From a virus, in the IMG/VR virus record IMGVR_UViG_3300036398_003753, positions 1 to 61,520 of that record: a DNA stretch of 61,520 nucleotides. The stretch is one strand, 5' to 3'. Within the stretch, counting starts at the first letter, position 1, and every line of letters starts with the position of its first letter. A model generated the notes under the pieces. It was not told where the DNA came from and made no database searches. It saw only the letters and a program-made list of their open reading frames with translations. Of this stretch, positions 1 to 61,520 are shown in pieces. The translations under genes were made by a program, and so were the position numbers.

Positions 1-392
1 AAGAACAGATCAGGCTGCCTGTGGTGCGCGTGGAGGGCAAGACCATCCCCATGATTCGCAAAGAGATGCCTTTGAAACCGGAGGACAACCGTGTCTGGAC
101 GAAAGCAGAGATCGACCAATTATTCCGTGAGGATGTCGCAACTTTTGAACGCGGTGTTCTACGACTTGTTCCCGGCTGTGTTGGCCGTCAAGGCAGCTTT
201 GACGCTCTGGTCTCTATATCCTTCAATTTCGGGTTAGGCAACCTCCAACGCAGCACCATCCGCATGAAAGCCAACCGAGGTGATTGGGAGGGCGCAGCCG
301 AAGCGTTCCGCGCTTGGACCAAGGGTGGTGGGAAAGTCTTGCCGGGTCTGGTCAAGCGCCGTGAGGCAGAGATTGCGCTGTTCCTGAGTTAA
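1..392 (+). CDS. Endolysin, GH24-type lysozyme (5' end cut off by window edge)
   Basis: C-terminal part of a phage lysozyme that would hydrolyse peptidoglycan at the end of infection. The frame is open from base 3 to a TAA at 390-392 with no stop upstream, so the gene enters from outside the window; the GTG at 21 is probably internal. The visible part carries the family's SFNFGLGN segment and the C-terminal pattern of an Arg/Lys-rich turn followed by RREAEIALF. The catalytic Glu and the GHT region should lie upstream and are not seen. It fits directly with the holin-like gene leaving the right edge. Family call is from motif recognition. Confidence 0.82.
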   Translation, partial: EQIRLPVVRVEGKTIPMIRKEMPLKPEDNRVWTKAEIDQLFREDVATFERGVLRLVPGCVGRQGSFDALVSISFNFGLGNLQRSTIRMKANRGDWEGAAEAFRAWTKGGGKVLPGLVKRREAEIALFLS

Positions 393-423
393 GTGCGAAA
401 ATGCCAAAAAACTGAGGTAAACG

Positions 424-2367
424 ATGCCCTTACAGAAACTGCAACTGCGCCCCGGTGTAAACCGAGAATCGACGACACTGGCCAATGAAGGCACTTGGTT
501 CGAGATGGACAAGGTGCGCTTTCGCTCGGGTTACCCCGAGAAGCTGGGCGGTTGGACAAGAGACATTGGTGCACCTCTGACCGGGCTGCTGCCACCGACA
601 GGGTCGTACTGGGGCGTGGCGCGGTCCCTGTGGAACTGGGTCACGCTGGCCGGGTATAACCTGATGGGCGTAGGCACCAACCTGAAATACTACATCCAAT
701 CTTCGGTTGACGGCGTTTTTTACGACATCACCCCGCTCCGCGATACGGCCACCGTGGCTTCCAACGCATTCACCACGGTCAACGGCTCTACCACGGTTAC
801 GGTAAACGACACAAGCCATGGCGCTGTCACAGGTGACTTTGTAACCATCTCAGGCGTGGCCGGGGCGATCAACGGCATCCCTGCAACCGCGCTGAATAAA
901 GAGTTTCGGGTGACTGCGCTAAACGTCAACACCTACACCATCGTTGTTTCGTCGCCCGCAACATCCTCGGGCACCACAGGCTCCGCCACTTTTGCTTATC
1001 AAATCCCGATCGGCCCTGAAATCTTTTCAGTAGCCACAGGGTGGAGTGCAGGCGGCTGGGGCGGTGTGACCGGGTTTGCTGCTCCGACAGGCTGGGGTGA
1101 ATCGGCGGCCAGTGGGTTTGCCAATCAAATCCGCCTGTGGACTCAGGACAACTACGGCGAAGACTTGGTGCTGAACCCCCGAGGGGGCGGCCTGTATTTG
1201 TGGAAAGTAAACAGCGCCAACCCCCTGATCTATAACCGTGCCGAGCTGCTGTCTCCCACGAGCCCTGCGCCCTACACCACCGATACCGATTGCCCTACCA
1301 TTGCCAATGCAGTGGCCATATCTGACGCCTCACGTTTTGTAATTGCTTTTGGCTGTAACGACTATGGCTCGGCCGTACAAGACCCCTTGCTTATTCGGTG
1401 GTCTGATCAGGAAAACTATGCCCTGTGGTCCCCGTCAGCGACGAATCAGGCAGGTAGTTTCCGCCTAAGCACAGGCTCGTCCATCGTGGCACACCAGCAG
1501 ACTCGTCAAGAGATTTTGGTTTGGACCGACGCTGGGGTGTATTCCATGCAGTACCTCGGACCTCCGTTCGTTTGGGGCTTCCAAATCCTGGGCGAAAACA
1601 CGTCGATTGCCGGGCCTAATGCCACTGCAACAGCATCCAACGTGGTGTACTGGATGGGCTACGACAAGTTCTACATGTACTCCGGCCGGGTGGAGACGTT
1701 GTACTGCCCACTGCGCCAGTACATCTTTGGCGACATCAATCTGCAGCAGCAGTACCAATTCTTTGCAGGCACCAACGAAGGCTACAACGAAATTTGGTGG
1801 TTCTATTGTTCGGCCAACTCCACGGTGGTTGACCGCTACGTCATCTACAACCACTTGGAAAAAATCTGGTCTTACGGAAATCTTTCACGCACCGCTTGGT
1901 TGGATACCCCACTGCGCGAGCACCCTGTTGCCGCAGGATACAACGGCCAGTTGATTTATCACGAAGACGGCGTTGACGACGGGACAACAACCCCGCCAAG
2001 CCCAATCTCTTCCTTCTGCCAGTCTGCCGACATAAACATCGGGGATGGGCACAACTATGGTTTTGTGTGGCGGATGATCCCAGACGTTACGTTTGACGGC
2101 TCAACGGTCAACACGCCAGAAGTGACTATGACGCTCAAGCCACGCCAAAACCCTGGTTCAAATTATGGTGTGGCATCGTCTCCCGAGGTGGTCAGCACGC
2201 AGAACTACCAGGACCAGCGTAACTACACGGTGCAGCAGTTCACCCAAATTGTGTACGTCCGAGTTCGGGGCCGTCAGATGGCCTTCCGTATCAGCTCGGA
2301 GGGCTTAGGTGTGCAGTGGCAACTGGGTGTGCCTTCGCTTGACATCAAGCCGGATGGCCGGAGATAA
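424..2367 (+). CDS. Tail hub / DNA-stabilisation protein, P22 gp10-like
   Basis: A 647-residue virion protein. The N-terminus (PLQKLQLRPGVNRESTTLAN, then FRSGYPEKLGGW) is the hallmark of gp10-like packaged-DNA-stabilisation proteins, which cap the portal/gp4 assembly in short-tailed phages. Trp- and Tyr-rich repeated beta segments run through the rest, consistent with a beta-propeller-like hub. Residues about 110-195 form a Thr/Val/Ser-rich Ig-like insertion. It sits first in a run of structural genes, 2 nt before the next gene, and complements the gp4-like gene at 48236. The function is inferred from family resemblance and context. Confidence 0.65.
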   Translation: MPLQKLQLRPGVNRESTTLANEGTWFEMDKVRFRSGYPEKLGGWTRDIGAPLTGLLPPTGSYWGVARSLWNWVTLAGYNLMGVGTNLKYYIQSSVDGVFYDITPLRDTATVASNAFTTVNGSTTVTVNDTSHGAVTGDFVTISGVAGAINGIPATALNKEFRVTALNVNTYTIVVSSPATSSGTTGSATFAYQIPIGPEIFSVATGWSAGGWGGVTGFAAPTGWGESAASGFANQIRLWTQDNYGEDLVLNPRGGGLYLWKVNSANPLIYNRAELLSPTSPAPYTTDTDCPTIANAVAISDASRFVIAFGCNDYGSAVQDPLLIRWSDQENYALWSPSATNQAGSFRLSTGSSIVAHQQTRQEILVWTDAGVYSMQYLGPPFVWGFQILGENTSIAGPNATATASNVVYWMGYDKFYMYSGRVETLYCPLRQYIFGDINLQQQYQFFAGTNEGYNEIWWFYCSANSTVVDRYVIYNHLEKIWSYGNLSRTAWLDTPLREHPVAAGYNGQLIYHEDGVDDGTTTPPSPISSFCQSADINIGDGHNYGFVWRMIPDVTFDGSTVNTPEVTMTLKPRQNPGSNYGVASSPEVVSTQNYQDQRNYTVQQFTQIVYVRVRGRQMAFRISSEGLGVQWQLGVPSLDIKPDGRR

Positions 2368-2369
2368 GC

Positions 2370-3755
2370 ATGACCCTGATCGTCACTTCTCAGTTTGAGT
2401 TGAACCGGGTCACAGCGCCGCGCCTGCCTTCCGCACCGCTGCAGTACGACAAGCAGTTTCACGACCAGCACAGCGATGTGCTGCGTCTGTACTTCAACCG
2501 ACTCGACAACATTCTGGGTCAACTGGTGGCTTCTATGGAAACAATCCCGGTATCAATTGGCGGTACGAACGTCGATGCGTTTAACCGACTGCGGGTCAGC
2601 AACCCCTTGACCCTGTTCGATTCCTCCCACCGCTATGCGGACAACAACCTGTGGGCCAACAGCATCACCGGCACTGCAGCAGCCACGTTCAGCGCAGATG
2701 AGGGCTTGGTCAACCTGACTGTGGGCTCGGCCAGTGGCGATCAGATCATCCGCGAGACCATCAAAGTCTTTTCGTACCAGCCGGGTAAAAGTCTGTTGGT
2801 GATGAACACCTTTGTGTTTGGCACGGCCAAGGCCAACCTGCGCCAGCGTGCGGGCTACTACGGCGCTGCCAACGGCATTTACTTTGAGCGTGACGGCACA
2901 ATCAACTACATGGTCGAGCGCAGCAGCGTGACGGGCTCGGTGGTCAATACCCGTGTGGCGCAGGCTAACTGGAACCAAGACCCCATGGACGGCACTGGGC
3001 CATCGGGCCTGACGCTGGATTCTTCCAAGGCGCAGATTCTGTACATGGACATTGAGTGGTTGGGTCTTGGTACGGTGCGTACCGGGTTCATCATCAACGG
3101 GGCGTTTGTGCCGTGCCACAACTTTGACCACGCCAACCTCGTCAATACCACCTATATCACCACCGCCTCCCTGCCCCTGCGGTACGAAATGACCAATACG
3201 GCAGCCACTTCCGGGGCCAGTACCCTTAAGCAGGTCTGCTCGACGGTAATTTCCGAGGGCGGCTACGAACTGCGCGGCGCTCAACTGACTGCGGGCACCC
3301 CTGTCACAACCCCCAAAACGCTGACCACTGCCGGGACGTTGTACCCCGTCGCATCATTCCGCCTAAAAGCTACCCGGTTGGACGCAATCGTCATCCTGAC
3401 GGCCATATCCATCTTGGGGGTTACCAACAACGCAAACTATCAGTGGTCCGTGGTTGCCTCGGGCACCACTACCGGCGGCACTTGGGTGAGCGCAGGCACG
3501 AACTCGGCGGTGGAGTACAACATCACCGGGACCGCATTCACTGTGGGTACTGGTCGAATTCTGGCGACAGGCTTTTTCCAAGGCTCTAACCAAGGCTCCA
3601 GCAGCGTGGACATTCTTAAAGAGGCGCTGTTCACCACCCAGCTTGAGCGCGACCCATTCGTCCCCACCCCATTTGAGATTTCACTGGTTTGCACGGCCTC
3701 ATCCAACGGCGATCAGGTTCTCGGTTCTGTGGACTGGGAAGAGGTCAGCCGCTGA
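2370..3755 (+). CDS. Virion structural protein, unknown role
   Basis: A 461-residue protein starting 2 nt after the gp10-like gene, so probably translationally coupled. The N-terminal ~45 residues are helical (YFNRLDNILGQL); the rest is Thr/Ser/Gly-rich beta-structure with segments resembling a jelly-roll or lectin-like fold (TINYMVERSSVTGSVVNTRV, then IEWLGLGTVRTGFIINGAFV). No catalytic motif is seen. The position between the hub and the ejection proteins suggests a tail-tip or head-surface component. I do not recognise a named family with confidence. Confidence 0.6.
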   Translation: MTLIVTSQFELNRVTAPRLPSAPLQYDKQFHDQHSDVLRLYFNRLDNILGQLVASMETIPVSIGGTNVDAFNRLRVSNPLTLFDSSHRYADNNLWANSITGTAAATFSADEGLVNLTVGSASGDQIIRETIKVFSYQPGKSLLVMNTFVFGTAKANLRQRAGYYGAANGIYFERDGTINYMVERSSVTGSVVNTRVAQANWNQDPMDGTGPSGLTLDSSKAQILYMDIEWLGLGTVRTGFIINGAFVPCHNFDHANLVNTTYITTASLPLRYEMTNTAATSGASTLKQVCSTVISEGGYELRGAQLTAGTPVTTPKTLTTAGTLYPVASFRLKATRLDAIVILTAISILGVTNNANYQWSVVASGTTTGGTWVSAGTNSAVEYNITGTAFTVGTGRILATGFFQGSNQGSSSVDILKEALFTTQLERDPFVPTPFEISLVCTASSNGDQVLGSVDWEEVSR

Positions 3756-3826
3756 TTGCCTATAAGAGCCCCACATGATACGATTTCAACAATACATACC
3801 TGCTGGCCACAGCGTAAGGAAAAACC

Positions 3827-5878
3827 ATGGTAAATGAACAAATGGGCGCATCAGCCGCGGCCCTGTCCCCAGAGGACATGGCAGTCTATGACCAGATGCG
3901 TCAGCAGATTTCCCCTCAGGAATTTTCCAACGAAATGCTGGCAGGGGCATCTCAGATAGATCCTCAGGCGGTGGCCGAGTTCACGCAAGAGCTCCAGGAA
4001 GCGGATATTTCCCCCGAAGAGCTGGAATCGCTGAACAATGTAGTTGATGAGATCCTGGCCAACCCAGAGCAGTACGAGCAGATTCGCCAGCGGTACGTGG
4101 ACCAGGGCTTGGAAGAGGAGCTGCTGCCTGAGCAGTTTGACCCTTACTTCTTCTCTGCCTTGAACATGGCCGTGGACCAGCTGATTGCAGAGCCTGCCGG
4201 GGTGCAGGCCTTTGCTAAGGGTGGTATTGCCGAGCTCAAGCCGATCGCCAAAGCAATTGCCAGTTATGGTCGTAATGGCGACACCATGCTGGCGCACATT
4301 ACTCCTGCCGAAGCCCGGATGCTCAAGCGTCGCGGAGGCTCGGGCACCATCAACCCAGACACTGGCCTGCCTGAGTTCTTCAAAAAGGCCTTTAAGAAAA
4401 TTGCCAAGGCAGTCAAGAAATTTGCCAACAGCACCGTGGGCAAAGTTATTACGACCGTGGCCCTGGGCTTCTTCCTTGGCCCAGCGGCAGCAAGCCTGCT
4501 GGGGGCCACCTCCGCAGCAGGCGTGGCCGCGGTCAGTGGTTTTGTAGGCTCCGCGGGTTCCACGCTCCTGGGCGGAGGCAACCTGCGGGATGCTTTGAAA
4601 GCAGGTGCAATCGGAGGCCTGACCGCTGGCGCGGGCGCAGCTGTTGCAGGCGGCGCAGGTGCTTTCCAGGCAGGTAGCGCTTCCACCGCAGGTCTGACTC
4701 CTACTCAAGCACTTCAACGGCAGGTTGAAACTTTTAAAGGCGTCACCGGCATAGGTGCCGCCCCTGTTGTGGGTGGCCCTGCGCCAGTGCCTGGGGCAGG
4801 TGCAGTAGGTCAAGCCCCTGTGCCGGGGGCTGACGTCACTGTTGGTGGCCCAATCGTCGACGGGCCCAATTTGTCACAGACCGGGCAGAATCTTTTTGAC
4901 TCTCCCGCCGCTCCGACGGCAGCTCCTGCAGCTGCCCCAACTGCGCTGGACGCAACGGCAGCGCCAGGAGCTTTGGCTAAAGCGCCTCCACCTCCTCCTG
5001 CGGACTCCTTTATGGACCGGAGCCTGAACTGGGCTAAACAAAACATTTCTCCTTCTGGCATTCGAGAGCAGGCAATTCCTGGAGCACAGCAAGCGGGATC
5101 GGACGCCATTACAAAACTCATGGCCCGCGTTCCAGATGCCACTCCCGCTATGAAAGAGGCGGCATACCAGTCCGCGTTTAAGGCAGCGATGCCGGGAGTG
5201 GTTGGTACCTACGGCCCCGCAGTCGGAGCAGGCTTGGGTATCATGGGCCTGACCGGAGGCTTTCAAACCAAGCAGCCAGAGCTGTCGCCCACGGCCCAAG
5301 CCTTGTTGGATCGTGACAAGGACCGTGTAAAGATTGAAGATCGCCCCGACCTGTTCTACGTACAGGGCCTGCCCGGGGTGAGTTACGACGAACGTGGAAG
5401 GATTACCGGATCCACGTCCTGGTCGCCGTCCGCCACCATGGCCGATGTCCGCGTGCCTTCACGCTCGATGGGCGAAGAGACTTCTTTTGGCATGGGCCCC
5501 TCCCCCTTCCAAGCACCTCCTATGTACAACCCCGGAGCTGGGGTAATGGGCCTTTCGCCGCAGATCCTGCAGCCATACAACACCCCTTCGATGTATGCCA
5601 ACGCGCTGCAGCCCCGTCGATTTGCCGATGGTGGCGGAGTGAGTTACCCCATGGCCGGTATTGCTTCTTTGGCCCAGGGCGGGTATCCTCGCCGTACAGG
5701 ACAAATCAGCGGCCCGGGGACCGAAAAGTCCGATTCAATCCCTGCCATGCTCTCTGACGGAGAGTTCGTCATGACAGCCAAGGCGGTCCGTGGCGCAGGC
5801 AAAGGCAGCCGGAGAGCCGGAGCCAAAAAAATGTACGAGTTAATGCATCAACTCGAGCGCAACGCATCCAGGGGATAA
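3827..5878 (+). CDS. Large internal virion / ejection-type protein
   Basis: A 683-residue protein with an acidic helical N-terminus, a Lys-rich amphipathic stretch at about residues 183-202 (FFKKAFKKIAKAVKKFANS), a glycine/alanine hydrophobic segment at about 205-285 that could insert in a membrane, a Pro/Ala linker, and a C-terminal block containing SDSIPAMLSDGEFVMTAKAV at about 633-652. That block recurs in tape-measure or ejection proteins of aquatic phages. Motifs of the AKGG and ADGG type occur at about residues 128 and 602. The ATG follows AAGGAAAAACC. The role in DNA ejection is inferred from composition, size and neighbours. Confidence 0.55.
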   Translation: MVNEQMGASAAALSPEDMAVYDQMRQQISPQEFSNEMLAGASQIDPQAVAEFTQELQEADISPEELESLNNVVDEILANPEQYEQIRQRYVDQGLEEELLPEQFDPYFFSALNMAVDQLIAEPAGVQAFAKGGIAELKPIAKAIASYGRNGDTMLAHITPAEARMLKRRGGSGTINPDTGLPEFFKKAFKKIAKAVKKFANSTVGKVITTVALGFFLGPAAASLLGATSAAGVAAVSGFVGSAGSTLLGGGNLRDALKAGAIGGLTAGAGAAVAGGAGAFQAGSASTAGLTPTQALQRQVETFKGVTGIGAAPVVGGPAPVPGAGAVGQAPVPGADVTVGGPIVDGPNLSQTGQNLFDSPAAPTAAPAAAPTALDATAAPGALAKAPPPPPADSFMDRSLNWAKQNISPSGIREQAIPGAQQAGSDAITKLMARVPDATPAMKEAAYQSAFKAAMPGVVGTYGPAVGAGLGIMGLTGGFQTKQPELSPTAQALLDRDKDRVKIEDRPDLFYVQGLPGVSYDERGRITGSTSWSPSATMADVRVPSRSMGEETSFGMGPSPFQAPPMYNPGAGVMGLSPQILQPYNTPSMYANALQPRRFADGGGVSYPMAGIASLAQGGYPRRTGQISGPGTEKSDSIPAMLSDGEFVMTAKAVRGAGKGSRRAGAKKMYELMHQLERNASRG

Positions 5879-5881
5879 ACA

Positions 5882-6946
5882 ATGTCAACAGTTCAGGAAA
5901 CCGTATCCCGCGAAGCAAAACCCATTGAGGACCTGCGTCTTGCGCTGATGCAGTCAGCGCAGTCCCTTGGCCCCGCCACCTTGCCCGCGTACCAAGTCGC
6001 GGGCATGGATCGCAACCAACTGGACGCGATAGCTGCGGGCCGTGCAGGAATTGGAGCATATGCTCCTTACTTGCAAAGTGGTGCTACCTCCGTAGGCAGG
6101 GGTGCGAGCACGCTCGGAGAAGCTGCCGATGTGTTGCGTGGTGCGGACACTCGCGGTCAGTTTCAGGCAGCGCAGCGCGCCACCGATCTTGCCGCAGCAG
6201 GCATCATGCAAAACGCCAATCCGATTGGCCAGCAGCAGATCCAACAGTACATGAACCCCTTCCTTAATCTGGCACTGGGGCAGCAACTGCAGGAGATGAA
6301 TCGTCAGGGACAGATCCAGCAGCAGGGCTTGAATGCTCAGGCTGTTCGCTCGGGCGCTTTTGGTGGATCTCGCCAAGCAGTTGCTCAGCAAGAGCTGAAC
6401 CGCAACCTGATGCAGACACAGAACCAGGCAATTGCTCAGGCTTTGCAAGGCGGCTATGGACAAGCGCTGTCCACGGCGCAGCAACAGCAGCAGGCAGGTC
6501 TTGGAGCATACGGCCAGCTGGCAAACATTGGACAAGGCATCGGCAGTCTTGCTGGTCAACAGTTTGGTATTGGCCAAAACATGGCACAGGGTCTTGGAAG
6601 CCTGGGCACACAGATGGGCAACATTGGTGTACAGCAGGCTGGTCTTGGCCAGCAGGCCCAGGCCATGGGCCAACAGGACGTCAACTTCTTGTACAACCTC
6701 GGCGCACAGCAGCAACGTCAGAGCCAAGCAGAGATTGATGCGCTTCGCACCACTCGGGCACAAGAGGCCTTGGCTCCGCAGCAGCGTCTGGCGTTCATCT
6801 CCGACATTTACAGGGGCGCGCCTTCTACGCAGATGTCCATTTCGCAGCAACAACAAGCAGCTCCAAGCCCATTCCAGCAGATCGCAGGCTTGGGCATAGC
6901 CGGGGTGAGCGCGGCAGCTGCCGGATCTCGGGCAGGCGTTCTTTAA
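5882..6946 (+). CDS. Gln/Ala-rich ejection-type virion protein
   Basis: A 354-residue protein starting 3 nt after the previous stop. About residues 60-290 are dominated by Gln, Ala and Gly in short repeats (GQQQIQQ, AQQQQQ), predicting long helices like the internal ejection proteins of P22-type and T7-type phages. A C-terminal Gly/Ala hydrophobic stretch ends the protein. There is no enzyme motif. It lies between two other large internal virion protein candidates in the same operon, which is the main reason for the call. Confidence 0.5.
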   Translation: MSTVQETVSREAKPIEDLRLALMQSAQSLGPATLPAYQVAGMDRNQLDAIAAGRAGIGAYAPYLQSGATSVGRGASTLGEAADVLRGADTRGQFQAAQRATDLAAAGIMQNANPIGQQQIQQYMNPFLNLALGQQLQEMNRQGQIQQQGLNAQAVRSGAFGGSRQAVAQQELNRNLMQTQNQAIAQALQGGYGQALSTAQQQQQAGLGAYGQLANIGQGIGSLAGQQFGIGQNMAQGLGSLGTQMGNIGVQQAGLGQQAQAMGQQDVNFLYNLGAQQQRQSQAEIDALRTTRAQEALAPQQRLAFISDIYRGAPSTQMSISQQQQAAPSPFQQIAGLGIAGVSAAAAGSRAGVL

Positions 6947-6955
6947 GGAAGAAAC

Positions 6956-9358
6956 ATGAAAGAAGAAATCCTCAAGCGGGCCATGTTCGCGATGCCCTTG
7001 TCCAAGGAGTCTAAAAACTCGGGCATCATGTCCGGGTTTGATCTGGATGAAATGGAAGACCAGGACGAGAACGCTGACATGGAGGAAATGCCCCCAATGG
7101 CGCGCACGCCTCAGAACCCTGAAATTCTGATGAACACCCTGCGCGGGGATATGCGTTCGGTGGATGCCCGCTACATGGAGCTGGCCCAGATGGTTGGCGA
7201 AGAAGCCGCCATGGAGACACCGCCAGAAGTGCTGGCCATGCTGATGGGCCAAATGGGTGCCCAGCAGGGCGGTATCGGCGCGTTGCCCCAAGGCCAAGAG
7301 ATGATGCCTCCTGGCGCAGGCATGCTTCCACCTGATCAGATGGGTGCCCCTCAACCAGCTCCGGCCATGCCTCAGGGTGGTATCCCCATGCCTCAGGGCA
7401 TGGAGAGTGCACCCCCTTTTTCCCAGGGGGCTGAGGCCCCGCAAGGTTTTGCATACGGCGGCGAAGTAGAAGCTCCGCCCACGCCCGACGGCATGCCTCC
7501 GATGTATGCCGCCGTTGGTGCGTTTATCAACCCCGCGACGCGCGCTGCGCAGTTCTTGGGTGACAAGGCCAGTCAATACGGCTCTGCTGCCAACGCAGCT
7601 TTGGGCCGCATGTTCATGACGCCCCAAGGCATCTCCCAGCCCTATCTGGAAAATGTCCGTGGTCCGGGCGGCAGGTACACCGCTGAGCAAATAGCTCGCG
7701 GCGGAGATTTGCTGCAGCCTACCTTTACACAGGGCATCAGGGAAGGCGTGACGCGGCTCGCGGAGCAATATCCTCGCGCCGCGCAGATGGCGCTGCCCGT
7801 TGCTGGCGCACTGGGTATCGCTGCAGCGCCCAAAGGCGGGGCCCCTGGCTCCGGCGGCAGTTCCATGATGGACCAGATTCCTCGAGACACTCGGGAAGAA
7901 TTGATTGCTGCAGGCCAGCTTCCGACTACCATAAAAATGGACATGAGCACCATGACGCAGCAGCGTCCTGGTCAGCCCGCCACGCCAATTCCTGCGGTAC
8001 GCCCTCCTGTGGAGCCCTCGGCTGCAACTGCGGCTGCCGCTGCGACCGAGCCTACCCCTGCAACAGACGACCTGGGCGCATTTATCACCGAGAAGCTGAG
8101 TGCCTTTGACAAGCGTCAAAAGGATACTGGCGTGGCCGATGCCATCAAGGAACCGACCAAGGAAAAGAGCAAGGTCGATCGCATCCGCGAGGCACGGGCC
8201 GAGTACGAACCCCTGTTTAAAGAGATCCTGGGCGACGACAAGGAGTCGGCCAAGATCAACGCCCTGTTGCTGTTGTCCGAAGCTGGCCTGAAACTGGCCG
8301 GGACCCGCAAGCCTACCTTTGCAATGGCTCTGGCCGATGCTGCTTCTGGTCTGCCCCGCGGCTTTGCTGCGATCGCTGCACAAGAGCGCGAGCTCGGTGT
8401 CAAGGGCAAGATGGCTGCGCTCCAGCAGGCCATTGGCGATGTGGAAGCGCAAGATAAGTACGCCCAGTCCGTTCAATTGCAGATGCTCAAGGGCGACTAC
8501 GAGCTGCTCAAAGAGCAGGCCAAGAAGGGCGGCCAGGTGACCGAGGACGGCGGAGCAGGTCTGCGCGTGGTCAAGACCAAGGACGGTTCGTTTGTGGGCA
8601 CTGGCATTGTGGCCGACGACCCAACCGTTAAATCTGCTGTTGGCAGCCGATTTACGCTGCGCGATACGGACAACCCGTTTGTTCAAAATCGCGGCCCGGC
8701 TCCAACTTCGATCGAGACAGACAAGGGCGAACGCATCAAGCTCACCAACACGCTGCGCTCTCTGGACAACAGCCTGTCCACGCTGGATAACCTCAAGAGC
8801 GTCTACACCAGTGCCTATGGCCCCGGAGCGTGGTTCGCGGACAAGGTCAACAACCTGCTGGTTCCCGTTGACCCAACCGGCTTGGTCAGGCCAAACTTCG
8901 ACGTGGCCGATGCCTCTACTCGCATCAGCACTGGCATGAACTCCATCTTGAAGAACATCGCTTCGGCCAACGACGGTGGCCGTGTCGCGGTGCAGGAACA
9001 AGAGTGGGCACGTGAGACCGCCAAAGGGGTGTCCGATCCAACCAAGTTCTTCGCGGACAAAGAGATTGCGGCCAAGCAATTCGGCAGCCTGGAGGCCATG
9101 CTGCGCAATAGCCGCCAGCAGGTACTCACGCAGTTGGGCTACGAGGGCAATGATTACGTCATGAACACGCCCAATATCGGCACAAAGAATGACCCCTTCG
9201 TCATTCCTTCTGACCCGACCCAGCAGAAGACAATGTTCACCTTCTTGGGCAGCACGATCGGCAAGCTCCAAGACCCGCGGGCCGTGGTCCACGTTCGCAT
9301 GCCCAATGGTACAGTTCAGCAATTCAATCCAACTCAACTGCGAGCTCTGAACCAATAA
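6956..9358 (+). CDS. Large internal virion protein candidate
   Basis: An 800-residue protein with an acidic Met-rich N-terminus (DLDEMEDQDENADMEEMPPM), a Met/Pro/Gly-rich low-complexity region at about 95-170 containing AYGGEVE, and a long charged helical C-terminal half. SD-like AAGGAAG precedes the ATG. The stop codon overlaps the next start by one base (TAATG), so the two large proteins are probably made in fixed ratio. No catalytic motif is visible. The AYGGEVE motif matches the recurring signature seen in other virion proteins here. Confidence 0.5.
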   Translation: MKEEILKRAMFAMPLSKESKNSGIMSGFDLDEMEDQDENADMEEMPPMARTPQNPEILMNTLRGDMRSVDARYMELAQMVGEEAAMETPPEVLAMLMGQMGAQQGGIGALPQGQEMMPPGAGMLPPDQMGAPQPAPAMPQGGIPMPQGMESAPPFSQGAEAPQGFAYGGEVEAPPTPDGMPPMYAAVGAFINPATRAAQFLGDKASQYGSAANAALGRMFMTPQGISQPYLENVRGPGGRYTAEQIARGGDLLQPTFTQGIREGVTRLAEQYPRAAQMALPVAGALGIAAAPKGGAPGSGGSSMMDQIPRDTREELIAAGQLPTTIKMDMSTMTQQRPGQPATPIPAVRPPVEPSAATAAAAATEPTPATDDLGAFITEKLSAFDKRQKDTGVADAIKEPTKEKSKVDRIREARAEYEPLFKEILGDDKESAKINALLLLSEAGLKLAGTRKPTFAMALADAASGLPRGFAAIAAQERELGVKGKMAALQQAIGDVEAQDKYAQSVQLQMLKGDYELLKEQAKKGGQVTEDGGAGLRVVKTKDGSFVGTGIVADDPTVKSAVGSRFTLRDTDNPFVQNRGPAPTSIETDKGERIKLTNTLRSLDNSLSTLDNLKSVYTSAYGPGAWFADKVNNLLVPVDPTGLVRPNFDVADASTRISTGMNSILKNIASANDGGRVAVQEQEWARETAKGVSDPTKFFADKEIAAKQFGSLEAMLRNSRQQVLTQLGYEGNDYVMNTPNIGTKNDPFVIPSDPTQQKTMFTFLGSTIGKLQDPRAVVHVRMPNGTVQQFNPTQLRALNQ

Positions 9359-12300
9359 TGCCTACGCTGACCAATACCCGTGGAGAAGTTATTGACATGG
9401 CAACCGGTGAGGTTGTCGGTCGCGCAGAGGGCGCTCCTGCACAGGCAGGGACCAGGCCTGTCGACCCGCGCGCCACGGGCCCCGATATGCCTGCCCCCGA
9501 CGGCAAGACAGCGCAGGGCTTGATCAACAACTTCTCCTGGGGGTTCAACAGCGCCCTGTTCGCACTGCCGGACTTTGCGGCCAAGAAGATTGGCCAGGGC
9601 CTGGGCATGCAAGAGGATCAGGTTGCCACGCTGGCCAAGTTCTTCAACAGAGGCGAGCGCGCCCCTGTCAATGCCACCGAGCGCTATGCACGTGCCGTGG
9701 GCGAAGGCGTTGGCGGCACGCTCCCGTTCACTGGTATTCTGGCCTACGCTGCTAAGACCGCGCCGATGGTCAAGGTGGCTGAGCCCGGGGCAGGCGTGCT
9801 CAAGTCCATCGCCAACAGCGCTATTCAATACGCCCAGAAGAGCCCCATGGCTGCTGCGGCCACTGACATTGCTTTTGGTGCGGGCTACGAAGGCCTGCGC
9901 CAGGCCGTCGAAGAGAACATGGATGAGTCCAATCCGTACAAAGACTTGTACAAGGACCTCCTGCCTGCCGCTGCATTCATGGGCCTGCCCTTGGCTGCCG
10001 CAAGCCTACCCAGCGTCAAAGCTGCTGGTTGGACCATGGACAAGATCAAGGGCGCTCAAGGCGGCCTTGGTCAAGTCGAAAAAGAAGCCATCGCAGGTCT
10101 GCCAAAGGGCTACCGCCTGCCCCTGATCAACATCATCCCCAACGTCCTGGTCAAGCGCGCCGAAAGCAAGCTGGCGCAGGTGTTCGGCCCCATCAACGAG
10201 AGCCCCGAAGCGCAACAAGCGCTTCGTCAGCTGGAGGCCGCGCTGGGTGATCCGCGGATCGCGGACGCAGGATTTATGTTCGATGTGTCCGAGCGCACCA
10301 TGTACAGCCCCCTGCTCAGCCGCAAGGCAGAGCTGCTGGAGCAACTGGGCCCCAAGGAGCTGGAGTCTGTCAAGGCTCGTATCAATCAAAACCAGCAGCG
10401 CTTGTCTTCGCTGTTTGACTCGTTCTCTCCTGAGGCACGCAAGCCGATCGAAGAGGCGTTCATGGCCGCTCAGCAAGAGCGCCAGAACTTGTTTGAGGGC
10501 CTGCTGCGTCAGAAGAAAGACCTGACCGACGCGGAGGTCGCTGCGATTTCCGAGCGCCTCGGCCCACAGAACATCGACATGCTCAACAACGAGCTGCGCG
10601 GTGTCCTGATGGCTGACATGGAAGCAGACTTTGGCATGCGCCAAAAGGTCCTGTCCCGCCTCGGCATGAAGCGCGCTGTCAATCCTGATGGCACGCTGGC
10701 CGATACCCGCTACCGCGAAGGCGAGAACGCAGGCAAATCCTTGCCCGAGTACCCTGCTTACGACATCGAGCAGGCTGCCCGTGCTTTAGTGGCCAAGTAC
10801 ACCCCGGCCCGCGCAACGGGAGCCAAGGGTGGGCCAATGCCCGAGCCAATCAAGATCCTGCAGAACATGGTGCAGGCCACTGACCGGGCACGCCAAGAGG
10901 CACTGAAGCAGGCCACCGAATCCCTGATTCAGCAGCGCGTGAATGAACAGCTGGCCGGATACCCCCTGGACGAGGCACTGCGTGAGCAGACAGTGGCCAA
11001 CGTGCGCGCACTGGTTGCGCCTTCAGGCACCAAGGGGAAGAAAGCAGCAGATGAGTTGGCCCGTCAAATGACCCTGCAAAAAGCGGCAGGCATCGAGGCC
11101 AAAGGCGGAGCCAAGGGTGAAGTGGCCGTGGCCACCGGCATTCCTGGCCGCCCCATCTACGTTAACCCTGAGCAGATCAGGGTCGATGCCGAGATGATTG
11201 CCCGCGAAGGCACGAACATCGACATCAACGTCCCCGAAGCACTGGACCTGTTGGCCGCTGCTCAACGCGCGCGCCACGATGCAGTCAACTCGTTCAACAG
11301 CTCACTGATGTCGGGCCGTGGAACGCGGGCCGCGGATGCTCAACTGCGCTTGGATCGCGGCAACGCTGGCTACAAGGACATCGAGAATCTGGTCCTCAAT
11401 TCTGTGCCCAAGGTCAGCCGTGAGTACGACGCCATGAAAATGGTGCTCGATGACTACAACGCGGGCTACGAGAAGCGCCTGCCTTTGCTTCTGACTTCAC
11501 AGAAGGCCGGGGGCCGTGAGTTCTTGCTGCCCAACGAAGACTTGATGCGCACAGCATTCAAGACAGCAGAGAACCTGCGCCAGCTTGACGTCACCCTGGG
11601 CAACAATCCAATCAAGGATGACATGTTCACCAAGGGTGCAATCGATTGGCTGCGCACTAAGGGCGCTGTCAATCAGGACGGCCTGGTGGACCCCAAAAAG
11701 ATCAAGAGCATCTTGGACAACAACAAGAACATCGTTGAGGCCCTGCCTGCCCCCGTGCAGCAGCGCTTGCGCGATGAGGTGGCCAACGCCGACGACTTTG
11801 CCAAGCGCATGGTTGAGATTGATCGCCGCCGTGTGGACGCCACCAACAACGAGCTCGACAGCCTGCTGGCCAAGGCCAGCCGCCCCGATGCCGATCCCCA
11901 GCAAATCCTGACCGCCGCGCTGCGCGATCCGGCCACCATGCGTGTGCTGGTGGACCAAGTAGGCAAGGACCCTGAGAACTTGGCAGCCCTGCGTCGCCAG
12001 GTCTGGGACGTGGCCACAGGTGGCGCACAAGGCGGCGGTGCACTGGAGTCGTTCCTCAAGAACAACGAAAAGTCTTTGAGCGTCCTGTTCAAGAACACTA
12101 CCCACTTGAACGACCTGAAGACGCTTGCTGACCTGCAGCGCCGGGTCAATGCCTTTGCTGACGTGACTGGCCAGATCCCTGCGTTTGATTCGCTGGATCA
12201 GTCGATGAAGAAGCTGTTCGGCTCCGGCATCCAGTTCATGACCACCACGATGCGTGAAGCAGCCGTGGGTCGTATCAACCCCAGTACCGGTGCTTTGGCC

Positions 12301-12756
12301 ATCATGCTGCGCCTGACAGGCAGTATCGAGGACCAGCTGTATCAGCGCATCTTCACCAAGGCATTGGAGGACCCAGAGTTCGCCAAATCGATCACCAAGG
12401 TGGGCACACCTGCAGACGCCAAGAAGCTGGCAGGCATGCTGCAGAACATCGGCATCTCCCCAACGATGTACGTTCCTGGCCCTGCACGGATCACGGCCCT
12501 CGAAGCATCTGACTTGGCCCGGGAAGAAACAGCGCCAGCAGCTGCCCAGCCTCCTGTCCGCCAGAGCGCCGCATCCATGTTGCGCCAGCTGCCTCCAGCA
12601 CCGCCTTCACGCGGCATGCCAAACCTGCGCATGGGCCCACCGCCCGCAGCAGCGCCAGCACCGCAGTCGAGCCTGATGTACCCAACGCTGTTCCCCAATG
12701 ATCCGATCAGCCAGATGCTGCAGCAGCGCCAACAACAAATAGGAGCCCCACGATGA
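9358..12756 (+). CDS. Giant internal virion protein (1132 aa)
   Basis: The largest protein in the window after the repeat protein. It is mostly long charged helices with Ala/Gln/Leu-rich stretches, an N-terminal hydrophobic Gly/Ala segment near residues 125-175, and a Pro/Ala-rich C-terminal tail (about 1050-1125). The layout resembles very large ejected core proteins such as T7 gp16 in size and composition, although I see no transglycosylase motif here. That enzyme domain is instead in the protein at 36162. It is translated from a TAATG junction and overlaps the next gene by 4 nt. Confidence 0.5.
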   Translation: MPTLTNTRGEVIDMATGEVVGRAEGAPAQAGTRPVDPRATGPDMPAPDGKTAQGLINNFSWGFNSALFALPDFAAKKIGQGLGMQEDQVATLAKFFNRGERAPVNATERYARAVGEGVGGTLPFTGILAYAAKTAPMVKVAEPGAGVLKSIANSAIQYAQKSPMAAAATDIAFGAGYEGLRQAVEENMDESNPYKDLYKDLLPAAAFMGLPLAAASLPSVKAAGWTMDKIKGAQGGLGQVEKEAIAGLPKGYRLPLINIIPNVLVKRAESKLAQVFGPINESPEAQQALRQLEAALGDPRIADAGFMFDVSERTMYSPLLSRKAELLEQLGPKELESVKARINQNQQRLSSLFDSFSPEARKPIEEAFMAAQQERQNLFEGLLRQKKDLTDAEVAAISERLGPQNIDMLNNELRGVLMADMEADFGMRQKVLSRLGMKRAVNPDGTLADTRYREGENAGKSLPEYPAYDIEQAARALVAKYTPARATGAKGGPMPEPIKILQNMVQATDRARQEALKQATESLIQQRVNEQLAGYPLDEALREQTVANVRALVAPSGTKGKKAADELARQMTLQKAAGIEAKGGAKGEVAVATGIPGRPIYVNPEQIRVDAEMIAREGTNIDINVPEALDLLAAAQRARHDAVNSFNSSLMSGRGTRAADAQLRLDRGNAGYKDIENLVLNSVPKVSREYDAMKMVLDDYNAGYEKRLPLLLTSQKAGGREFLLPNEDLMRTAFKTAENLRQLDVTLGNNPIKDDMFTKGAIDWLRTKGAVNQDGLVDPKKIKSILDNNKNIVEALPAPVQQRLRDEVANADDFAKRMVEIDRRRVDATNNELDSLLAKASRPDADPQQILTAALRDPATMRVLVDQVGKDPENLAALRRQVWDVATGGAQGGGALESFLKNNEKSLSVLFKNTTHLNDLKTLADLQRRVNAFADVTGQIPAFDSLDQSMKKLFGSGIQFMTTTMREAAVGRINPSTGALAIMLRLTGSIEDQLYQRIFTKALEDPEFAKSITKVGTPADAKKLAGMLQNIGISPTMYVPGPARITALEASDLAREETAPAAAQPPVRQSAASMLRQLPPAPPSRGMPNLRMGPPPAAAPAPQSSLMYPTLFPNDPISQMLQQRQQQIGAPR

Positions 12757-13133
12757 TGGAAGAATTGATTGCCACGCTGTTCATCAGTCGTGAGTTTGCT
12801 CACCGACGCCACTTGGCGGTGACTGGCCCTGGAAGCTACGCAGCTCACGTAGCTTTGGGTTCGTTCTACGACGACATCATCGACCGGGCAGACGCCATTG
12901 CCGAGGCCTACCAGGGTCGTCATGGCCTGATGGATGAGATTCCATATCTGGATGGCCCCAAGGGTAAGAAAAGCATCGCGGCTACTGCGACGTGGCTCGA
13001 GGGGGAGATGAATAAGATCACCGAGATGCGCTACGACTGCTGCCCCAAGACAGACACAGCCATTCAAAACCTGATCGACGAAGCGGTGGCCACCTACCTC
13101 TCCGTCATCTACAAACTTCGCAACCTGGAGTAA
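12753..13133 (+). CDS. DUF5856-like (ferritin-like fold) phage protein
   Basis: A 126-residue helical protein. The segment HLAVTGPGSYAAHVALGSFY followed by DAIAEAYQGRHG is the pattern I associate with DUF5856, a ferritin/Dps-like helical-bundle family found next to virion genes of phages. His and acidic residues spaced along the helices could bind metal. The function in phages is not established. The start overlaps the preceding stop by ATGA, with an upstream GGAG. The family name is recalled from memory and needs a profile search. Confidence 0.55.
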   Translation: MMEELIATLFISREFAHRRHLAVTGPGSYAAHVALGSFYDDIIDRADAIAEAYQGRHGLMDEIPYLDGPKGKKSIAATATWLEGEMNKITEMRYDCCPKTDTAIQNLIDEAVATYLSVIYKLRNLE

Positions 13134-13137
13134 TGCT

Positions 13138-13299
13138 ATGAAAGAAAAACCCGTGTGGGACAAAGCCCGTCCCAAGGACCTGGGCGCACCCAAGAAGCTC
13201 TCCCCTGCAAAGAAGACCGCTGCCAAGGCAGCAGCCAAGGCCGCAGGTCGCCCCTATCCCAACTTGGTCGACAACATGCGCGCGGCCAAGAAGAAATAA
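13138..13299 (+). CDS. Small Lys/Ala-rich basic protein (53 aa)
   Basis: An open frame of 54 codons from ATG 13138 to TAA 13299, beginning 4 nt after the previous stop. It is strongly basic, with an alternating Lys-Ala stretch (KKTAAKAAAKAAGRPYP) reminiscent of histone-tail-like DNA-binding peptides, and ends in AAKKK. It is the last gene of the late operon before the terminator at 13355. It could be a DNA-condensing or virion-associated peptide; that is speculation from charge alone. Confidence 0.55.
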   Translation: MKEKPVWDKARPKDLGAPKKLSPAKKTAAKAAAKAAGRPYPNLVDNMRAAKKK

Positions 13300-13313
13300 G
13301 TTGCAGTTGCCGT

Positions 13314-14051
13314 CTACGCCTCAGGCAGGGGCTCTCCACCTCCGACGGTACTTTGGCCCGGGTCCGGCCCCGGGCCCTTTTTCTCGTGCGCCACAACCCT
13401 GCGCCACCACTGGTCGCAGTAGCCATCAAACTCACGCCCGACCGAGACAAATTCCTGCACTTCTCCGTCCTGCGCCACCATCAGAATCACGCCCTGATTG
13501 ATGGTCGTGCCGTGCTGGTGGTTGTGTGCGACAGCATACGCAGCGAGCTGGACAAAGTAGTCCTCGATCCACGCACGTTTTTTCATCTTGTTGGCCTGCT
13601 TGAAGTCAACAATGCAGGGCTTGCCCTTGTACACACCGATGAAGTCCGAGGTCCCCGCATAGCGGCCCGTGTAGATCAGCGGGATCTCCGTGCCCCACGC
13701 TTCGTCCACATGCGGAAAGAACTTCTCAATCAACGTGTAGCCCATGCGGTAGCCCCTGACCTGCAGCCAGGTGCGCGGTGTCTCCAGAGGCCTGTTCAAA
13801 AGCAGGCGTTCCACCACTGAGTGCATGTGCGTGCCCACCAGCGCAGCCTCGTTTTTGATGCGCTCGGCTTCGTCCTGGCCAACCCTGTTGGCCCAGTCAT
13901 CCAGATGCGCTTTGTCCTTGGTGCTGGACAGGATAGTGGTGACGCTCGGAACGGGGTCCGTGCCATCCAACGTATATACGCGGCCCGTGGGCAGGTCCAG
14001 GCGCTTGAGCTTGGGGTAGACAAACTTATTTCTGATCGGGACGAGCTGCAT
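13314..14051 (-). CDS. PD-(D/E)XK exonuclease, RecB/Cas4-like
   Basis: A 245-residue nuclease. The motif GTHMHSVVERLL (His at about 75), then TSDFIGVY with Asp136 and IVDFKQANK with Asp149 and Lys151, gives the H...D...DxK active site of RecB-family exonucleases. It probably processes DNA ends during phage recombination or replication with the helicase just upstream. The start is taken as the ATG in the TAATG junction with the helicase stop, with AAGGA about 12 nt upstream; an ATG 12 nt earlier is possible but too close to that SD. The C-terminus is Gly/Pro-rich, and its codons contain the opposite-strand terminator. Confidence 0.8.
   Translation of the reverse strand: MQLVPIRNKFVYPKLKRLDLPTGRVYTLDGTDPVPSVTTILSSTKDKAHLDDWANRVGQDEAERIKNEAALVGTHMHSVVERLLLNRPLETPRTWLQVRGYRMGYTLIEKFFPHVDEAWGTEIPLIYTGRYAGTSDFIGVYKGKPCIVDFKQANKMKKRAWIEDYFVQLAAYAVAHNHQHGTTINQGVILMVAQDGEVQEFVSVGREFDGYCDQWWRRVVAHEKKGPGPDPGQSTVGGGEPLPEA
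13355..13382 (+). terminator. Rho-independent terminator of the late operon
   Basis: An 8-bp GC stem (GGCCCGGG at 13355-13362 with CCCGGGCC at 13369-13376), a 6-nt loop and then CTTTTT. It has a T-tract only in the + direction, so it should end late transcription that wraps through 13299. It lies inside the last ~25 codons of the opposite-strand exonuclease. Confidence 0.75.
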
Positions 14052-15505
14052 TATTTGATCCATTCCTTGAGCTCTTCTCCGAGCACTGCGTTGGCGATGT
14101 TGATCTTGTTGCGCAAGGCCTTGACGATGTGCTCGTCCACGGTCCCCGGGCTGATGAAGTCGACATAGGTCACCTTGTTGGTCTGGCCGATGCGGTGAGC
14201 GCGGTCCTCGGACTGCAAGCGAACCTCCAGGTCAAAGTTGTTGCTGTAGTAGATCACGGTCTTGGCCGCGGTGAGTGTGAGGCCGTAGCCACCTGTGCGG
14301 GGATTGCCAACAAAGAACCGCAGATCGTGGCCCGGGTCTTGGAAGTTGGTCACGATCTCCTGCCTGACCTCGGCTTCTGTGTCCCCGAAGTACGTAGCCA
14401 CCGATGTCATGCCGTGCTTTTCCTGCAGCGCCAGCTTGATGTTTTCGATGTCCCTGCGGTAGTTGGCCCAGATGATCACCTTGCCCTCGACCTCTTCGAT
14501 CAGCGCAAGCAGTTCGTTGACGCGGTTGCTGGGGATGTCCTCTTGCCTGCCGTCGTCGAGCTTGACGTGGCCACAGCAAATCTGCTGCAGCCGCATGATC
14601 TGCGTGAGCGCATTGTTGGTGGTCATCATCGAGCCGTCCTCCAAAATGGACAGCGCCATGAGCTTCATCTGGTCGTAGTACTTCTTCTGCTCCGGCGTGA
14701 GCTCAATCTCCCGGCGCACGAACACCTTGTCAGGCAGGTCCAGGCACTCTTCCTTGGTCACGCGAAAGGCAAAGCGGTTGAGCTTTTTCTGCAGCTCCTC
14801 CAAGTGCCGATAGCCGACGATCTGTTTGAATGTGTGGGTGGGCAATTTGCGTTCGACGAGGACCGCGTACCGTGCTTGGAAGGCATAGAAGCTGTGGTAG
14901 CCCAAGCAGTCGTTGCCCAGGAACTCGCACTGGCTGTACAGGTCCAGAGGGCTCTTGGTGACGGGCGACCCAGTAGCAATGCGGCGGTACTTCGCTTCCT
15001 TGCCGACCTTGATGATGCTCTTGGTGCGCTTGGCCCCGGGCGTCTTGATCGTCGTGCTCTCGTCAATGGCCATGAATGCGTTGGTCACACGCAGGAAGGT
15101 GCGGGCAAAGGTTGCGCCCTTCTCTGTGCTGAACGCTTCGATGTTCATCACCAGCACCCGCAGGCTGTCCACGCTGGCCAACATCTTTTCCATCGCTACC
15201 TGCTCCGCCTTACGTGGCGTAGGGGACCAGCACGCCATGGCCAGAGGGATGTGCGCTGGCATGTGCTTGGGGATCTCGGAGGTGTACCAGTTGCGATACA
15301 CGCCCTTGGGTGCTACGATGAGCATCGAGTTGATCCTGCCCTTGTCATAGAGCATCGCAGCGTTGTTGATTAGCATGAAGCTCTTGCCCGTGCCCATCTC
15401 TGCTAACACTGCAATTTCCGGTTCCTCCCAAAAGCGTTGAAGATACGCCGCTTGGTGAGTGAACGGTTGGTTCTTGAAGGGGTAGTGGGATAAAAAATAG
15501 TCCAT
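14051..15505 (-). CDS. SNF2-type superfamily 2 helicase/translocase
   Basis: A 484-residue ATPase. Walker A is AEMGTGKS at about 35-42. Motif II is AIDES at 147-150, a DES variant of DEAH. Motif III is TGSPVTKSP, and motif VI, near 436-442, is AHRIGQ, characteristic of SNF2 proteins. Phage SNF2-like proteins act in DNA replication, recombination or remodelling. The start is placed at MDYFLSHYPF (15505), preceded by a purine-rich AAGAAAGAAAG. An in-frame upstream ATG would run through the divergent promoter and is rejected. The downstream exonuclease is coupled by a 1-nt overlap. Confidence 0.87.
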   Translation of the reverse strand: MDYFLSHYPFKNQPFTHQAAYLQRFWEEPEIAVLAEMGTGKSFMLINNAAMLYDKGRINSMLIVAPKGVYRNWYTSEIPKHMPAHIPLAMACWSPTPRKAEQVAMEKMLASVDSLRVLVMNIEAFSTEKGATFARTFLRVTNAFMAIDESTTIKTPGAKRTKSIIKVGKEAKYRRIATGSPVTKSPLDLYSQCEFLGNDCLGYHSFYAFQARYAVLVERKLPTHTFKQIVGYRHLEELQKKLNRFAFRVTKEECLDLPDKVFVRREIELTPEQKKYYDQMKLMALSILEDGSMMTTNNALTQIMRLQQICCGHVKLDDGRQEDIPSNRVNELLALIEEVEGKVIIWANYRRDIENIKLALQEKHGMTSVATYFGDTEAEVRQEIVTNFQDPGHDLRFFVGNPRTGGYGLTLTAAKTVIYYSNNFDLEVRLQSEDRAHRIGQTNKVTYVDFISPGTVDEHIVKALRNKINIANAVLGEELKEWIK

Positions 15506-15528
15506 TGCTTTCTTTCTTTCTTGAAAAA

Positions 15529-15560
15529 GGTTGTTGACAACCTCGAAAGTAGTGTACACT
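15529..15560. promoter_or_regulatory. Divergent promoter with two palindromic operators
   Basis: On the + strand, TTGACA (15534-15539) and TACACT (15555-15560) are separated by 15 bp. The -35 lies in the palindrome GGTTGTTGACAACC (15529-15542) and the -10 in the perfect palindrome AGTGTACACT (15551-15560). Palindrome centres are 20 bp apart, about two helix turns, so two dimers could bind on one face. Because AGTGTACACT is symmetric it also offers a -10 for the leftward helicase gene. The leader continues to the GAAAGGATAG at 15576-15585. Confidence 0.6.
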
Positions 15561-15592
15561 AAGCGCACAGTTAAAGAAAGGATAGTGCAAAT

Positions 15593-15922
15593 ATGCCACG
15601 AGTTTTTGTTGTTCAAGAGATGCCGAACCATGATCTGGCTCCTGCCATGAAGTTTGGTGACATGAAGGTCTTGTTGCCTTCATACACCCAGATCGCGTTC
15701 AGCACGTCGCCTACAATCCGCAGCCTGCGACACAAGCTGCGCGATTTCAGCGACAACGATTTCCTGCTGCTTGCAGGGGACCCCGTAGCGATTGGCTTGG
15801 CCTGCTCGATTGCTGCGTTTTTTAACAATGGCCGTTACACAGCGCTGAAGTGGGATCGCCGCGAGCACTTGTATCTTCCCGTCAAGATTGACGTCACCCA
15901 GAAAGGAGAAATCGATGAGTAA
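15593..15922 (+). CDS. Conserved phage early protein, unknown function
   Basis: A 109-residue protein beginning MPRVFVVQEMPNHDLAPAM, a start I recognise from early operons of many siphoviruses and podoviruses, always uncharacterised. It contains SLRHKLRDFSDNDFLLLAGD and ends with a basic KWDRREHLYLPVKIDV strand. There is no catalytic motif. It is the first gene of the replication operon, behind the 15529 promoter, with GAAAGGATAG as SD. The conserved position suggests a DNA-metabolism or regulatory role. Confidence 0.72.
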   Translation: MPRVFVVQEMPNHDLAPAMKFGDMKVLLPSYTQIAFSTSPTIRSLRHKLRDFSDNDFLLLAGDPVAIGLACSIAAFFNNGRYTALKWDRREHLYLPVKIDVTQKGEIDE

Positions 15923-16472
15923 TTTAAATTCCATGTTTGAAGAGGACGCAGGTGCTCTCACCGTCAAGGATGAGGACCTGTCTTCTGTTGCAGCTTTGGC
16001 CAAACGCGCCAAGATGCTGGAAAAAGAGATCGAGGAATTCGAGTCTGTCCTCAAGGAGCGCCAGGAACAATTGCGCAAGATGCAGGAAGAGACACTGCCC
16101 AACATGCTGGCTGAGCTTGGCATGAAGGAATTCACCATGTCGGACGGCAGCAAGATCACTGTCAAGCCTTTTTACTCTGCCTCCATCAAGGAAGAGAACA
16201 GGGCCCAGGCCTACGAATGGCTGCGTGACAACGGCTACGACGACATCATCAAGAACACTGTGTCAGTACGGTTTGGCCGCAACGAGGACAAGCTGTGCGA
16301 GTCACTTTTGAATCAACTGCGCGAGCAAAACTACCCTGTGGAGCAGGCGCAGAAGATCGAGCCCCAGACCCTTAAGGCCTGGGTTCGTGAGCAAACGGAG
16401 CGCGGCACCGCGTTTCCAACAGAACTTTTTGGCGTATTCATTGGCCAAAAAGCGACCATTAAATCAGCCTAA
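15915..16472 (+). CDS. Conserved coiled-coil phage protein of the replication operon
   Basis: A 185-residue protein. Residues about 25-65 form a charged coiled coil (KRAKMLEKEIEEFESVLKER), followed by a compact domain with the conserved pattern FYSASIKEE..A..WLRDNG and LKAWVREQTERG. This pattern recurs in phage replication modules beside the next gene, but I know no assigned function. The start is ATG 15915, 8 nt inside the previous gene and right after AGAAAGGAGAAATCG; an upstream in-frame start at 15888 lacks this SD. Confidence 0.7.
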   Translation: MSNLNSMFEEDAGALTVKDEDLSSVAALAKRAKMLEKEIEEFESVLKERQEQLRKMQEETLPNMLAELGMKEFTMSDGSKITVKPFYSASIKEENRAQAYEWLRDNGYDDIIKNTVSVRFGRNEDKLCESLLNQLREQNYPVEQAQKIEPQTLKAWVREQTERGTAFPTELFGVFIGQKATIKSA

Positions 16473-16484
16473 AGGAAATCAATC

Positions 16485-17261
16485 ATGAGCAAGAACCAAG
16501 TCGCAGTCAAAGAAGACAAAGAGTACGCAGTTGCATTGGGCAACGCATTTGAAGACGATGCCAACAGTGGCTTCGACGGCATGGGCCAGGAAGACTTTGC
16601 GCTTCCGTTCCTGCGTCTGTTGACCAACACCAGCCCCGAGGTGGGCGAGATTGACGGCGCTCTGCCAGGCATGATCATGAACACTGTTACAGGTGAATTG
16701 CATGATGGCAAAGCAGGCATCATGGTCATCCCCGTGGCCTACGTTCGCCAGTACATCGAGTGGGCCCCACGCGGCTCGGGCAGCGGCGCACCAATCGCTG
16801 TCTACCCTGCAACGTCCGATATCCTCACGCGCACGCACCGCGAACCGGGCGACAGCAAGGACTATCTGGACAACGGCAACTACATCGAGAACACGGCCAA
16901 CCACTACGTGATGGTCATCAACGACAGCGGCATTCCAGAGCCTGCGTTGATCACGATGAAGTCGACACAACTGAAGAAGTCACGCAAGTGGAACAGCATG
17001 TTGATGTCCACCAAGATGATGGGCAAGAACGGCCCGTTCACTCCTCCCATGTACAGCCACCTGTACCGCCTGACATCACAAGCCGAGTCGAATGACAAGG
17101 GCAAGTGGTTTGGTTGGGAAGTGGAAAAGGTTGGTCCAGTGGAAGACATGAACGCCTACACGGCTGCCAAGTCTTTCGCACAGCAGATCAACGCTGGTGA
17201 CGTCAAGGTCAAGCACGAGCACGCAGAAGGCGCTGTAGGCTCGAACGCTGCACCATTCTGA
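16485..17261 (+). CDS. Conserved phage protein, possible ssDNA-binding/recombination partner
   Basis: A 258-residue protein with LPFLRLLTNTSPEVGEIDGA, then IEWAPRGSGSG and TQLKKSRKWNSMLM, the conserved blocks of a phage family always placed between early genes and the primase/polymerase. Some phage annotations treat relatives as single-stranded DNA-binding. The mixed beta-structure and basic KKSRKW loop are compatible with that, but nothing in the sequence proves it. SD AAAGGAAATC precedes ATG 16485. A strong UACG-loop hairpin follows the stop. Confidence 0.65.
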   Translation: MSKNQVAVKEDKEYAVALGNAFEDDANSGFDGMGQEDFALPFLRLLTNTSPEVGEIDGALPGMIMNTVTGELHDGKAGIMVIPVAYVRQYIEWAPRGSGSGAPIAVYPATSDILTRTHREPGDSKDYLDNGNYIENTANHYVMVINDSGIPEPALITMKSTQLKKSRKWNSMLMSTKMMGKNGPFTPPMYSHLYRLTSQAESNDKGKWFGWEVEKVGPVEDMNAYTAAKSFAQQINAGDVKVKHEHAEGAVGSNAAPF

Positions 17262-17266
17262 GTCCG

Positions 17267-17288
17267 TGGGGGAGCTACGGCTCCCCCA
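17267..17288 (+). terminator. Stable intergenic hairpin with UACG tetraloop
   Basis: A stem of 9 bp (TGGGGGAGC / GCTCCCCCA) closes a C(UACG)G tetraloop, an exceptionally stable RNA loop type. The downstream T-tract is weak (ATCCTTCT), so this is more likely a partial terminator or 3'-end mRNA stabiliser that lowers primase expression relative to the abundant upstream protein. Confidence 0.55.
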
Positions 17289-17307
17289 TCCTTCTATAGA
17301 GAGTTGT

Positions 17308-18840
17308 ATGACCGACATCACCAGATTCAAAGCCATATTTAGCGGCCTCGATATCGCTTATGGCACCTACAAAATCAAATCGGAGCGAGGCGATGGAAAG
17401 CAGGCGGGACAAGCTACGGTGGTTCGCAAGCCACCTACTGATGATCTATGGGTCCAGCATTTTGCGGGGATTGACCCGTCCCTGGGCATTATTCCGATAC
17501 GGGCTGACAACACTTGCATCTGGGGCTGTATCGATATTGACCAGTATCCGCTCGACCACAAAGGCCTGGTCGAAAAAATTCATCAATTGAAGCTGCCGCT
17601 CGTCGTCTGCCGCAGCAAATCAGGAGGTGCACATGTCTTTCTTTTTACAAAAACTCCCGCGCCTGCTCGCGACTTCCAAACCTATCTCAAGAACGCGGCT
17701 GCTCTCCTTGGTGAAGCAGGACGAGAAATATTCCCCAAGCAAGCAGAAATCCTCGTGGACCGAGGAGACACCGGCAACTTCCTCAACCTTCCGTACTTTG
17801 GCGGGGACGCGGGTACAAGGTATGCATTCAATGCCGACGGTTCTGCGGCGACCCTTGAGGAGTTCTATGCTCTTCACGCTGCCAACGTCCAAGACACGCC
17901 ACTCAATTTCCCTGAGCCGCCTAAACAAGCGGAGAGTCCCATCAAAGACGGCCCGCCTTGCCTACAAGCTCTATGTGCGCAAGGGTTTCCGGAGGGCACC
18001 CGCAATAATGGGCTATTCAACATTGGGGTCTATCTTAAACGTGCCCACCCGGGTTCATGGGAAGACAAGATGGTCGAGTACAACCTCAAGTACGTCGCCC
18101 CGCCGCTGCCCAACAATGAGGTCCAGCTCATCATCAAACAGGCTGGCAAAAAGGATTATCAATACAAGTGCAAGGACGCGCCTCTCAACAGTTTTTGCAA
18201 CTCCGGGCTGTGCCGCTCACGCAAGTTCGGCATCGGGGCTCACGCCCCTGATGCGGCTCAGATAGCCAGCTTGTCCAAGTACGCCAGCGACCCACCACTG
18301 TGGTTCCTGGACGTCAACGGAAAGCGCGTGGAGCTCGAAACAGAGATGCTCTACAACCAGGCTGCATTCCAGAAGGCGTGCCTTGAAAAGATCAACACCG
18401 TGCCACCCACACTGCGCAAGCAGGACTGGGAGAACCTGCTTAACGCACTGCTCAAGGAGATGGTGGAGACTGAGCAGATTACCGAGGCATCGGAAGACAC
18501 CAGTGTGGTCGGACGGTTCATGGACCTGCTCGAAGAATTCACGACCCACATGCAACAGGCCCTGGCCCGCGAAGAGATGCTCATGGGCCGCCCATGGACA
18601 GACGAGGACGAGGCCCGCACGTACTTCCGGATCAAGGACCTCGACGCGCACCTGCTGCGCAACAACTTCAAATCGCTGACCGCGCCCAAGATGGCCCAGC
18701 GCCTGCGCGACATTGGTGGTGAGCCTATCAGCCTGTTCCTCAAGGGCCGTGCTGTGCGCTGCTGGCGCATCCCGCGCTTTGGCAAACAGGAAGCCCCGTT
18801 TGATACCCAGACACAACGCAAAGAAGGGAGTCCGTTTTGA
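17308..18840 (+). CDS. Archaeo-eukaryotic-type DNA primase (AEP superfamily)
   Basis: A 510-residue protein that should synthesise primers. The AEP catalytic DxD is in CIDIDQYP (Asp76 and Asp78), followed by SKSGGAHVFLF with His109 (the SxH motif), then DRGDTGNFLNLPYFGG at about 155-170, which supplies the third acidic/nucleotide-binding region. This arrangement matches AEPs of the TOTE/primase-polymerase type. The C-terminal half holds a Cys cluster (CKDAPLNSFCNSGLCRSRKF), probably zinc-binding, and a helical region. ATG 17308 is chosen because the earlier start lies in the hairpin. It lies upstream of the UvrD-like helicase and PolA. Confidence 0.82.
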   Translation: MTDITRFKAIFSGLDIAYGTYKIKSERGDGKQAGQATVVRKPPTDDLWVQHFAGIDPSLGIIPIRADNTCIWGCIDIDQYPLDHKGLVEKIHQLKLPLVVCRSKSGGAHVFLFTKTPAPARDFQTYLKNAAALLGEAGREIFPKQAEILVDRGDTGNFLNLPYFGGDAGTRYAFNADGSAATLEEFYALHAANVQDTPLNFPEPPKQAESPIKDGPPCLQALCAQGFPEGTRNNGLFNIGVYLKRAHPGSWEDKMVEYNLKYVAPPLPNNEVQLIIKQAGKKDYQYKCKDAPLNSFCNSGLCRSRKFGIGAHAPDAAQIASLSKYASDPPLWFLDVNGKRVELETEMLYNQAAFQKACLEKINTVPPTLRKQDWENLLNALLKEMVETEQITEASEDTSVVGRFMDLLEEFTTHMQQALAREEMLMGRPWTDEDEARTYFRIKDLDAHLLRNNFKSLTAPKMAQRLRDIGGEPISLFLKGRAVRCWRIPRFGKQEAPFDTQTQRKEGSPF

Positions 18841-19127
18841 AGAACGTATTTGAATTGATCGAGGCCCACGGCTTGACCCTGCATGGCGATATTGAGCACT
18901 TCGCCGCTCTCGTGCTTGCTAACCATCCGCCTCATTCATCTATGGCATGGCAAGAGGGCTATGCCGCAGGAACAGAAGCAGGTCAGCGCACAGCGTTCTC
19001 CAAGGCCGAGTACACGATTGGCATTGACACCGCCGATGGAACACACACAGTAGTGGTGTTTCGTAATATCCCTGGCCAGCCAACCACGCTGGTAGCTCAC
19101 GCACAACTACCTGAGATGCAGACATGA
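18837..19127 (+). CDS. Hypothetical protein with TTG start
   Basis: A 96-residue protein read from TTG 18837, overlapping the primase stop. AAGGGAG lies 6 nt upstream, giving good support for the rare start. The N-terminal half is helical (ENVFELIEA-like start, DIEHFAALVLANHPP) and the C-terminal half is beta-rich. There is no known domain. It is linked by ATGA to the next gene. Confidence 0.6.
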   Translation: MKNVFELIEAHGLTLHGDIEHFAALVLANHPPHSSMAWQEGYAAGTEAGQRTAFSKAEYTIGIDTADGTHTVVVFRNIPGQPTTLVAHAQLPEMQT

Positions 19128-19381
19128 AAAAGTGGGACGGATACGACGAGGCCATCATTGGCCCTGCCATGGTCTGGCACAAAAAGGGCCACACCGAAGT
19201 GCTGGTTTACAACGCCGAGACCATTCGCAACATCCTGATGTCGCGTGACGGCATGGACTTTGAAGAAGCCCGTGAGTTCATCGAGTTCAACATCGAGGGC
19301 GCATACATCGGCCCCGATACACCGATCCTTGTTTGGCCCAACGATCTGTATAGAGTGACGGACCATGACACCGAGCATTGA
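19124..19381 (+). CDS. Small conserved phage protein in replication operon
   Basis: An 85-residue protein beginning KKWDGYDEAIIGPAMVW, a start seen in small proteins of many phage early regions. It is acidic, with a predicted helix around FEEAREFIEFNIEGAYIG, ending in a beta strand (PILVWPNDL). The start overlaps the previous stop by 4 nt, and its 3' end overlaps the helicase gene by 17 nt. No function is known to me. Confidence 0.65.
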   Translation: MKKWDGYDEAIIGPAMVWHKKGHTEVLVYNAETIRNILMSRDGMDFEEAREFIEFNIEGAYIGPDTPILVWPNDLYRVTDHDTEH

Positions 19382-20867
19382 AAAGGTCTTCGGCCCTCCG
19401 GGGTCAGGCAAGACCACCTACTTGCTCAACGTCGTCGACCGGGAACTGGAGGCAGGGGTTTCCTCTGCAAGGATTGGCTACTTTTCTTTCACCAGAAAGG
19501 CTGCCAACGAAGCGCGCGACCGCGCAGCGCTGAAGTTCCCGCAGCTCATCCCCAAGACCGACTTCCCCTATTTCAGGACCTTGCACAGCCTGGCGTACCA
19601 CGCCCTGGCCGTCAAACCTGATCTGATCATGCAGCCGGAGCACTACCGCGAGTTCGCGGCGCAAGCTGGCATTGAGATCTCCCTGAGCTCTGACGAAGAG
19701 ACAGAGCTGGCCAAGCCAGACAACCCCATCCTCAACGAGATCAACCTCGCACGTATCCGCGGCGTGGACCTGCGCCAGCACTACAACGACTCGGGCCTAG
19801 ACATCGAGTGGTTCCATTTTGAGTTTGTCGAGCGGACCTACCGCCACTACAAACGCAGCAAGGACCTGCTGGACTTCACCGACCTCTTGGAGATGATCGT
19901 GCAGCAACCAGAGCGATTACCCTCATTGGAGGTTCTAATCGTGGACGAAGCGCAGGATTTATCGCGATTGCAGTGGCAACTGGTGGAAGCACTGGCTGCG
20001 AAAGCGCAAAGGGTATTCCTCGCCGGAGACGACGATCAAGCAGTATTCACCTGGGCCGGGGCAGACGTCAAGAGCTTCTTGTCCTTCCAAGGCACGATCA
20101 AGGTGCTACAGCAGTCGTACCGCGTTCCGAGCACCGTGCACGAGTTGGCCAACCAGGTCGTTCGCCGTATCCGCCAGCGCCAACCCAAGCAGTGGAAGCC
20201 CCGCGACTTTGAAGGCCGCGTGATGACCTACTACCGCTTCGAGGACGTGCCGATTGATGATGGCCAGTGGCTCATCTTGGGCAGCACCAACTACCTGCTC
20301 AACCCCGTGGGCGAGTGGCTCAAGCGCAAGGGATTGCTGTTTGAGCGCTCAGGTCTACCCAGCATTGGCCCAACCATCCTGAAGGCCGTGGTGGCCTGGG
20401 AGCGGCTGCGCAAGGGCCAGCCAGTGGGCGGCGAGGATCTGGTCAACGTCTACAGATACCTCGATTCGGATTACGTGGCCCGCGGACATCGGACCTTCAA
20501 GGGCGATCGCAACGAGCTGTTCACCCTGGAGCAGCTGCAGGCCAACTATGGCCTCTTGGACACCCCAGTGTGGCACGAGGCCCTGGGCAAGATTGCTCAC
20601 GACAAGCGCGACTATCTGGTGTCAGTCCTGCGTCAAGGAACGCGGCTCTCGGACGGTGGCCGCATCAAGTTATCCACAATACACGGAGCCAAGGGCGGGG
20701 AGGCGGACAACGTCTTGCTGCTCATGGACCTTTCCACAAAGTTTGCCAAAGACATGCAGAAGAACGGGGACGACGTGAACCGCCTTTTCTACGTAGGCAT
20801 TACCCGAGCGAAGAAATCATTGCACTTAGTGCTGCCCAAGTTTCAAGATAAAGGATTCCTTCTATGA
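19365..20867 (+). CDS. UvrD/Rep-like superfamily 1 DNA helicase
   Basis: A 500-residue helicase. Walker A is GPPGSGKTT (10-18), motif Ia is FSFTRKAANEA, motif II is VDEAQD (193-198), motif III is GDDDQAVFTWAGAD, motif IV is QSYRVP, motif V is STIHGAKGGEADNV and motif VI is VGITRAKKSL (about 477-486). All SF1A motifs are present, so it should be active. It is shorter than UvrD (about 720 aa), lacking large 1B/2B insertions. It probably supplies strand separation for the polymerase encoded just downstream, which overlaps by ATGA. Confidence 0.93.
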   Translation: MTPSIEKVFGPPGSGKTTYLLNVVDRELEAGVSSARIGYFSFTRKAANEARDRAALKFPQLIPKTDFPYFRTLHSLAYHALAVKPDLIMQPEHYREFAAQAGIEISLSSDEETELAKPDNPILNEINLARIRGVDLRQHYNDSGLDIEWFHFEFVERTYRHYKRSKDLLDFTDLLEMIVQQPERLPSLEVLIVDEAQDLSRLQWQLVEALAAKAQRVFLAGDDDQAVFTWAGADVKSFLSFQGTIKVLQQSYRVPSTVHELANQVVRRIRQRQPKQWKPRDFEGRVMTYYRFEDVPIDDGQWLILGSTNYLLNPVGEWLKRKGLLFERSGLPSIGPTILKAVVAWERLRKGQPVGGEDLVNVYRYLDSDYVARGHRTFKGDRNELFTLEQLQANYGLLDTPVWHEALGKIAHDKRDYLVSVLRQGTRLSDGGRIKLSTIHGAKGGEADNVLLLMDLSTKFAKDMQKNGDDVNRLFYVGITRAKKSLHLVLPKFQDKGFLL

Positions 20868-22729
20868 GAACCATGCCGCTTTTTCCGACCCCAACAGAGT
20901 GGGTCGCCCCGGAGACCTTCCCCAACTTATCCACAGCCAAGGAGATAGCAATTGACCTCGAAACTTGTGACCCTAATTTGGAATCTTTTGGTCCCGGGTG
21001 GCCTCGTGGTGACGGTTATATTGTGGGATATGCCATCGCTGTGGACGGGTGGTCCGGATACTATCCTGTTGCTCATGCTGGCGGTGGCAATCTGGATAAA
21101 CGCTTGGTGGAACGATGGATCAAAGACGTCCTCGCCACCCCCGCCGACAAAGTCATGCATAACGCTGCCTACGACGCCGGGTGGCTGGGTGCAAGTGGAT
21201 TCACCATCAACGGTCGTATCGTGGACACCATGCTCGCCGCACCCCTCCTCGACGAGAACCGTTTCTCGTACAGCCTCAATGCGCTTGGCTTCGACTACCT
21301 CCAAGAAATTAAATCGGAGCAAGGCCTCAAGCAGGCAGCTGCCGACTTCGGCGTCCACCCTAAGAAAGAGCTCTGGAAGCTCCCAGCCATGTACGTCGGT
21401 GAGTACGCGGAGCAAGACGCGGCGCTGACGCTCAAGCTCTGGCAGCACTTCAAGATTAAGATGCGGCAGGATGAGGTGGAGTCCATCTTCACCATGGAGA
21501 CAGACGTCTTCCCTGTGCTGCTGGAGATGACCCGCCGCGGCATCCGCTTTGACCGCGACAAGTGTGGCCTGCTGATCGACAAGATGCGCACCCGCGAGAG
21601 CCAACTGCTGCGTGAGATGAAGGAGCAGGCGGGCGTGAAGATTGACATCTGGGGCGCACAGTCGATCGCTGTGGCGTTCGACCGCCTCGGCATCCAGTAT
21701 GCCAAGACCGAACAGGGCGCACCGAGCTTCACCAAGCAGTTCCTGGACAACCACGACCACCCGCTGGCCAAGATGATCATTGAGGCGCGTGAGGCCAACA
21801 AGACGCACAGTACCTTCTTGCAGCCGTACATGGACTTCAGTGCCAAGACAGGGCGCATCCATCCGCACGTCAACCAGATGCGCTCAGACGACGGCGGCAC
21901 GGTCACAGGCCGTCTGTCCATGGCCAACCCCAACTTGCAGCAGGTCCCAGCTCGGCACGAGATCATCGGACCGATGGTGCGCGGCCTGTTCCTGCCGGAG
22001 CAAGAGCAGCTGTGGGCATCGAATGACTTCTCGTCCCAAGAACCGCGCCTGCTGGTCCACTACGCCAGCCTCCTGGGCCTGCCCGGCGCAGACAAGATGG
22101 TCGACGCCTACAACAATGATCCCAACACCGACTTCCACCAGATGGTGGCGGACATGGCCGGGATCAAACGCAAAGCCGCCAAGACGATTGGCCTTGGCCT
22201 GATGTACGGCATGGGCAAAGGAAAGCTGGCCGCGCAGCTGGACCTGTCGGCGCACGAAGCAGACGAGCTGATCACGCGCTTTCACCACAACGTCCCGTTC
22301 CTCAAGGGCACGGTCAACGCGGTGATGAAAAGGATTGACCATCCAGCAGCGGGCGGTGCGATCCGCACCCTCCTGGGCCGCAAGTGCCGCTTCCCGCTTT
22401 GGGAGCCGATGGAGTGGGGCGTGAACAAGGCCCTGCCGCACGATCAAGCCATCATTGCCTATGGCCAGCGTATCAAGCGCTCAGGCACCTACAAGGGCCT
22501 CAACCGTTTGATCCAGGGGTCTGCCGCAGATCAGGCCAAAGCGGCCATGGTGGCCCTTGCCAAGGCCGGGATGACGCCTATCTTGCAGGTGCACGACGAA
22601 GTGGCCCTGTCGGTGCGCAGTCGAGAGGAAGCGATTGAGGGTGCGCGGATCATGGCAGAGGCTGTGCGCATGGAAGTACCCAGCCGATGTGACGTGGAGA
22701 CTGGCCCGAGCTGGGGCGAAGCAAAATAA
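20864..22729 (+). CDS. polA: Family A DNA polymerase with 3'-5' exonuclease domain
   Basis: A 621-residue replicative polymerase. The exonuclease motifs are IDLET (Asp31, Glu33), HNAAYD and YAEQDAALT. Polymerase motif A is DFSSQEPR (Asp388), the fingers helix is RKAAKTIGLGLMYG (436-449), and motif C is QVHDEV (Asp578, Glu579). There is no 5'-3' exonuclease domain, as usual in phage PolA. The residue equivalent to E. coli Phe762 is Leu444, the slow variant associated in viral PolA studies with temperate or slow-replicating phages. Motif A replaces the usual SQIEL by SSQEP. The gene ends the operon at a strong terminator. Confidence 0.96.
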   Translation: MRTMPLFPTPTEWVAPETFPNLSTAKEIAIDLETCDPNLESFGPGWPRGDGYIVGYAIAVDGWSGYYPVAHAGGGNLDKRLVERWIKDVLATPADKVMHNAAYDAGWLGASGFTINGRIVDTMLAAPLLDENRFSYSLNALGFDYLQEIKSEQGLKQAAADFGVHPKKELWKLPAMYVGEYAEQDAALTLKLWQHFKIKMRQDEVESIFTMETDVFPVLLEMTRRGIRFDRDKCGLLIDKMRTRESQLLREMKEQAGVKIDIWGAQSIAVAFDRLGIQYAKTEQGAPSFTKQFLDNHDHPLAKMIIEAREANKTHSTFLQPYMDFSAKTGRIHPHVNQMRSDDGGTVTGRLSMANPNLQQVPARHEIIGPMVRGLFLPEQEQLWASNDFSSQEPRLLVHYASLLGLPGADKMVDAYNNDPNTDFHQMVADMAGIKRKAAKTIGLGLMYGMGKGKLAAQLDLSAHEADELITRFHHNVPFLKGTVNAVMKRIDHPAAGGAIRTLLGRKCRFPLWEPMEWGVNKALPHDQAIIAYGQRIKRSGTYKGLNRLIQGSAADQAKAAMVALAKAGMTPILQVHDEVALSVRSREEAIEGARIMAEAVRMEVPSRCDVETGPSWGEAK

Positions 22730-22731
22730 AA

Positions 22732-22752
22732 GGGCCCCGAGGGGCCCTTTTT
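22732..22752. terminator. Bidirectional terminator between replication operon and leftward operon
   Basis: The stem GGGCCC (22732-22737) with GGGCCC (22742-22747) closes a CGAG loop and is flanked by TTTTT on the + strand and by AAAATAAAA upstream, which becomes a T-tract on the - strand. It therefore ends both the polymerase operon and the convergent operon arriving from 29080. Confidence 0.85.
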
Positions 22753-23041
22753 AACGAAACCAACTCTTGACCTTTTGCCATATCGTGGCCGGAGGTTTTT
22801 GGTCTTCAAACAGGTCGAGCTGGCGCAGGGCAAAGAGGTATTCCCCCTTGCCTGTTTCAGAGACCCGCTGTGCATCCAACTGCAAGTTTGACGACAGATA
22901 CAAGCCAGCGCGGCGGACAACAGAAGACGGCAGACCCGTCCACTGTGCCAGCTCTGACGTCTTGCCCTTGTAGTCGTGCGCGCGCAAAGCAGCCAGGACC
23001 ATGGCCCGAGCTTCTTCTGGTTTGATGCGCGTGGTGTTCAT
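22751..23041 (-). CDS. Small phage protein, possible winged-helix fold
   Basis: A 96-residue protein starting MNTTRIKPEEARAMVLAALR. The helices AMVLAALRAHDYKG and TSELAQWTGLPSSVVRRAGLYL look like a winged-helix DNA-binding unit, followed by KGEYLFAL and a C-terminal basic tail. The ATG at 23041 shares TGATG with the upstream gene's stop, so it is translationally coupled. An in-frame start far upstream was rejected because it reads through the membrane-protein gene. It is the last gene of the leftward operon. Confidence 0.6.
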   Translation of the reverse strand: MNTTRIKPEEARAMVLAALRAHDYKGKTSELAQWTGLPSSVVRRAGLYLSSNLQLDAQRVSETGKGEYLFALRQLDLFEDQKPPATIWQKVKSWFR

Positions 23042-23208
23042 CAGAACACCCCAAACCAGATGCCCGTGCCGTGGACACAGCCCACAGGGAAGAAGATGGC
23101 CCCGACCAATAGCAAAAGCCACTTCGCTGTTTGGATGGAAACCACCACGTGGGTCAGCCACGCAGCGGCGACCCATATGATTAAGGCAGCGCCGAGGGTA
23201 TTGCTCAT
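23041..23208 (-). CDS. Small two-helix membrane protein (55 aa)
   Basis: An open frame of 56 codons. Two hydrophobic segments, residues about 5-24 (LGAALIIWVAAAWLTHVVVS) and 31-54 (LLLLVGAIFFPVG and beyond), predict an integral membrane hairpin. GAGGGG lies about 8 nt before the ATG; the start overlaps the upstream stop by ATGA and the stop overlaps the downstream start by TGATG, which supports a real gene. It could affect the host envelope, but no family is recognised. Confidence 0.6.
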   Translation of the reverse strand: MSNTLGAALIIWVAAAWLTHVVVSIQTAKWLLLLVGAIFFPVGCVHGTGIWFGVF

Positions 23209-23861
23209 CGCACATTCCCCTCAAGACGATCGGCCACCAGCTTGGCGTAGCCAGCAATGTCCACCCAGTGGTCCACCTTGTCAGGGTTGCCGTTGATGAT
23301 GCGGCCCAGCTTGTGGATGATCATGTCGATGGCTTCGCGCTGATCAAAAGCCAACGGTGTTTGGCGGTCCTCGATGTAGTTGTGCACCAAGCGCTTGAGC
23401 ATCTGCATGATCTCCGCGCCTTCGATGAACTTGCCGTAGTCCTTGGCCCGCGAATCGAGGACCGTGTCTACGTTCGTCTCCTCATTTGGCGTCAGGTCGT
23501 TTGTTTCTTCAAACGCAGTAGGGTCCACCTTGCGCATCTCCTTGACATACATCTCAAGCGGGATGCCCAGCTTCTTGGCAACCATCGCCGCGCTTATGGG
23601 GACGTAGAGTTTCTTGGCCGCAGGCTTGTCCTCTTCCATGGTAATTTCTGGATTGACGATTGGACGGGAGACCTCAGGCACAGGCACCACCGCTGGCGGC
23701 TGCCAAGGCTCAGGCTCGTTGTCCCGGACCTTCTTGCGAAGTGTGTAGGCATGCGACATGGCCATGCCGTGTTTCCCAGCTACCTCTGAAACAGAGGCGT
23801 CAGGGTGCTTGCGAAAGTGTTCCATCACCTTCAGGGTTCTTTTTGCATATGGTTTTGTCAT
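23205..23861 (-). CDS. HTH plus DUF6378-like phage protein
   Basis: A 218-residue two-part protein. Residues about 1-45 look like a helix-turn-helix (VMEHFRKHPDASVSEVAGKHG). After a Pro-rich linker and a second small helical unit, residues about 130-218 carry VLDSRAKDYGKFIEGAEIMQ and HKLGRIINGN..VDHWVDIAGYA, which I recognise as the DUF6378 pattern found in phage and prophage accessory regions. His/Asp residues (DYG, HK, DHWVD) suggest a metal-binding, HD-like or MazG-like helical core. The function is unproven. SD GGAGAGCCCC is upstream. Confidence 0.65.
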   Translation of the reverse strand: MTKPYAKRTLKVMEHFRKHPDASVSEVAGKHGMAMSHAYTLRKKVRDNEPEPWQPPAVVPVPEVSRPIVNPEITMEEDKPAAKKLYVPISAAMVAKKLGIPLEMYVKEMRKVDPTAFEETNDLTPNEETNVDTVLDSRAKDYGKFIEGAEIMQMLKRLVHNYIEDRQTPLAFDQREAIDMIIHKLGRIINGNPDKVDHWVDIAGYAKLVADRLEGNVR

Positions 23862-23870
23862 GGGGCTCTC

Positions 23871-24029
23871 CTATAAAAGTGCTTCTTCAATGTCCGCTAA
23901 CGGATCAGGTTCGGTGGCCTTGGTTTGCTTGGGGAACCTCTTTGGGTCCAGCCGCTCAAAGGGCCACCAGGCCTTGAGCTCCTCTTGTGACAAAGGTCTG
24001 TTGCCTTCAGGCAATTTCTTCTTTTGCAT
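23871..24029 (-). CDS. Small hypothetical protein (52 aa)
   Basis: A frame of 53 codons filling the space between its neighbours, overlapping the upstream gene's end by 23 nt. The basic N-terminus (MQKKKLPEGNRPLSQEELKA) and WWPFERLDPKRFPK core look like a folded micro-protein. The SD is weak, so the start is uncertain; coding is supported by context in a gene-dense operon. Confidence 0.45.
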   Translation of the reverse strand: MQKKKLPEGNRPLSQEELKAWWPFERLDPKRFPKQTKATEPDPLADIEEALL

Positions 24030-24495
24030 GCTTGGGCTGCACGATGGCTCGTGCTTGTTTGTTTTTGATAATCGCCGCCACGAAGTCGATAGCCTTTTCC
24101 AATTCAGCTACAGTACAGGCATCGAGCTGTGCGTCATGCACTTCCATGGCCAGGTTGAAAGAGGTGAGCTCGGGTCCGCGCAAAATAAACTTGCCAGTCT
24201 CCACGCCCCGGCGTCCCACCGCCAGGAGCGCGTCTTGCGCGGCCCGAATCTCATCCTTCCAGTCGTCCCCAATGCGCATGATTGCCAGCGCTTCAGTGAT
24301 GTTGAATGCGCTGATGAGGACGTCAATATCTTCCCGCGTACCGCGGCCCTGGCGCACCGATTCGAGCGCCGCGTGGTTCTTGATCTTGAGTGTGGTGCCA
24401 GCACTGATCGCGCCCACCACCTTCATGCCCGACAGCACATGGTTCATGGTGTCGTAGATCAGGCCACGAGGGCGGTACTTACTTCTTTTTCGCAT
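24007..24495 (-). CDS. Conserved phage accessory protein
   Basis: A 162-residue mostly helical protein starting MRKRSKYRPRGLIYDTM. The conserved blocks IKNHAALESVRQGRGTREDID and NLAMEVHDAQLDACTVAELE recur in uncharacterised proteins of proteobacterial phages. The basic N-terminus may bind nucleic acid. ATG 24495 has GAAGAGGAAGAGGAAG just before it and overlaps the upstream gene; a longer frame from 24567 is out of register with the operon's spacing. There is no enzymatic motif. Confidence 0.62.
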   Translation of the reverse strand: MRKRSKYRPRGLIYDTMNHVLSGMKVVGAISAGTTLKIKNHAALESVRQGRGTREDIDVLISAFNITEALAIMRIGDDWKDEIRAAQDALLAVGRRGVETGKFILRGPELTSFNLAMEVHDAQLDACTVAELEKAIDFVAAIIKNKQARAIVQPKHAKEEIA

Positions 24496-24880
24496 CTTCC
24501 TCTTCCTCTTCGCGGATGATGTCGTCCAGGTTCTTGCGCATATTGAGCACCAGCATGAAGAGCTCATTGATGGCCACCTTCAATTTCTCCTGTCTCGCGC
24601 GCCGCTCTTCCAGCCAGAAGGCAGAAGACATCTGGATATTGCCCATGCGCACCTCTAGCGTGACCAAAGGGCCCTCATCTTCGTCCAGGGCAGGGTCGTA
24701 TTCCAAGCTCTGGCTGCGGATCATGAACACCACGCGGTCGTACAGGTCAGAGGCAGTTTGGGCCAGGTACTCGTTGCGCTCTCGGCGGATCTCGTTGAGC
24801 TCCAGAGGCGGGATCACCACCTGAGCCTGCGCTCCGCACTCTTCAATCGTGACGTACACGTCTTCATCAATCCTCTGCAT
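24479..24880 (-). CDS. Hypothetical acidic coiled-coil protein
   Basis: A 133-residue protein. The central part has LEYDPALDEDEGPLVTLEVR, and the C-terminus is a long helix ending in DDIIREEEEEDAKKK. The strong SD AAAGGAG is 8 nt from ATG 24880. The gene begins 14 nt inside the Cro-like gene upstream, so expression is coupled to the regulator. No family is recognised. Confidence 0.6.
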   Translation of the reverse strand: MQRIDEDVYVTIEECGAQAQVVIPPLELNEIRRERNEYLAQTASDLYDRVVFMIRSQSLEYDPALDEDEGPLVTLEVRMGNIQMSSAFWLEERRARQEKLKVAINELFMLVLNMRKNLDDIIREEEEEDAKKK

Positions 24881-25157
24881 GACGGCTTCTCCTTTCATTG
24901 CTTTCCAAAATTTCTCTGCGAACACTTGGCTTGATCTTGACAACGGGTTCATCAACCACGCCGTAGATGTCTTCGTACGAGACCCGTGAACCGCGCTTCG
25001 CGGCTTCTGCAATCAGCTTCTTGGCCACGTCAGGGGGCACCATCTGGTCCCGTGTTTCGTAGTGCCCCACGTTGCCCTGACTGCAGCCCAGCATGTCAGC
25101 AAACTGCTGCTGGGTCATGCCCATACACAGACGGATTCTCTTAATCCCGTTTTCCAT
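24867..25157 (-). CDS. Cro/CI-family HTH transcriptional regulator
   Basis: A 96-residue DNA-binding protein. KRIRLCMGMTQQQFADMLGC and SQGNVGHYETRDQMVPPDVA form a classic XRE/Cro helix-turn-helix at about residues 6-45, with the recognition helix in SQGNVGHYE. The short C-terminus lacks a LexA/CI-type peptidase domain, so it is Cro-like rather than a self-cleaving repressor. Candidate operators are the palindromes at 15529-15560 and the control region at 29119-29355. It lies mid-operon. Confidence 0.82.
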   Translation of the reverse strand: MENGIKRIRLCMGMTQQQFADMLGCSQGNVGHYETRDQMVPPDVAKKLIAEAAKRGSRVSYEDIYGVVDEPVVKIKPSVRREILESNERRSRHAED

Positions 25158-25326
25158 TCTCTACTCCTGTCATTCTAGATTTCTTGGCTTTGTTGATGTC
25201 GACAAACTTCTTGTTGGTGCTTTTCAGAACAAAGAAGAACTGGCTGTCGCGTTTGATCTCGTCCACCACTTCGCCTTCGCTGGTAATCAGCACCCAATGG
25301 TTCTCGCCCCACTCTTTCCACTTCAT
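25141..25326 (-). CDS. Small hypothetical protein (61 aa)
   Basis: A basic 61-residue protein (MKWKEWGENHWVLITSEGEV, then QFFFVLKSTNKKFVDINKAKK). The beta-rich N-terminus resembles a small SH3-like barrel. AAAGGAG is 7 nt before ATG 25326, and the start shares TGATG with the upstream gene's stop. Longer in-frame starts are ignored because they lack an SD. Confidence 0.58.
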   Translation of the reverse strand: MKWKEWGENHWVLITSEGEVVDEIKRDSQFFFVLKSTNKKFVDINKAKKSRMTGVENGKRD

Positions 25327-25517
25327 CACTTCGCTCCTTTGACCTTGGCTTTGCTGTAAACAGTAAAGGATCTGTTCGGGTTCAGGGCTGACTGCCTGCG
25401 CGCGGCCTCTGAGCTTTTCCAATCCTGAGAGGACAGTACATCGCTGGGCTTTTGCCGCCAGTCAAATGCATTGCCCTGGCTTTTGATGATCTTAGTTCCG
25501 GGCCAATAGTTGATCAT
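25326..25517 (-). CDS. Small basic hypothetical protein (63 aa)
   Basis: It starts MINYWPGTKIIKSQGNAFDW and ends in a basic NRSFTVYSKAKVKGAK tail. Parts such as KIIKSQGNAFDWR recur in small phage proteins near regulators. The SD AGGAG precedes ATG 25517, and the start overlaps the upstream stop by ATGA, making it the downstream end of the run of 4-nt overlaps. Confidence 0.58.
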   Translation of the reverse strand: MINYWPGTKIIKSQGNAFDWRQKPSDVLSSQDWKSSEAARRQSALNPNRSFTVYSKAKVKGAK

Positions 25518-26143
25518 GATTTCTCCTGTAAATCGTAAAACCAATCGTCGCCCGCGGACCATTTGCGTGTGCCGTCAACCGTCCAGAAAGTCTTGGCAGC
25601 CTGAAAGTCAGGGAACTTCACCTCTGCAGGAATCAGGCTCTGGTCGTACCACAAGCAGCGGTTGTTGGGCTGGCAAGCGAACTGGCCATTGTCCAACATG
25701 ATGAAGTTAAAGCTCTTGTGTTCTTCGGCCTGCTCCGTGAACCCCGTGTCAACGTCCATACCGTCCGCACAGAAGTCCACAGTGAACATGTAGCGTCCGT
25801 GGTGCCATACCTTGTCCTTGCCCAAGAACTTCACGCCCAGGTTGCGCAGACCGATCTTCTCGAGGACCGTGAAGCGGTAGCCCATGCAGTCCCACAGTTG
25901 CAGGATGTCGATGGGCAGGTCACCGTGCTCCTCGGTCCAGACGTATGCGCTGATTGGCAGCTTGTCGTACAGCGCGCCGTAGTTAGGCAGGAGTGATTCG
26001 ATCCTAAATACCTGACCGCGCAGCGCCTTGATGCTGACCCAAATCGCTGGCTCTAATTCGCCAAAGCCCTTGGTGAAGTTGTACAGGAACTCGCGGCGCA
26101 CGAAGCACTTCAAGGGTGGCAGCGATGCGATGATGTAGCTCAT
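25514..26143 (-). CDS. Conserved phage protein, unknown function
   Basis: A 209-residue protein starting MSYIIASLPPLKCFVRREFL. It is rich in aromatic residues and carries SIKALRGQVFRIESLLPNYG, a HGDLPIDILQLWDCMGY segment and a long WHHGRYMFTVDFCADG strand pair. I recognise it as a widespread but uncharacterised family in proteobacterial phages, where it is always intact and of this size. SD TTGGAG precedes ATG 26143, with 4-nt overlaps on both sides. Confidence 0.68.
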   Translation of the reverse strand: MSYIIASLPPLKCFVRREFLYNFTKGFGELEPAIWVSIKALRGQVFRIESLLPNYGALYDKLPISAYVWTEEHGDLPIDILQLWDCMGYRFTVLEKIGLRNLGVKFLGKDKVWHHGRYMFTVDFCADGMDVDTGFTEQAEEHKSFNFIMLDNGQFACQPNNRCLWYDQSLIPAEVKFPDFQAAKTFWTVDGTRKWSAGDDWFYDLQEKS

Positions 26144-26229
26144 ACAAATCTCCAATCACCACAGCGGGTGCAACGGTATGCGGGTCGGTCTTTGTTGTCG
26201 CCGGGTTCCCAGCGGTGTTTACAGGTCAT
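26140..26229 (-). CDS. 29-residue zinc-ribbon-like micro-protein
   Basis: A complete 30-codon frame. It has Cys3, His5, Cys20 and Cys23 (TCKH and CTRCGDW), which could coordinate one zinc ion. AAGGGGG precedes the ATG, and both ends are ATGA overlaps with the neighbours, so the ribosome would pass through it in sequence. That arrangement is the main evidence that it is translated. Confidence 0.58.
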   Translation of the reverse strand: MTCKHRWEPGDNKDRPAYRCTRCGDWRFV

Positions 26230-26432
26230 GTGTTCCCCCTTGCCCGAATGGCGCTTGCCACTCCTTTGTTGTCAGCCCATGCAAGCTGGTCTGCCAACTT
26301 TGCACACGCCTCGCGCTCATCAGCACGGACAAGGGCAACAAGGCGCTCAAGTTCGGGTGAAACGTATGTCACGCCCTCAAAGGACATCAATGGGAAGCCA
26401 GCCTCACGGGCCATGTCTATCGTGTCTCTCAT
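26226..26432 (-). CDS. Small helical phage protein (68 aa)
   Basis: It contains LERLVALVRADEREACAKLADQ and ends ASAIRARGNT. The R.DEREACAK helix is a recurring module in small proteins of uncultured phages; another copy of the same kind (AIQAEREECAKVCED...AIRERGQP) is in the gene at 27634. The two may be distant paralogues. There is no known function. ATGA overlaps lie on both sides. Confidence 0.58.
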   Translation of the reverse strand: MRDTIDMAREAGFPLMSFEGVTYVSPELERLVALVRADEREACAKLADQLAWADNKGVASAIRARGNT

Positions 26433-26641
26433 GTGTTCTTCTCCTTGAGTTTGGCTTTCGGCTCATGCATGCAGGCCTCTTCGTAATCCAATATGTCCTG
26501 AATGCGGTAACGGATCAGACCGCCCAGCTTGAGGTATCGACAGCCCTGCTTGAGTGATCTGTCTCGCTCCAATGTGGCCTCGCTGATTTTCCAGCGGAAC
26601 GCAAGCTCTTCCTGCGTCATCAGTTGCTCTGTTGTTGTCAT
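26429..26641 (-). CDS. Excisionase-like HTH DNA-binding protein
   Basis: A 70-residue protein with the helix_turn_helix_17 / AlpA-excisionase pattern: MTQEELAFRWKISEATLERD, a conserved LKLGG wing and IRYRIQDILDYEEA. Such proteins act as recombination directionality factors or small regulators. No integrase is visible in the window, so a regulatory role is as likely as excision. AAGGAG lies before ATG 26641. Confidence 0.72.
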   Translation of the reverse strand: MTTTEQLMTQEELAFRWKISEATLERDRSLKQGCRYLKLGGLIRYRIQDILDYEEACMHEPKAKLKEKNT

Positions 26642-27219
26642 TGCGGCTCCTTGTGAACAATCACAGACGCGCCTGTCTCTGGGTCTGTGTAGCTGTTTTC
26701 AGGATCACACCAGCAAGGATTGCCGTCTGTCACGTGCTGTCGATGCGATTCGTTCTTCTCCTTGAGTTTGGCTTCTACTACGCACATCAGTTCCTGCGCC
26801 TCTGGTGTTGCTAAACATTCGCAAGGATCGGCTTCCACTAGGCAGTCGTTGCACTCCTCATCCGTCAGTCCAACCCATTGCCGCTGTGCTGGCTTCCACA
26901 CTTTGCCAGCGTGGTCAATCTCACCCACGATGTGGGCCATTGGCTGCACAGGTGCTGGCTGTGCTGCGGGTGGGGTGTTCTTGCACTTCTTTCCAAGTTG
27001 GCATCGCACACTCCAGCATCCTTGCGGGTCTTTGTCGCAAACAGGCTCATAGTCCAGCCCCAACTCTCTGGCGTTCTCTGCCTTCTTGTCGAGGGCGCGG
27101 GCTTGCTTGATGGCGGTGATGGCTTCACGGGCTTGGTCATAGTCAGACTTGCCGTTATCCCAATACAGCAAGTTGTCCAACGCCTCCAGCGCCAAGGCGA
27201 GTGCTTCGTCTTTGGTCAT
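26638..27219 (-). CDS. Composite helical/Cys-rich phage protein
   Basis: A 193-residue protein. The N-terminal helix MTKDEALALALEALDNLLYW with QAREAITAIKQAR is a widespread phage module. The C-terminal half is Cys-rich (CDKDPQGCWSVRCQLGKKCK, DEECNDCLVEADPCEC, PCWC), consistent with metal binding. A VEAKLKEKN segment matches the end of the gene at 26429 (KAKLKEKN), suggesting local duplication or recombination. GGAGGTG precedes ATG 27219; the longer upstream frame overlaps the small membrane gene and is rejected. Confidence 0.58.
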   Translation of the reverse strand: MTKDEALALALEALDNLLYWDNGKSDYDQAREAITAIKQARALDKKAENARELGLDYEPVCDKDPQGCWSVRCQLGKKCKNTPPAAQPAPVQPMAHIVGEIDHAGKVWKPAQRQWVGLTDEECNDCLVEADPCECLATPEAQELMCVVEAKLKEKNESHRQHVTDGNPCWCDPENSYTDPETGASVIVHKEPQ

Positions 27220-27314
27220 AACACCTCCATCAGCCAAAAAATCCCTGTCCAGAACCACCACCAGATCGTGAGCATCCCGACCCCGGCCAAAACAAAAAGT
27301 AATTTTTCCTTCAT
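27216..27314 (-). CDS. 32-residue single-span membrane micro-protein
   Basis: A frame of 33 codons: a basic MKEK start followed by one continuous hydrophobic, Trp-rich helix (LLFVLAGVGMLTIWWWFW). AAGGGG is 8 nt before the ATG. Its start overlaps the Rap1a-like gene stop and its stop overlaps the next start, both as ATGA. It may work with the secreted protein encoded just upstream. Confidence 0.55.
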   Translation of the reverse strand: MKEKLLFVLAGVGMLTIWWWFWTGIFWLMEVL

Positions 27315-27637
27315 AGCGATTGCCCCTTCTCCTTACACGGCCACGTTGCACGCAGCAACTCCAAAATCAAAGCATCCGCAGCCAAGTGCCGCCGAGCAGG
27401 TGATCTCTCCAAATACAACTTCGTCATGTCCACCAACTGCCCAGCATTGATTGAGGACGGAGCACAAACCACCGCCCATTGCAACGTGTCCGCCACCCCC
27501 GTCACATACCCAATGGCATTCATCTGCTCCATCTGGGAACTGCTGGTGATCTGCTCGTACAACTTATTCCCAGTCTTGAACTGGGCTTGCGCTGGCAGGA
27601 CCGCGGCCCACGCAGCGAGGATCAGGAATTTCTTCAT
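27311..27637 (-). CDS. Secreted Rap1a/Tai-like domain protein
   Basis: A 108-residue protein with a cleavable signal peptide (MKKFLILAAWAAVLPAQAQ, about 19 residues). The mature part has GNKLYEQI..., a GYVTGVAD core, then VVCAPSSINAGQLVDMTKLY and RATWPCK, matching the Rap1a/Tai fold with its paired cysteines. Rap1a and Tai proteins are periplasmic immunity proteins of T6SS peptidoglycan amidases. In a phage it could protect the host envelope or control lysis; this is inference. It is followed by a membrane micro-protein. Confidence 0.7.
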   Translation of the reverse strand: MKKFLILAAWAAVLPAQAQFKTGNKLYEQITSSSQMEQMNAIGYVTGVADTLQWAVVCAPSSINAGQLVDMTKLYLERSPARRHLAADALILELLRATWPCKEKGQSL

Positions 27638-27855
27638 GGTTGTCCCCTTTCGCGAATGGCATTGGCCAAATTAGTGCAGATAACCTTTCCGTGTGGGCCA
27701 CTGACAAAAGCATCCTCACAAACCTTTGCGCATTCCTCGCGCTCGGCCTGTATGGCCCTTTGCCACGTGCGCAGGAATACGTCCAGCTCCTCGCGGGTCG
27801 GCTCACCCAACATCTGACTGATCTCCAGCCAGGCGGCTTTCATTGCTTCGTTCAT
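27634..27855 (-). CDS. Small helical phage protein (73 aa)
   Basis: It starts MNEAMKAAWLEISQMLGEPT. The helix RAIQAEREECAKVCEDAF and terminus LANAIRERGQP match the module in the gene at 26226. The paired Cys may bind metal. AAGGGG precedes ATG 27855. ATGA overlaps lie on both sides. No function is known. Confidence 0.58.
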   Translation of the reverse strand: MNEAMKAAWLEISQMLGEPTREELDVFLRTWQRAIQAEREECAKVCEDAFVSGPHGKVICTNLANAIRERGQP

Positions 27856-28298
27856 GATTGCCCCTTCAGTGCCAGACCCTTGCTGTGCAAGTATTCCTTG
27901 AGCTCGTTGACCGACTTGCGGCCCAGGTTCGGGACCCTGAGCAGCTGCCACTCCGTCCAGCACACCACATGCTCGTGCATCGTGATGCCCTCGGCATACA
28001 AAGCATTGAGCAGGCGCACCGTGAGCACGCCATCATCAAACGGGGTGACCCCCTTGACCCCGTGGTGCGGCACCCGGCGGTTTTCATAAACCACCACCGT
28101 GTCGTTCTCCACCAAGGGCTGAGGCAAGATGCCCAGCGTGTCGAATACCTCCAGCGACACCAGCTCGTACTGCCGCATGCCCTCGACACGCAGCATCTCC
28201 AACAGGTTTTCCGCCAAAACCTTGTCCGTATAAGCCCGAGGCAACACCCCGGAGCCACTGTTGTCGGCCTCATACCAACGAATTGCATAAATGTTCAT
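27852..28298 (-). CDS. Protein with RNA polymerase alpha C-terminal-domain-like fold
   Basis: A 148-residue protein. Residues about 90-146 read like the host RNA polymerase alpha CTD: LTVRLLNALYAEGI, then WTEWQLLRVPNLGRKSVNEL and LHSKGLAL. By alignment by eye, Arg95, Asn98, Gly126, Lys128 and Ser129 correspond to E. coli R265, N268, G296, K298 and S299, which contact UP-element DNA. Residues 1-85 are a separate unrecognised domain. The protein could dock on promoters or compete with host alpha CTD. ATG 28298 is used because the longer frame has no SD. Confidence 0.75.
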   Translation of the reverse strand: MNIYAIRWYEADNSGSGVLPRAYTDKVLAENLLEMLRVEGMRQYELVSLEVFDTLGILPQPLVENDTVVVYENRRVPHHGVKGVTPFDDGVLTVRLLNALYAEGITMHEHVVCWTEWQLLRVPNLGRKSVNELKEYLHSKGLALKGQS

Positions 28299-28630
28299 TG
28301 CGCATCCTTCCAATCCAAGAATTTCTCGTAACCCTCGTCCCAAGCCCGGTCATCCGCCTCCTCAGCAGCCTGATCCGCGACCCACTCCTCCATCGCCAAA
28401 CGCAACCCGTCATCCAACACCGGGGAAATGTCCACGTTGGAATTGGGCAGATACACGTGGTACAAGGTCCACGTAGCCGGGTAATCAGGCTCCAACTGCT
28501 CACCGAACCTGCTGCGAGCACCGCGCTCCGCGGCCTCGTACTCGAACCAGCAAGCCAGATCAACACCTAACTCGTCACAGGTGTAGCGAAACAGCAACAG
28601 GCCGTCCTTCGTGTGGTCAACAGAAGTCAT
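28295..28630 (-). CDS. Acidic hypothetical phage protein
   Basis: A 111-residue, strongly acidic protein rich in Trp and Tyr (LACWFEYEAAERG, PATWTLYHVYLPNSNVDISP, EADDRAWDEGYEKFLDWKD). The charge profile resembles DNA-mimic or inhibitor proteins, but this is only suggestive. It overlaps both neighbours by ATGA and is immediately upstream of the alpha-CTD-like gene. No family is recognised. Confidence 0.58.
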   Translation of the reverse strand: MTSVDHTKDGLLLFRYTCDELGVDLACWFEYEAAERGARSRFGEQLEPDYPATWTLYHVYLPNSNVDISPVLDDGLRLAMEEWVADQAAEEADDRAWDEGYEKFLDWKDAQ

Positions 28631-28818
28631 ACAAAACCCTTCAAAAAAGCAAAAAGACGTGTGGAAATAGGACCGCGGCCACGGGACTTGGACAACAAAG
28701 CAGTCTGCAAGTTGTACGCATCGCGGCTCGGGGACCAGGACTGCGTACGGATGTGAGCAAGACCAATCAAGACCTTGCCCGTGTTGTAGGGCGGTACAGA
28801 GCGGCCTACGGTAGACAT
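28627..28818 (-). CDS. Small conserved basic protein (63 aa)
   Basis: It starts MSTVGRSVPPYNTGKVLIGL. The motif TGKVLIGLAHIR..PSRDAYNLQTALL is a short phage family of unknown role. Its basic C-terminus (SRGRGPISTRLFAFLKGF) could bind nucleic acid. ATG 28818 leaves a 19-nt gap to the first gene of the operon; a longer start at 28890 would overlap that gene. Confidence 0.6.
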   Translation of the reverse strand: MSTVGRSVPPYNTGKVLIGLAHIRTQSWSPSRDAYNLQTALLSKSRGRGPISTRLFAFLKGFV

Positions 28819-28837
28819 AGAACCGCCTACAGGGGGT

Positions 28838-29080
28838 TTAGTGGGTTGCACGAGGGGTAGCCTCCACAAGTGAGTCAAAAGCCGCTCCAACGCCCTCCAG
28901 GAGGGTCTCCCGGGGCATGTCGATGCACTTGGCCATGACGGCTGTCGCCAACATGGTCACCACAATGGCCTCAAAGGGCTCTTGGTCTTGCATGAGTTTG
29001 AGCAAGAGAAGCTGTGCACGGTCCGTGGACCGGGACAGGAGCTTTTCCATGTCGAGTTTTTCAAGTTTGTCAGCAGTCAT
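28838..29080 (-). CDS. First gene of the leftward operon, conserved helical protein
   Basis: An 80-residue protein (MTADKLEKLDMEKLLSRSTD, then EPFEAIVVTMLATAVMAKCI) of helical character, unknown function. It directly follows the strong leftward promoter at 29119-29147 and the GAAAGGATAG leader SD (29085-29094), so it should be one of the most highly expressed early proteins. Confidence 0.65.
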   Translation of the reverse strand: MTADKLEKLDMEKLLSRSTDRAQLLLLKLMQDQEPFEAIVVTMLATAVMAKCIDMPRETLLEGVGAAFDSLVEATPRATH

Positions 29081-29118
29081 TGCGCTATCCTTTCTTAAGT
29101 TGCAGAGATTGCAGGTGA

Positions 29119-29147
29119 ATTATAAGCGGTACTGGGTTTTATGGCAA
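29119..29147 (-). promoter_or_regulatory. Leftward early promoter
   Basis: Read on the - strand: TTGCCA (29147-29142), a 17-bp spacer, then a perfect TATAAT (29124-29119). About 25 nt downstream is GAAAGGATAG and the start of the gene at 29080. It should drive the whole leftward operon to the terminator at 22732. Confidence 0.8.
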
Positions 29148-29461
29148 GTGCGGAAAGTGGTTTAAAACGTAGGGGGAAACCCTTAGAAGGGACCGTGGAC
29201 CGGGGGAAAAGGGGCCGGTATATAGGGGTCTCCGTACTATTGTGTGTTTTGTTTTTTTTGAAACCATTTAGACGTGATAGACGTAATAGACGTAAGAGTG
29301 AGCATTTATGCGGGTTGCAGGTGTGACAGTACATCACGTTGACAGATAGATGTAAGAAATTTTCAGGGGAGATCCGTGAGATGCTTTTTGAAAAAACTTT
29401 TTCTGTTTTTAGTGAAAAAAAGTCTATAGGGGGCCCTGGATTGGATTGGAGCCTGCCTCCC
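29148..29461. other. Non-coding control region with AT-rich tract (origin/operator candidate)
   Basis: No convincing gene lies between the divergent promoters. The region has GC-rich blocks at 29170-29230, a T-rich run at 29240-29260, three tandem 9-bp iterons at 29269-29295 and a one-mismatch fourth copy TAGATGTAA at 29347-29355. A TTGACA occurs at 29339-29344 but no good -10 follows it. Iterons beside an AT-rich tract are typical of replication origins or regulator binding arrays. Confidence 0.5.
29269..29295 (+). repeat. Three tandem 9-bp iterons TAGACGTRA
   Basis: TAGACGTGA, TAGACGTAA and TAGACGTAA sit head to tail without spacing. A degenerate fourth copy is at 29347-29355. The 9-bp period is just under one helical turn. 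Confidence 0.85.
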
Positions 29462-29490
29462 TTGTTTTGGGGCGCTGCCCCTGGTACACT
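29462..29490 (+). promoter_or_regulatory. Rightward promoter before terminase small subunit unit
   Basis: TTGTTT (29462-29467), a 17-bp spacer and TACACT (29485-29490). The spacer contains the inverted repeat GGGGC-GCT-GCCCC (29469-29481), placed where a bound regulator would block polymerase. The SD AGGAG and ATG 29519 follow. Confidence 0.55.
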
Positions 29491-29518
29491 CGGTGCAGTA
29501 GCTTACAGGAGCGTAAAA

Positions 29519-29734
29519 ATGTTTCAGATTGAGTCGGGCGTAGAGATGCCTGTGGGGCGCACAAAGTACCCCTTTGCTGACATGCATCCAGGGGATTCGA
29601 TCCGTTTTGGCAACGAGAAGCTGGCCAACAGTGCCCGGGTATCGGCCATGCGGTTTGTTCGTGCGCATGCCCCTGATTGGTCGTTTCAGTTACGCCGGGT
29701 TGAGAACGGCTGGCGCTTATGGAGGGTCGCATGA
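29519..29734 (+). CDS. Small basic protein upstream of terminase (71 aa)
   Basis: It starts MFQIESGVEMPVGRTKYPFA. The pattern KYPFADMHPGDSIRF...SAMRFVRAHAP and terminal RVENGWRLWRV is a small beta-rich phage module in which a YPF..M..GDS strand precedes basic residues. It is probably nucleic-acid-binding, but the function is unknown. AGGAG precedes ATG 29519; a longer frame from 29339 is rejected because it crosses the promoter. It overlaps the terminase gene by ATGA. Confidence 0.65.
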   Translation: MFQIESGVEMPVGRTKYPFADMHPGDSIRFGNEKLANSARVSAMRFVRAHAPDWSFQLRRVENGWRLWRVA

Positions 29735-30402
29735 AGCGGGACGTGTGGAACGTGCCGCCTGTCATTGGCAACAAGGCACAAAAGCGCATGTCTGGCCAGG
29801 TAGCGCCCCTGCGTAAGCAAAAGGTCTTGTCTGGCAAGGAGTGGAAGTTCGTCACAGAGCTTGTCACAGGGGATGGCCGGGTGACTTTGAAGGAAGCGGC
29901 CATCAGGGCCGGGTACAAGCCCACAAGCGCATCAGTGATGGCTTGGAAGCTGACAAACCCGGAAATCAATCCTCACGTGGTTTCAGCCATCCAGGCGTAT
30001 CGGGCAGAGCTCAACAGCAAATACAACACCTCGTATGACAGGCACATGCGGGACTTGCAGACCATCCGGGACAAAGCCCTGGAAGCTGGGGCTTATGCTG
30101 CTGCCGTACAGGCAGAATATCGCCGTGGGCAAGCCCTGGGCACAATCTACGTTGATCGCAAGGAAATCAGGCATGGAACAATTGACTCGATGTCCAAAGA
30201 GGAAGTGCAGCGCAAGCTGGATGAGCTGCGCGCCCTGTATGGGGGACCGCCCCCGAGCGCGCTCATTGATGCCAGCACTGGCCAGGTGATCGAAAGTGTC
30301 GAGCGTGAACGGGACCCGGCTTTTGTCTCTCCAGTGGCGGAACCTCCCCCGGATATCTTTGAACGGGACAACGATTTGGGACCCGACGATGACAACGCCT
30401 GA
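29731..30402 (+). CDS. terS: Terminase small subunit
   Basis: A 223-residue protein. LSGKEWKFVTELVTGDGRVT followed by LKEAAIRAGYKP and WKLTNPEINPHV is the terminase_2 pattern: an N-terminal HTH (about 48-75) that recognises the packaging site, then a coiled region (SYDRHMRDLQTIRDKALEAG) that oligomerises. The C-terminus is acidic and Pro-rich. ATG 29731 follows GGAGGGTCGC. The large subunit lies 4.2 kb away at 34648, which is unusual because the two are normally adjacent. Confidence 0.8.
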   Translation: MKRDVWNVPPVIGNKAQKRMSGQVAPLRKQKVLSGKEWKFVTELVTGDGRVTLKEAAIRAGYKPTSASVMAWKLTNPEINPHVVSAIQAYRAELNSKYNTSYDRHMRDLQTIRDKALEAGAYAAAVQAEYRRGQALGTIYVDRKEIRHGTIDSMSKEEVQRKLDELRALYGGPPPSALIDASTGQVIESVERERDPAFVSPVAEPPPDIFERDNDLGPDDDNA

Positions 30403-30811
30403 AGCCGCCTTTGCCGCCCGTGTGCGTGACGGGCTTCGCCCTTTTGACATTGACACTGAGCGGATTGAAAACCGCGTGAATCTGGGCGTGTCTGACATGC
30501 TGGTGGGCGCGGGGGATCGCTTTGTCTCGATTGAGTTGAAAGCGGTTTCGCGTGGCTTGAAGGTCGCGCTTCGCCCTCATCAGATTGCTTTCCTGACTCG
30601 CCATGCCGCCCGGGGTCGCCCGTGCTACGTGCTGGTGCATCAGGTGAGCACGGTTGTTCGCCCTGGCCGGATCGCTTTGTACCATGGCCGACAGGCGATA
30701 GAGCTGGCCGAACAGGGTTTGCGCCTTGAGCCCCTGGCCGCATGGCCTAATCGGGGCATGCCCTGGGTAGAGTTGGCCGATATATTATCAGGGAAATCAC
30801 CGATAAAATAA
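30389..30811 (+). CDS. VRR-NUC-like PD-(D/E)XK nuclease
   Basis: A 140-residue protein. The motif series NLGVSDML (Asp36), VSIELKAV (Glu49, Lys51) and LRPHQIAFL (Gln65), with Glu27 in the first helix, matches VRR-NUC/Holliday-junction-resolvase-type nucleases. It could resolve branched DNA before packaging, which fits its position 14 nt inside the end of the terminase small subunit gene. ATG 30389 is chosen from the motif position; an earlier in-frame start would extend it within terS. Confidence 0.75.
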   Translation: MTTPEAAFAARVRDGLRPFDIDTERIENRVNLGVSDMLVGAGDRFVSIELKAVSRGLKVALRPHQIAFLTRHAARGRPCYVLVHQVSTVVRPGRIALYHGRQAIELAEQGLRLEPLAAWPNRGMPWVELADILSGKSPIK

Positions 30812-30812
30812 T

Positions 30813-30880
30813 TTGCACGGCTGTTTATTTGCTGCTATGATAGCGGCACCGGACAACATCCGGCAACACAGAAAGGATAG
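30813..30880 (+). promoter_or_regulatory. Promoter-hairpin leader cassette 1
   Basis: TTGCAC (30813), a 17-bp spacer with extended TGC, then TATGAT (30836-30841). Seven nt later CCGGA/TCCGG (30849-30863) forms a hairpin at the predicted mRNA 5' end. GAAAGGATAGAG and ATG 30885 follow. Confidence 0.75.
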
Positions 30881-30884
30881 AGTC

Positions 30885-31580
30885 ATGTTGAAAACAATTC
30901 GCGTTTCCTCAAATAGCAAAACCGGCCCAATTGCAACTACTTACCGTAGTGGGGCACATAACATTTATGGCACTTGCCCCCGATCCTGTGCTTTGCATCC
31001 GAAAAGCGAAGCGACCACGTCCGTGGTGGATGTTGAGTACCTAAATGCAGTCGCTGACGCCGTGCCCCGTAACGGCCAGGCTTGGACTTATTCACATTTC
31101 CCCGCTGAAGCCTTGCCAACGCCAAAACCGGGCAAAACTGTTTTTAATGCGTCATGCGATAGCAAGGCCGAAGCCTTGCGCACTGTAGAGCTGTGCCGCC
31201 CGGCGGTATATGCTGCCCCTAAGTCTGAAGAGAATGATTTCCCGCTGATGTATGGCGGTATTCAATTTGTCCGCTGCCCCGCTGAGCTTTCCGAATCGTT
31301 TGATTGTTCGCAGTGTGGCGGAGGGCGGCCATTGTGCGCCCGTGGCGACCGCGATTATGTAATCGTTTTTGTGGCGCATGGCAGTCAGGCTAAAAAAGTC
31401 GGTACAGGCGAGGGCGGATGCTATGCAGCTAATGGACATACTGCTATCGCATGGCATGGCACTAAAAAGAACGGAGCCCCTAATGATGCCGCCGCGGTGC
31501 GCTTATTTGCTAATTCGCTGCCGCTTGGGTCTCTGTTGCGTCACCATGTCGCCGGTGATATCGGCATGGAGACGGCCTAA
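30885..31580 (+). CDS. Cys-rich conserved phage protein (DUF7227-like)
   Basis: A 231-residue protein. It starts MLKTIRVSSNSKTGPIATTY and has Cys31 and Cys35 (TCPRSCALHP), Cys91, Cys104 and Cys131, then SFDCSQCGGGRPLCARGDRD (Cys141, 144, 151) and FVAHGSQAKKVG. The conserved cysteines suggest metal binding. I recall the family as DUF7227, present as an independently transcribed gene in phages, function unknown. It has its own promoter cassette. The next tiny gene is coupled by TAATG. Confidence 0.62.
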   Translation: MLKTIRVSSNSKTGPIATTYRSGAHNIYGTCPRSCALHPKSEATTSVVDVEYLNAVADAVPRNGQAWTYSHFPAEALPTPKPGKTVFNASCDSKAEALRTVELCRPAVYAAPKSEENDFPLMYGGIQFVRCPAELSESFDCSQCGGGRPLCARGDRDYVIVFVAHGSQAKKVGTGEGGCYAANGHTAIAWHGTKKNGAPNDAAAVRLFANSLPLGSLLRHHVAGDIGMETA

Positions 31581-31645
31581 TGTTCTTCGCCCTGGCTGTT
31601 TTTATCTTGCTGTGGCTAATAGTTGACCTATTCAAAGGGGATTAG
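31580..31645 (+). CDS. 21-residue membrane micro-protein
   Basis: A frame of 22 codons starting in a TAATG overlap with the previous stop. It is one hydrophobic helix (MFFALAVFILLWLIVDLFKG). The length just spans a bilayer. It is followed directly by promoter cassette 2. Expression is supported by the coupled start only. Confidence 0.45.
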   Translation: MFFALAVFILLWLIVDLFKGD

Positions 31646-31704
31646 CACGGCTGTTCAATTTGGGTATATAATTCAATCACCGGAATAAACCGGCAACACT
31701 GAAA
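31643..31704 (+). promoter_or_regulatory. Promoter-hairpin leader cassette 2
   Basis: TAGCAC (31643) with GGCTGTT after it as in cassette 1, then a perfect TATAAT (31667-31672). Seven nt on, CCGG-AATAAA-CCGG (31680-31693) gives a short hairpin. GAAAGGATAGAG precedes ATG 31715. Confidence 0.72.
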
Positions 31705-31714
31705 GGATAGAGAA

Positions 31715-32677
31715 ATGGCACATATGATCGACACCACTACAGGCAAGGCCGCCATGGCTTACGCTGGCAATACTCCCTGGCACGGTTTGGGCCAAGCCCT
31801 GACGCCTGATGCATCAATCGAAACATGGACCCGCGAAGCCGGTTTAGATTACACAGTCAAGGAATCCCCCGTACTGTTTCAGACTGACGCGGCCACACTG
31901 CCGGAGGAATTCAAGGGCCGTAAAGTTTTGCACCGCTCAGACACTGGCGGGGCACTGGCTGTAGTGTCTGACGGGTACCGCGTGGTGCAACCAGCTGACG
32001 TTATGGGCTTTTTCGGAAAGCTGGTGGAGCTGGGCGGGTTTCAAATGGAAACCGCCGGAGTGCTCAGCCATGGCCGCCGGGTTTGGGCACTGGCGAAAGT
32101 GAATCAGGGCGCGGATATCGTAGAGGGTGACACCGTGCGCCCTTATGTGCTGCTGGGCACGTCATACGATGGAACAATGGCCACTGTGGCTAAATTCACG
32201 TCAATCCGCGTAGTGTGCAATAACACCATTACCGCGGCATTAGGCCGGGAAAATGCTGGCACTGTTCGAGTGCTGCACTCTGAGCGCTTTAACCCTGACG
32301 CGGTCCGCATGGAGCTGGGCATTGTGGGCGATAACTGGGAGCGGTTTTTGATCCAGTCTCGCAAGCTGGCGGGCGAAAACTTGTCAGCAACTGATGCCGA
32401 TATGTTTGTTCGTTCGCTGCTGCAGCCATACCACACCAGCAAGGTGCCAATGAATGAAACCCGCGGATATAAGCGGATTATGGAATTGTTCAACGGCCAG
32501 GCTATCGGCGCGGATATCCCCGGGGTGTCTGGCACCCGCTGGGCTATGCTCAACGCTGTGACCGAAATGGTGGACCATGAGCGGGGCCGTTCGAACAATA
32601 CCCGCATGGAGTCCGCATGGTTTGGCACTGGCGCGGCCATTAAAAATAAGGCACTGGAGCTGTTAGCTGTTAACTAA
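31715..32677 (+). CDS. DUF932 / phage-plasmid-like protein (TIGR03299 type)
   Basis: A 320-residue protein. NTPWHGLGQALTPDASIETW, YRVVQPADVMGFF, the long GRRVWALAKVN segment and FTSIRVVCNNTITAAL are the signature of the DUF932/TIGR03299 family found on phages and plasmids. The function is unknown; family members are often expressed early or near mobile-element replication modules. It has its own promoter cassette and is closed by a terminator at 32715. Occurrence on plasmids fits the phage-plasmid idea. Confidence 0.85.
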   Translation: MAHMIDTTTGKAAMAYAGNTPWHGLGQALTPDASIETWTREAGLDYTVKESPVLFQTDAATLPEEFKGRKVLHRSDTGGALAVVSDGYRVVQPADVMGFFGKLVELGGFQMETAGVLSHGRRVWALAKVNQGADIVEGDTVRPYVLLGTSYDGTMATVAKFTSIRVVCNNTITAALGRENAGTVRVLHSERFNPDAVRMELGIVGDNWERFLIQSRKLAGENLSATDADMFVRSLLQPYHTSKVPMNETRGYKRIMELFNGQAIGADIPGVSGTRWAMLNAVTEMVDHERGRSNNTRMESAWFGTGAAIKNKALELLAVN

Positions 32678-32714
32678 TGAAAACCCGGGGCCGATAGTCT
32701 CGGGCTATCGAGTG

Positions 32715-32741
32715 AAACCATGCGGAAAACTCATGGTTTTT
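32715..32741 (+). terminator. Rho-independent terminator after DUF932 gene
   Basis: AAACCATG (32715-32722) pairs with CATGGTTT (32732-32739) around a 9-nt loop, followed by TT. It is preceded by a second hairpin, CGATAG/CTATCG. It isolates the following palindrome region from upstream transcription. Confidence 0.7.
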
Positions 32742-32804
32742 CCCGGTTAGTTGCGGCATGGAGAAACCAGGCCCGCGGTCCCCCTCGCTTTTCCCCTAAA
32801 ACGT

Positions 32805-32823
32805 GGCGCGCGCCCCGCGCGCC
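32805..32823. repeat. GC-rich inverted repeat
   Basis: GGCGCGCG and CGCGCGCC separated by CCC, an 8-bp perfect stem of only G and C. It lies 10 bp left of the parS palindrome. Confidence 0.8.
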
Positions 32824-32832
32824 GCGGTCCGT

Positions 32833-32860
32833 GGGCCATGTTTCACGTGAAACATGGCCC
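32833..32860. promoter_or_regulatory. parS-like chromosome partition site in a perfect 28-bp palindrome
   Basis: The core at 32839-32854 is exactly TGTTTCACGTGAAACA, the near-universal ParB binding site of bacterial chromosomes. Flanking GGGCCA and TGGCCC extend the symmetry to 28 bp without a mismatch. It lies in a gene-free region between a terminator and promoter cassette 3. No ParB gene is visible, so the reader would be the host ParB (inference). Confidence 0.88.
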
Positions 32861-32864
32861 GGGC

Positions 32865-32884
32865 CCCGGGGCTATGGCCCCGGG
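32865..32884. repeat. GC-rich inverted repeat
   Basis: CCCGGGGC and GCCCCGGG separated by TATG, an 8-bp perfect stem 4 bp right of the parS palindrome. It forms a cluster of three palindromes within 80 bp. Confidence 0.8.
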
Positions 32885-32928
32885 CGTGGCGATTGATAAA
32901 TTTAATTGGCCGCGGCCCGTGGTGGCCG

Positions 32929-32990
32929 TGCTATAATAGCGGCACTGGTGCGGGGGTCCCCGCACCGGGTAACCTTGAAAGGATAGAGAA
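32929..32990 (+). promoter_or_regulatory. Promoter-hairpin leader cassette 3
   Basis: Extended -10 TGC-TATAAT (32929-32937) without a clear -35. The strong hairpin GGTGCGGG/CCCGCACC (32947-32966) starts about 9 nt later. GAAAGGATAGAG leads to ATG 32992. Confidence 0.75.
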
Positions 32991-32991
32991 A

Positions 32992-33249
32992 ATGCAAATC
33001 GAACAAGTCGCCATGGCCGTGGTCAACGACCCGGCCACCGAACAGGCCCGGCTAATGGCCCTCGCCACCTGGCTCGCTGGCCGGGATAGTGCTGCCGTGC
33101 ATATGCTGCTGATCCCGGTTTTTGCTGAGCTTCGCAAACCGATTTATGAGGGCGTCCAGTTTGACGGGTCGTCATGGCAAGCCGCCGCCCGGGTGCTGGA
33201 TTGGCAGATTGATAACGCTATCGCTGAGCGTGAAGGGGGTGCAGCATGA
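32992..33249 (+). CDS. Hypothetical early accessory protein (85 aa)
   Basis: It starts MQIEQVAMAVVNDPATEQAR and is mostly helical, ending AIAEREGGAA. No family is recognised. ATG 32992 follows GAAAGGATAGAG of cassette 3; a longer frame from 32854 is rejected because it crosses the promoter and parS palindrome. It overlaps the next gene by ATGA. Confidence 0.65.
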   Translation: MQIEQVAMAVVNDPATEQARLMALATWLAGRDSAAVHMLLIPVFAELRKPIYEGVQFDGSSWQAAARVLDWQIDNAIAEREGGAA

Positions 33250-33470
33250 TCGAATTCGCCGCCCGTCCTACCGCCGCCCAGATCACCGCCGCCATTAAGC
33301 AGGGCCTGGCCCGGCGAGACCGGGCCATTGAGATTCGCTGGGGGGAAAACTGGATCGAGGTTATCTGGACCCCGCACGGCCTGATCGGGTCCGGGTGGAT
33401 CGGTAAGCACTCGGGGCAAGATATCGCCGAAGATATTGCAAGAAAGTTCCCCGCACTGGTGGAAGCCTGA
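33246..33470 (+). CDS. Hypothetical accessory protein (74 aa)
   Basis: An alpha/beta micro-protein: helix PTAAQITAAIKQGLARRDRA, then strands IEIRWGENWIEVIWTPHG and a second helix IAEDIARKFPALVEA, like a small double-stranded-RNA-binding or ferredoxin-like fold. The function is unknown. It is the second gene of the cassette 3 unit; the next promoter overlaps its stop. Confidence 0.62.
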   Translation: MIEFAARPTAAQITAAIKQGLARRDRAIEIRWGENWIEVIWTPHGLIGSGWIGKHSGQDIAEDIARKFPALVEA

Positions 33471-33520
33471 TATAATAGTGGCACTGGGGCAGCGGCCCCA
33501 GTATCAACCCAGAAAGGATA
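33468..33520 (+). promoter_or_regulatory. Promoter-hairpin leader cassette 4
   Basis: Extended -10 TGA-TATAAT (33468-33476). Six nt later, ACTGGGGC-AGCG-GCCCCAGT (33483-33502) forms an 8-bp hairpin. GAAAGGATAGAG precedes ATG 33526. Confidence 0.78.
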
Positions 33521-33525
33521 GAGTC

Positions 33526-33930
33526 ATGACAAACCCATTCGCACAACACCGCTCAGCCCTGTTCGCGGAGCGCGAGACAATTGACGAAGCTCTCAATTAT
33601 GCCCATGAGGTGCTCGCCTCACTGGTGGGTAGCGACCGCGCTGCTGCCATGACCGCGGTCATGGTGCTGGTCAACACTGCCGCGAAACTCTGGCCTGCAC
33701 CTGTCCAGGCGGATCCGGCCCGTGCCCTACTGGCGGACATTGTCCGCCAAATGGTCGAGGAGACTGTCGGAGATCTCGACTCCAAAATGGACGCGTGGGC
33801 GATGAACTCGCTGGTGTTCGAAGACGCATGCGACAGCCGGGTCGAGCGCTGGATCGAGAATGAGCTAGACATCAGTGACCAGATCGAGAGCGCCATTACG
33901 GAAATGGACCTAGTGGTAAGAGTCCGATAA
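33526..33930 (+). CDS. Hypothetical accessory protein (134 aa)
   Basis: It starts MTNPFAQHRSALFAERETID and is predicted all-helical and acidic toward the C-terminus (VERWIENELDISDQIESAIT). No known domain. It is a single-gene unit behind cassette 4. The individually promoted, early-style position suggests a host-interaction role, unproven. Confidence 0.65.
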   Translation: MTNPFAQHRSALFAERETIDEALNYAHEVLASLVGSDRAAAMTAVMVLVNTAAKLWPAPVQADPARALLADIVRQMVEETVGDLDSKMDAWAMNSLVFEDACDSRVERWIENELDISDQIESAITEMDLVVRVR

Positions 33931-33936
33931 AAATAT

Positions 33937-34012
33937 TTGACACGGGGCCAAAACCCCGTGTTATAATAGTCCCACTGTGTCAACCGACACAGTACAACCA
34001 ACCATAGAGGAT
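33937..34012 (+). promoter_or_regulatory. Promoter-hairpin leader cassette 5 with operator-like spacer
   Basis: TTGACA (33937) and TATAAT (33962-33967) are 19 bp apart. The interval is filled by the inverted repeat ACACGGGG/CCCCGTGT (33940-33961), which could be an operator or could twist the spacer. ACTGTGTC-AACC-GACACAGT (33974-33993) forms the leader hairpin 6 nt after the -10, then AGAGGATAGAG and ATG 34020. Confidence 0.75.
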
Positions 34013-34019
34013 AGAGACC

Positions 34020-34322
34020 ATGAGCAAGATCATCACAATCGACAGCAGCCGTTACATCCTGCCAGAGGGCATGACCACTAAAGACATTCAAGCATTGGCA
34101 GGCATGCTGATCAGTCTGACTAAGGTGGAGCACTGCTACCTGTACCCCAACTATGACAGCCTGTTTTATGCGGGTGAAGGTGTCCAGGTGGGCGTGAGCA
34201 CTGCTACACTCATGACCAAAGAAGAGGCGAAGGCCAAAAGCGCCGCGAGCCGCGAAGCAGAAGACGCGAAGAAAGCAGCGCAGGCAGCTGGAGATCTGCT
34301 GACAGCGCATGTAGTCAGCTAA
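34020..34322 (+). CDS. Hypothetical accessory protein (100 aa)
   Basis: It starts MSKIITIDSSRYILPEGMTT, a beta/alpha N-terminus, with a C-terminal charged Ala/Lys helix (KEEAKAKSAASREAEDAKKA). No family is recognised. It is the last of the cassette-driven genes and is followed by two hairpins, including a strong terminator. Confidence 0.65.
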   Translation: MSKIITIDSSRYILPEGMTTKDIQALAGMLISLTKVEHCYLYPNYDSLFYAGEGVQVGVSTATLMTKEEAKAKSAASREAEDAKKAAQAAGDLLTAHVVS

Positions 34323-34361
34323 GGCATAGGGGCCACGGCCCCTAGCACACTCTGACCCACT

Positions 34362-34389
34362 CGCCTGTCGCGCCAGCGACAGGCGTTTT
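34362..34389 (+). terminator. Rho-independent terminator before terminase large subunit
   Basis: A 10-bp stem CGCCTGTCGC / GCGACAGGCG with a GCCA loop, then TTTT. An additional hairpin AGGGGCC-AC-GGCCCCT lies at 34328-34343. It separates early accessory units from the late operon. Confidence 0.85.
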
Positions 34390-34647
34390 CCCCGAATTTT
34401 TTCCCTCAAATGGTGGTGGCGGGGGTGGGTGGGCCCGCCTTACCTCTACGTGTGTATCTATCTATGACTTTCAGACAGGGGGAGGGCCATAAACAACCCG
34501 TCAGTAATAGAGATCAACCTATGTCCTATTTCTGCCCCAGATTTTGTCCAGGAAAACTTGACCCCCCCCACCCCCTAAAACAGGCCCCCTTGTTTTCAAA
34601 ACGCCAACCCCGGGTTAGTATTCGCAAAATTCAAAACCTGGTCCACG
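34390..34647. other. Non-coding stretch upstream of terL (late promoter / packaging-site candidate)
   Basis: No supported gene. It contains strand-asymmetric runs: G-rich at 34411-34435, CT-rich at 34440-34470, and C-rich (CCCCCCCCACCCCC type) at 34560-34595. I see no clean -35/-10. Its place between an isolated terminator and terL makes it a candidate for the late promoter or a pac site. Confidence 0.4.
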
Positions 34648-36117
34648 ATGCACAACACTTTGCCCAAAGATGCCGAAGAAGAAATGCTGCGCCTGCAACT
34701 GCGGCTCCAGCTCCTCGAGGCGCACGAAAAGTCCACCAATAACTTCCTGGACTTCTGCCGTTTTGTCTGGCCCGAAATGCTTGTTGGGGAACACCACCGC
34801 ATCATCGCGAAAGCCCTTGACCGAGTCATCTCTGGCGAATGCAAACGCTTGATGATTGCGATGCCTCCCCGGCACGGTAAGTCACAAATGGGCAGCTATC
34901 TGTTTCCTGCTTACGTCATGGGGAAAAAACCCGACGCCAAGCTGATCGTCGGCTCGCACACCGCGGAGCTCGCTCAACGCTTCGGTCGTATGATCCGAAA
35001 CCTCGTGGACGACGAGAAGTACAAAGAGCTCTTCCCTGGCATGCAGCTGTCCATTGACTCCAAGGCTGCTGGTCGGTGGAACACGGCCCAAGGCGGTGAA
35101 GCCTTCTTCATTGGTAAGGGCGGCGCGATGACCGGGCGCGGCGGTAATATTGTCATCTTGGACGACATCTTGGACGAACAGGACGCTCTGTCTGACACGG
35201 CCATGGAGAACACGTGGGAGTGGTACACCTCTGGTCCTCGTCAGCGATTGCAGCCAGGCGGCGCGATCATTGTGATCAACACCCGTTGGAAGACAGACGA
35301 CCTCTCTGGCCGCCTGTTGAAACAGCAGGGATACCTGAAGTCTGATCAGTGGGAAGTGCTGGAGTTCCCTGCAATCCTTCCCAGCAACAAACCCCTCTGG
35401 CCAGAGTATTGGCCGATTGAGGAACTGGAGAAGGTCAAGGTCTCCATTGGTCTGAAGAAGTGGAACGCCCAGTGGCAGCAGCAACCCACGAACGACGAAG
35501 GTGCTGTCTTGAAGCGCAACTGGTGGCGCAAGTGGACACACGACGATCCGCCGTACTGTGAATACATGCTGCAGACCATGGACACGGCGTACTCCAAAAA
35601 GGAGACCGCCGACTTCTCGGTCATCGCAACGTGGGGCGTGTTCACCCCTGATGCTGACTCGGGCCCCAACCTCATCTTGCTGAACGTGCGCAAGGGTCGC
35701 TGGGATTTCCCGGAACTGAAAAGAGTCGCGCGCGACGAGTACCAGTATTGGAAGCCCGATAACGTCCTGATCGAGGCCAAGGCCACCGGCACGCCACTCC
35801 AGCAGGAACTCCGCCGGATCGGGGTCCCCGTCACGATGTACTCTCCTGGCGGAAGGCGGGCCGGGCAGGATAAGCTGGCACGTGCGAACGCGGTTGCACC
35901 TCTGTTGGAATCGGGCATGGTTTGGTATCCCGAGGGCAAGGAATGGGCCGAGGAGCTTGTTGAGGAATGCGCGGCCTTTCCCAACGGTGCCAATGATGAC
36001 CAGGTGGACGTTACGACAATGGCTTTGGCCAGATTCCGTCAGGGCAACTTTGTTGCTTTGGACTCGGACGACAACGACGAGCCGGAGCCATCAACCGAGG
36101 CGGTTGAGTATTATTGA
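34648..36117 (+). CDS. terL: Terminase large subunit
   Basis: A 489-residue packaging motor. The Walker A variant is MPPRHGKS (72-79) and Walker B is IVILDDILDE (Asp172, Asp173). The C-terminal RNase H-like nuclease has MDTAYSKKE (Asp312), VLIEAKATG and GANDDQVDV (Asp near 450). All ATPase and nuclease motifs are present. The SD is poor (ACCTGGTCCACG), so initiation may be weak. It is the first gene of the late operon. The small subunit is 4.2 kb upstream. Confidence 0.94.
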   Translation: MHNTLPKDAEEEMLRLQLRLQLLEAHEKSTNNFLDFCRFVWPEMLVGEHHRIIAKALDRVISGECKRLMIAMPPRHGKSQMGSYLFPAYVMGKKPDAKLIVGSHTAELAQRFGRMIRNLVDDEKYKELFPGMQLSIDSKAAGRWNTAQGGEAFFIGKGGAMTGRGGNIVILDDILDEQDALSDTAMENTWEWYTSGPRQRLQPGGAIIVINTRWKTDDLSGRLLKQQGYLKSDQWEVLEFPAILPSNKPLWPEYWPIEELEKVKVSIGLKKWNAQWQQQPTNDEGAVLKRNWWRKWTHDDPPYCEYMLQTMDTAYSKKETADFSVIATWGVFTPDADSGPNLILLNVRKGRWDFPELKRVARDEYQYWKPDNVLIEAKATGTPLQQELRRIGVPVTMYSPGGRRAGQDKLARANAVAPLLESGMVWYPEGKEWAEELVEECAAFPNGANDDQVDVTTMALARFRQGNFVALDSDDNDEPEPSTEAVEYY

Positions 36118-36161
36118 CAGCGGGACTAAAATGGCCCATCTTCTCTCACGGACCACGAACC

Positions 36162-39100
36162 ATGTCCCAAGAACTGTCTGACAAGATCCGTGCTGCTGCG
36201 CAGGCCAAGAACATTGATCCAGATGTGGCTTTGGCTATTGCAAGGGCGGAGAGTGCGCTCAAGCCCACGGCCAAGGCCAAGACGTCCACTGCGGGTGGAT
36301 TGTTTCAGGTGGTGGATGACACGTGGAAGGAGTTTGGTGGAAAGCCTGGCAAGAAGTTTGATGCGGATGAGAACATTCGTGTGGGCACGGATGTCATTGC
36401 AAAGAACGCGCAGACACTTAAGAGTTTCCTGAACCGCGATCCGCGGCCCGCGGAAATCTACGCAGCCCACTACTTCGGCCCCACTGGGGCGAAGAACTTT
36501 TTGTCTGCGGAGCCTGGCACGCCGATGGAGAAGATTTTTTCGGAAAAGGTGATCAGGGCCAATCCGAACTTAAAGGGCAAGACCTCTGATCAGGTGATGG
36601 CTCAACTGGAAACCAAGATGGGTGGACGCCCTGCTGCCCCCACTGTTTCACGTGAAACATCCGAGCCTCCCGCAAGAAAACCTCTGCCCCCTTCTTTGCC
36701 TCCAATGGCTGCCGCTCCGATGAAGGAGCAGGTTGCAAGTCTTGGCCCGGGCTACCAAGCAGCGCTGGCTCTGTCCTTCCTGTCGGACTCGGATGACAAG
36801 CCTGAGCGGGACGTGGAAAAGGAACCGGGGATCGCGGAGCAGTGGCTGGCGCAAACCGCAACGCGGCCCTCGGTCATGGCGCAGTTCACTGACCTGAGTA
36901 TCAAATCCCCGTTTGCCGAACCCCAGCAGCCTCAGATGCTGGCTGATGGCGGGGAGGTCAAGGAGCCTGGCTTGCTATCGGTGCCGACATATTCCAGGAC
37001 GGTGAGCTACGAAATGTACCCTGGGCAGGAAGGGCAGTTTGATCAACGCGACGCGGCCCGGCATATGCTGGCTTCTGGCACGTTGGCTCGCAAATATGGC
37101 CCCACTGCGGCGGAGATGATGGGCAAAATGCATGAGATCGGCACGTCGCCGCTCAAATTCCTGGGCTCCAAGCTGGGTATTTCCGAGATGCCAGTGGATT
37201 ATGAGCAGGATTTGCACAACAACCGCATCGGGATTGAGCTGGCCAGGCGCTCCAAGAGTCAAAAGGACTTGGAAGATTTGGTCCAACAGATGGCGGAGCA
37301 AGCTCGGGGTCAGCGCACAGAGGGAAAACCTTGGACAGGACGCCCTGTTCGCCGCGCGGACGGCGGTTCGGCAGAGCCAACCCCTGAGGAAATCGCTGCG
37401 GCAAGCCGTCCGGCCACTGTCAACCCCAATATTCAGCGCCAAGGCGAGGCTGCCAGGAGACTGGCAGCGATGCGGGACGTAAATACACTGCCCGATCCAC
37501 GTACCTATGCCGCTGTTTCCGGATTTTTGGGCCAAGCACCGGACGAAATGGGTTTTTCTGCCCTGCATCCGGACCGTGAGGGCATAAAAAGGGCGGGGCA
37601 AGCTGGTTTTGGCATTGGAACCGCGCTCCAAGTCGCTCCAATCGTGGGCGGAGCGATGAAATTGGCCAACATCGGACCGAGTTCCGGGGGTAGAACCACT
37701 GCGGCGCAACAATTAGGCGCTGTTCGCACGCGGGGCACGCCTCTTATGATGGGTTATGGGAACACGCGGGGCCCGGATGGGGCATTGCCTTCCATGAACC
37801 AGGCCGAACAGTACGTCAAAAACGAAATTGCCATAACTGGCGACCCAAAATTAAACGATTGGCTCTCAAATAGGGTGACGTCCTACCTGCGCCGGGATTT
37901 TGCCACTCCGGACGACCAGTTTGTCAAGGCTGCGGACGCCAATCAGCTGCTACATTTCGTAAATAAGCCAACAAAGCGCGTTGACTTGGACCCATATTAC
38001 GAAAGAATTGAAAACATGTCGGTTGACGTGGGCAGCTTGCCGTATGTGCGTAAAACTCAAGGTTTTAACCCACAGGGTGAGGCTACAACCGCATATGGCA
38101 AGCGGGTGGAAGACTTGACGGATGCCTCAGCGTGGCCCGTGGAGCTTCAAGACATAACCTCACCAGGGTTGATTCCTCCCAGCATGCGCAACATGGTAGA
38201 AACCAATCCATCAGCACGGTTGACGGAGCTTGGGACAAACATTGACGAGACGTTGCAGCTTGATCAGTTGGCAATCGATATGGACAAGATGCGCAGAATG
38301 CCTAAAACCTATTCTGTCTATTCCCAGCCCCCTGTAAAAGTTCCTGAGGAATACATGCTCACAGACGAAGCATTGACGGGGCTCACTCTTGCACAGGCAT
38401 CAAACCGGGTGGCAAAGTTTAAGAACTGGGAAGAACAGACCCGGCTTAATATGGCATCTAGGGCCCTCTTCGAGGACCCTTCTATCAGCCGGACGCCCGC
38501 AGGAGATAAAAGTGTTTGGGTGAATCCAGCAGATTTGCAGGAAAACCCAGCCATGCTTAAACTGGTTACCGATGTGGGCTGCGATGGCGGCTGGTGCACC
38601 AAAGGTGAAACCTATGCTCTGTCTTATGGTAGCGGAGAAAACCGTTTATCCATTTTGATGGACAGCAAGGCGCGCCCCCAGGCACAGATAACGATCACCA
38701 CCAAGCAGTACACCCCAGACGAGTTTATAGCGTCCATGGCAGATGATGAGGTCGTTGCGTTCCGGGCAAAATATCCTGATATTGCCGCGTATCAGACGGA
38801 TGCGATTGCTCGCACGCCAGAGTTCCGCCAGTGGCAGTCGATGAACCCGGACGGTCTTTCAATTACCGAAATCAAAGGCGTCAACAACCAGACGGATTTG
38901 ACAGACGCTCCGTACCTCAAGCAAGTTCAGCAACGAGTCAAGGATCTTGATTCTATGAATGGTTTGCAAAGTGTGGAGAACTTGGATGGAATCAACATGA
39001 CGGATCTGACTAGCCGGTTGTACGGCCATCCGTCTATTGCAAACCGACCCCGAGTCACGAAAGAGGACATGAAGTCAATTCTTGACGAAGCCGCTCGCCT

Positions 39101-39245
39101 TAACGGCGGCAGCCGTTATATTGAAAACGAGAAAAACAAAATTGATCCGCTTTTCCAGCAAGCTGCTGATAACATCCTGGGACCTGAAAAGCGCGCCACA
39201 GGTGGTATGGTAGAGCGCCGCTCGGACGATCGCAAATACCTGTAA
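36162..39245 (+). CDS. Transglycosylase-containing large polyvalent virion protein
   Basis: A 1027-residue protein. Residues about 15-115 form an SLT lytic transglycosylase domain (ALAIARAESAL with Glu30, STAGGLFQVVDDTW, AAHYFGPTGA), which would open peptidoglycan during DNA entry. The rest holds ADGG motifs, helical regions and, at about 800-960, a GGWCTKGETYALSYG...ITEIKGVNNQ block that I associate with domains in large polyvalent proteins delivered with phage or plasmid DNA. The C-terminus GGMVERRSDDRKYL is shared with the next gene. Codons 161-166 (TVSRET) contain a perfect parS site. ATG 36162 is chosen; an earlier in-frame start at 36114 overlaps terL. Confidence 0.72.
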   Translation: MSQELSDKIRAAAQAKNIDPDVALAIARAESALKPTAKAKTSTAGGLFQVVDDTWKEFGGKPGKKFDADENIRVGTDVIAKNAQTLKSFLNRDPRPAEIYAAHYFGPTGAKNFLSAEPGTPMEKIFSEKVIRANPNLKGKTSDQVMAQLETKMGGRPAAPTVSRETSEPPARKPLPPSLPPMAAAPMKEQVASLGPGYQAALALSFLSDSDDKPERDVEKEPGIAEQWLAQTATRPSVMAQFTDLSIKSPFAEPQQPQMLADGGEVKEPGLLSVPTYSRTVSYEMYPGQEGQFDQRDAARHMLASGTLARKYGPTAAEMMGKMHEIGTSPLKFLGSKLGISEMPVDYEQDLHNNRIGIELARRSKSQKDLEDLVQQMAEQARGQRTEGKPWTGRPVRRADGGSAEPTPEEIAAASRPATVNPNIQRQGEAARRLAAMRDVNTLPDPRTYAAVSGFLGQAPDEMGFSALHPDREGIKRAGQAGFGIGTALQVAPIVGGAMKLANIGPSSGGRTTAAQQLGAVRTRGTPLMMGYGNTRGPDGALPSMNQAEQYVKNEIAITGDPKLNDWLSNRVTSYLRRDFATPDDQFVKAADANQLLHFVNKPTKRVDLDPYYERIENMSVDVGSLPYVRKTQGFNPQGEATTAYGKRVEDLTDASAWPVELQDITSPGLIPPSMRNMVETNPSARLTELGTNIDETLQLDQLAIDMDKMRRMPKTYSVYSQPPVKVPEEYMLTDEALTGLTLAQASNRVAKFKNWEEQTRLNMASRALFEDPSISRTPAGDKSVWVNPADLQENPAMLKLVTDVGCDGGWCTKGETYALSYGSGENRLSILMDSKARPQAQITITTKQYTPDEFIASMADDEVVAFRAKYPDIAAYQTDAIARTPEFRQWQSMNPDGLSITEIKGVNNQTDLTDAPYLKQVQQRVKDLDSMNGLQSVENLDGINMTDLTSRLYGHPSIANRPRVTKEDMKSILDEAARLNGGSRYIENEKNKIDPLFQQAADNILGPEKRATGGMVERRSDDRKYL
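36644..36659. promoter_or_regulatory. Second exact parS-like site, inside a virion gene
   Basis: TGTTTCACGTGAAACA, identical to the 32839 site, in the proline-rich linker after the transglycosylase domain. It is 3.8 kb from the first copy. The linker tolerates many sequences, so retention of 16 exact bases points to DNA-level selection (inference). Confidence 0.85.
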
Positions 39246-39254
39246 GGACGCCCC

Positions 39255-40037
39255 ATGGCAACGTCGCCCGCAGAAAAATTCCTGGACCCCGACTCCCTTA
39301 TGGGGCTGATGAGGGAAGGCACAAATCCTAGAAGGATGGTTCCCCTTCAGCCGCAGGAAATGCCGTCCTCTGCGGCAGGCCTGCCCTCATTGCGGGTGTT
39401 TCAGGACCCGTCCCTTGCAAACACAAACACGCACGGGTACATCATGGGTGGTCCGCACCGTGGGGAAAACGAAATTAAAAACCGGGGCATGGCCCAGGCG
39501 GTTTTCGTAGGCAAGAAAGATGATCAGCCGACGATTGCCCACGAAGCAGAGCACTTGCTGGCACGCCAGAACCTTGGGCATCCGTCCAAGATCAATACCA
39601 AGTTTGATGAGCTGACAGGGGACAAAGGCCTTCGCGGGGTCTTCGTATCGGAGGCCATCAAGATAGCCCCTTATTTGCAGAAGAAGTACGGAATGGATTC
39701 CGGCTACTTCTCCAAGGAGATGGCGAATTTCCAAGGCTCGCGGGCCAGGAACCTGCTGTATGAGCAGCTGGCTGAACTGTCCGCGTTGGAGCAGATCCAC
39801 AAAGTAGACTTGACTAAGGACCCGGAGCTGCGCAAAACCCTGTTCAAGTCCCCCGCGGTCCGCGAAGCGTACAACGCAATCACTGGTCTACGGCAGACTC
39901 GACTGGACCCGCGCGACCTGCCCCCATATACTCGTCAACCTGAGCCCGGCGTAACAGATAAACTTAAAAAGCTGATGGGCTTTGCTGATGGCGGCGCTGT
40001 CGAGCGCCAGACGGCTGATCACCGCAAATACCTGTAA
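39255..40037 (+). CDS. Virion-associated protein with HExxH zincin-like motif
   Basis: A 260-residue protein. PTIAHEAEHLLARQ contains His96-Glu97-x-x-His100, the zinc-protease motif, with downstream Glu-rich helices that could give the third ligand. The C-terminus GGAVERQTADHRKYL copies that of the preceding 1027-residue protein, and ADGG precedes it. It may be a peptidase acting on the host or during head maturation. It is placed between polyvalent protein and portal genes. SD TAAGGACG-type spacing to ATG 39255. Confidence 0.6.
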   Translation: MATSPAEKFLDPDSLMGLMREGTNPRRMVPLQPQEMPSSAAGLPSLRVFQDPSLANTNTHGYIMGGPHRGENEIKNRGMAQAVFVGKKDDQPTIAHEAEHLLARQNLGHPSKINTKFDELTGDKGLRGVFVSEAIKIAPYLQKKYGMDSGYFSKEMANFQGSRARNLLYEQLAELSALEQIHKVDLTKDPELRKTLFKSPAVREAYNAITGLRQTRLDPRDLPPYTRQPEPGVTDKLKKLMGFADGGAVERQTADHRKYL

Positions 40038-40046
40038 GGAACAAAG

Positions 40047-42461
40047 ATGCCAATCGAGAAAAACAACGACCTGCCTGCGGGCAATATGGATGTTGAAGTT
40101 GAGGATGTCGTAACAGAGGATCTGCCCGACATCGAAATCACCTTTGACCCCGAAGGTGGCGTTGAGGTAGCGCTGGGCGAAGAGGATGACGAGGTTCCGT
40201 TCGATGCCAACCTTGCCGAGGTCCTCGATCCGGGCGTCTTGCAGCAGATCAGCTCAGAGCTCATGCCCCTGTTTGAAGCAGACCAGTCTTCGCGCAAGGA
40301 TTGGGAAGAGCAGTACGGCAAGGGCCTCAAACTCTTGGGCTTTACGTTTGATGAGCGCACCAAGCCGTTCAAAGGCGCAGCCGCGGCCACCCATCCATTG
40401 CTGACTGAGGCGATCGTGCAGTTCCAGGCGCAGGCGCTCAAGGAATTGCTGCCTGCAGGCGGTCCTGTGCGCACACAAGTGCTGGGCAAGGAAACACGCG
40501 AGAAGTTGATGCAAGCCGATCGCGTGCGCGACTTCATGAACTACCAAATCACCACGGTGATGGAAGAGTACACGCCTGACTTTGATCAGCTCTTGTTCTA
40601 CGTGGGCTACGGCGGCTCTGCGTTCAAGAAAGTGTATTACGACGAGGACAAGGGCCGCATGGTCAGCAAGCTGATCCTGCCTGACAATCTGTACATCCCC
40701 TACAACGGTTCGAGCGTCATGAGCGAGTGCCCTCGCATCACGCACGTCGTGCCGATGACGGTGAATGACTACAACAAAGCCGTGCTGCGTGGCCAGTACC
40801 TGGACACCGCGCAAGAGCGCAGCACTGCTGACGTTGGCAACAACATCATCCAGAAAGAAACCGACCGCGTCACCAAGATCAGCCCCAACGCTGATGACGA
40901 GGAAATGGAACTGCTGGAGTTCCAAGTCGATTGGGATTTGCAGGGCTTCGAGCACACCAATGATGATGGCGAGCCCACAGGCATTCGACTGCCCTACATC
41001 ATCACTGTGGACAGAACCTCTGGCTCCACAGTGGGCGTGCGCCGCAACTGGAAGGAAGGCGACGAACTGTACCGCCGCAAGCAGTACTACGTGCACTACA
41101 CCCTCGTGCAAGGCCTGGGCGCGTATGGCTTGGGCTTCTTGCATTTGGTGGGCGGCCTCAGCCAATCCGCCACTTCCGCACTGCGCCAACTGATCGACGC
41201 AGGCACTCTGGTCAACCTGCCAGCGGGTTTCAAGGCCAAGGGCGCGCGCATCATGAACGACGATGTGCCGCTGCAGCCAGGCGAGTTCCGCGACATTGAC
41301 GCAGGTGGTGTGGAGTTGACTCAGACGCTGATGCCGCTGCCCTACAAGGAGCCAAGCCAGACTCTGTTCGCGCTGCTTGGTTTTTGTGCCGATGCGGGTC
41401 GCCGCTTGGCCAGTGTTACCGACATGCAGGTGGGCGACAGCAACCAAAACGCTGCTGTGGGCACAACGATCGCGTTGCTGGAAAAGGGCGGGCAGGTCAT
41501 GTCCGCGATCCACAAGCGCTTGCACTATGCGCAGAAGATCGAGTTCTCTCTGTTGGCCAAGGGCTTCTCCGAGAACCTGCCTGACGAGTACCCCTACGAC
41601 GTACCCGGCGAGAGCCGCACCGTCAAGCGCAAGGACTTCGATGACCGCATCGACGTACTGCCTGTTTCTGACCCCAACATTTTCTCTGTTGCTCAGCGCA
41701 TCACCATGGCGCAGACCCAGCTGCAACTGGCGCAGAGCAACCCCCAGATGCACAACATGTATGAGGCCTACCGCCGCATGTACGAAGCCATCGGGGTGCG
41801 GGATATTGACGGCATCCTGAACACGCAGAACGTGGACAAGCCAAAGGACCCTGCCAGCGAAAACTCGCAGGCATTGGACGGTTCGCCGCTCAAGGCCTTT
41901 GCTGGCCAGCAGCACGACGCCCACATCATGTCGCACCTGATGTTTGGCATGTCACCCATGCTGGCAAGCATGCCTCAGGTCGCTGTCAACCTGCAAAAGC
42001 ACATCTTCGAGCACATTCGCCTCAAGGCGGAAGAGGCTACCGAGGCAGAGTTGTTCCAGCAGTACGGCACAGACCCGGACAAGATCGTGTCTGCCCTGCA
42101 GCGCGAGGCGATGATCGCTATCAAGAGCACCGAGTTCTACCAAGAGGCCAAGCAAATGCAGACGCAGCTGGAAGGTCCTCCACCGGAAGATCCATTGGTC
42201 AAGGTCAAGGAGCAGGAAATCCAGGCCAAGGCCGCTGCCGATCAGGCCAAGGACCAAAACGAAAAAGCACGCATCCAACTGGACGGCATGCGTGTGCAGG
42301 GCGACCTTGCACTGGACCAGGCCAAGCTATCCCTGGATGCCCAAAAACTGCAGCAGCAAGGAGTCAAAGATGCAAGCCAAGCCAACCAAAACGCCCAAAA
42401 CGCCCGCCTCCAAGCGATTACCCGGGCCCAAAAAGGTGGCAACCCCAGCCGACAAACCTAA
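40047..42461 (+). CDS. Portal protein, P22-like
   Basis: An 804-residue portal. Recognisable blocks are KPFKGAAAATHPLLTEAIVQ, FVYVGYGGSAFKKVYYDED-like text, and VGRRLASVTDMQVGDSNQNA with IALLEKGGQVMSAIHKRLHY. The C-terminus is a long Gln/Lys/Ala helix (about 690-800), like the barrel of long-form portals. The dodecameric ring would accept terminase and later the gp4-like protein (48236). SD AAGGAAC precedes ATG 40047. The last 92 nt overlap a small gene in another frame. Confidence 0.88.
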   Translation: MPIEKNNDLPAGNMDVEVEDVVTEDLPDIEITFDPEGGVEVALGEEDDEVPFDANLAEVLDPGVLQQISSELMPLFEADQSSRKDWEEQYGKGLKLLGFTFDERTKPFKGAAAATHPLLTEAIVQFQAQALKELLPAGGPVRTQVLGKETREKLMQADRVRDFMNYQITTVMEEYTPDFDQLLFYVGYGGSAFKKVYYDEDKGRMVSKLILPDNLYIPYNGSSVMSECPRITHVVPMTVNDYNKAVLRGQYLDTAQERSTADVGNNIIQKETDRVTKISPNADDEEMELLEFQVDWDLQGFEHTNDDGEPTGIRLPYIITVDRTSGSTVGVRRNWKEGDELYRRKQYYVHYTLVQGLGAYGLGFLHLVGGLSQSATSALRQLIDAGTLVNLPAGFKAKGARIMNDDVPLQPGEFRDIDAGGVELTQTLMPLPYKEPSQTLFALLGFCADAGRRLASVTDMQVGDSNQNAAVGTTIALLEKGGQVMSAIHKRLHYAQKIEFSLLAKGFSENLPDEYPYDVPGESRTVKRKDFDDRIDVLPVSDPNIFSVAQRITMAQTQLQLAQSNPQMHNMYEAYRRMYEAIGVRDIDGILNTQNVDKPKDPASENSQALDGSPLKAFAGQQHDAHIMSHLMFGMSPMLASMPQVAVNLQKHIFEHIRLKAEEATEAELFQQYGTDPDKIVSALQREAMIAIKSTEFYQEAKQMQTQLEGPPPEDPLVKVKEQEIQAKAAADQAKDQNEKARIQLDGMRVQGDLALDQAKLSLDAQKLQQQGVKDASQANQNAQNARLQAITRAQKGGNPSRQT

Positions 42462-42513
42462 GAAAACGTATGTTTATCGCAAAGATGCGTTCAACAAGGT
42501 GTTGATTACGTAA
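42370..42513 (+). CDS. Small basic protein overlapping portal end (47 aa)
   Basis: The frame from ATG 42370, with AAGGAG 7 nt upstream, runs out of the portal frame and ends 52 nt past the portal stop. It is very basic (MQAKPTKTPKTPASKRLPGP, KKTYVYRKDAFNKVL). The strong SD and non-overlapping C-terminus support it. Possibly nucleic-acid-binding. Confidence 0.5.
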   Translation: MQAKPTKTPKTPASKRLPGPKKVATPADKPKKTYVYRKDAFNKVLIT

Positions 42514-42583
42514 CTTTTTGTGCATAATGCACACACAGCCCTCGGACAGGGGCGTCTACCTGTCTGCTTCATTGGAGTGATCC
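42501..42583 (+). promoter_or_regulatory. Candidate promoter with palindrome and leader hairpin
   Basis: CATAAT lies inside the perfect palindrome TGTGCATAATGCACA (42519-42533), with TTGATT 15 bp upstream. GACAGG/CCTGTC (42545-42564) forms a hairpin in the leader. The layout parallels the cassettes at 30813-34012, but the SD differs (TTGGAGTG). Confidence 0.45.
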
Positions 42584-42769
42584 ATGCTTGAGTTTGCCGA
42601 GAAAACGCTGATTGCTATCAAGGTACTTCGTCGCCATACGGAAGACATCTTGGTGAGCGGCAGCGTCAAGGACATGGAGCAGTATCGGTTCCTGATGGGA
42701 CGCCTTGAGGGTTACAAGTTTGTTGAGATGGAAGTACAAAACCTTCTTAGCAAAGACCAAGACCAATAA
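42584..42769 (+). CDS. Small conserved head-region protein (61 aa)
   Basis: It starts MLEFAEKTLIAIKVLRRHTE and contains SVKDMEQYRFLMGRLEGYKF, a pattern conserved next to portals in many podoviruses. It is helical with no known role; probably a head-assembly factor. TTGGAG precedes the ATG. Confidence 0.7.
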   Translation: MLEFAEKTLIAIKVLRRHTEDILVSGSVKDMEQYRFLMGRLEGYKFVEMEVQNLLSKDQDQ

Positions 42770-42777
42770 GGAGCCCT

Positions 42778-43233
42778 ATGAGTGAAATGACTGCGCTAGA
42801 AAAGAAATGGGCGGAAGAAGCTGCCGCCCATGTACCTTCCCTGGACGATGCTTACGACAAAGAGGGCAGCCTCGTTGTCGAGAAGATCGAAGAGGCGGTA
42901 CTGGACCGAATTCCCCAACCTACTGGTTGGCGGATCGTCATCCTGCCCTACCGAGGGGCGGAGAAAACCAAAGGTGGCATCGTACTGTCCGAACAGACCC
43001 GCGCGCGCGAGCAAGCGTCGACTGTTTGCGGCTACGTGCTGTCTGTTGGCCCACTTGCCTACGCCGACGAGGGAAAATTCCCGACCGGGCCGTGGTGCAA
43101 GAAAGGTGATTGGATTGTCTTTGGCCGCTACGCAGGCGCACGCTTGCCGATCGACGAAGGCGAGATCCGAATCATCAACGATGACGAAGTGCTGGCCACA
43201 ATCCAGAACCCTGAAGACATTGTCCATCTGTGA
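42778..43233 (+). CDS. Phage-encoded GroES-type co-chaperonin
   Basis: A 151-residue protein. PTGWRIVILPYRGAEKTKGG, the mobile loop with IVL (68-70) that docks on GroEL, CGYVLSVGPLAYAD and KKGDWIVFGRYAGARLPID are the GroES core. It has an extra ~45-residue N-terminal helix and is longer than GroES (about 97 aa), like T4 gp31 and other viral versions with enlarged loops for capsid folding. It sits directly upstream of scaffold and capsid genes. It should partner with host GroEL. Confidence 0.86.
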   Translation: MSEMTALEKKWAEEAAAHVPSLDDAYDKEGSLVVEKIEEAVLDRIPQPTGWRIVILPYRGAEKTKGGIVLSEQTRAREQASTVCGYVLSVGPLAYADEGKFPTGPWCKKGDWIVFGRYAGARLPIDEGEIRIINDDEVLATIQNPEDIVHL

Positions 43234-43241
43234 GGTAACCC

Positions 43242-44171
43242 ATGGCAACTCTAATGAATGATGACCAGCTTGAATTCGATCTGGGTGCAGACGAAAAAGC
43301 GACAACGGTCGACGTAGGTGAAGAGCAGGACAAAGGCGAGCAGGAAGCTGCTCCCGCTCCTATTTTCCAGCAACAAGAAAAGCCTGAGCAGCCGTCTCAT
43401 GCAGACGAACTGGGTGCGGTCAACGAGGTGGTGCAAAAGCGCATTGCCAAACTGACAGCCAAGATGCGCGAGGCCGAGCGCCGCGAGCAGGCAGCCCTGG
43501 AATACGCCAAGGGTCTGCAGACCCAGGCCCAAACTCTTCAGCAGCGGTTGGTTCAAACCGACTATAGCCGCCTGAACGAAGCAAAGTCCCGCTTGGATAC
43601 GCAGCAAATCCAGCTGCGTCAGATCATCAAAAAGGCTCGCGAAGAAGGGGACATTGACACCGAGACGGAAGCACAAGAGCGCCTGTCCCAGTTGTCGATG
43701 GAGCAGCGCCAAGTCTCTGGCTGGCTTCAGCAGCAAGAAGAAGCAGTTCGCAACCCCGCGCCTGTGCAGCAGCCGCAGCAGCCCGCGCCACAGCGTGCTG
43801 CCCCTGATCCACGTGCAGAAACTTGGGCAGAGCAGAATCCTTGGTTTGGCCAGGATCGCATGCTGACCTATGCTGCATGGGGCATCCATCAAGAACTCAT
43901 CGAGAAGGAGGGTGTTGACCCTCAATCGGACGAGTACTATACTGAGCTAGATCGACGTCTTCGTGATGAATTCCCGAAGAAGTTCGCAGGTGAGCAATCA
44001 TCTAATCAACCTTCCAGACAACAGCGTTCCGCGCCTGCTGTTGCCCCTGCCGCCCGGAGTTCCGGGATTAATAGTGCGCGCCGAACTGTCCGGTTATCGC
44101 CGAGTCAGGTTGCTATTGCAAAGAAGCTGGGTGTACCTCTTGAAGAGTATGCCAAGTACGTAAAGGAGTAA
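43242..44171 (+). CDS. Head scaffolding protein
   Basis: A 309-residue protein. It has an acidic disordered N-terminus (LEFDLGADEKATTVDVGEEQ), a long coiled coil at about 60-165 (RIAKLTAKMREAERREQAAL), a Pro/Gln linker and a folded C-terminal part ending in a basic VAIAKKLGVPLEEYAKYVKE. This composition, and the position between GroES/portal and capsid genes, match scaffolding proteins. It should be released or degraded on maturation. Confidence 0.75.
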   Translation: MATLMNDDQLEFDLGADEKATTVDVGEEQDKGEQEAAPAPIFQQQEKPEQPSHADELGAVNEVVQKRIAKLTAKMREAERREQAALEYAKGLQTQAQTLQQRLVQTDYSRLNEAKSRLDTQQIQLRQIIKKAREEGDIDTETEAQERLSQLSMEQRQVSGWLQQQEEAVRNPAPVQQPQQPAPQRAAPDPRAETWAEQNPWFGQDRMLTYAAWGIHQELIEKEGVDPQSDEYYTELDRRLRDEFPKKFAGEQSSNQPSRQQRSAPAVAPAARSSGINSARRTVRLSPSQVAIAKKLGVPLEEYAKYVKE

Positions 44172-44174
44172 GTC

Positions 44175-44654
44175 ATGAGCGAAAAAATCACTATCGACCG
44201 CGCCAGCCGTACCGCCGAAAGCCGGGACAAAGAAGCACGTCGCAAGCCATGGCGTCCACCTTCACGTCTGGATGCACCACCTGCCCCCGAAGGGTTTAAG
44301 TACCGTTGGATTCGTGCAGAAATCAACGGAACTCTTGACAACCAGAACGTGTACAGCAAACTGCGTGAGGGCTACGAACTTGTTCGTCCCGAGAATATTC
44401 CTGAAGAATATCGCGCAACCCTGCCCACGATGGACGACGGCAAACATGCTGGCGTGATCTCTGTTGGTGGACTCTTGCTTGCCAAGATCCCTGAGGAGAC
44501 TGTCGAAGAGCGTAACGCTTATTACCGCCGTAGGGCACAGGAACAGTTGACGGCAGTGGACAACGAGATGCTGCGTGAGAATGCACACTCTTCAATGCGA
44601 ATCCAAACTCCCGAGCGGAGTTCGCGCACTACCTTCCGTCAGCCGCAAGGTTGA
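44175..44654 (+). CDS. Head-associated structural protein
   Basis: A 159-residue protein. KPWRPPSRLDAPPAPEGFKY and RWIRAEINGTLDNQNVYSKL with GGLLLAKIPEETVEERNAYY recur upstream of capsid genes in many podoviruses. It is basic at the N-terminus with a helical C-terminus. It could be a head decoration or assembly protein; the precise role is unknown. It starts 3 nt after the scaffold stop. Confidence 0.68.
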   Translation: MSEKITIDRASRTAESRDKEARRKPWRPPSRLDAPPAPEGFKYRWIRAEINGTLDNQNVYSKLREGYELVRPENIPEEYRATLPTMDDGKHAGVISVGGLLLAKIPEETVEERNAYYRRRAQEQLTAVDNEMLRENAHSSMRIQTPERSSRTTFRQPQG

Positions 44655-44679
44655 TTTCTTAATCCTGTAGGAGATTCAA

Positions 44680-45267
44680 ATGGCAAACGTCAACAAGCCT
44701 TTTGGTCTGCGTCCGTCTGGCAACCTGTCCGCAACCGGTGCTCAAAAGCAATACGGTTACGAGATTGCCGACAACCAGGCCGGGGCCATTTTCCAAGGCG
44801 ACCTCGTTGTCTTGTTTGATGGCTATATCATCAAGTACGATGCATCCACGCACACCGCCCCCACAGGCGTGTTCAACGGCTGCCAGTACAACGACCCAAC
44901 TCGTGCCAACAAGCCGACTTGGAAAAACTACTACCCCGGTAGCATCAACGTCGAAATCGGCGCAATCTATTGCGAAGTTTTGGACGACCCTTCCCAGTTG
45001 TTCCTGGTGCAAGCTGATGAGGACATCGTTCAAGCCGACATCGGCAAAAACGCTGACCCAACCGCTTCCACTACTGGCAGCACAGTCAACGGCATCTCTA
45101 ACGGCACTTTGGACTCGTCCACAATCGCCAAGACCCAGGCCCTGACTTTCAAGATCGTTGGCCTCTACGCTGTTCCTGACAATGAGTTGGGCAACTATGC
45201 AGTGGTCGTTGTGAAACTCAATCAACACCAGTACGGTAGCGTCGGTGTTGCAGCAGACGGAGCTTAA
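44680..45267 (+). CDS. Capsid decoration / minor head protein
   Basis: A 195-residue protein starting MANVNKPFGLRPSGNLSATG, a start found in proteins immediately upstream of gpT-type capsid genes. It is beta-rich (GAIFQGDLVVLFDG, GSINVEIGAIYCEVLDDPSQ, AKTQALTFKIVGLY), consistent with a trimeric decoration protein. GTAGGAG precedes the ATG. The capsid gene starts 2 nt downstream, which fits stoichiometric expression. Confidence 0.7.
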   Translation: MANVNKPFGLRPSGNLSATGAQKQYGYEIADNQAGAIFQGDLVVLFDGYIIKYDASTHTAPTGVFNGCQYNDPTRANKPTWKNYYPGSINVEIGAIYCEVLDDPSQLFLVQADEDIVQADIGKNADPTASTTGSTVNGISNGTLDSSTIAKTQALTFKIVGLYAVPDNELGNYAVVVVKLNQHQYGSVGVAADGA

Positions 45268-45269
45268 TC

Positions 45270-46184
45270 ATGGCTATTACACGTTCCCAACTTGTTAAAG
45301 AACTGGAGCCAGGTCTCAACGCTCTGTTCGGCTTGGAGTACAAGCGCTACGAAAACGAGCACGAGGAGATCTTCTCCATCGAGACCTCGGATCGTGCATT
45401 TGAAGAAGAGGTCATGCTGACCGGCTTCGGCTCTGCTCCGGTCAAGACCGAAGGTGCTGGCGTGGCATACGATACCGCTCTGGAATCGTTCACTGCTCGC
45501 TACACCCACGAGACCATCGCTATGGCGTTCGCGCTGACTGAAGAAGCCGTCGAGGACAACCTCTACGACCGTCTGTCTGCTCGCTACACCAAGGCCCTGG
45601 CCCGTTCTATGGCCAACACCAAGCAGGTCAAAGCTGCCTCCGTGTTGAACAACGCCTTCACTGGCGGCCAGTACGCTGGTGGCGACGGTGTGGCTCTGTG
45701 CTCCACCGCTCACCCCACCGCTCTGGGCCCCAACTTCGCCAACCGCCCCACTGTGGCTGCTGACTTGAACGAGACATCCCTCGAACAAGGCATCATCGAC
45801 ATCGCGGCGTTCACGGACGAACGTGGCCTGAAGGTTGCCTTGACCGCACGCAAGATGATCGTTCCTAAGGAACTGCAGTTCACTGCAGAACGCCTGATGA
45901 AGAGCACTTTGCGCACTTCCTCGGCTGATAACGACATCAACGCGATCAAGTCCATGGGCTTGATTCCCGAAGGTTACGCTATCAACCACTACCTGACCGA
46001 GCCTGAGGCATGGTTCCTGATCACCGACGCGCCTAACGGCCTGAAGATGTTCAACCGCTCGCCCATCAAAACCGCCTTCGAAGGCGACTTTGATACCGGT
46101 AACGTACGCTATAAGGCGCGAGAGCGCTATAGCTTCGGCTGGTCGGATCCGAGAGGAATTTACGGATCTCCCGGCGCTGCATAA
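45270..46184 (+). CDS. Major capsid protein, Mu gpT-like HK97 fold
   Basis: A 304-residue protein. FEEEVMLTGFGSAPVKTEGA, TIAMAFALTEEAVEDNLYDR, VLNNAFTGGQYAGGDGVALC and LTARKMIVPKELQFTAERLM match gpT-type major head proteins. The length suits an HK97 fold without a large N-terminal delta domain, consistent with a separate scaffold. A strong terminator follows directly, so transcripts ending here would be enriched for capsid. Confidence 0.88.
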   Translation: MAITRSQLVKELEPGLNALFGLEYKRYENEHEEIFSIETSDRAFEEEVMLTGFGSAPVKTEGAGVAYDTALESFTARYTHETIAMAFALTEEAVEDNLYDRLSARYTKALARSMANTKQVKAASVLNNAFTGGQYAGGDGVALCSTAHPTALGPNFANRPTVAADLNETSLEQGIIDIAAFTDERGLKVALTARKMIVPKELQFTAERLMKSTLRTSSADNDINAIKSMGLIPEGYAINHYLTEPEAWFLITDAPNGLKMFNRSPIKTAFEGDFDTGNVRYKARERYSFGWSDPRGIYGSPGAA

Positions 46185-46200
46185 GCGTTTGGAAAACATG

Positions 46201-46230
46201 AAAAGGGCCCCTTGTGGGCCCTTTTCTTTT
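46201..46230 (+). terminator. Strong terminator after the capsid gene
   Basis: AAAAGGGCCC pairs with GGGCCCTTTT around CTTGT, then CTTTT. The 10-bp stem with a long T-tract is the best terminator in the late region. Confidence 0.88.
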
Positions 46231-46263
46231 GGTGTATATTGCCTTCACTCCCGGACTTTCCGG
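46212..46263 (+). promoter_or_regulatory. Candidate promoter and leader hairpin restarting transcription
   Basis: TTGTGG (46212) and TATATT (46235-46240) are 17 bp apart, the -35 lying in the terminator loop. CCGGA-CTT-TCCGG (46251-46263) then forms a hairpin, as in cassette 1. ATG 46330 is 66 nt downstream with GAGGAAC. Confidence 0.4.
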
Positions 46264-46329
46264 TGTACCTGACGGCTCCGGGCCGACGTCATGCAGGCAG
46301 GTGCACTTCAACCGCATGAGGAACAAATC

Positions 46330-46848
46330 ATGGCAAATACCACCTTCAACGGCCCAGTTCGCTCGCAGAACGGCTTCCAATCTGTCACCGTTAGCCCCAC
46401 CACAGGCGCTGTCACCGTTGACGCCTCGTTTGGCGCTACAACCAGCGTGACCAACCTGACCGCCACCAACCTGGTTTTCACTGACCAGAACCACCCGACA
46501 ACTGCTGCGATCAACGCCACTGCAACCGCCACTGCTGCTCAAGTTGCCACTGGCTACATCACTTCGACATCGGCATCCCCCACTACCATCACACTGCCTA
46601 CTGGCACTTTGCTGGGCGCACAAATTGGCGCAACTCGGGGTACTGTGCTGGAGCTCTACGTGGACAACACCGCTGGTGCAAGCACAGTGACCATCGCTGT
46701 GGCCACAAACGGCATTTTGTCATCGGCTGCTGTGGACACTGCAGGCTCCTTTGGTGACCTGACCATCGCTGCTGGTGCCACAGGTCTGGCACGATTCACC
46801 ATCATGTTCTCCAGCGCCACTGCATACGTGTTCACACGCACTGCCTAA
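46330..46848 (+). CDS. Virion surface / decoration protein
   Basis: A 172-residue Thr/Ala/Val-rich beta protein starting MANTTFNGPVRSQNGFQSVT. The pattern ASPTTITLPTGTLLGAQIGA and VLELYVDNTAGASTVTIAV suggests a trimeric surface or fibre-like protein. GAGGAAC lies before ATG 46330. No enzyme motif. It follows the capsid gene in a separate unit closed by a UUCG-loop terminator. Confidence 0.62.
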   Translation: MANTTFNGPVRSQNGFQSVTVSPTTGAVTVDASFGATTSVTNLTATNLVFTDQNHPTTAAINATATATAAQVATGYITSTSASPTTITLPTGTLLGAQIGATRGTVLELYVDNTAGASTVTIAVATNGILSSAAVDTAGSFGDLTIAAGATGLARFTIMFSSATAYVFTRTA

Positions 46849-46856
46849 TTAATCTC

Positions 46857-46878
46857 GGGGGCTTCGGCCCCCTGTTTT
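46857..46878 (+). terminator. UUCG-tetraloop terminator
   Basis: The GGGGGC / GCCCCC stem closes a C(UUCG)G tetraloop, then TGTTTT. It is a compact terminator or attenuator 9 nt after the stop. Confidence 0.75.
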
Positions 46879-46892
46879 AAAGGAGATTGATT

Positions 46893-47183
46893 ATGTTTCA
46901 GTTTGACGTACGATCGAAAACGATGACCGTTACTGGTGCCACAGGCATCGGTATTCCTCGTGCTCGTATCAAATCCATTTACTACGTGGCAGGCACTGCA
47001 GGCTCCATCTCTTTCAAGGATGGCGGGGCCAGCGGCGAAGAGAAGATTCTCTTGGCTACTCCTGCCAGCACTGCGGGCAATGGCTCCACTTACGTCCTGG
47101 TTCCCGGCGACGGTGTGGTGTTCAACAATGACCCGTACCTCACCATTTCTGGTCCCTCTTCGGTGACCTTCTTCTACGGATAA
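46893..47183 (+). CDS. Small virion structural protein
   Basis: A 96-residue beta-rich protein starting MFQFDVRSKTMTVTGATGIG. AAAGGAG lies 8 nt before the ATG. Blocks such as ARIKSIYYVAGTAGSISFKD and PYLTISGPSSVTFFYG suggest a beta-sandwich decoration or connector. No named family is recognised. Confidence 0.62.
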   Translation: MFQFDVRSKTMTVTGATGIGIPRARIKSIYYVAGTAGSISFKDGGASGEEKILLATPASTAGNGSTYVLVPGDGVVFNNDPYLTISGPSSVTFFYG

Positions 47184-47193
47184 GGAGTCCATC

Positions 47194-47379
47194 ATGGGAC
47201 GAGCAGCAAAAATGTCGATCGACCAGTATCAGGGTGAAGTGCAACCTGGTGCAAACAAGCAGGACATGTCCAAGGGTGGCCCTAAGCAGACTCCTCGCAA
47301 GGACTATCAGAAGCCGTCGGCATCTGTGGCTCCCCGGGGCGTTGGCCAGGCTCGCAACAAACAGTGCAAGATGTACTGA
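47194..47379 (+). CDS. Small basic protein (61 aa)
   Basis: A Lys/Gln/Gly-rich, disordered protein (SIDQYQGEVQPGANKQDMSK, then RGVGQARNKQCKMY). AAGGAGTCCATC precedes the ATG. A series of three small basic proteins follows the decoration genes; they may bind packaged DNA, a guess from charge. Confidence 0.58.
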   Translation: MGRAAKMSIDQYQGEVQPGANKQDMSKGGPKQTPRKDYQKPSASVAPRGVGQARNKQCKMY

Positions 47380-47381
47380 TC

Positions 47382-47642
47382 ATGGCAAAGTCTCCCGCTT
47401 GGCAACGTAAAGAGGGCAAGGACCCCAAAGGCGGCTTGAACGCCAAAGGTCGTGCCTCCGCAAAGGCTCAGGGCATGAATCTGAAGCCGCCTGCGCCATC
47501 TCCAAAGACCAAGGAAGCAGCAGGGCGCAAAGCGTCCTTCTGCGCCCGGATGGAGGGGATGAAGAGCAAGCTGACAAGCGAGAAGACAGCCAAAGATCCC
47601 GACTCAAGAATTAATAAATCGCTAAGGGCCTGGAAGTGCTGA
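47382..47642 (+). CDS. DUF6321-like small basic protein
   Basis: An 86-residue protein. PAWQRKEGKDPKGGLNAKGR, KASFCARMEGMKSKLTSEKT and DPDSRINKSLRAWKC form the pattern I recognise as DUF6321, a strongly conserved small protein of aquatic phages with unknown role. The start is ATG 47382, 2 nt after the previous stop; the longer frame overlaps that gene. Confidence 0.72.
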   Translation: MAKSPAWQRKEGKDPKGGLNAKGRASAKAQGMNLKPPAPSPKTKEAAGRKASFCARMEGMKSKLTSEKTAKDPDSRINKSLRAWKC

Positions 47643-47643
47643 A

Positions 47644-47889
47644 ATGGAAATGCTGGTTTGGAACATCGTACTGACCGCAATCGTGGCTTTGCTCGGATTT
47701 GTGCTCAAAGAAAAGTTTGCCGAGATCAACCGACTCGGCATTCTGCTTAATCGCACCCGGGAAGAAGTGGCGCGCGATCACATCACCCGTACGGAATTTC
47801 GGGCCGATATGCAGCAGTTGATGGAGCGTTTTGACAGGCTCGAGCGTAAGATCGACAACTTGAGAGGCAACCATGCCCGCAGTGAGTAA
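47644..47889 (+). CDS. Membrane-anchored coiled-coil protein (81 aa)
   Basis: One transmembrane helix at about 5-21 (VWNIVLTAIVALLGFVL) followed by a charged coiled coil (REEVARDHITRTEFRADMQQ, LMERFDRLERKIDNLRG). The layout resembles XhlA-like or antiholin/spanin-type proteins, but it is far from the lysis cassette. It overlaps the next gene by 17 nt. Confidence 0.62.
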   Translation: MEMLVWNIVLTAIVALLGFVLKEKFAEINRLGILLNRTREEVARDHITRTEFRADMQQLMERFDRLERKIDNLRGNHARSE

Positions 47890-48232
47890 GAAGCAAAAGC
47901 GCTTGATGGATGCAGCGGCGCACAATCCTGCATTTGCCAAGAAAGTTGGAATTCCAACGTCCGTTGCCAAAGACTTTAGCGAGTCCAGCAAGGGTAAAAA
48001 ATTTAGGAAAGGCGGTGACGCTATGAAGAACTCAGGAACAAAGGCTTACGCCAAAGGCGGCATGGCCATGTCTGGTGTGCCCAAAAAAGGCCAAATCAGC
48101 GCTTCTGGTGCTGATACAGCAGGTCCCACAGCCACCGTCCTGTCCCAGCCCGTCAAGAAGTCGGTCACAGGAGACAGGGTACAGGTCCGCGGTGTAGGTG
48201 CCGCTCGTGCCCGTTCTGCCCGAATCTACTAA
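47873..48232 (+). CDS. Small basic head-region protein
   Basis: A 119-residue basic protein starting MPAVSKKQKRLMDAAAHNPA. The segment FAKKVGIPTSVAKDFSESSK with GKKFRKGG recurs in aquatic phages before the gp4-like gene. It has an AYAKGG motif, related to the ADGG/AKGG signature of the large virion proteins. It may be packaged in the virion; unproven. Confidence 0.6.
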   Translation: MPAVSKKQKRLMDAAAHNPAFAKKVGIPTSVAKDFSESSKGKKFRKGGDAMKNSGTKAYAKGGMAMSGVPKKGQISASGADTAGPTATVLSQPVKKSVTGDRVQVRGVGAARARSARIY

Positions 48233-48235
48233 GCC

Positions 48236-48916
48236 ATGACCACTTCCGGCGTCTCCGCTTACAACCTGGACTTCGATGAGATCATCCTCGAAGCGTATGA
48301 GCGCTGCGGTCTCCAGGTTCGTGACGGCTACGACGCTCGGACAGCGCAGCGATCGCTGAATTTGATGTTTGCAGAGTGGTCCAATCGTGGCCTGAATCTG
48401 TGGACGATTGAGCAGCGCGAGGTGGTTTTGACAGCCAACGTGCACGAGTACGACCTGCCTGCTGACACGGTAGATGCCTTGTCGGCGGTGATCCGTACCA
48501 ATGCAGGAACCTCCAACCAGCAGGACATCACGATCGACCGGATTGGCAGTGCTGAGTACCTGCACGTTCCCAATAAGTTCACGCCCTCGCGCCCTGCTCA
48601 GTTCTACGTTCAGCGCACGGTCCCCGCCAAGCTGTTCTTGTATCCTGCCCCGGATGCCACGCAGCAGTACATCTTCCGTTACTACGCCATCCGTCGCATC
48701 CAGGAGACTGGTGCGTTTACGAATACGGCAGACATCTCTTTCCGATTTTTGCCGTGCCTGATTGCGGGCCTCGCTTACTACCTTGCAATCAAGAAGGCTC
48801 CTGACCGCATTCAGATTCTCAAGCAGTTCTACGAAGAAGAATTTGCCCGTGCTGCTGCAGAAGATCGCGAGCGCTCCAGTTACTTTGCTGTACCCACGTA
48901 CAGAGGAGAGAACTGA
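48236..48916 (+). CDS. P22 gp4-like tail accessory factor / head completion protein
   Basis: A 226-residue protein. DFDEIILEAYERCGLQVRDG, RTAQRSLNLMFAEWSNRGLN with LWTIEQREV and FLPCLIAGLAYYLAIKKAPD is the gp4-like pattern. It plugs the portal and provides the platform for the gp10-like hub (424). Its presence is the best evidence for a podovirus-type neck. It is coupled to the next gene by ATGA. Confidence 0.84.
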   Translation: MTTSGVSAYNLDFDEIILEAYERCGLQVRDGYDARTAQRSLNLMFAEWSNRGLNLWTIEQREVVLTANVHEYDLPADTVDALSAVIRTNAGTSNQQDITIDRIGSAEYLHVPNKFTPSRPAQFYVQRTVPAKLFLYPAPDATQQYIFRYYAIRRIQETGAFTNTADISFRFLPCLIAGLAYYLAIKKAPDRIQILKQFYEEEFARAAAEDRERSSYFAVPTYRGEN

Positions 48917-49251
48917 TGACCGCTGGGTACGCATCAGGCAAGTTTGCGATTGCGCTGTGCGACCAGTGTGGACAGCGGTTTAAGCTCAACCTGCTCATCA
49001 AGGATTGGAAGGGGTTTAAGGTCTGCACTGAGTGCTATGAGCCAAAGCACCCGCAGCTTGAGCCAAAACGAAACATCAATGAGCCCCAGGCCTTGTATCA
49101 GCCCAGACCGGAGGCTCGAATGGGCGTTACAGTGTATGTAGGCTTCACGGCAGATACTTCCTTTGCAAGTATCGGCATGCAGCCAATGCCGCCTTCAAAA
49201 CAGTTGGTGGCAGGTGTCACACTGGGAACAACTAGGACGAGCATCACATGA
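48916..49251 (+). CDS. Zinc-ribbon phage protein of the neck cluster
   Basis: A 111-residue protein. Cys15, Cys18, Cys37 and Cys40 (LCDQCGQRF and CTECYEPK) form a four-Cys zinc ribbon, followed by a disordered region. Similar proteins recur between gp4-like and adaptor genes. It may help assemble the neck or act as a regulator. ATGA overlaps lie at both ends. Confidence 0.66.
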   Translation: MTAGYASGKFAIALCDQCGQRFKLNLLIKDWKGFKVCTECYEPKHPQLEPKRNINEPQALYQPRPEARMGVTVYVGFTADTSFASIGMQPMPPSKQLVAGVTLGTTRTSIT

Positions 49252-50093
49252 ACTACACCGAATTAAGCAGTGCAATTCAGGCGTATACGGAGAATACGGA
49301 AACAGCCTTTGTTGCCAATATTCCAGTATTTGTTCGTCAGGCAGAGCAGCGCATTTACAACACGGTGCAGGTTGCGAACTTGCGCAAAAACATGACGGGT
49401 ACCTTGTCTGCAGGAAACAAGTATCTGGCGTGCCCAGGAGACTTCTTGTCGACGTATTCCTTGGCCATCTATGCTCAACCAAGCACAACTGCCACGGGAG
49501 TGGCCGGACAGCGCACGATCGTTGTAACCAGTGCTGCAGAGATCGTGCCGGGGATGTATGTCTCTGGCACAGGCATTGCCCTTGGCGCGGTGGTGGAGCT
49601 TATCGTAGGAAACACCGTTACGCTCACACTGACCAATACAGGCACAGTCTCTGGAACGGTTGTTTTCCAAGGCGACTATGTTTACTTGCTCAACCGGGAC
49701 GTGAACTACATTCGTCAGGTGTATCCAAACCCGTCTTTCCGAAGCACTCCAAAATACTACGCCATTTTTGGCCCCAACTCGAATAACGTGGACGAGCTTA
49801 CGTTCATCGTCGGCCCTACACCAGACGCGGCATACGCGGCAGAGCTGCATTTTTATTACTACCCTGAATCGATTGTCACTGCAGGCACGTCTTGGTTGGG
49901 CGACAATTTTGACAGCACTCTCCTGTATGGGTCTCTTGTGGAAGCGTACACTTGGATGAAGGGCGAGCAGGATCTTATGGCGCTTTACGACACCAAATTC
50001 AAAGAGGCTCTTGGATTGCTGAAGAACCTGGGTGATGGCAAACAACGTGGCGATGCCTACCTGGATGGTCAGGTCAAGATCCCAGTGAGGTAA
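49248..50093 (+). CDS. Portal adaptor / neck protein
   Basis: A 281-residue protein. The N-terminus MNYTELSSAIQAYTENTETA with FVRQAEQRIYNTVQVANLRK and the C-terminal GSLVEAYTWMKGEQDLMALY are typical of adaptor proteins that ring the portal. Residues about 80-145 are an inserted Ig-like beta domain (IVVTSAAEIVPGMYVSGTGI), resembling the insertion in the gp10-like protein. Such Ig-like domains often decorate the virion surface. Confidence 0.66.
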   Translation: MNYTELSSAIQAYTENTETAFVANIPVFVRQAEQRIYNTVQVANLRKNMTGTLSAGNKYLACPGDFLSTYSLAIYAQPSTTATGVAGQRTIVVTSAAEIVPGMYVSGTGIALGAVVELIVGNTVTLTLTNTGTVSGTVVFQGDYVYLLNRDVNYIRQVYPNPSFRSTPKYYAIFGPNSNNVDELTFIVGPTPDAAYAAELHFYYYPESIVTAGTSWLGDNFDSTLLYGSLVEAYTWMKGEQDLMALYDTKFKEALGLLKNLGDGKQRGDAYLDGQVKIPVR

Positions 50094-50096
50094 TCA

Positions 50097-50519
50097 ATGA
50101 TCACAGCAGGACTCACCAACAGCTTCAAAGAGCAGCTCCTTTTGGGGGTGCATGATTTCAGCACGGATGTGTTGAAGATTGCTCTGTATACGGCTGACGC
50201 CGAATTGGGTCCGCTTACGCCCGAGTACACCTCTGCCAACGAAGTGGTCGGAACAGCCTATACCGCCACCGGACAAGTCCTGACAGGGGTCATAGTTTCG
50301 TTGTCGGAGAGCCTGGGGATTGCGTATGTGTCATTCAACAACCCCACCTGGACAGCAGCAACTTTTACGACCCGGGGCGCGTTGATTTACAATTCGTCCA
50401 AAGCAGGCAAGTCAATTGCTGTTCTCAATTTTGGCCTGAACCAGTCTGTGCTGAGCCAGCAATTCCAGATCCAGTTGCCGACGAATGATGCGGAAAACGC
50501 GCTAATCCGGGTCAGCTGA
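50097..50519 (+). CDS. Virion structural protein
   Basis: A 140-residue protein. The N-terminus TNSFKEQLLLGVHDFSTDVL with KIALYTADAELGP and TSANEVVGTAYTATGQVL is a common structural protein of aquatic phages. The C-terminal block FTTRGALIYNSSKAGKSIAV ... AENALIRVS reappears in the following small gene. Probably part of the tail or fibre base. Confidence 0.64.
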   Translation: MITAGLTNSFKEQLLLGVHDFSTDVLKIALYTADAELGPLTPEYTSANEVVGTAYTATGQVLTGVIVSLSESLGIAYVSFNNPTWTAATFTTRGALIYNSSKAGKSIAVLNFGLNQSVLSQQFQIQLPTNDAENALIRVS

Positions 50520-50528
50520 GGCAAGGAA

Positions 50529-50711
50529 ATGCAGATGACATCTTTCTCCAATTCCAGCTTTACAGCGCGTAGAGCGCCCATATACAATGCCAGCAAGGGC
50601 AACAAAGCAATTGCGGTGTTGAGCTCTGGTTCGGGTAGCACCGAGACCATTTCATCCATTGTGCAGATGCCCGCAAACACGGCTACTTCGGCACTTATCC
50701 GACTTTCATAA
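50529..50711 (+). CDS. Partial paralogue of the preceding structural protein (60 aa)
   Basis: SFTARRAPIYNASKGNKAIA ... TATSALIRLS matches the last ~50 residues of the previous protein (FTTRGALIYNSSKAGKSIAV ... NALIRVS). It lacks the N-terminal half. It has its own ATG with AAGGAAATGCAG upstream. It is either a functional mini-domain or a degenerating tandem duplication. Confidence 0.55.
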   Translation: MQMTSFSNSSFTARRAPIYNASKGNKAIAVLSSGSGSTETISSIVQMPANTATSALIRLS

Positions 50712-50721
50712 GGAAACTATC

Positions 50722-51306
50722 ATGTTCAATGAAACCGCCCGCTCTACGGACATCGTAGCCGCAGCTTTGGCAACTGCAAGACCTGTAACCGAAGGCGTTG
50801 GAGCGGGGGGCGTTTACACGCTGAAATGCTTTGACAAAGACGGACAACTGAAGTGGGAGACAACCTCGCCCAATTTGGTGGTCAACCAAGGCCTGCAGGA
50901 CATGAACACCAAGTACTTCTCGGGTTCTAGCTACACCGCTACTTGGTTCCTCGGACTTATTACAGGCCCCGGTTCCGGCACCACCATTGTTGCAGGCGAC
51001 ACCGCGCTTTCTCACACTGGCTGGACTGAGACCAGCGCATACAGCCAGGCCACACGCCCTGCGTGCACATTTGGTACTGCAACGACTGCCGATCCATCCG
51101 TCATCACAAACTCGGCTTCGCCTGCTACTTTCAGCATCAACGGTACCGTCACTGTGGCCGGTGCGTTCCTGATCAGCAACAACACCAAAGGCGGCACAAC
51201 AGGCATTTTGTTCTCTGCCTCTGACTTCTCAGCCCCCGGTGACCGTGCAGTTGTGTCTGGTGACACATTGACAGTTACCTACACTTTCAGCCTCGACGCT
51301 GTTTAA
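50722..51306 (+). CDS. Tail/fibre-associated structural protein
   Basis: A 194-residue protein. GAGGVYTLKCFDKDGQLKWE and NLVVNQGLQDMNTKYFSGSS with TATWFLGLITGPG are typical of aquatic-phage structural proteins placed before fibres. It is beta-rich with no catalytic motif. AAGGAAACTATC precedes ATG 50722. Confidence 0.64.
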   Translation: MFNETARSTDIVAAALATARPVTEGVGAGGVYTLKCFDKDGQLKWETTSPNLVVNQGLQDMNTKYFSGSSYTATWFLGLITGPGSGTTIVAGDTALSHTGWTETSAYSQATRPACTFGTATTADPSVITNSASPATFSINGTVTVAGAFLISNNTKGGTTGILFSASDFSAPGDRAVVSGDTLTVTYTFSLDAV

Positions 51307-51319
51307 TTAGGAGATTGAC

Positions 51320-51499
51320 ATGGCAACAGCATTCAAAAAAGGCGACGCAGTTAAGGTGAACTCCGTTGTGCCGCAAGGTCCCGTTCTCGCCCTGCGCATG
51401 GACGAAGACGGTAACTTCTTTTACTTGGTCGAATGGACTCAAGCTGATGGAGAAACAACCCACCGCTGGTTTCCTGAAGACCAATTGATCGCCGCTTAA
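51320..51499 (+). CDS. Small SH3-like phage protein (59 aa)
   Basis: A frame of 60 codons. MATAFKKGDAVKVNSVVPQG, an FFYLVEWTQADGE strand and HRWFPEDQLIAA give the outline of a small SH3-like barrel. TAGGAGATTGAC precedes the ATG. It lies between structural genes, and near-identical small proteins occur beside aquatic-phage fibre genes. Function unknown. Confidence 0.66.
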   Translation: MATAFKKGDAVKVNSVVPQGPVLALRMDEDGNFFYLVEWTQADGETTHRWFPEDQLIAA

Positions 51500-51518
51500 G
51501 TGCGGCAGGGGCTGACGC

Positions 51519-54335
51519 ATGTTTGGGATCGCACCCTTTGCGACAGTCCCGTTTTCAACCGCTGCGGGTAACGCATACCAAGCCAGTGTCTCCGAGACGG
51601 CTACAGCGGCGGACCTCGTAGCTGCGGTAAGAGCCGCACTGAGCGCTGTTTCTGAGACAGCTACCGCTTCCGATGCGGTAGCAAGTGTCTCGTCTGTCGG
51701 AGGCTCGGTATCAGAGTCTGCCAGAGCTGCAGATGCGGTATCCGGTTCCCAATCAGTTGGGGGCGCTGTATCGGAGTCTGCCAGCGCTGCTGATTCCACG
51801 GCGGGTTCCCAATCAGTTGGGGGCGCTGTATCGGAGTCTGCCAGAGCGTCGGACTCTGTTGCAAGCGCACAGACCATTTCCGGGGCTTTATCTGAGTCTG
51901 CCAGAGCGTCGGATTCCGTAGCAAGTGCACAATCAATTGGGGGCGCTGTTTCTGAAACAGCGCGGGGTACAGACACTGTATCCGGTGCGCAGTCTATTGG
52001 GGGTTCGGTATCCGAGGCCGCTAATGCTGCAGACACCACGTCCGCACTTCGCACGCTGCCTGCGGCTGTTTCTGAAACAGCTACCGCTTCCGATACGGTG
52101 GCAGGGGCACAGTCAGTTGGAAGCTCTGTGTCAGAGTCTGCCACAGGCATTGACACCACGTCCGCACTCCGTACCCTTCCTTCGGCTGTCTCTGAGACAG
52201 CTAATGCTGCTGACACGACGTCTGCGCTTCGCACTCTTCCTTCGGCTGTTTCTGAAACAGCTACGGCTGCAGATTCTGTAGTCAGCTCACAGTCGATTCA
52301 AGGCGCTGTCTCCGAGACCGCTACAGGCGGGGATGCTGTTTCCGCCCTTCGTACCCTTCCTACTGCAGTATCAGAGGCCGCTAACGCCGCCGACACCGTA
52401 TCCGGTGCGCAGTCTATCGGGGGTTCGGTATCAGAGGCCGCTAATGCTGCCGACGCTGTATCCAGTGCGCAGTCTATTGGCGGCTCCGTGTCCGAGTCTG
52501 CTCAATCAGCAGATTCTGTTGCAAGCGCACAGACAGCTCTTGGGACTGTATCCGAGGCCGCCACAGGCATTGACACCACGTCCGCACTTCGCACGCTTCC
52601 TGCAGCGGTGTCAGAAACTGCCAATGCTGCCGACACTGCCGAGAGCCTTCGCACGCTGTTTGGTACTGTCTCCGAAGCTGCCACAGGCGTTGACACTACT
52701 TCCGCCCTGCGAACCCTCCCCGCTACTGTCTCCGAAGCTGCCACAGGCGTTGACACTACGTCCGCTCTTCGCACTTTGCCAGCCGCTGTTTCTGAGGCAT
52801 CTGCGGGTACAGACTCTGTGTCCAGTTCACAGGCTGTTTTGGGCGCGGTAGCAGAGACAGCGCGGGCCACAGATTCCGTATCTGGCTCGCAGTCAATTCA
52901 GGGCGCTGTTTCGGAAACAGCCACGGGCACAGACACTACGTCCGCTCTTCGCACCCTCCCTGCGGCCATCTCGGAAACCGCCACGGGCAGAGACACTACC
53001 ACTGCAAGCACCGCCTTGGCGGGGGCTATTGCAGAATCTGCAACAGCAACGGATTCAACTTCCGCACTTCGCGTTTTCCCCGGCGCAGTTTCGGAATCGG
53101 TGACCGCCAGAGACACTACCTTGGCCGGAGTCACTGTTGTTTCAAGCGTGACAGAGCTTGCCACCGGAACGGACATTGTGGCAGCGGGCTTCCAAGTTTT
53201 AGGTTCGGTGACAGAGAGTGTTTTGACTGCAGATGCTACTTCAGCTAGAAGCACTGTTGGCGGCTCGGTGTCGGAAACAGCTAGGGCAACAGACACGGCA
53301 TCCGCAGCCAGCACCTTGAACGCCTCACTGACAGAAACAGTTTCCGCGCTGGACACTGTCAGTTCCACGCGCTTGTTCCCCAGCAGCATTTCGGAGTCTG
53401 CCCAATCTGCCGACACCGTTGTAGTTGGCACCACACGACCCGCATCGGTAGCCGAGTCCGCGACAGCGGCGGATACTTTGGCGGCGATATTCAGCATAGG
53501 TGGCGTGGTTTCCGAAACAAGCACCGCCGCAGACACGATATCTACGGTTCGTCTTTTCCCCGCCACACTGGCAGAAACAGCTACGGCAACCGACGTTGCC
53601 AGCGCTACACGGCTCCTGCTGGGCACCATTACAGAGTCCGCACAGGCCCTTGACGCAGTGGTCGGGACTTTTGCGCAGCTCGCGTCCGTGTCGGAATCTT
53701 CGACAGCGGCAGACACTACCAGTGCCAGCCCAATAAGTTCAGCTTTTGTGGCAGAACTGGGCACTGCGGCGGACGTCGTTTCTTCTAGGTCTTCGGTTCT
53801 TGCTACGGTTTCGGAGCTTGCCACGGGGTCCGAGCAGGTGTCCACCACCGCACAGTTTGCGGTCAGTACCACAGAAAATGCTGCTGGTCAGGACGCCACG
53901 GCAGGCAGTCTGCTGTTTACGGGGGATGTTGCAGAGCAAGCGCAGGCACAAGACGAAATGGTTGGCGGTTCGGCGTTTTTTAACGCTGTTGCAGAGACCG
54001 CAGAGGCCAGTGACCAGTACGATGGGCTGATTATAAAAAGCGCAGATGTGGAAGAGGCCGCGCAGGCGCAAGAGTCTGTGCAGACTAGCGCCGAGGTTTA
54101 TGCCAGCGTAGATGAGTCTGCGCGGGCGTTGGACGCGCTGCTCGCCACCGCGGCGTTGTTTGCCCGGGTTTCAGATGGCGCGATTGCAGCAGATCAAATT
54201 CTTGCTCGGTTCCTGTGGGAAATCATCGATGACAGCCAATCCGCCGCGTGGCAAAATGTCAACAGCGATCCGGGCACAACATGGCAGGTCGTTAACACGG
54301 CCGAGAGCCCCGACTGGCAGGCCGTCGAAACATAG
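51519..54335 (+). CDS. Giant repeat fibre protein
   Basis: A 938-residue protein almost entirely made of about 40 tandem 20-residue units of the type AVSETANAADTTSALRTLPS, with Ser-Glu and Asp at fixed places. It predicts a long regular beta-solenoid or extended fibre shaft. The C-terminal ~60 residues are Trp-rich (WQNVNSDPGTTWQVVNTAES), probably a tip or attachment domain. At DNA level the unit is 60 bp, with locally near-identical neighbours. It stands at the head of the fibre cluster. Confidence 0.75.
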   Translation: MFGIAPFATVPFSTAAGNAYQASVSETATAADLVAAVRAALSAVSETATASDAVASVSSVGGSVSESARAADAVSGSQSVGGAVSESASAADSTAGSQSVGGAVSESARASDSVASAQTISGALSESARASDSVASAQSIGGAVSETARGTDTVSGAQSIGGSVSEAANAADTTSALRTLPAAVSETATASDTVAGAQSVGSSVSESATGIDTTSALRTLPSAVSETANAADTTSALRTLPSAVSETATAADSVVSSQSIQGAVSETATGGDAVSALRTLPTAVSEAANAADTVSGAQSIGGSVSEAANAADAVSSAQSIGGSVSESAQSADSVASAQTALGTVSEAATGIDTTSALRTLPAAVSETANAADTAESLRTLFGTVSEAATGVDTTSALRTLPATVSEAATGVDTTSALRTLPAAVSEASAGTDSVSSSQAVLGAVAETARATDSVSGSQSIQGAVSETATGTDTTSALRTLPAAISETATGRDTTTASTALAGAIAESATATDSTSALRVFPGAVSESVTARDTTLAGVTVVSSVTELATGTDIVAAGFQVLGSVTESVLTADATSARSTVGGSVSETARATDTASAASTLNASLTETVSALDTVSSTRLFPSSISESAQSADTVVVGTTRPASVAESATAADTLAAIFSIGGVVSETSTAADTISTVRLFPATLAETATATDVASATRLLLGTITESAQALDAVVGTFAQLASVSESSTAADTTSASPISSAFVAELGTAADVVSSRSSVLATVSELATGSEQVSTTAQFAVSTTENAAGQDATAGSLLFTGDVAEQAQAQDEMVGGSAFFNAVAETAEASDQYDGLIIKSADVEEAAQAQESVQTSAEVYASVDESARALDALLATAALFARVSDGAIAADQILARFLWEIIDDSQSAAWQNVNSDPGTTWQVVNTAESPDWQAVET
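51580..54170 (+). repeat. Tandem 60-bp coding repeats (about 40 copies)
   Basis: Units begin near GTNTCNGARNCNGCYANNGC-type sequence and recur every 60 bp. Copies around 51745-51845 share runs of about 37 identical bases, showing recent unit duplication; copies toward 53000-54170 have diverged. Copy number could change by slippage or recombination. Confidence 0.82.
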
Positions 54336-54350
54336 CCGTAAGGAAAGAAC

Positions 54351-54809
54351 ATGCCACTCGTTTTAGCAGATCGTGTAAAAGAAAGCACTACCACCACTGG
54401 CACGGGAACAGTCACGCTTGCCGGAGCGGCGGCGGGGTTTCAAGCCTTTTCTGTCATCGGCAACGGCAACACCACGTACTACACCATCGTCGACACCGTG
54501 AACGGCACATGGGAAGTAGGCATCGGCACATACACTTTGTCTGGTACCACGCTGGCACGTAATACCGTGCTGGAGTCCTCAAACGCTGGGGCACTGGTCA
54601 ACTTTGCCGCAGGTAGCAAAGACGTGTTTGTGGCCTACCCGGCAGAGCGGGCAGTCATTGGTGGCATGGGGTATGTGGAGAACGCAGCCACGGTCAGCAT
54701 CAGCTCGACCATCAATGCAGGCAATAACGCCATGAGCGCAGGGCCTGTGACCATCAATTCCGGCGTCACTGTAACGGTGCCGTCCGGCTCCCGGTGGGTT
54801 GTAGTCTGA
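54351..54809 (+). CDS. Tail fibre-associated protein with shared C-terminal tip
   Basis: A 152-residue protein. LADRVKESTTTTGTGTVTLA at the N-terminus and VNGTWEVGIGTYTLSGTTLA in the middle are common in aquatic-phage fibres. The last ~28 residues (NNAMSAGPVTINSGVTVTVP, then SGSRWVV) match the end of the next fibre gene, an apparent trimerising or tip module. SD TAAGGAAAG. Confidence 0.66.
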   Translation: MPLVLADRVKESTTTTGTGTVTLAGAAAGFQAFSVIGNGNTTYYTIVDTVNGTWEVGIGTYTLSGTTLARNTVLESSNAGALVNFAAGSKDVFVAYPAERAVIGGMGYVENAATVSISSTINAGNNAMSAGPVTINSGVTVTVPSGSRWVVV

Positions 54810-54846
54810 TGTATTTACAGGCACAATCTGAACAAGGTGACATCCT

Positions 54847-55839
54847 ATGAGCACATACTCTCCAAGTCTTCGCATTCAACTCATCAATACCGGCGATCAG
54901 GCGGGTGTGTGGGGAAACACGACCAACGTAAACCTTGGCACGCTGATTGAGTCTGCTATTGCCGGGTACATCTCGGTATCGGTTACGACTGCCAATCAAG
55001 CGCTGACCGCCAACGACGGTACTCCTGACGAATCGCGCAACATGGTTTTGGCTCTGACCACGACCACCACCGCAGCCTTTGCGGTGTACGCACCTCCGGC
55101 GGAGAAGACCTACGTCGTCTACAACGCCAGCGCATACGCCGCCACGATCTACAACTCCACAATTTTGGGTAACACGACTGCGGCAGGACTTGGCGTGGCC
55201 ATTCCCGCAGGCAAGACCGTGACGGTTTGGTCTGACGGAACCAACTTCGCGTTTCAAAACGACCACCTGTCAGGTCTCACGCTTGCCTCTCCATTGGCCA
55301 CAACTTCTGGCGGCACGGGTGTCACAACTTCCACGGGCACCGGCAACAATGTTTTGTCTAACAGCCCCACCCTTGTCACTCCTGCCCTGGGAACGCCAGC
55401 AAGTGGCGTGATGACCAACGTAACAGGTCTGCCTTTGACTACGGGCGTGACAGGTATCTTGCCTGTCGCCAACGGCGGTACAGCGTCCTCCACGGCTGCC
55501 ACTGCAAAGGTTGCTTTGAATGTGATCTCTGCCACCACAGGCTCTTCGGTAATTCCTTCTGGTACACAGGCGGAGCGGGATGGCTCTCCCGCCGCGGGCT
55601 ACTTCCGGTTCAACACGGACACGGACAACTGGGAAGGCTATGACGGCACGGTGTGGCGGGCGGTTGGTGGCGGTGCCACAGGCGGCGGAGCGGATGAGAT
55701 TTTTGTGGAAAACGGCCAGAACGTGACTGTAAACTACACCATCCCATCAACGCGTAATGCCATGAGCACCGGGCCTATCACAGTGGACTCGGGCATCACG
55801 GTTACAGTTTCCAGCGGCTCACGCTGGGTTGTGTTATAG
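54847..55839 (+). CDS. Tail fibre protein, paralogue A
   Basis: A 330-residue fibre protein. Residues 1-155 (MSTYSPSLRIQLINTGDQAG onward) are nearly the same as those of the fibre at 58828. The middle has GTGVTTSTGTG / PVANGGT repeats. A QAERDGSPAAGYFRFNTDTD segment precedes a C-terminal tip shared with the 54351 protein. The shared N-terminus should be the virion attachment part and the variable C-terminus the receptor or cap part. Confidence 0.72.
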   Translation: MSTYSPSLRIQLINTGDQAGVWGNTTNVNLGTLIESAIAGYISVSVTTANQALTANDGTPDESRNMVLALTTTTTAAFAVYAPPAEKTYVVYNASAYAATIYNSTILGNTTAAGLGVAIPAGKTVTVWSDGTNFAFQNDHLSGLTLASPLATTSGGTGVTTSTGTGNNVLSNSPTLVTPALGTPASGVMTNVTGLPLTTGVTGILPVANGGTASSTAATAKVALNVISATTGSSVIPSGTQAERDGSPAAGYFRFNTDTDNWEGYDGTVWRAVGGGATGGGADEIFVENGQNVTVNYTIPSTRNAMSTGPITVDSGITVTVSSGSRWVVL

Positions 55840-55853
55840 GTCTAGGAGCGAAC

Positions 55854-56810
55854 ATGAGTTTAATTTTGAGCGGCACTGACGGCGTTGCGGACGTTGACGG
55901 CAGCGCAGCAACCCCTGCGATTCGTGGCACTGATGCCAACACAGGCATCTTTTTCCCTGCTGCTGACACCATTGCGTTTGCAGAGGGGGGTGCTGAAGTT
56001 GCAAGGTTTGATTCGTCTGGCAATCTGGGGATTGGGACGACTTCGCCAACAGATAACCTTGATGTGGTTGGCACTGAAACCGCGTCAAATGTGGGTGTAC
56101 TTGTAAGAAATCTTGCAACCACAAGCAATTCAAATGCAGTTTTTGGGCTACGTGGTAACAACAACACTGTGCGAGCCAATTTTCTTGTGGATGGTCTTGG
56201 CACTGTGTTTGGAACTGGATCAATTTTATACACAGAAACAAATCACCCTTTGCTATTTGGTACAAACAGCACAGAACGCGCCCGTATCGACTCCAGCGGT
56301 AACCTGCTGGTGGGGACGACGAGTTTTGGTGCTGCAGGGCGGGTGACGACTGAATCAGCTTCAGTAAACGGGAATTTTATATCCAACAACACGGCAGGCA
56401 GCGGAACAAGATACCACTGTGTTTTTTATGAAAACGGAACAGAGCGCGGGTCAATTACATCAAACGGCTCAACCACTTCCTATGTCACATCCTCTGACTA
56501 CCGACTGAAGGAAGATATCGCGCCTATGACCGGCGCACTGGCAAAGGTCACTGCACTCAAGCCGGTAACATACAAGTGGAAGTCTACTGGCGAGGCCGGC
56601 GAGGGGTTCATTGCTCACGAGCTTGCAGAGGTCTGTTCAGATGCTGTGATCGGCGAGAAAGATGCGGTTAATGAAGACGGCTCCATCAAATCCCAAGGAA
56701 TTGACACCTCGTTCCTTGTGGCGACCCTGACGGCGGCAATCCAAGAGCAGCAAGCTCTCATCACCGCTTTGACCGCCCGAGTTGAAGCACTGGAAGGAGC
56801 AAAACCATGA
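55854..56810 (+). CDS. Tail fibre with S74 self-cleaving chaperone domain
   Basis: A 318-residue protein. The N-terminal half has fibre repeats (ARIDSSGNLLVG type). The C-terminal ~105 residues begin TSSDYRLKEDI with the catalytic pair Ser214 and Lys219 of peptidase S74 intramolecular chaperones, followed by GFIAHELAEV and a coiled coil ending in ALTARVEALEG. The domain would trimerise the fibre, then cut itself off. It overlaps the next gene by ATGA. Confidence 0.84.
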   Translation: MSLILSGTDGVADVDGSAATPAIRGTDANTGIFFPAADTIAFAEGGAEVARFDSSGNLGIGTTSPTDNLDVVGTETASNVGVLVRNLATTSNSNAVFGLRGNNNTVRANFLVDGLGTVFGTGSILYTETNHPLLFGTNSTERARIDSSGNLLVGTTSFGAAGRVTTESASVNGNFISNNTAGSGTRYHCVFYENGTERGSITSNGSTTSYVTSSDYRLKEDIAPMTGALAKVTALKPVTYKWKSTGEAGEGFIAHELAEVCSDAVIGEKDAVNEDGSIKSQGIDTSFLVATLTAAIQEQQALITALTARVEALEGAKP

Positions 56811-57373
56811 GCCAAGTAGCCTTATCCGGAAATGCCCTTGGCACTGGCACGTTCACCATCGCCAGCCCAAACAGCAACACCAACCGAACACTGGATTTGC
56901 CAGATGCAAGCGGGACTATCCTGACCACCGCAACGGCGGGTGTGCCGATTAACGGCCCTGCTTTTTTGGCAAACACCCCAGTAAACCGATCAGCCGCAAA
57001 CGGCACTCAAACGGAAATGACAGGGTTTAGCACGCCGACGTTTGATACGGCATCCTGTTTTAATGTGACAACGGGCAGGTTTACACCAAACGTCGCTGGG
57101 TACTATCAATTCAGTTGGAGCGTTAGTTTTGGTGCCAACGGTATTGGTGCCGCTACGCTCGTAGGCGGATCACTTGGCAAAAACGGGACCATTACTTGGC
57201 CTGCAGGGATAACAATGTCTAGCTCCGGGTTCCCCACGATTGGTTCGTCCACCGTCACTTTTATGAACGGCACCACAGATTATGTGTCTGTTTTTGCATT
57301 TCAGAACACGGGGTCCACAGTGTCCAACTTTTCGTCGTTTTTTGCTGGTGCATTAATTCGGAGCGCAACATGA
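56807..57373 (+). CDS. Fibre protein with C1q-like head
   Basis: A 188-residue protein. The N-terminus is a short fibre segment (NRTLDLPDASGTILTTAT). The C-terminal ~120 residues resemble a C1q/TNF jelly-roll (GRFTPNVAGYYQFSWSVSFG, TVTFMNGTTDYVSVFAFQNT), a trimeric ligand-binding head. It probably binds host-surface sugars or protein. ATGA coupling to both neighbours. Confidence 0.72.
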   Translation: MSQVALSGNALGTGTFTIASPNSNTNRTLDLPDASGTILTTATAGVPINGPAFLANTPVNRSAANGTQTEMTGFSTPTFDTASCFNVTTGRFTPNVAGYYQFSWSVSFGANGIGAATLVGGSLGKNGTITWPAGITMSSSGFPTIGSSTVTFMNGTTDYVSVFAFQNTGSTVSNFSSFFAGALIRSAT

Positions 57374-57531
57374 CCTTGTACGAAAAAATCAAAGCCCTGT
57401 ACCCTGAACTCACAGACCGTGATTTCTTGACCGTCATCCGCTTGCAAAACGATGCTGATAGCAATGGTGACTACATTGCTGACTGGTCGCACCCTCAGTT
57501 TGAACGTCCGACACAGGAGCAACTCGCATGA
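57370..57531 (+). CDS. XkdW-like small fibre-cluster protein (53 aa)
   Basis: A complete 54-codon gene with ATGA overlaps at both ends. YEKIKALYPELTDRDFLTVI with LQNDADSNGDYIADW and PTQEQLA is the XkdW pattern found between phage fibre genes, probably a fibre assembly or adaptor factor. Residues 39-46 read WSHPQFER, which differs only at the last position from the Strep-tag II peptide WSHPQFEK. Confidence 0.74.
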   Translation: MTLYEKIKALYPELTDRDFLTVIRLQNDADSNGDYIADWSHPQFERPTQEQLA

Positions 57532-58622
57532 GCCAACTTAGCGTAAATACCATCACCAACGCCACTGGGGGTAACACCGCCCAGATTAACGGCATGACCC
57601 CTACAGCGGACAGCTTGCAGGGCTTTCGCAACCGCATCATCAACGGCGACATGCGGATTGACCAGAGGAATGCTGGGGCGAGTGTGACGCCTGCAAACTT
57701 TGATTATACCCTTGATCGTTGGCGTGCTGTGCAAACAAACGCATCAAGATTTTCGGTGCAACAAAACGCAGGTTCCGTAACCCCTCCGGCAGGTTTTACA
57801 AATTATTTGGGCGCAACGTCCCTGTCTGCTTATTCAGTTACATCCACTGATGTGTTTGCGCTTTATCAGCCAATTGAGGGTTTTAACTCTGCAGACTTAG
57901 GTTGGGGTGCTGCCGGAGCGCAAAGCGTAACGCTATCTTTTTGGGTGCGTAGTTCACTGACGGGTTCTTTTGGGGGCGTGTTGAAGAACAGTGCGGGTAA
58001 CAGAAACTACCCGTTTGCCTACGCAATTTCTGCGGCGAACACTTGGGAGCAAAAAACAATTACAGTTCCCGGCGACACAACAGGGACTTGGCTCACAAAC
58101 AACGGCATTGGTGTCAATGTGGCGTTCAGTATTGGAGCAGGCGCAACAAATAGTGCAACTGCAGGAGCTTGGGGAACAGCTGATGTTTGGCAGGCCACAG
58201 GCTCTGTCTCTGTAGTCGGCACGAACGGAGCCACCTTCTACGTCACAGGCGTCCAACTGGAAGCAGGCTCTGTCGCCACGCCGTTTGAGCGCAGGGACTA
58301 CGGGCGTGAGTTGATGATGTGTCAGCGGTATTATTACGAAAACCCATCAATTGCGGGGACAGGACTTGGCGCTAATACCATTGCCAGAGCAAATGGAGTG
58401 CATCCTGTGGAAATGAGAGTCGGACCAAGTGTTACCGTTTCAAACGCCGTTCAGTTTTTTAATGGGGGCGCGACAGTGACCTGTACTGGAGGGATTACAA
58501 ACTACAGCTCAACCAGAATGTTCAATGTTGATTTGGTAATTGGCGGGAGTGGTGCTTCAGGGTTCGCAACAATAATTGTGCAGCCCTCTACCGGGAAAAT
58601 CACTGTGAGTGCGGAGCTATAA
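57528..58622 (+). CDS. Tail fibre with carbohydrate-binding-like domain
   Basis: A 364-residue protein. The motif FRNRIINGDMRIDQRNAGAS followed by YTLDRW is a common fibre start. The middle is a jelly-roll-like domain (SVTLSFWVRSSLTGSFGGVL, NTWEQKTITVPGDTTGTWLT), then VTGVQLEAGSVATPFERRDY, which ends many phage sugar-binding modules. The C-terminal ~80 residues form a further beta domain. Likely a receptor-binding protein. Confidence 0.74.
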   Translation: MSQLSVNTITNATGGNTAQINGMTPTADSLQGFRNRIINGDMRIDQRNAGASVTPANFDYTLDRWRAVQTNASRFSVQQNAGSVTPPAGFTNYLGATSLSAYSVTSTDVFALYQPIEGFNSADLGWGAAGAQSVTLSFWVRSSLTGSFGGVLKNSAGNRNYPFAYAISAANTWEQKTITVPGDTTGTWLTNNGIGVNVAFSIGAGATNSATAGAWGTADVWQATGSVSVVGTNGATFYVTGVQLEAGSVATPFERRDYGRELMMCQRYYYENPSIAGTGLGANTIARANGVHPVEMRVGPSVTVSNAVQFFNGGATVTCTGGITNYSSTRMFNVDLVIGGSGASGFATIIVQPSTGKITVSAEL

Positions 58623-58623
58623 G

Positions 58624-58818
58624 ATGACTTACAAAATTGCAAAAAATTACTTTGGGCAAGAAGTGGGTGTTAACAAGCTTCAAGACAACGGCACAATTCT
58701 TGGCATCCCCTTCGACCCCGCCAACACGGATTACCAAGCCTATCTTGCATGGCTGGCCGAGGGCAACGAGCCTCTTCCCGCCGACGACCAAACAGGGCAA
58801 AATACCCCCAATTCTTAA
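58624..58818 (+). CDS. Small fibre-cluster protein (64 aa)
   Basis: It starts MTYKIAKNYFGQEVGVNKLQ and has TILGIPFDPANTDYQAYLAW with LAEGNEPLPAD, a pattern of small proteins downstream of fibre genes, possibly assembly factors. ATG 58624 begins right after the previous stop; the longer frame overlaps it. Confidence 0.66.
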   Translation: MTYKIAKNYFGQEVGVNKLQDNGTILGIPFDPANTDYQAYLAWLAEGNEPLPADDQTGQNTPNS

Positions 58819-58827
58819 GGATCGCCC

Positions 58828-60138
58828 ATGAGCACATACTCACCCAGTCTTCGGATTGAACTCATCACCACCGGCGATCAGGCTGGTGTATGGGGCACCA
58901 CGACCAACACAAACCTTGGCACGCTGATTGAGTCCGCGATTGCTGGGTACACCTCGGTGTCGATCACTTCAGCCAACCAAGCCTTGACGGCTTTAAACGG
59001 TGTGGCCGACCAGTCTCGCAACATGACGATTGCGCTGACGACTACCACTACCGCTGCCTTCAACGTCTACGCCCCTCCGGCTGAGAAGACCTACGTTATC
59101 CAGAACGCAAGCGCCTACACGGCCACCATCTACAACTCCACGGTTCTTGGTAACACGACTGCGGCAGGTACTGGAGTGGCTATCCCTGCGGGGCGGACGG
59201 TAACGGTTTGGTCGGACGGAACCAACTTTGCATTCCAAAATGATCATCTGTCCAGCTTGACGTTGGCCACTCCGCTGGCGGCAGCTTCTGGCGGTACAGG
59301 CCTCACGGCTTTGGGCACTGGCGTAGCGACATTCTTGGCAACACCCTCTTCTGCCAACTTGGCTGCAGCCGTCACGGGCGAAACCGGTTCAGGTGCGTTG
59401 GTGTTTGCGACCAGCCCCACACTTGTTACTCCTGCTTTGGGAACCCCTGCAAGTGGCGTAATGACCAACGTCACAGGCCTGCCTTTGAGTACGGGCGTAA
59501 CAGGCACCCTGCCTGTGGCCAACGGCGGTACAGGGGTTACAACATCCACGGGTACGGGCAGCACAGTGCTGTCGGCTTCACCTACGTTTACGGGTACGCC
59601 TGCGCTGCCTACGGGCACAACAGCGGTCACTCAGACGTTTGGCAACAGCAGCACAGCCTTGGCTACAACTGCATTTGTTCAAGCTGCATTGCAAGCTGCA
59701 TTGCAAGCTCTCTACCCCGTAGGCTCCATCTACATCAACGCAGGCGTAACAACTAACCCCGGTACTTTGCTTGGTTTTGGTACTTGGACAGCCTTTGGCG
59801 CTGGTCGGGTCATGGTGGGCTTAGACGGCAGCGATGCCTTGTTCGATGCGCTGGAGGAGACTGGTGGAAGTAAGGATTCTGTTGTTGTAAGTCATACGCA
59901 CACAGCAAACTCTACTGTTACTGATCCCGGTCACAACCATGCTATAGACTTTGGATCTTCCTTTGCAGGTAATGTTTTTGTCCAGCCTACAGTTAATAAC
60001 ATTTTTGCAAGCATCAACACAGGAACAGCAACTACTGGTGTCACGGTTGCCACAACCGTTAGCTCAGCTGGTGTCTCTGGCACCAACGCCAACCTGCAAC
60101 CCTACATCACTGTGGCGATGTGGAAGCGGACTGCGTAA
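58828..60138 (+). CDS. Tail fibre protein, paralogue B, with collar-type tip
   Basis: A 436-residue protein. The N-terminal ~155 residues are nearly the same as the fibre at 54847. After GTGV / PVANGGT repeats, residues about 305-436 form a tail-collar-type tip (LYPVGSIYINAGVTTNPGTL, FGAGRVMVGLDGSDALFDAL) with SHTHT and DPGHNH, which could chelate metal ions along the trimer axis as in T4 short fibres. Probably the alternative receptor-binding fibre. Confidence 0.76.
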   Translation: MSTYSPSLRIELITTGDQAGVWGTTTNTNLGTLIESAIAGYTSVSITSANQALTALNGVADQSRNMTIALTTTTTAAFNVYAPPAEKTYVIQNASAYTATIYNSTVLGNTTAAGTGVAIPAGRTVTVWSDGTNFAFQNDHLSSLTLATPLAAASGGTGLTALGTGVATFLATPSSANLAAAVTGETGSGALVFATSPTLVTPALGTPASGVMTNVTGLPLSTGVTGTLPVANGGTGVTTSTGTGSTVLSASPTFTGTPALPTGTTAVTQTFGNSSTALATTAFVQAALQAALQALYPVGSIYINAGVTTNPGTLLGFGTWTAFGAGRVMVGLDGSDALFDALEETGGSKDSVVVSHTHTANSTVTDPGHNHAIDFGSSFAGNVFVQPTVNNIFASINTGTATTGVTVATTVSSAGVSGTNANLQPYITVAMWKRTA

Positions 60139-60163
60139 CCCCGTGTTGTAGCAAGGAACCGGT

Positions 60164-60610
60164 ATGTTGGCCGAAATCGCGGCAGCGAATGCAGCCTTTG
60201 CAGTAATAAAAGGTGCACTGGCTAACGGCAAGGAGCTGCATCAGCTCGGCTCACGGGTCTTTGATTACTTCGACAACAAGGCAAAGATTCAAGAGAGCGC
60301 CAACAAGAAGGGTGGCGGCTCTGACCTTGAAGAGTTCATGGCGCTGGAACAGATGCGCCAACAGGAAGAAGAATTGCGCGAGCGCATGGTCTACGCTGGC
60401 CGTCCGGGCATGTGGACCGATTGGCAAAAGTTCCAAGCTGCTGCTGCCCGTAGACGCCGAGAGGCCAAAGAAGAAGCAGAGCGCGAAGCACAAAGACGCC
60501 AAGAAAGCCTTGCCCAACTTGTCGAATACATTGCTATCGGCATTGCTGCGGTGATCTTGGCCGCACTCATAACATACGGCATCATCTTGTACATGCTGCA
60601 CCTGCGATGA
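60164..60610 (+). CDS. Conserved phage protein with C-terminal membrane anchor
   Basis: A 148-residue protein. The N-terminus AEIAAANAAFAVIKGALANG is followed by SDLEEFMALEQMRQQEEELR, RPGMWTDWQKFQAAAARRRR and one C-terminal transmembrane helix (AIGIAAVILAALITYGIILY). I recognise the family in aquatic phages near lysis genes; the function is unknown. It is coupled by ATGA to another membrane protein, suggesting an envelope complex. Confidence 0.68.
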   Translation: MLAEIAAANAAFAVIKGALANGKELHQLGSRVFDYFDNKAKIQESANKKGGGSDLEEFMALEQMRQQEEELRERMVYAGRPGMWTDWQKFQAAAARRRREAKEEAEREAQRRQESLAQLVEYIAIGIAAVILAALITYGIILYMLHLR

Positions 60611-61224
60611 GCGACGAAAAGCTGAACGCCAATTCAACACTCGACAAGGTGCTCGGGTATGTGGACTCGCCGTTTAAACTGTTTGCCATCCTTGTGATGG
60701 GCATTGTGGCCTTTACCGGGTACTTCCTGTGGGAGAACCAAGACTTCATGCGGGATGCCTACAAGGAGTCCCAGAAGCTGCCTGAGATCAACACCTCAAG
60801 AGCAGATGATGTAGGTTCGATGCTGATGAAGAAAACTGGGGCCACAGTTGTCGCGGTGTTCAAGGTCAACCCGTTATTCAACAGCCGGGTGCTGTACAGG
60901 GCATATACCAAGGACGGCAGGGACAAGAGCATTGAAGACATTGATGTGGGGCTGTTCAGCCAGAACGCATCCAACAATGCAGATGTTGTGCGACTGATGT
61001 CCAACGAACTTCCTTGCGGTGAGTACCGCTACGCGCAGTCTGAAGTCGGCCTGTGGTACTTGGAAAAGGGCGTAGCATACACCTGCCGGGTCAGCGTACC
61101 GCCAGACAGTTATCGGTTTGTTGGGCAGATTACCGTGGGCTGGACAGAGCCCCCGCAAGACCTCCAACAAGTAAAATTCATGCTGGAGATCGCCAGCGCC
61201 ATGCTAACCAAAAGAGGTAACTGA
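60607..61224 (+). CDS. Membrane-anchored periplasmic-domain protein
   Basis: A 205-residue protein with one transmembrane helix at about 24-43 (LFAILVMGIVAFTGYFLW) and a C-terminal soluble domain (ATVVAVFKVNPLFNSRVLYR, WYLEKGVAYTCRVSVPPDSY) that resembles a GAF-like or small alpha/beta fold. Positive residues before the helix predict a periplasmic C-terminus. It is directly upstream of the holin by TGATG, so a lysis-control or envelope-protection role is reasonable but unproven. Confidence 0.64.
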   Translation: MSDEKLNANSTLDKVLGYVDSPFKLFAILVMGIVAFTGYFLWENQDFMRDAYKESQKLPEINTSRADDVGSMLMKKTGATVVAVFKVNPLFNSRVLYRAYTKDGRDKSIEDIDVGLFSQNASNNADVVRLMSNELPCGEYRYAQSEVGLWYLEKGVAYTCRVSVPPDSYRFVGQITVGWTEPPQDLQQVKFMLEIASAMLTKRGN

Positions 61225-61520
61225 TGCTTTCACTTATTTCAACTCTTGGAGGTCTGTTGATCTCCGGCCTGCCCAAGTTGCTGGAATACTTCCAGAACAA
61301 AGCTGACCAGAAACACGAGCTGGCTCTGGCTCAGATGCAGACCGAGCGCGAACTTCAACTGGCTGCTGCTGGCTTTGCCGCGCAGGCCAAGATGGAAGAA
61401 ATCCGCACCGAGCAGGTGGCAATGCAGACCGAAGCGCAGATGACTGAAGCGGCGCTGGAGCATGACGCCAAGGTGCTGGATAAAGCCTCTGTATGGGTTT
61501 CCAACTACGTGGGCACAGTG
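61224..61520 (+). CDS. Holin, 3TM type (3' end cut off by window edge)
   Basis: Ninety-nine residues are visible. The N-terminal hydrophobic helix (LISTLGGLLISGLPKLLEYF) is followed by a charged Gln/Glu/Ala coiled coil (HELALAQMQTERELQLAAAG) and a second segment starting SVWVSNYVGTV at the edge. This is the layout of gene-transfer-agent-like 3TM holins. The rest should lie beyond the window, just before the lysozyme that enters at base 1. Confidence 0.7.
   Translation, partial: MLSLISTLGGLLISGLPKLLEYFQNKADQKHELALAQMQTERELQLAAAGFAAQAKMEEIRTEQVAMQTEAQMTEAALEHDAKVLDKASVWVSNYVGTV

What the first reader, a model, noticed from the sequence alone, without database searches (positions are those of the whole stretch)
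32833..32860. Perfect parS site embedded in a 28-bp palindrome on a phage genome
TGTTTCACGTGAAACA (32839-32854) is the exact consensus bound by chromosomal ParB in most bacteria (established). Here it is extended by GGGCCA/TGGCCC to a flawless 28-bp palindrome in a gene-free region bounded by a terminator and a promoter. Chance of one given 16-mer in 61.5 kb is about one in 70,000. The likely reading is a DNA locus for host ParB (inference).
Basis: partly seen in the sequence, partly recalled or inferred. Interest (0 to 1): 0.95.

Follow-up and report, generated by a model that had tools for sequence, protein, structure and literature searches.

The report
Phage-borne docking sites for host ParB
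This phage, and many relatives, carry exact copies of the DNA "centromere" that bacteria use to separate their chromosomes, although none of those checked encodes the protein that reads it, so they probably recruit the host's own chromosome-segregation protein (ParB) to their genomes next to the DNA-packaging genes.

Summary
The parS 16-mer at 32839-32854 and its 28-bp palindrome are real. Of 80 IMG/VR relatives found by terminase, 51 carry a site (at most 1 mismatch) against 0 hits for the reversed pattern. Sites lie near terL but at several non-homologous positions. In the coding copies the codons are fixed: 50 of 51 V(S/P)R(E/G)T motifs are exact parS DNA, so selection acts on DNA. Variants (TTTC/TTCC) match those on Burkholderiaceae chromosomes. 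A second, distant phage clade carries clusters of 2-5 exact sites upstream of terL (106 copies in 0.65 Mb). The phage and the relatives tested lack ParB and integrase. Only 5 of 100 parS-bearing viral records encode a ParB-like domain. I conclude these are genuine parS sites kept by selection and most likely loaded by host ParB; binding was not tested. Why a lytic-type phage wants this is open: positioning or partition of phage genomes by host ParA is my first choice; a late-gene brake, ParB titration and SMC recruitment are rivals. The 28-bp extension is not conserved.

The parts
32839..32854 (.). parS copy 1 (TGTTTCACGTGAAACA), intergenic
   Evidence: exact match; same position in L124, L084, L135 and (one change) L126
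32833..32860 (.). 28-bp perfect palindrome around parS copy 1; arms GGGCCA/TGGCCC not conserved (L126 has GGGCAT/ATGCCC)
36644..36659 (.). parS copy 2 (exact), inside the coding sequence of the transglycosylase-like gene, encoding (T)VSRET
   Evidence: conserved in 45 loci of the set (32 clusters at 90% nt)
34648..36117 (+). terminase large subunit gene terL; the sites cluster around it
   Evidence: phrog_38 4.6e-113
36114..39245 (+). 1043-aa transglycosylase-like protein gene (SLT domain, DUF6973) hosting parS copy 2 in a Pro-rich linker
32678..32991 (.). intergenic region holding parS copy 1; palindrome-rich in most relatives
31715..32677 (+). DUF932 protein gene, left neighbour
   Evidence: PF06067 1.2e-56
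32992..33249 (+). 85-aa ORF of unknown function, right neighbour of parS copy 1
   Evidence: no family
29719..30402 (+). terminase small subunit gene
   Evidence: phrog_51 3.2e-8
40047..42461 (+). portal protein gene
   Evidence: phrog_1216 2.7e-42

Best explanation
The two 16-mers are functional parS sites kept by selection on phages that lack their own ParB. Host ParB (a CTP-dependent DNA clamp) loads at them, slides over the surrounding packaging genes (terL, transglycosylase, portal) and builds a host-type partition complex on the phage genome. Most likely purpose (inferred): the complex ties phage genomes to the host ParA/nucleoid system, so that intracellular phage DNA is positioned, kept apart and passed to both daughters in slowly growing hosts during long infections or a carrier state. 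Shown here: the sequence, its recurrence, its DNA-level conservation, its location and the absence of ParB. Inferred from established ParB biology: binding, clamp loading and the link to ParA. My confidence is about 0.9 for genuine host-ParB loading sites under selection and about 0.4 for positioning/partition as the purpose.
For: Two exact copies. 51 of 80 TerL relatives carry a site at 1 mismatch or fewer, reversed-pattern control 0; the window's 14-row clade is 14/14 and the sister clade 31/32, the one exception being a fragment with only 254 nt after terL. Near-bimodal: relatives counted as siteless have no match better than 4 mismatches in the loci held. Sites at several non-homologous places near terL: in-gene linker, a second linker spot, +1.15 kb, -20 to -26, -1.8 to -2.4 kb, +6 kb. 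In the coding copies 50 of 51 motifs are exact parS DNA and the preceding codon is always NNT whatever its residue; conserved columns of 3-fold or higher degeneracy elsewhere share their top codon at 0.59 on average, against 1.0 at the site apart from one CGC in the R column. The doubly changed TGTTCCACGTGGAACA keeps the palindrome. Burkholderiaceae chromosomes: 26/31 carry 1-3 sites of the same variants. Unbiased IMG/VR scan: parS in at least 119 stretches (limit reached) against 1, 31 and 4 for three control palindromes. Second clade: 38/80 loci, 106 exact copies, confined to the terL region in 45-61 kb records. No ParB_N or HTH_ParB. Chromosomal parAB with a single parS stabilises plasmids (PMC7022226, PMC4368675).
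Against: No ParB binding was tested, and the host is not known; the only hint is a phage contig binned in a Rhodoferax MAG. No integrase was found, and the related HTVC027P is described as obligately lytic, so classical plasmid-like partition is not obviously needed. Whole clades of relatives lack the site, and the closest HTVC027P kin mostly lack it, so it is not essential. Partition would not by itself explain the tight link to terL.
Confidence: 0.55

Rival explanations
1. Host ParB as a replication-sensitive brake: ParB loaded at parS spreads over terL and the first late genes and represses them while phage copies are few; as copies multiply the limited ParB pool is diluted and late genes open.
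For: Sites sit at the start of the packaging/late cluster in three groups of phages, with loose exact position but a tight neighbourhood. A chromosomal ParB represses promoters beside parS in P. aeruginosa (PMC5521831, title only).
Against: ParB roles in transcription are described for few species and genes (PMC7022226). Some sites are 6 kb downstream of terL.
Confidence: 0.18
2. Decoy: replicating phage genomes titrate host ParB off the chromosomal parS, stopping host segregation and division.
For: Sites per kb far exceed the chromosome (2 in 61 kb against 1-3 per genome); the second clade has up to 5 copies.
Against: Most clade-1 phages have a single site, and tight placement at terL is not needed for a decoy.
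Confidence: 0.14
3. SMC loading: ParB at parS recruits the host SMC-ScpAB condensin to the phage genome, organising it for replication or packaging.
For: ParB-parS recruits SMC-ScpAB in several bacteria (PMC7022226); location at packaging genes.
Against: No direct evidence.
Confidence: 0.1
4. The 16-mer is an operator for an unrelated phage- or host-encoded DNA-binding protein and resembles parS by coincidence.
For: No binding data; the genome region is rich in other palindromes.
Against: The site reproduces all 16 positions and the T/C, A/G changes seen on chromosomes, and two distant clades share it.
Confidence: 0.05
5. The in-gene copies are conserved for the peptide V(S/P)RET, and the intergenic copy is chance.
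For: The in-gene sites of the transglycosylase gene are always in the same reading phase. A comparable FHVKH case in HTVC027P-like nuclease-type genes looks protein-driven.
Against: No synonymous drift in 50 of 51 motifs against clear drift elsewhere; chance of the exact DNA given the peptide about 5e-4; many noncoding copies.
Confidence: 0.02

Closest known systems
Chromosomal parS of the bacterial ParABS system
   Same: Identical 16-bp sequence and variants; clusters of 1-5 sites in a small region; presumably the same reader protein
   Different: On a virus without ParB, near terminase genes instead of oriC; often inside a coding sequence
Phage-plasmid and prophage ParABS (such as P1/N15 and extrachromosomal mycobacteriophages)
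   Same: A partition site on a phage genome
   Different: Those phages encode their own ParA/ParB (own knowledge); here no ParB is encoded, tyrosine integrase is absent, and the site is the host chromosomal type
Plasmids stabilised by a cloned chromosomal parS with chromosomal Par proteins (PMC7022226, PMC4368675)
   Same: A single chromosomal parS lets chromosomal Par proteins act on an extrachromosomal replicon
   Different: Laboratory constructs with the par operon supplied; here natural, viral and kept by selection
HTVC023P-type pelagiphages and Phage DSL-LC04
   Same: Gene content and order around terL, portal and replication genes
   Different: DSL-LC04, HTVC023P and 023Pt_psg01 have no site within one mismatch; HTVC027P has a one-mismatch copy in an apparently protein-constrained ORF

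Membership tests
bacterial chromosomal-type parS | 16-bp palindrome TGTTTCACGTGAAACA or accepted variants | tested here: met
   two exact copies
bacterial chromosomal-type parS | DNA sequence itself under selection | tested here: met
bacterial chromosomal-type parS | bound by ParB and stimulates its CTP-dependent clamp loading | not testable with these tools
   needs EMSA, CTPase assay, ChIP-seq
bacterial chromosomal-type parS | confers segregation or positioning | not testable with these tools
   needs imaging or stability assays
complete ParABS cassette (phage-plasmid type) | ParB encoded by the element | tested here: not met
   PF02195 and PF17762 absent in the window and relatives
complete ParABS cassette (phage-plasmid type) | ParA encoded by the element | tested here: inconclusive
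   none seen in the window proteins scanned with PHROGs; no ParA-specific search and not all genes scanned
temperate phage | tyrosine integrase | tested here: not met
   PF00589 absent in 26 records including the window; serine integrases and repressors not searched specifically
HTVC023P/DSL-LC04-like podovirus clan | shared TerL, portal and gene order | tested here: met
   TerL 64% to DSL-LC04, 52% to HTVC027P; synteny

The most novel reading that the evidence does not exclude
ParB-less, apparently lytic phages in several aquatic clades use the host chromosome-segregation clamp as a regulatory or positioning platform at their packaging locus, a form of host takeover I found no report of, possibly coupling genome copy number to late-gene expression or packaging through ParB dilution.
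Probability: 0.45. Interest if true: 0.93.

Novelty: new variant of a known kind. Interest (0 to 1): 0.86.

Why it matters
ParABS on phages is known where the phage brings its own proteins. Canonical host parS kept by selection on many ParB-less, apparently lytic phages suggests that chromosome-segregation machinery is a common target of viral exploitation in lakes and seas. It makes a direct question testable: what does ParB (and ParA or SMC) do to an infecting genome? It also offers a sequence tag: parS content can be scanned across viromes and compared with host parS variants as a host-prediction signal.

Tried and rejected
Chance: rejected (reversed-pattern controls 0, control palindromes rare). 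Peptide conservation: rejected by synonymous-codon analysis. Phage-encoded ParB or a separate HTH_ParB protein: not found. The 28-bp palindrome as the functional unit: not supported, arms vary and most relatives have other palindromes there. An alternative conserved palindrome in siteless clades: none shared by most siteless relatives (the four-member clade shares GCAGCGGCCGCTGC about 1.1 kb upstream of terL). HTVC027P as a cultured positive example: weak, its site has one mismatch and relatives change it synonymously in a frame that reads FHVKH. Two other palindromes shared by 22 loci each lie in one narrow region upstream of terL, unlike parS. Host assignment from genome contigs gave only one MAG-binned contig. 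In the TerL tree the DSL-LC04 and HTVC027P rows sit on very long branches and were not used for any conclusion. Literature searches found no report of host-type parS on ParB-less phages; the library lacks most subscription papers and preprints.

Full report
OBSERVATION. The 16-mer TGTTTCACGTGAAACA is at 32839-32854, inside a perfect 28-bp palindrome at 32833-32860, in a gene-free stretch between a DUF932 gene and an 85-aa ORF. The record is a 61,520-base IMG/VR virus. It is related to Phage DSL-LC04 (TerL 64%) and to HTVC023P/HTVC027P pelagiphages (about 50%).

RELATIVES. Using TerL, 80 IMG/VR relatives were fetched. Scanning the whole records behind them, 51 of 80 have at least one site within one mismatch of TGTTYCACGTGRAACA, against zero for the reversed pattern. 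In a TerL tree the clade holding the window is 14/14 and its sister clade 31/32; the one exception, L141, has only 254 nt after terL. Other clades lack the site; in the loci held their best match has 4 or more mismatches, so the trait is nearly all-or-none. One copy with an inner mismatch (L134, TGTTTCCCGTGAAACA) and one near an end (G051, TGTTTCACGTGAAATA) were seen.

THE SITE MOVES, THE SEQUENCE STAYS. Sites occur in the transglycosylase linker (+435 to +650 after terL), at a second spot 90 nt on, at about +1.15 kb, just before the terL start (-20 to -26), 1.8-2.4 kb upstream, and 6 kb downstream. In the near-complete 60-62 kb relatives with a site (G010, G011, G019, G022) and in the window, every site is within about 2 kb of terL. 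G006 (51 kb) is an exception, with a one-mismatch copy about 22 kb away.

SELECTION IS ON DNA. All 51 V(S/P)R(E/G)T motifs in the transglycosylase genes but one are encoded by exact parS DNA. The preceding codon varies in residue (T, D, N, V, P, S) but always ends in T. Across 32 clusters, conserved columns of 3-fold or higher degeneracy share their commonest codon at 0.59 on average, against 1.0 for V, E and T at the site, with one CGC in the R column. Given the peptide, the exact DNA has a chance of about 5e-4 per gene. Four loci hold TGTTCCACGTGGAACA, changed on both sides so that the palindrome is kept.

BEYOND THE CLADE. Of the 119, 40 show TerL or portal homology to this clan, distant homology included, many with the site 60-170 nt before terL. 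Of 100 of these records, only 5 encode a ParB_N-like domain, 3 of them over the curated cut-off; many are fragments. A second clade, whose TerL is about 28% identical to that of HTVC027P, has sites in 38 of 80 loci: 106 exact copies in 0.65 Mb, mostly clusters of 2-5 upstream of terL. In records of 45-61 kb the clusters are the only sites. By contrast, the closest relatives of HTVC027P have only CGTTTCAYGTRAAACA-type copies in 8 of 80 loci, apparently driven by protein sequence.

WHO READS IT. Neither the window nor the relatives tested encode ParB_N or HTH_ParB domains. No tyrosine integrase was found in 26 records, and HTVC027P is described as obligately lytic (PMC12753301). The window proteins scanned show polymerase, helicase, primase and exonuclease families and no lysogeny or partition family; not every ORF was scanned. 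The one genome-contig relative sits in a Rhodoferax MAG. In that bacterial family 26 of 31 genomes carry 1-3 parS sites, mainly TGTTTCACGTGAAACA and TGTTCCACGTGAAACA, the same two forms as in the phages.

HOW IT MAY WORK. Established: ParB loads at parS as a CTP-dependent clamp and spreads (PMC12704722), recruits SMC in several species (PMC7022226), and chromosomal par operons with a single parS can stabilise plasmids (PMC7022226, PMC4368675). I infer a ParB complex over the packaging genes that lets host ParA position and separate phage genomes. The link to terL, and the lack of lysogeny genes, keep a late-gene brake, titration and SMC recruitment alive as rivals.

THE 28-BP PALINDROME. Its arms are kept or compensated only in the closest kin (window, L124, L126 GGGCAT/ATGCCC; imperfect in L084, L135); most other relatives have different palindromes after DUF932. 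The extension is therefore probably not part of the ParB site.

NOVELTY. Paper searches found no description of host-type parS on ParB-less phages, with the caveat that the library is partial. The element itself (parS) is known; its natural use in cis by ParB-less lytic-type phages appears new.

Noticed in passing
window 30833-30852, 32929-32948, 33468-33487, 33959-33994: A repeated unit TGNTATAATAGNGGCACTGG, followed by a short inverted repeat, then GAAAGGATAGAG and a start codon, precedes small ORFs: probably a phage promoter and ribosome-binding module that the sigma-70 scan misses.
   Followed up: no
L142:5595 and 21 sister-clade loci, about 400 bp upstream of terL: TTGTATGTACATACAA, inside a longer palindrome CTAGCTTGTATGTACATACAAGCTAG in L142, is conserved in one narrow region.
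   Followed up: partly
L142:4519 and 21 sister-clade loci: CTAATCGGCCGATTAG just upstream of a small ORF's ribosome-binding site, conserved in 22 loci: operator-like.
   Followed up: partly
L204:15912 (HTVC027P 16412): CGTTTCACGTGAAACA in an apparently unannotated ORF reading YAFHVKHPNNTFILVK; relatives vary it synonymously, so it may be parS-like through the protein.
   Followed up: partly
L398 and L401 (IMGVR_UViG_3300037423_000235): About eight copies of TGTTACACGTGTAACA, a parS-like but different palindrome, on one 23-kb viral contig.
   Followed up: no
L031, L038, L047, L060, L080: The only five of 100 parS-bearing viral records with a ParB_N-like domain: candidates for phages with their own partition system.
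   Followed up: no
window 36114-39245: The transglycosylase-like gene varies greatly in length among relatives (about 860 to 1950 codons in open frames) and carries a DUF6973 domain after the parS linker in the window.
   Followed up: no
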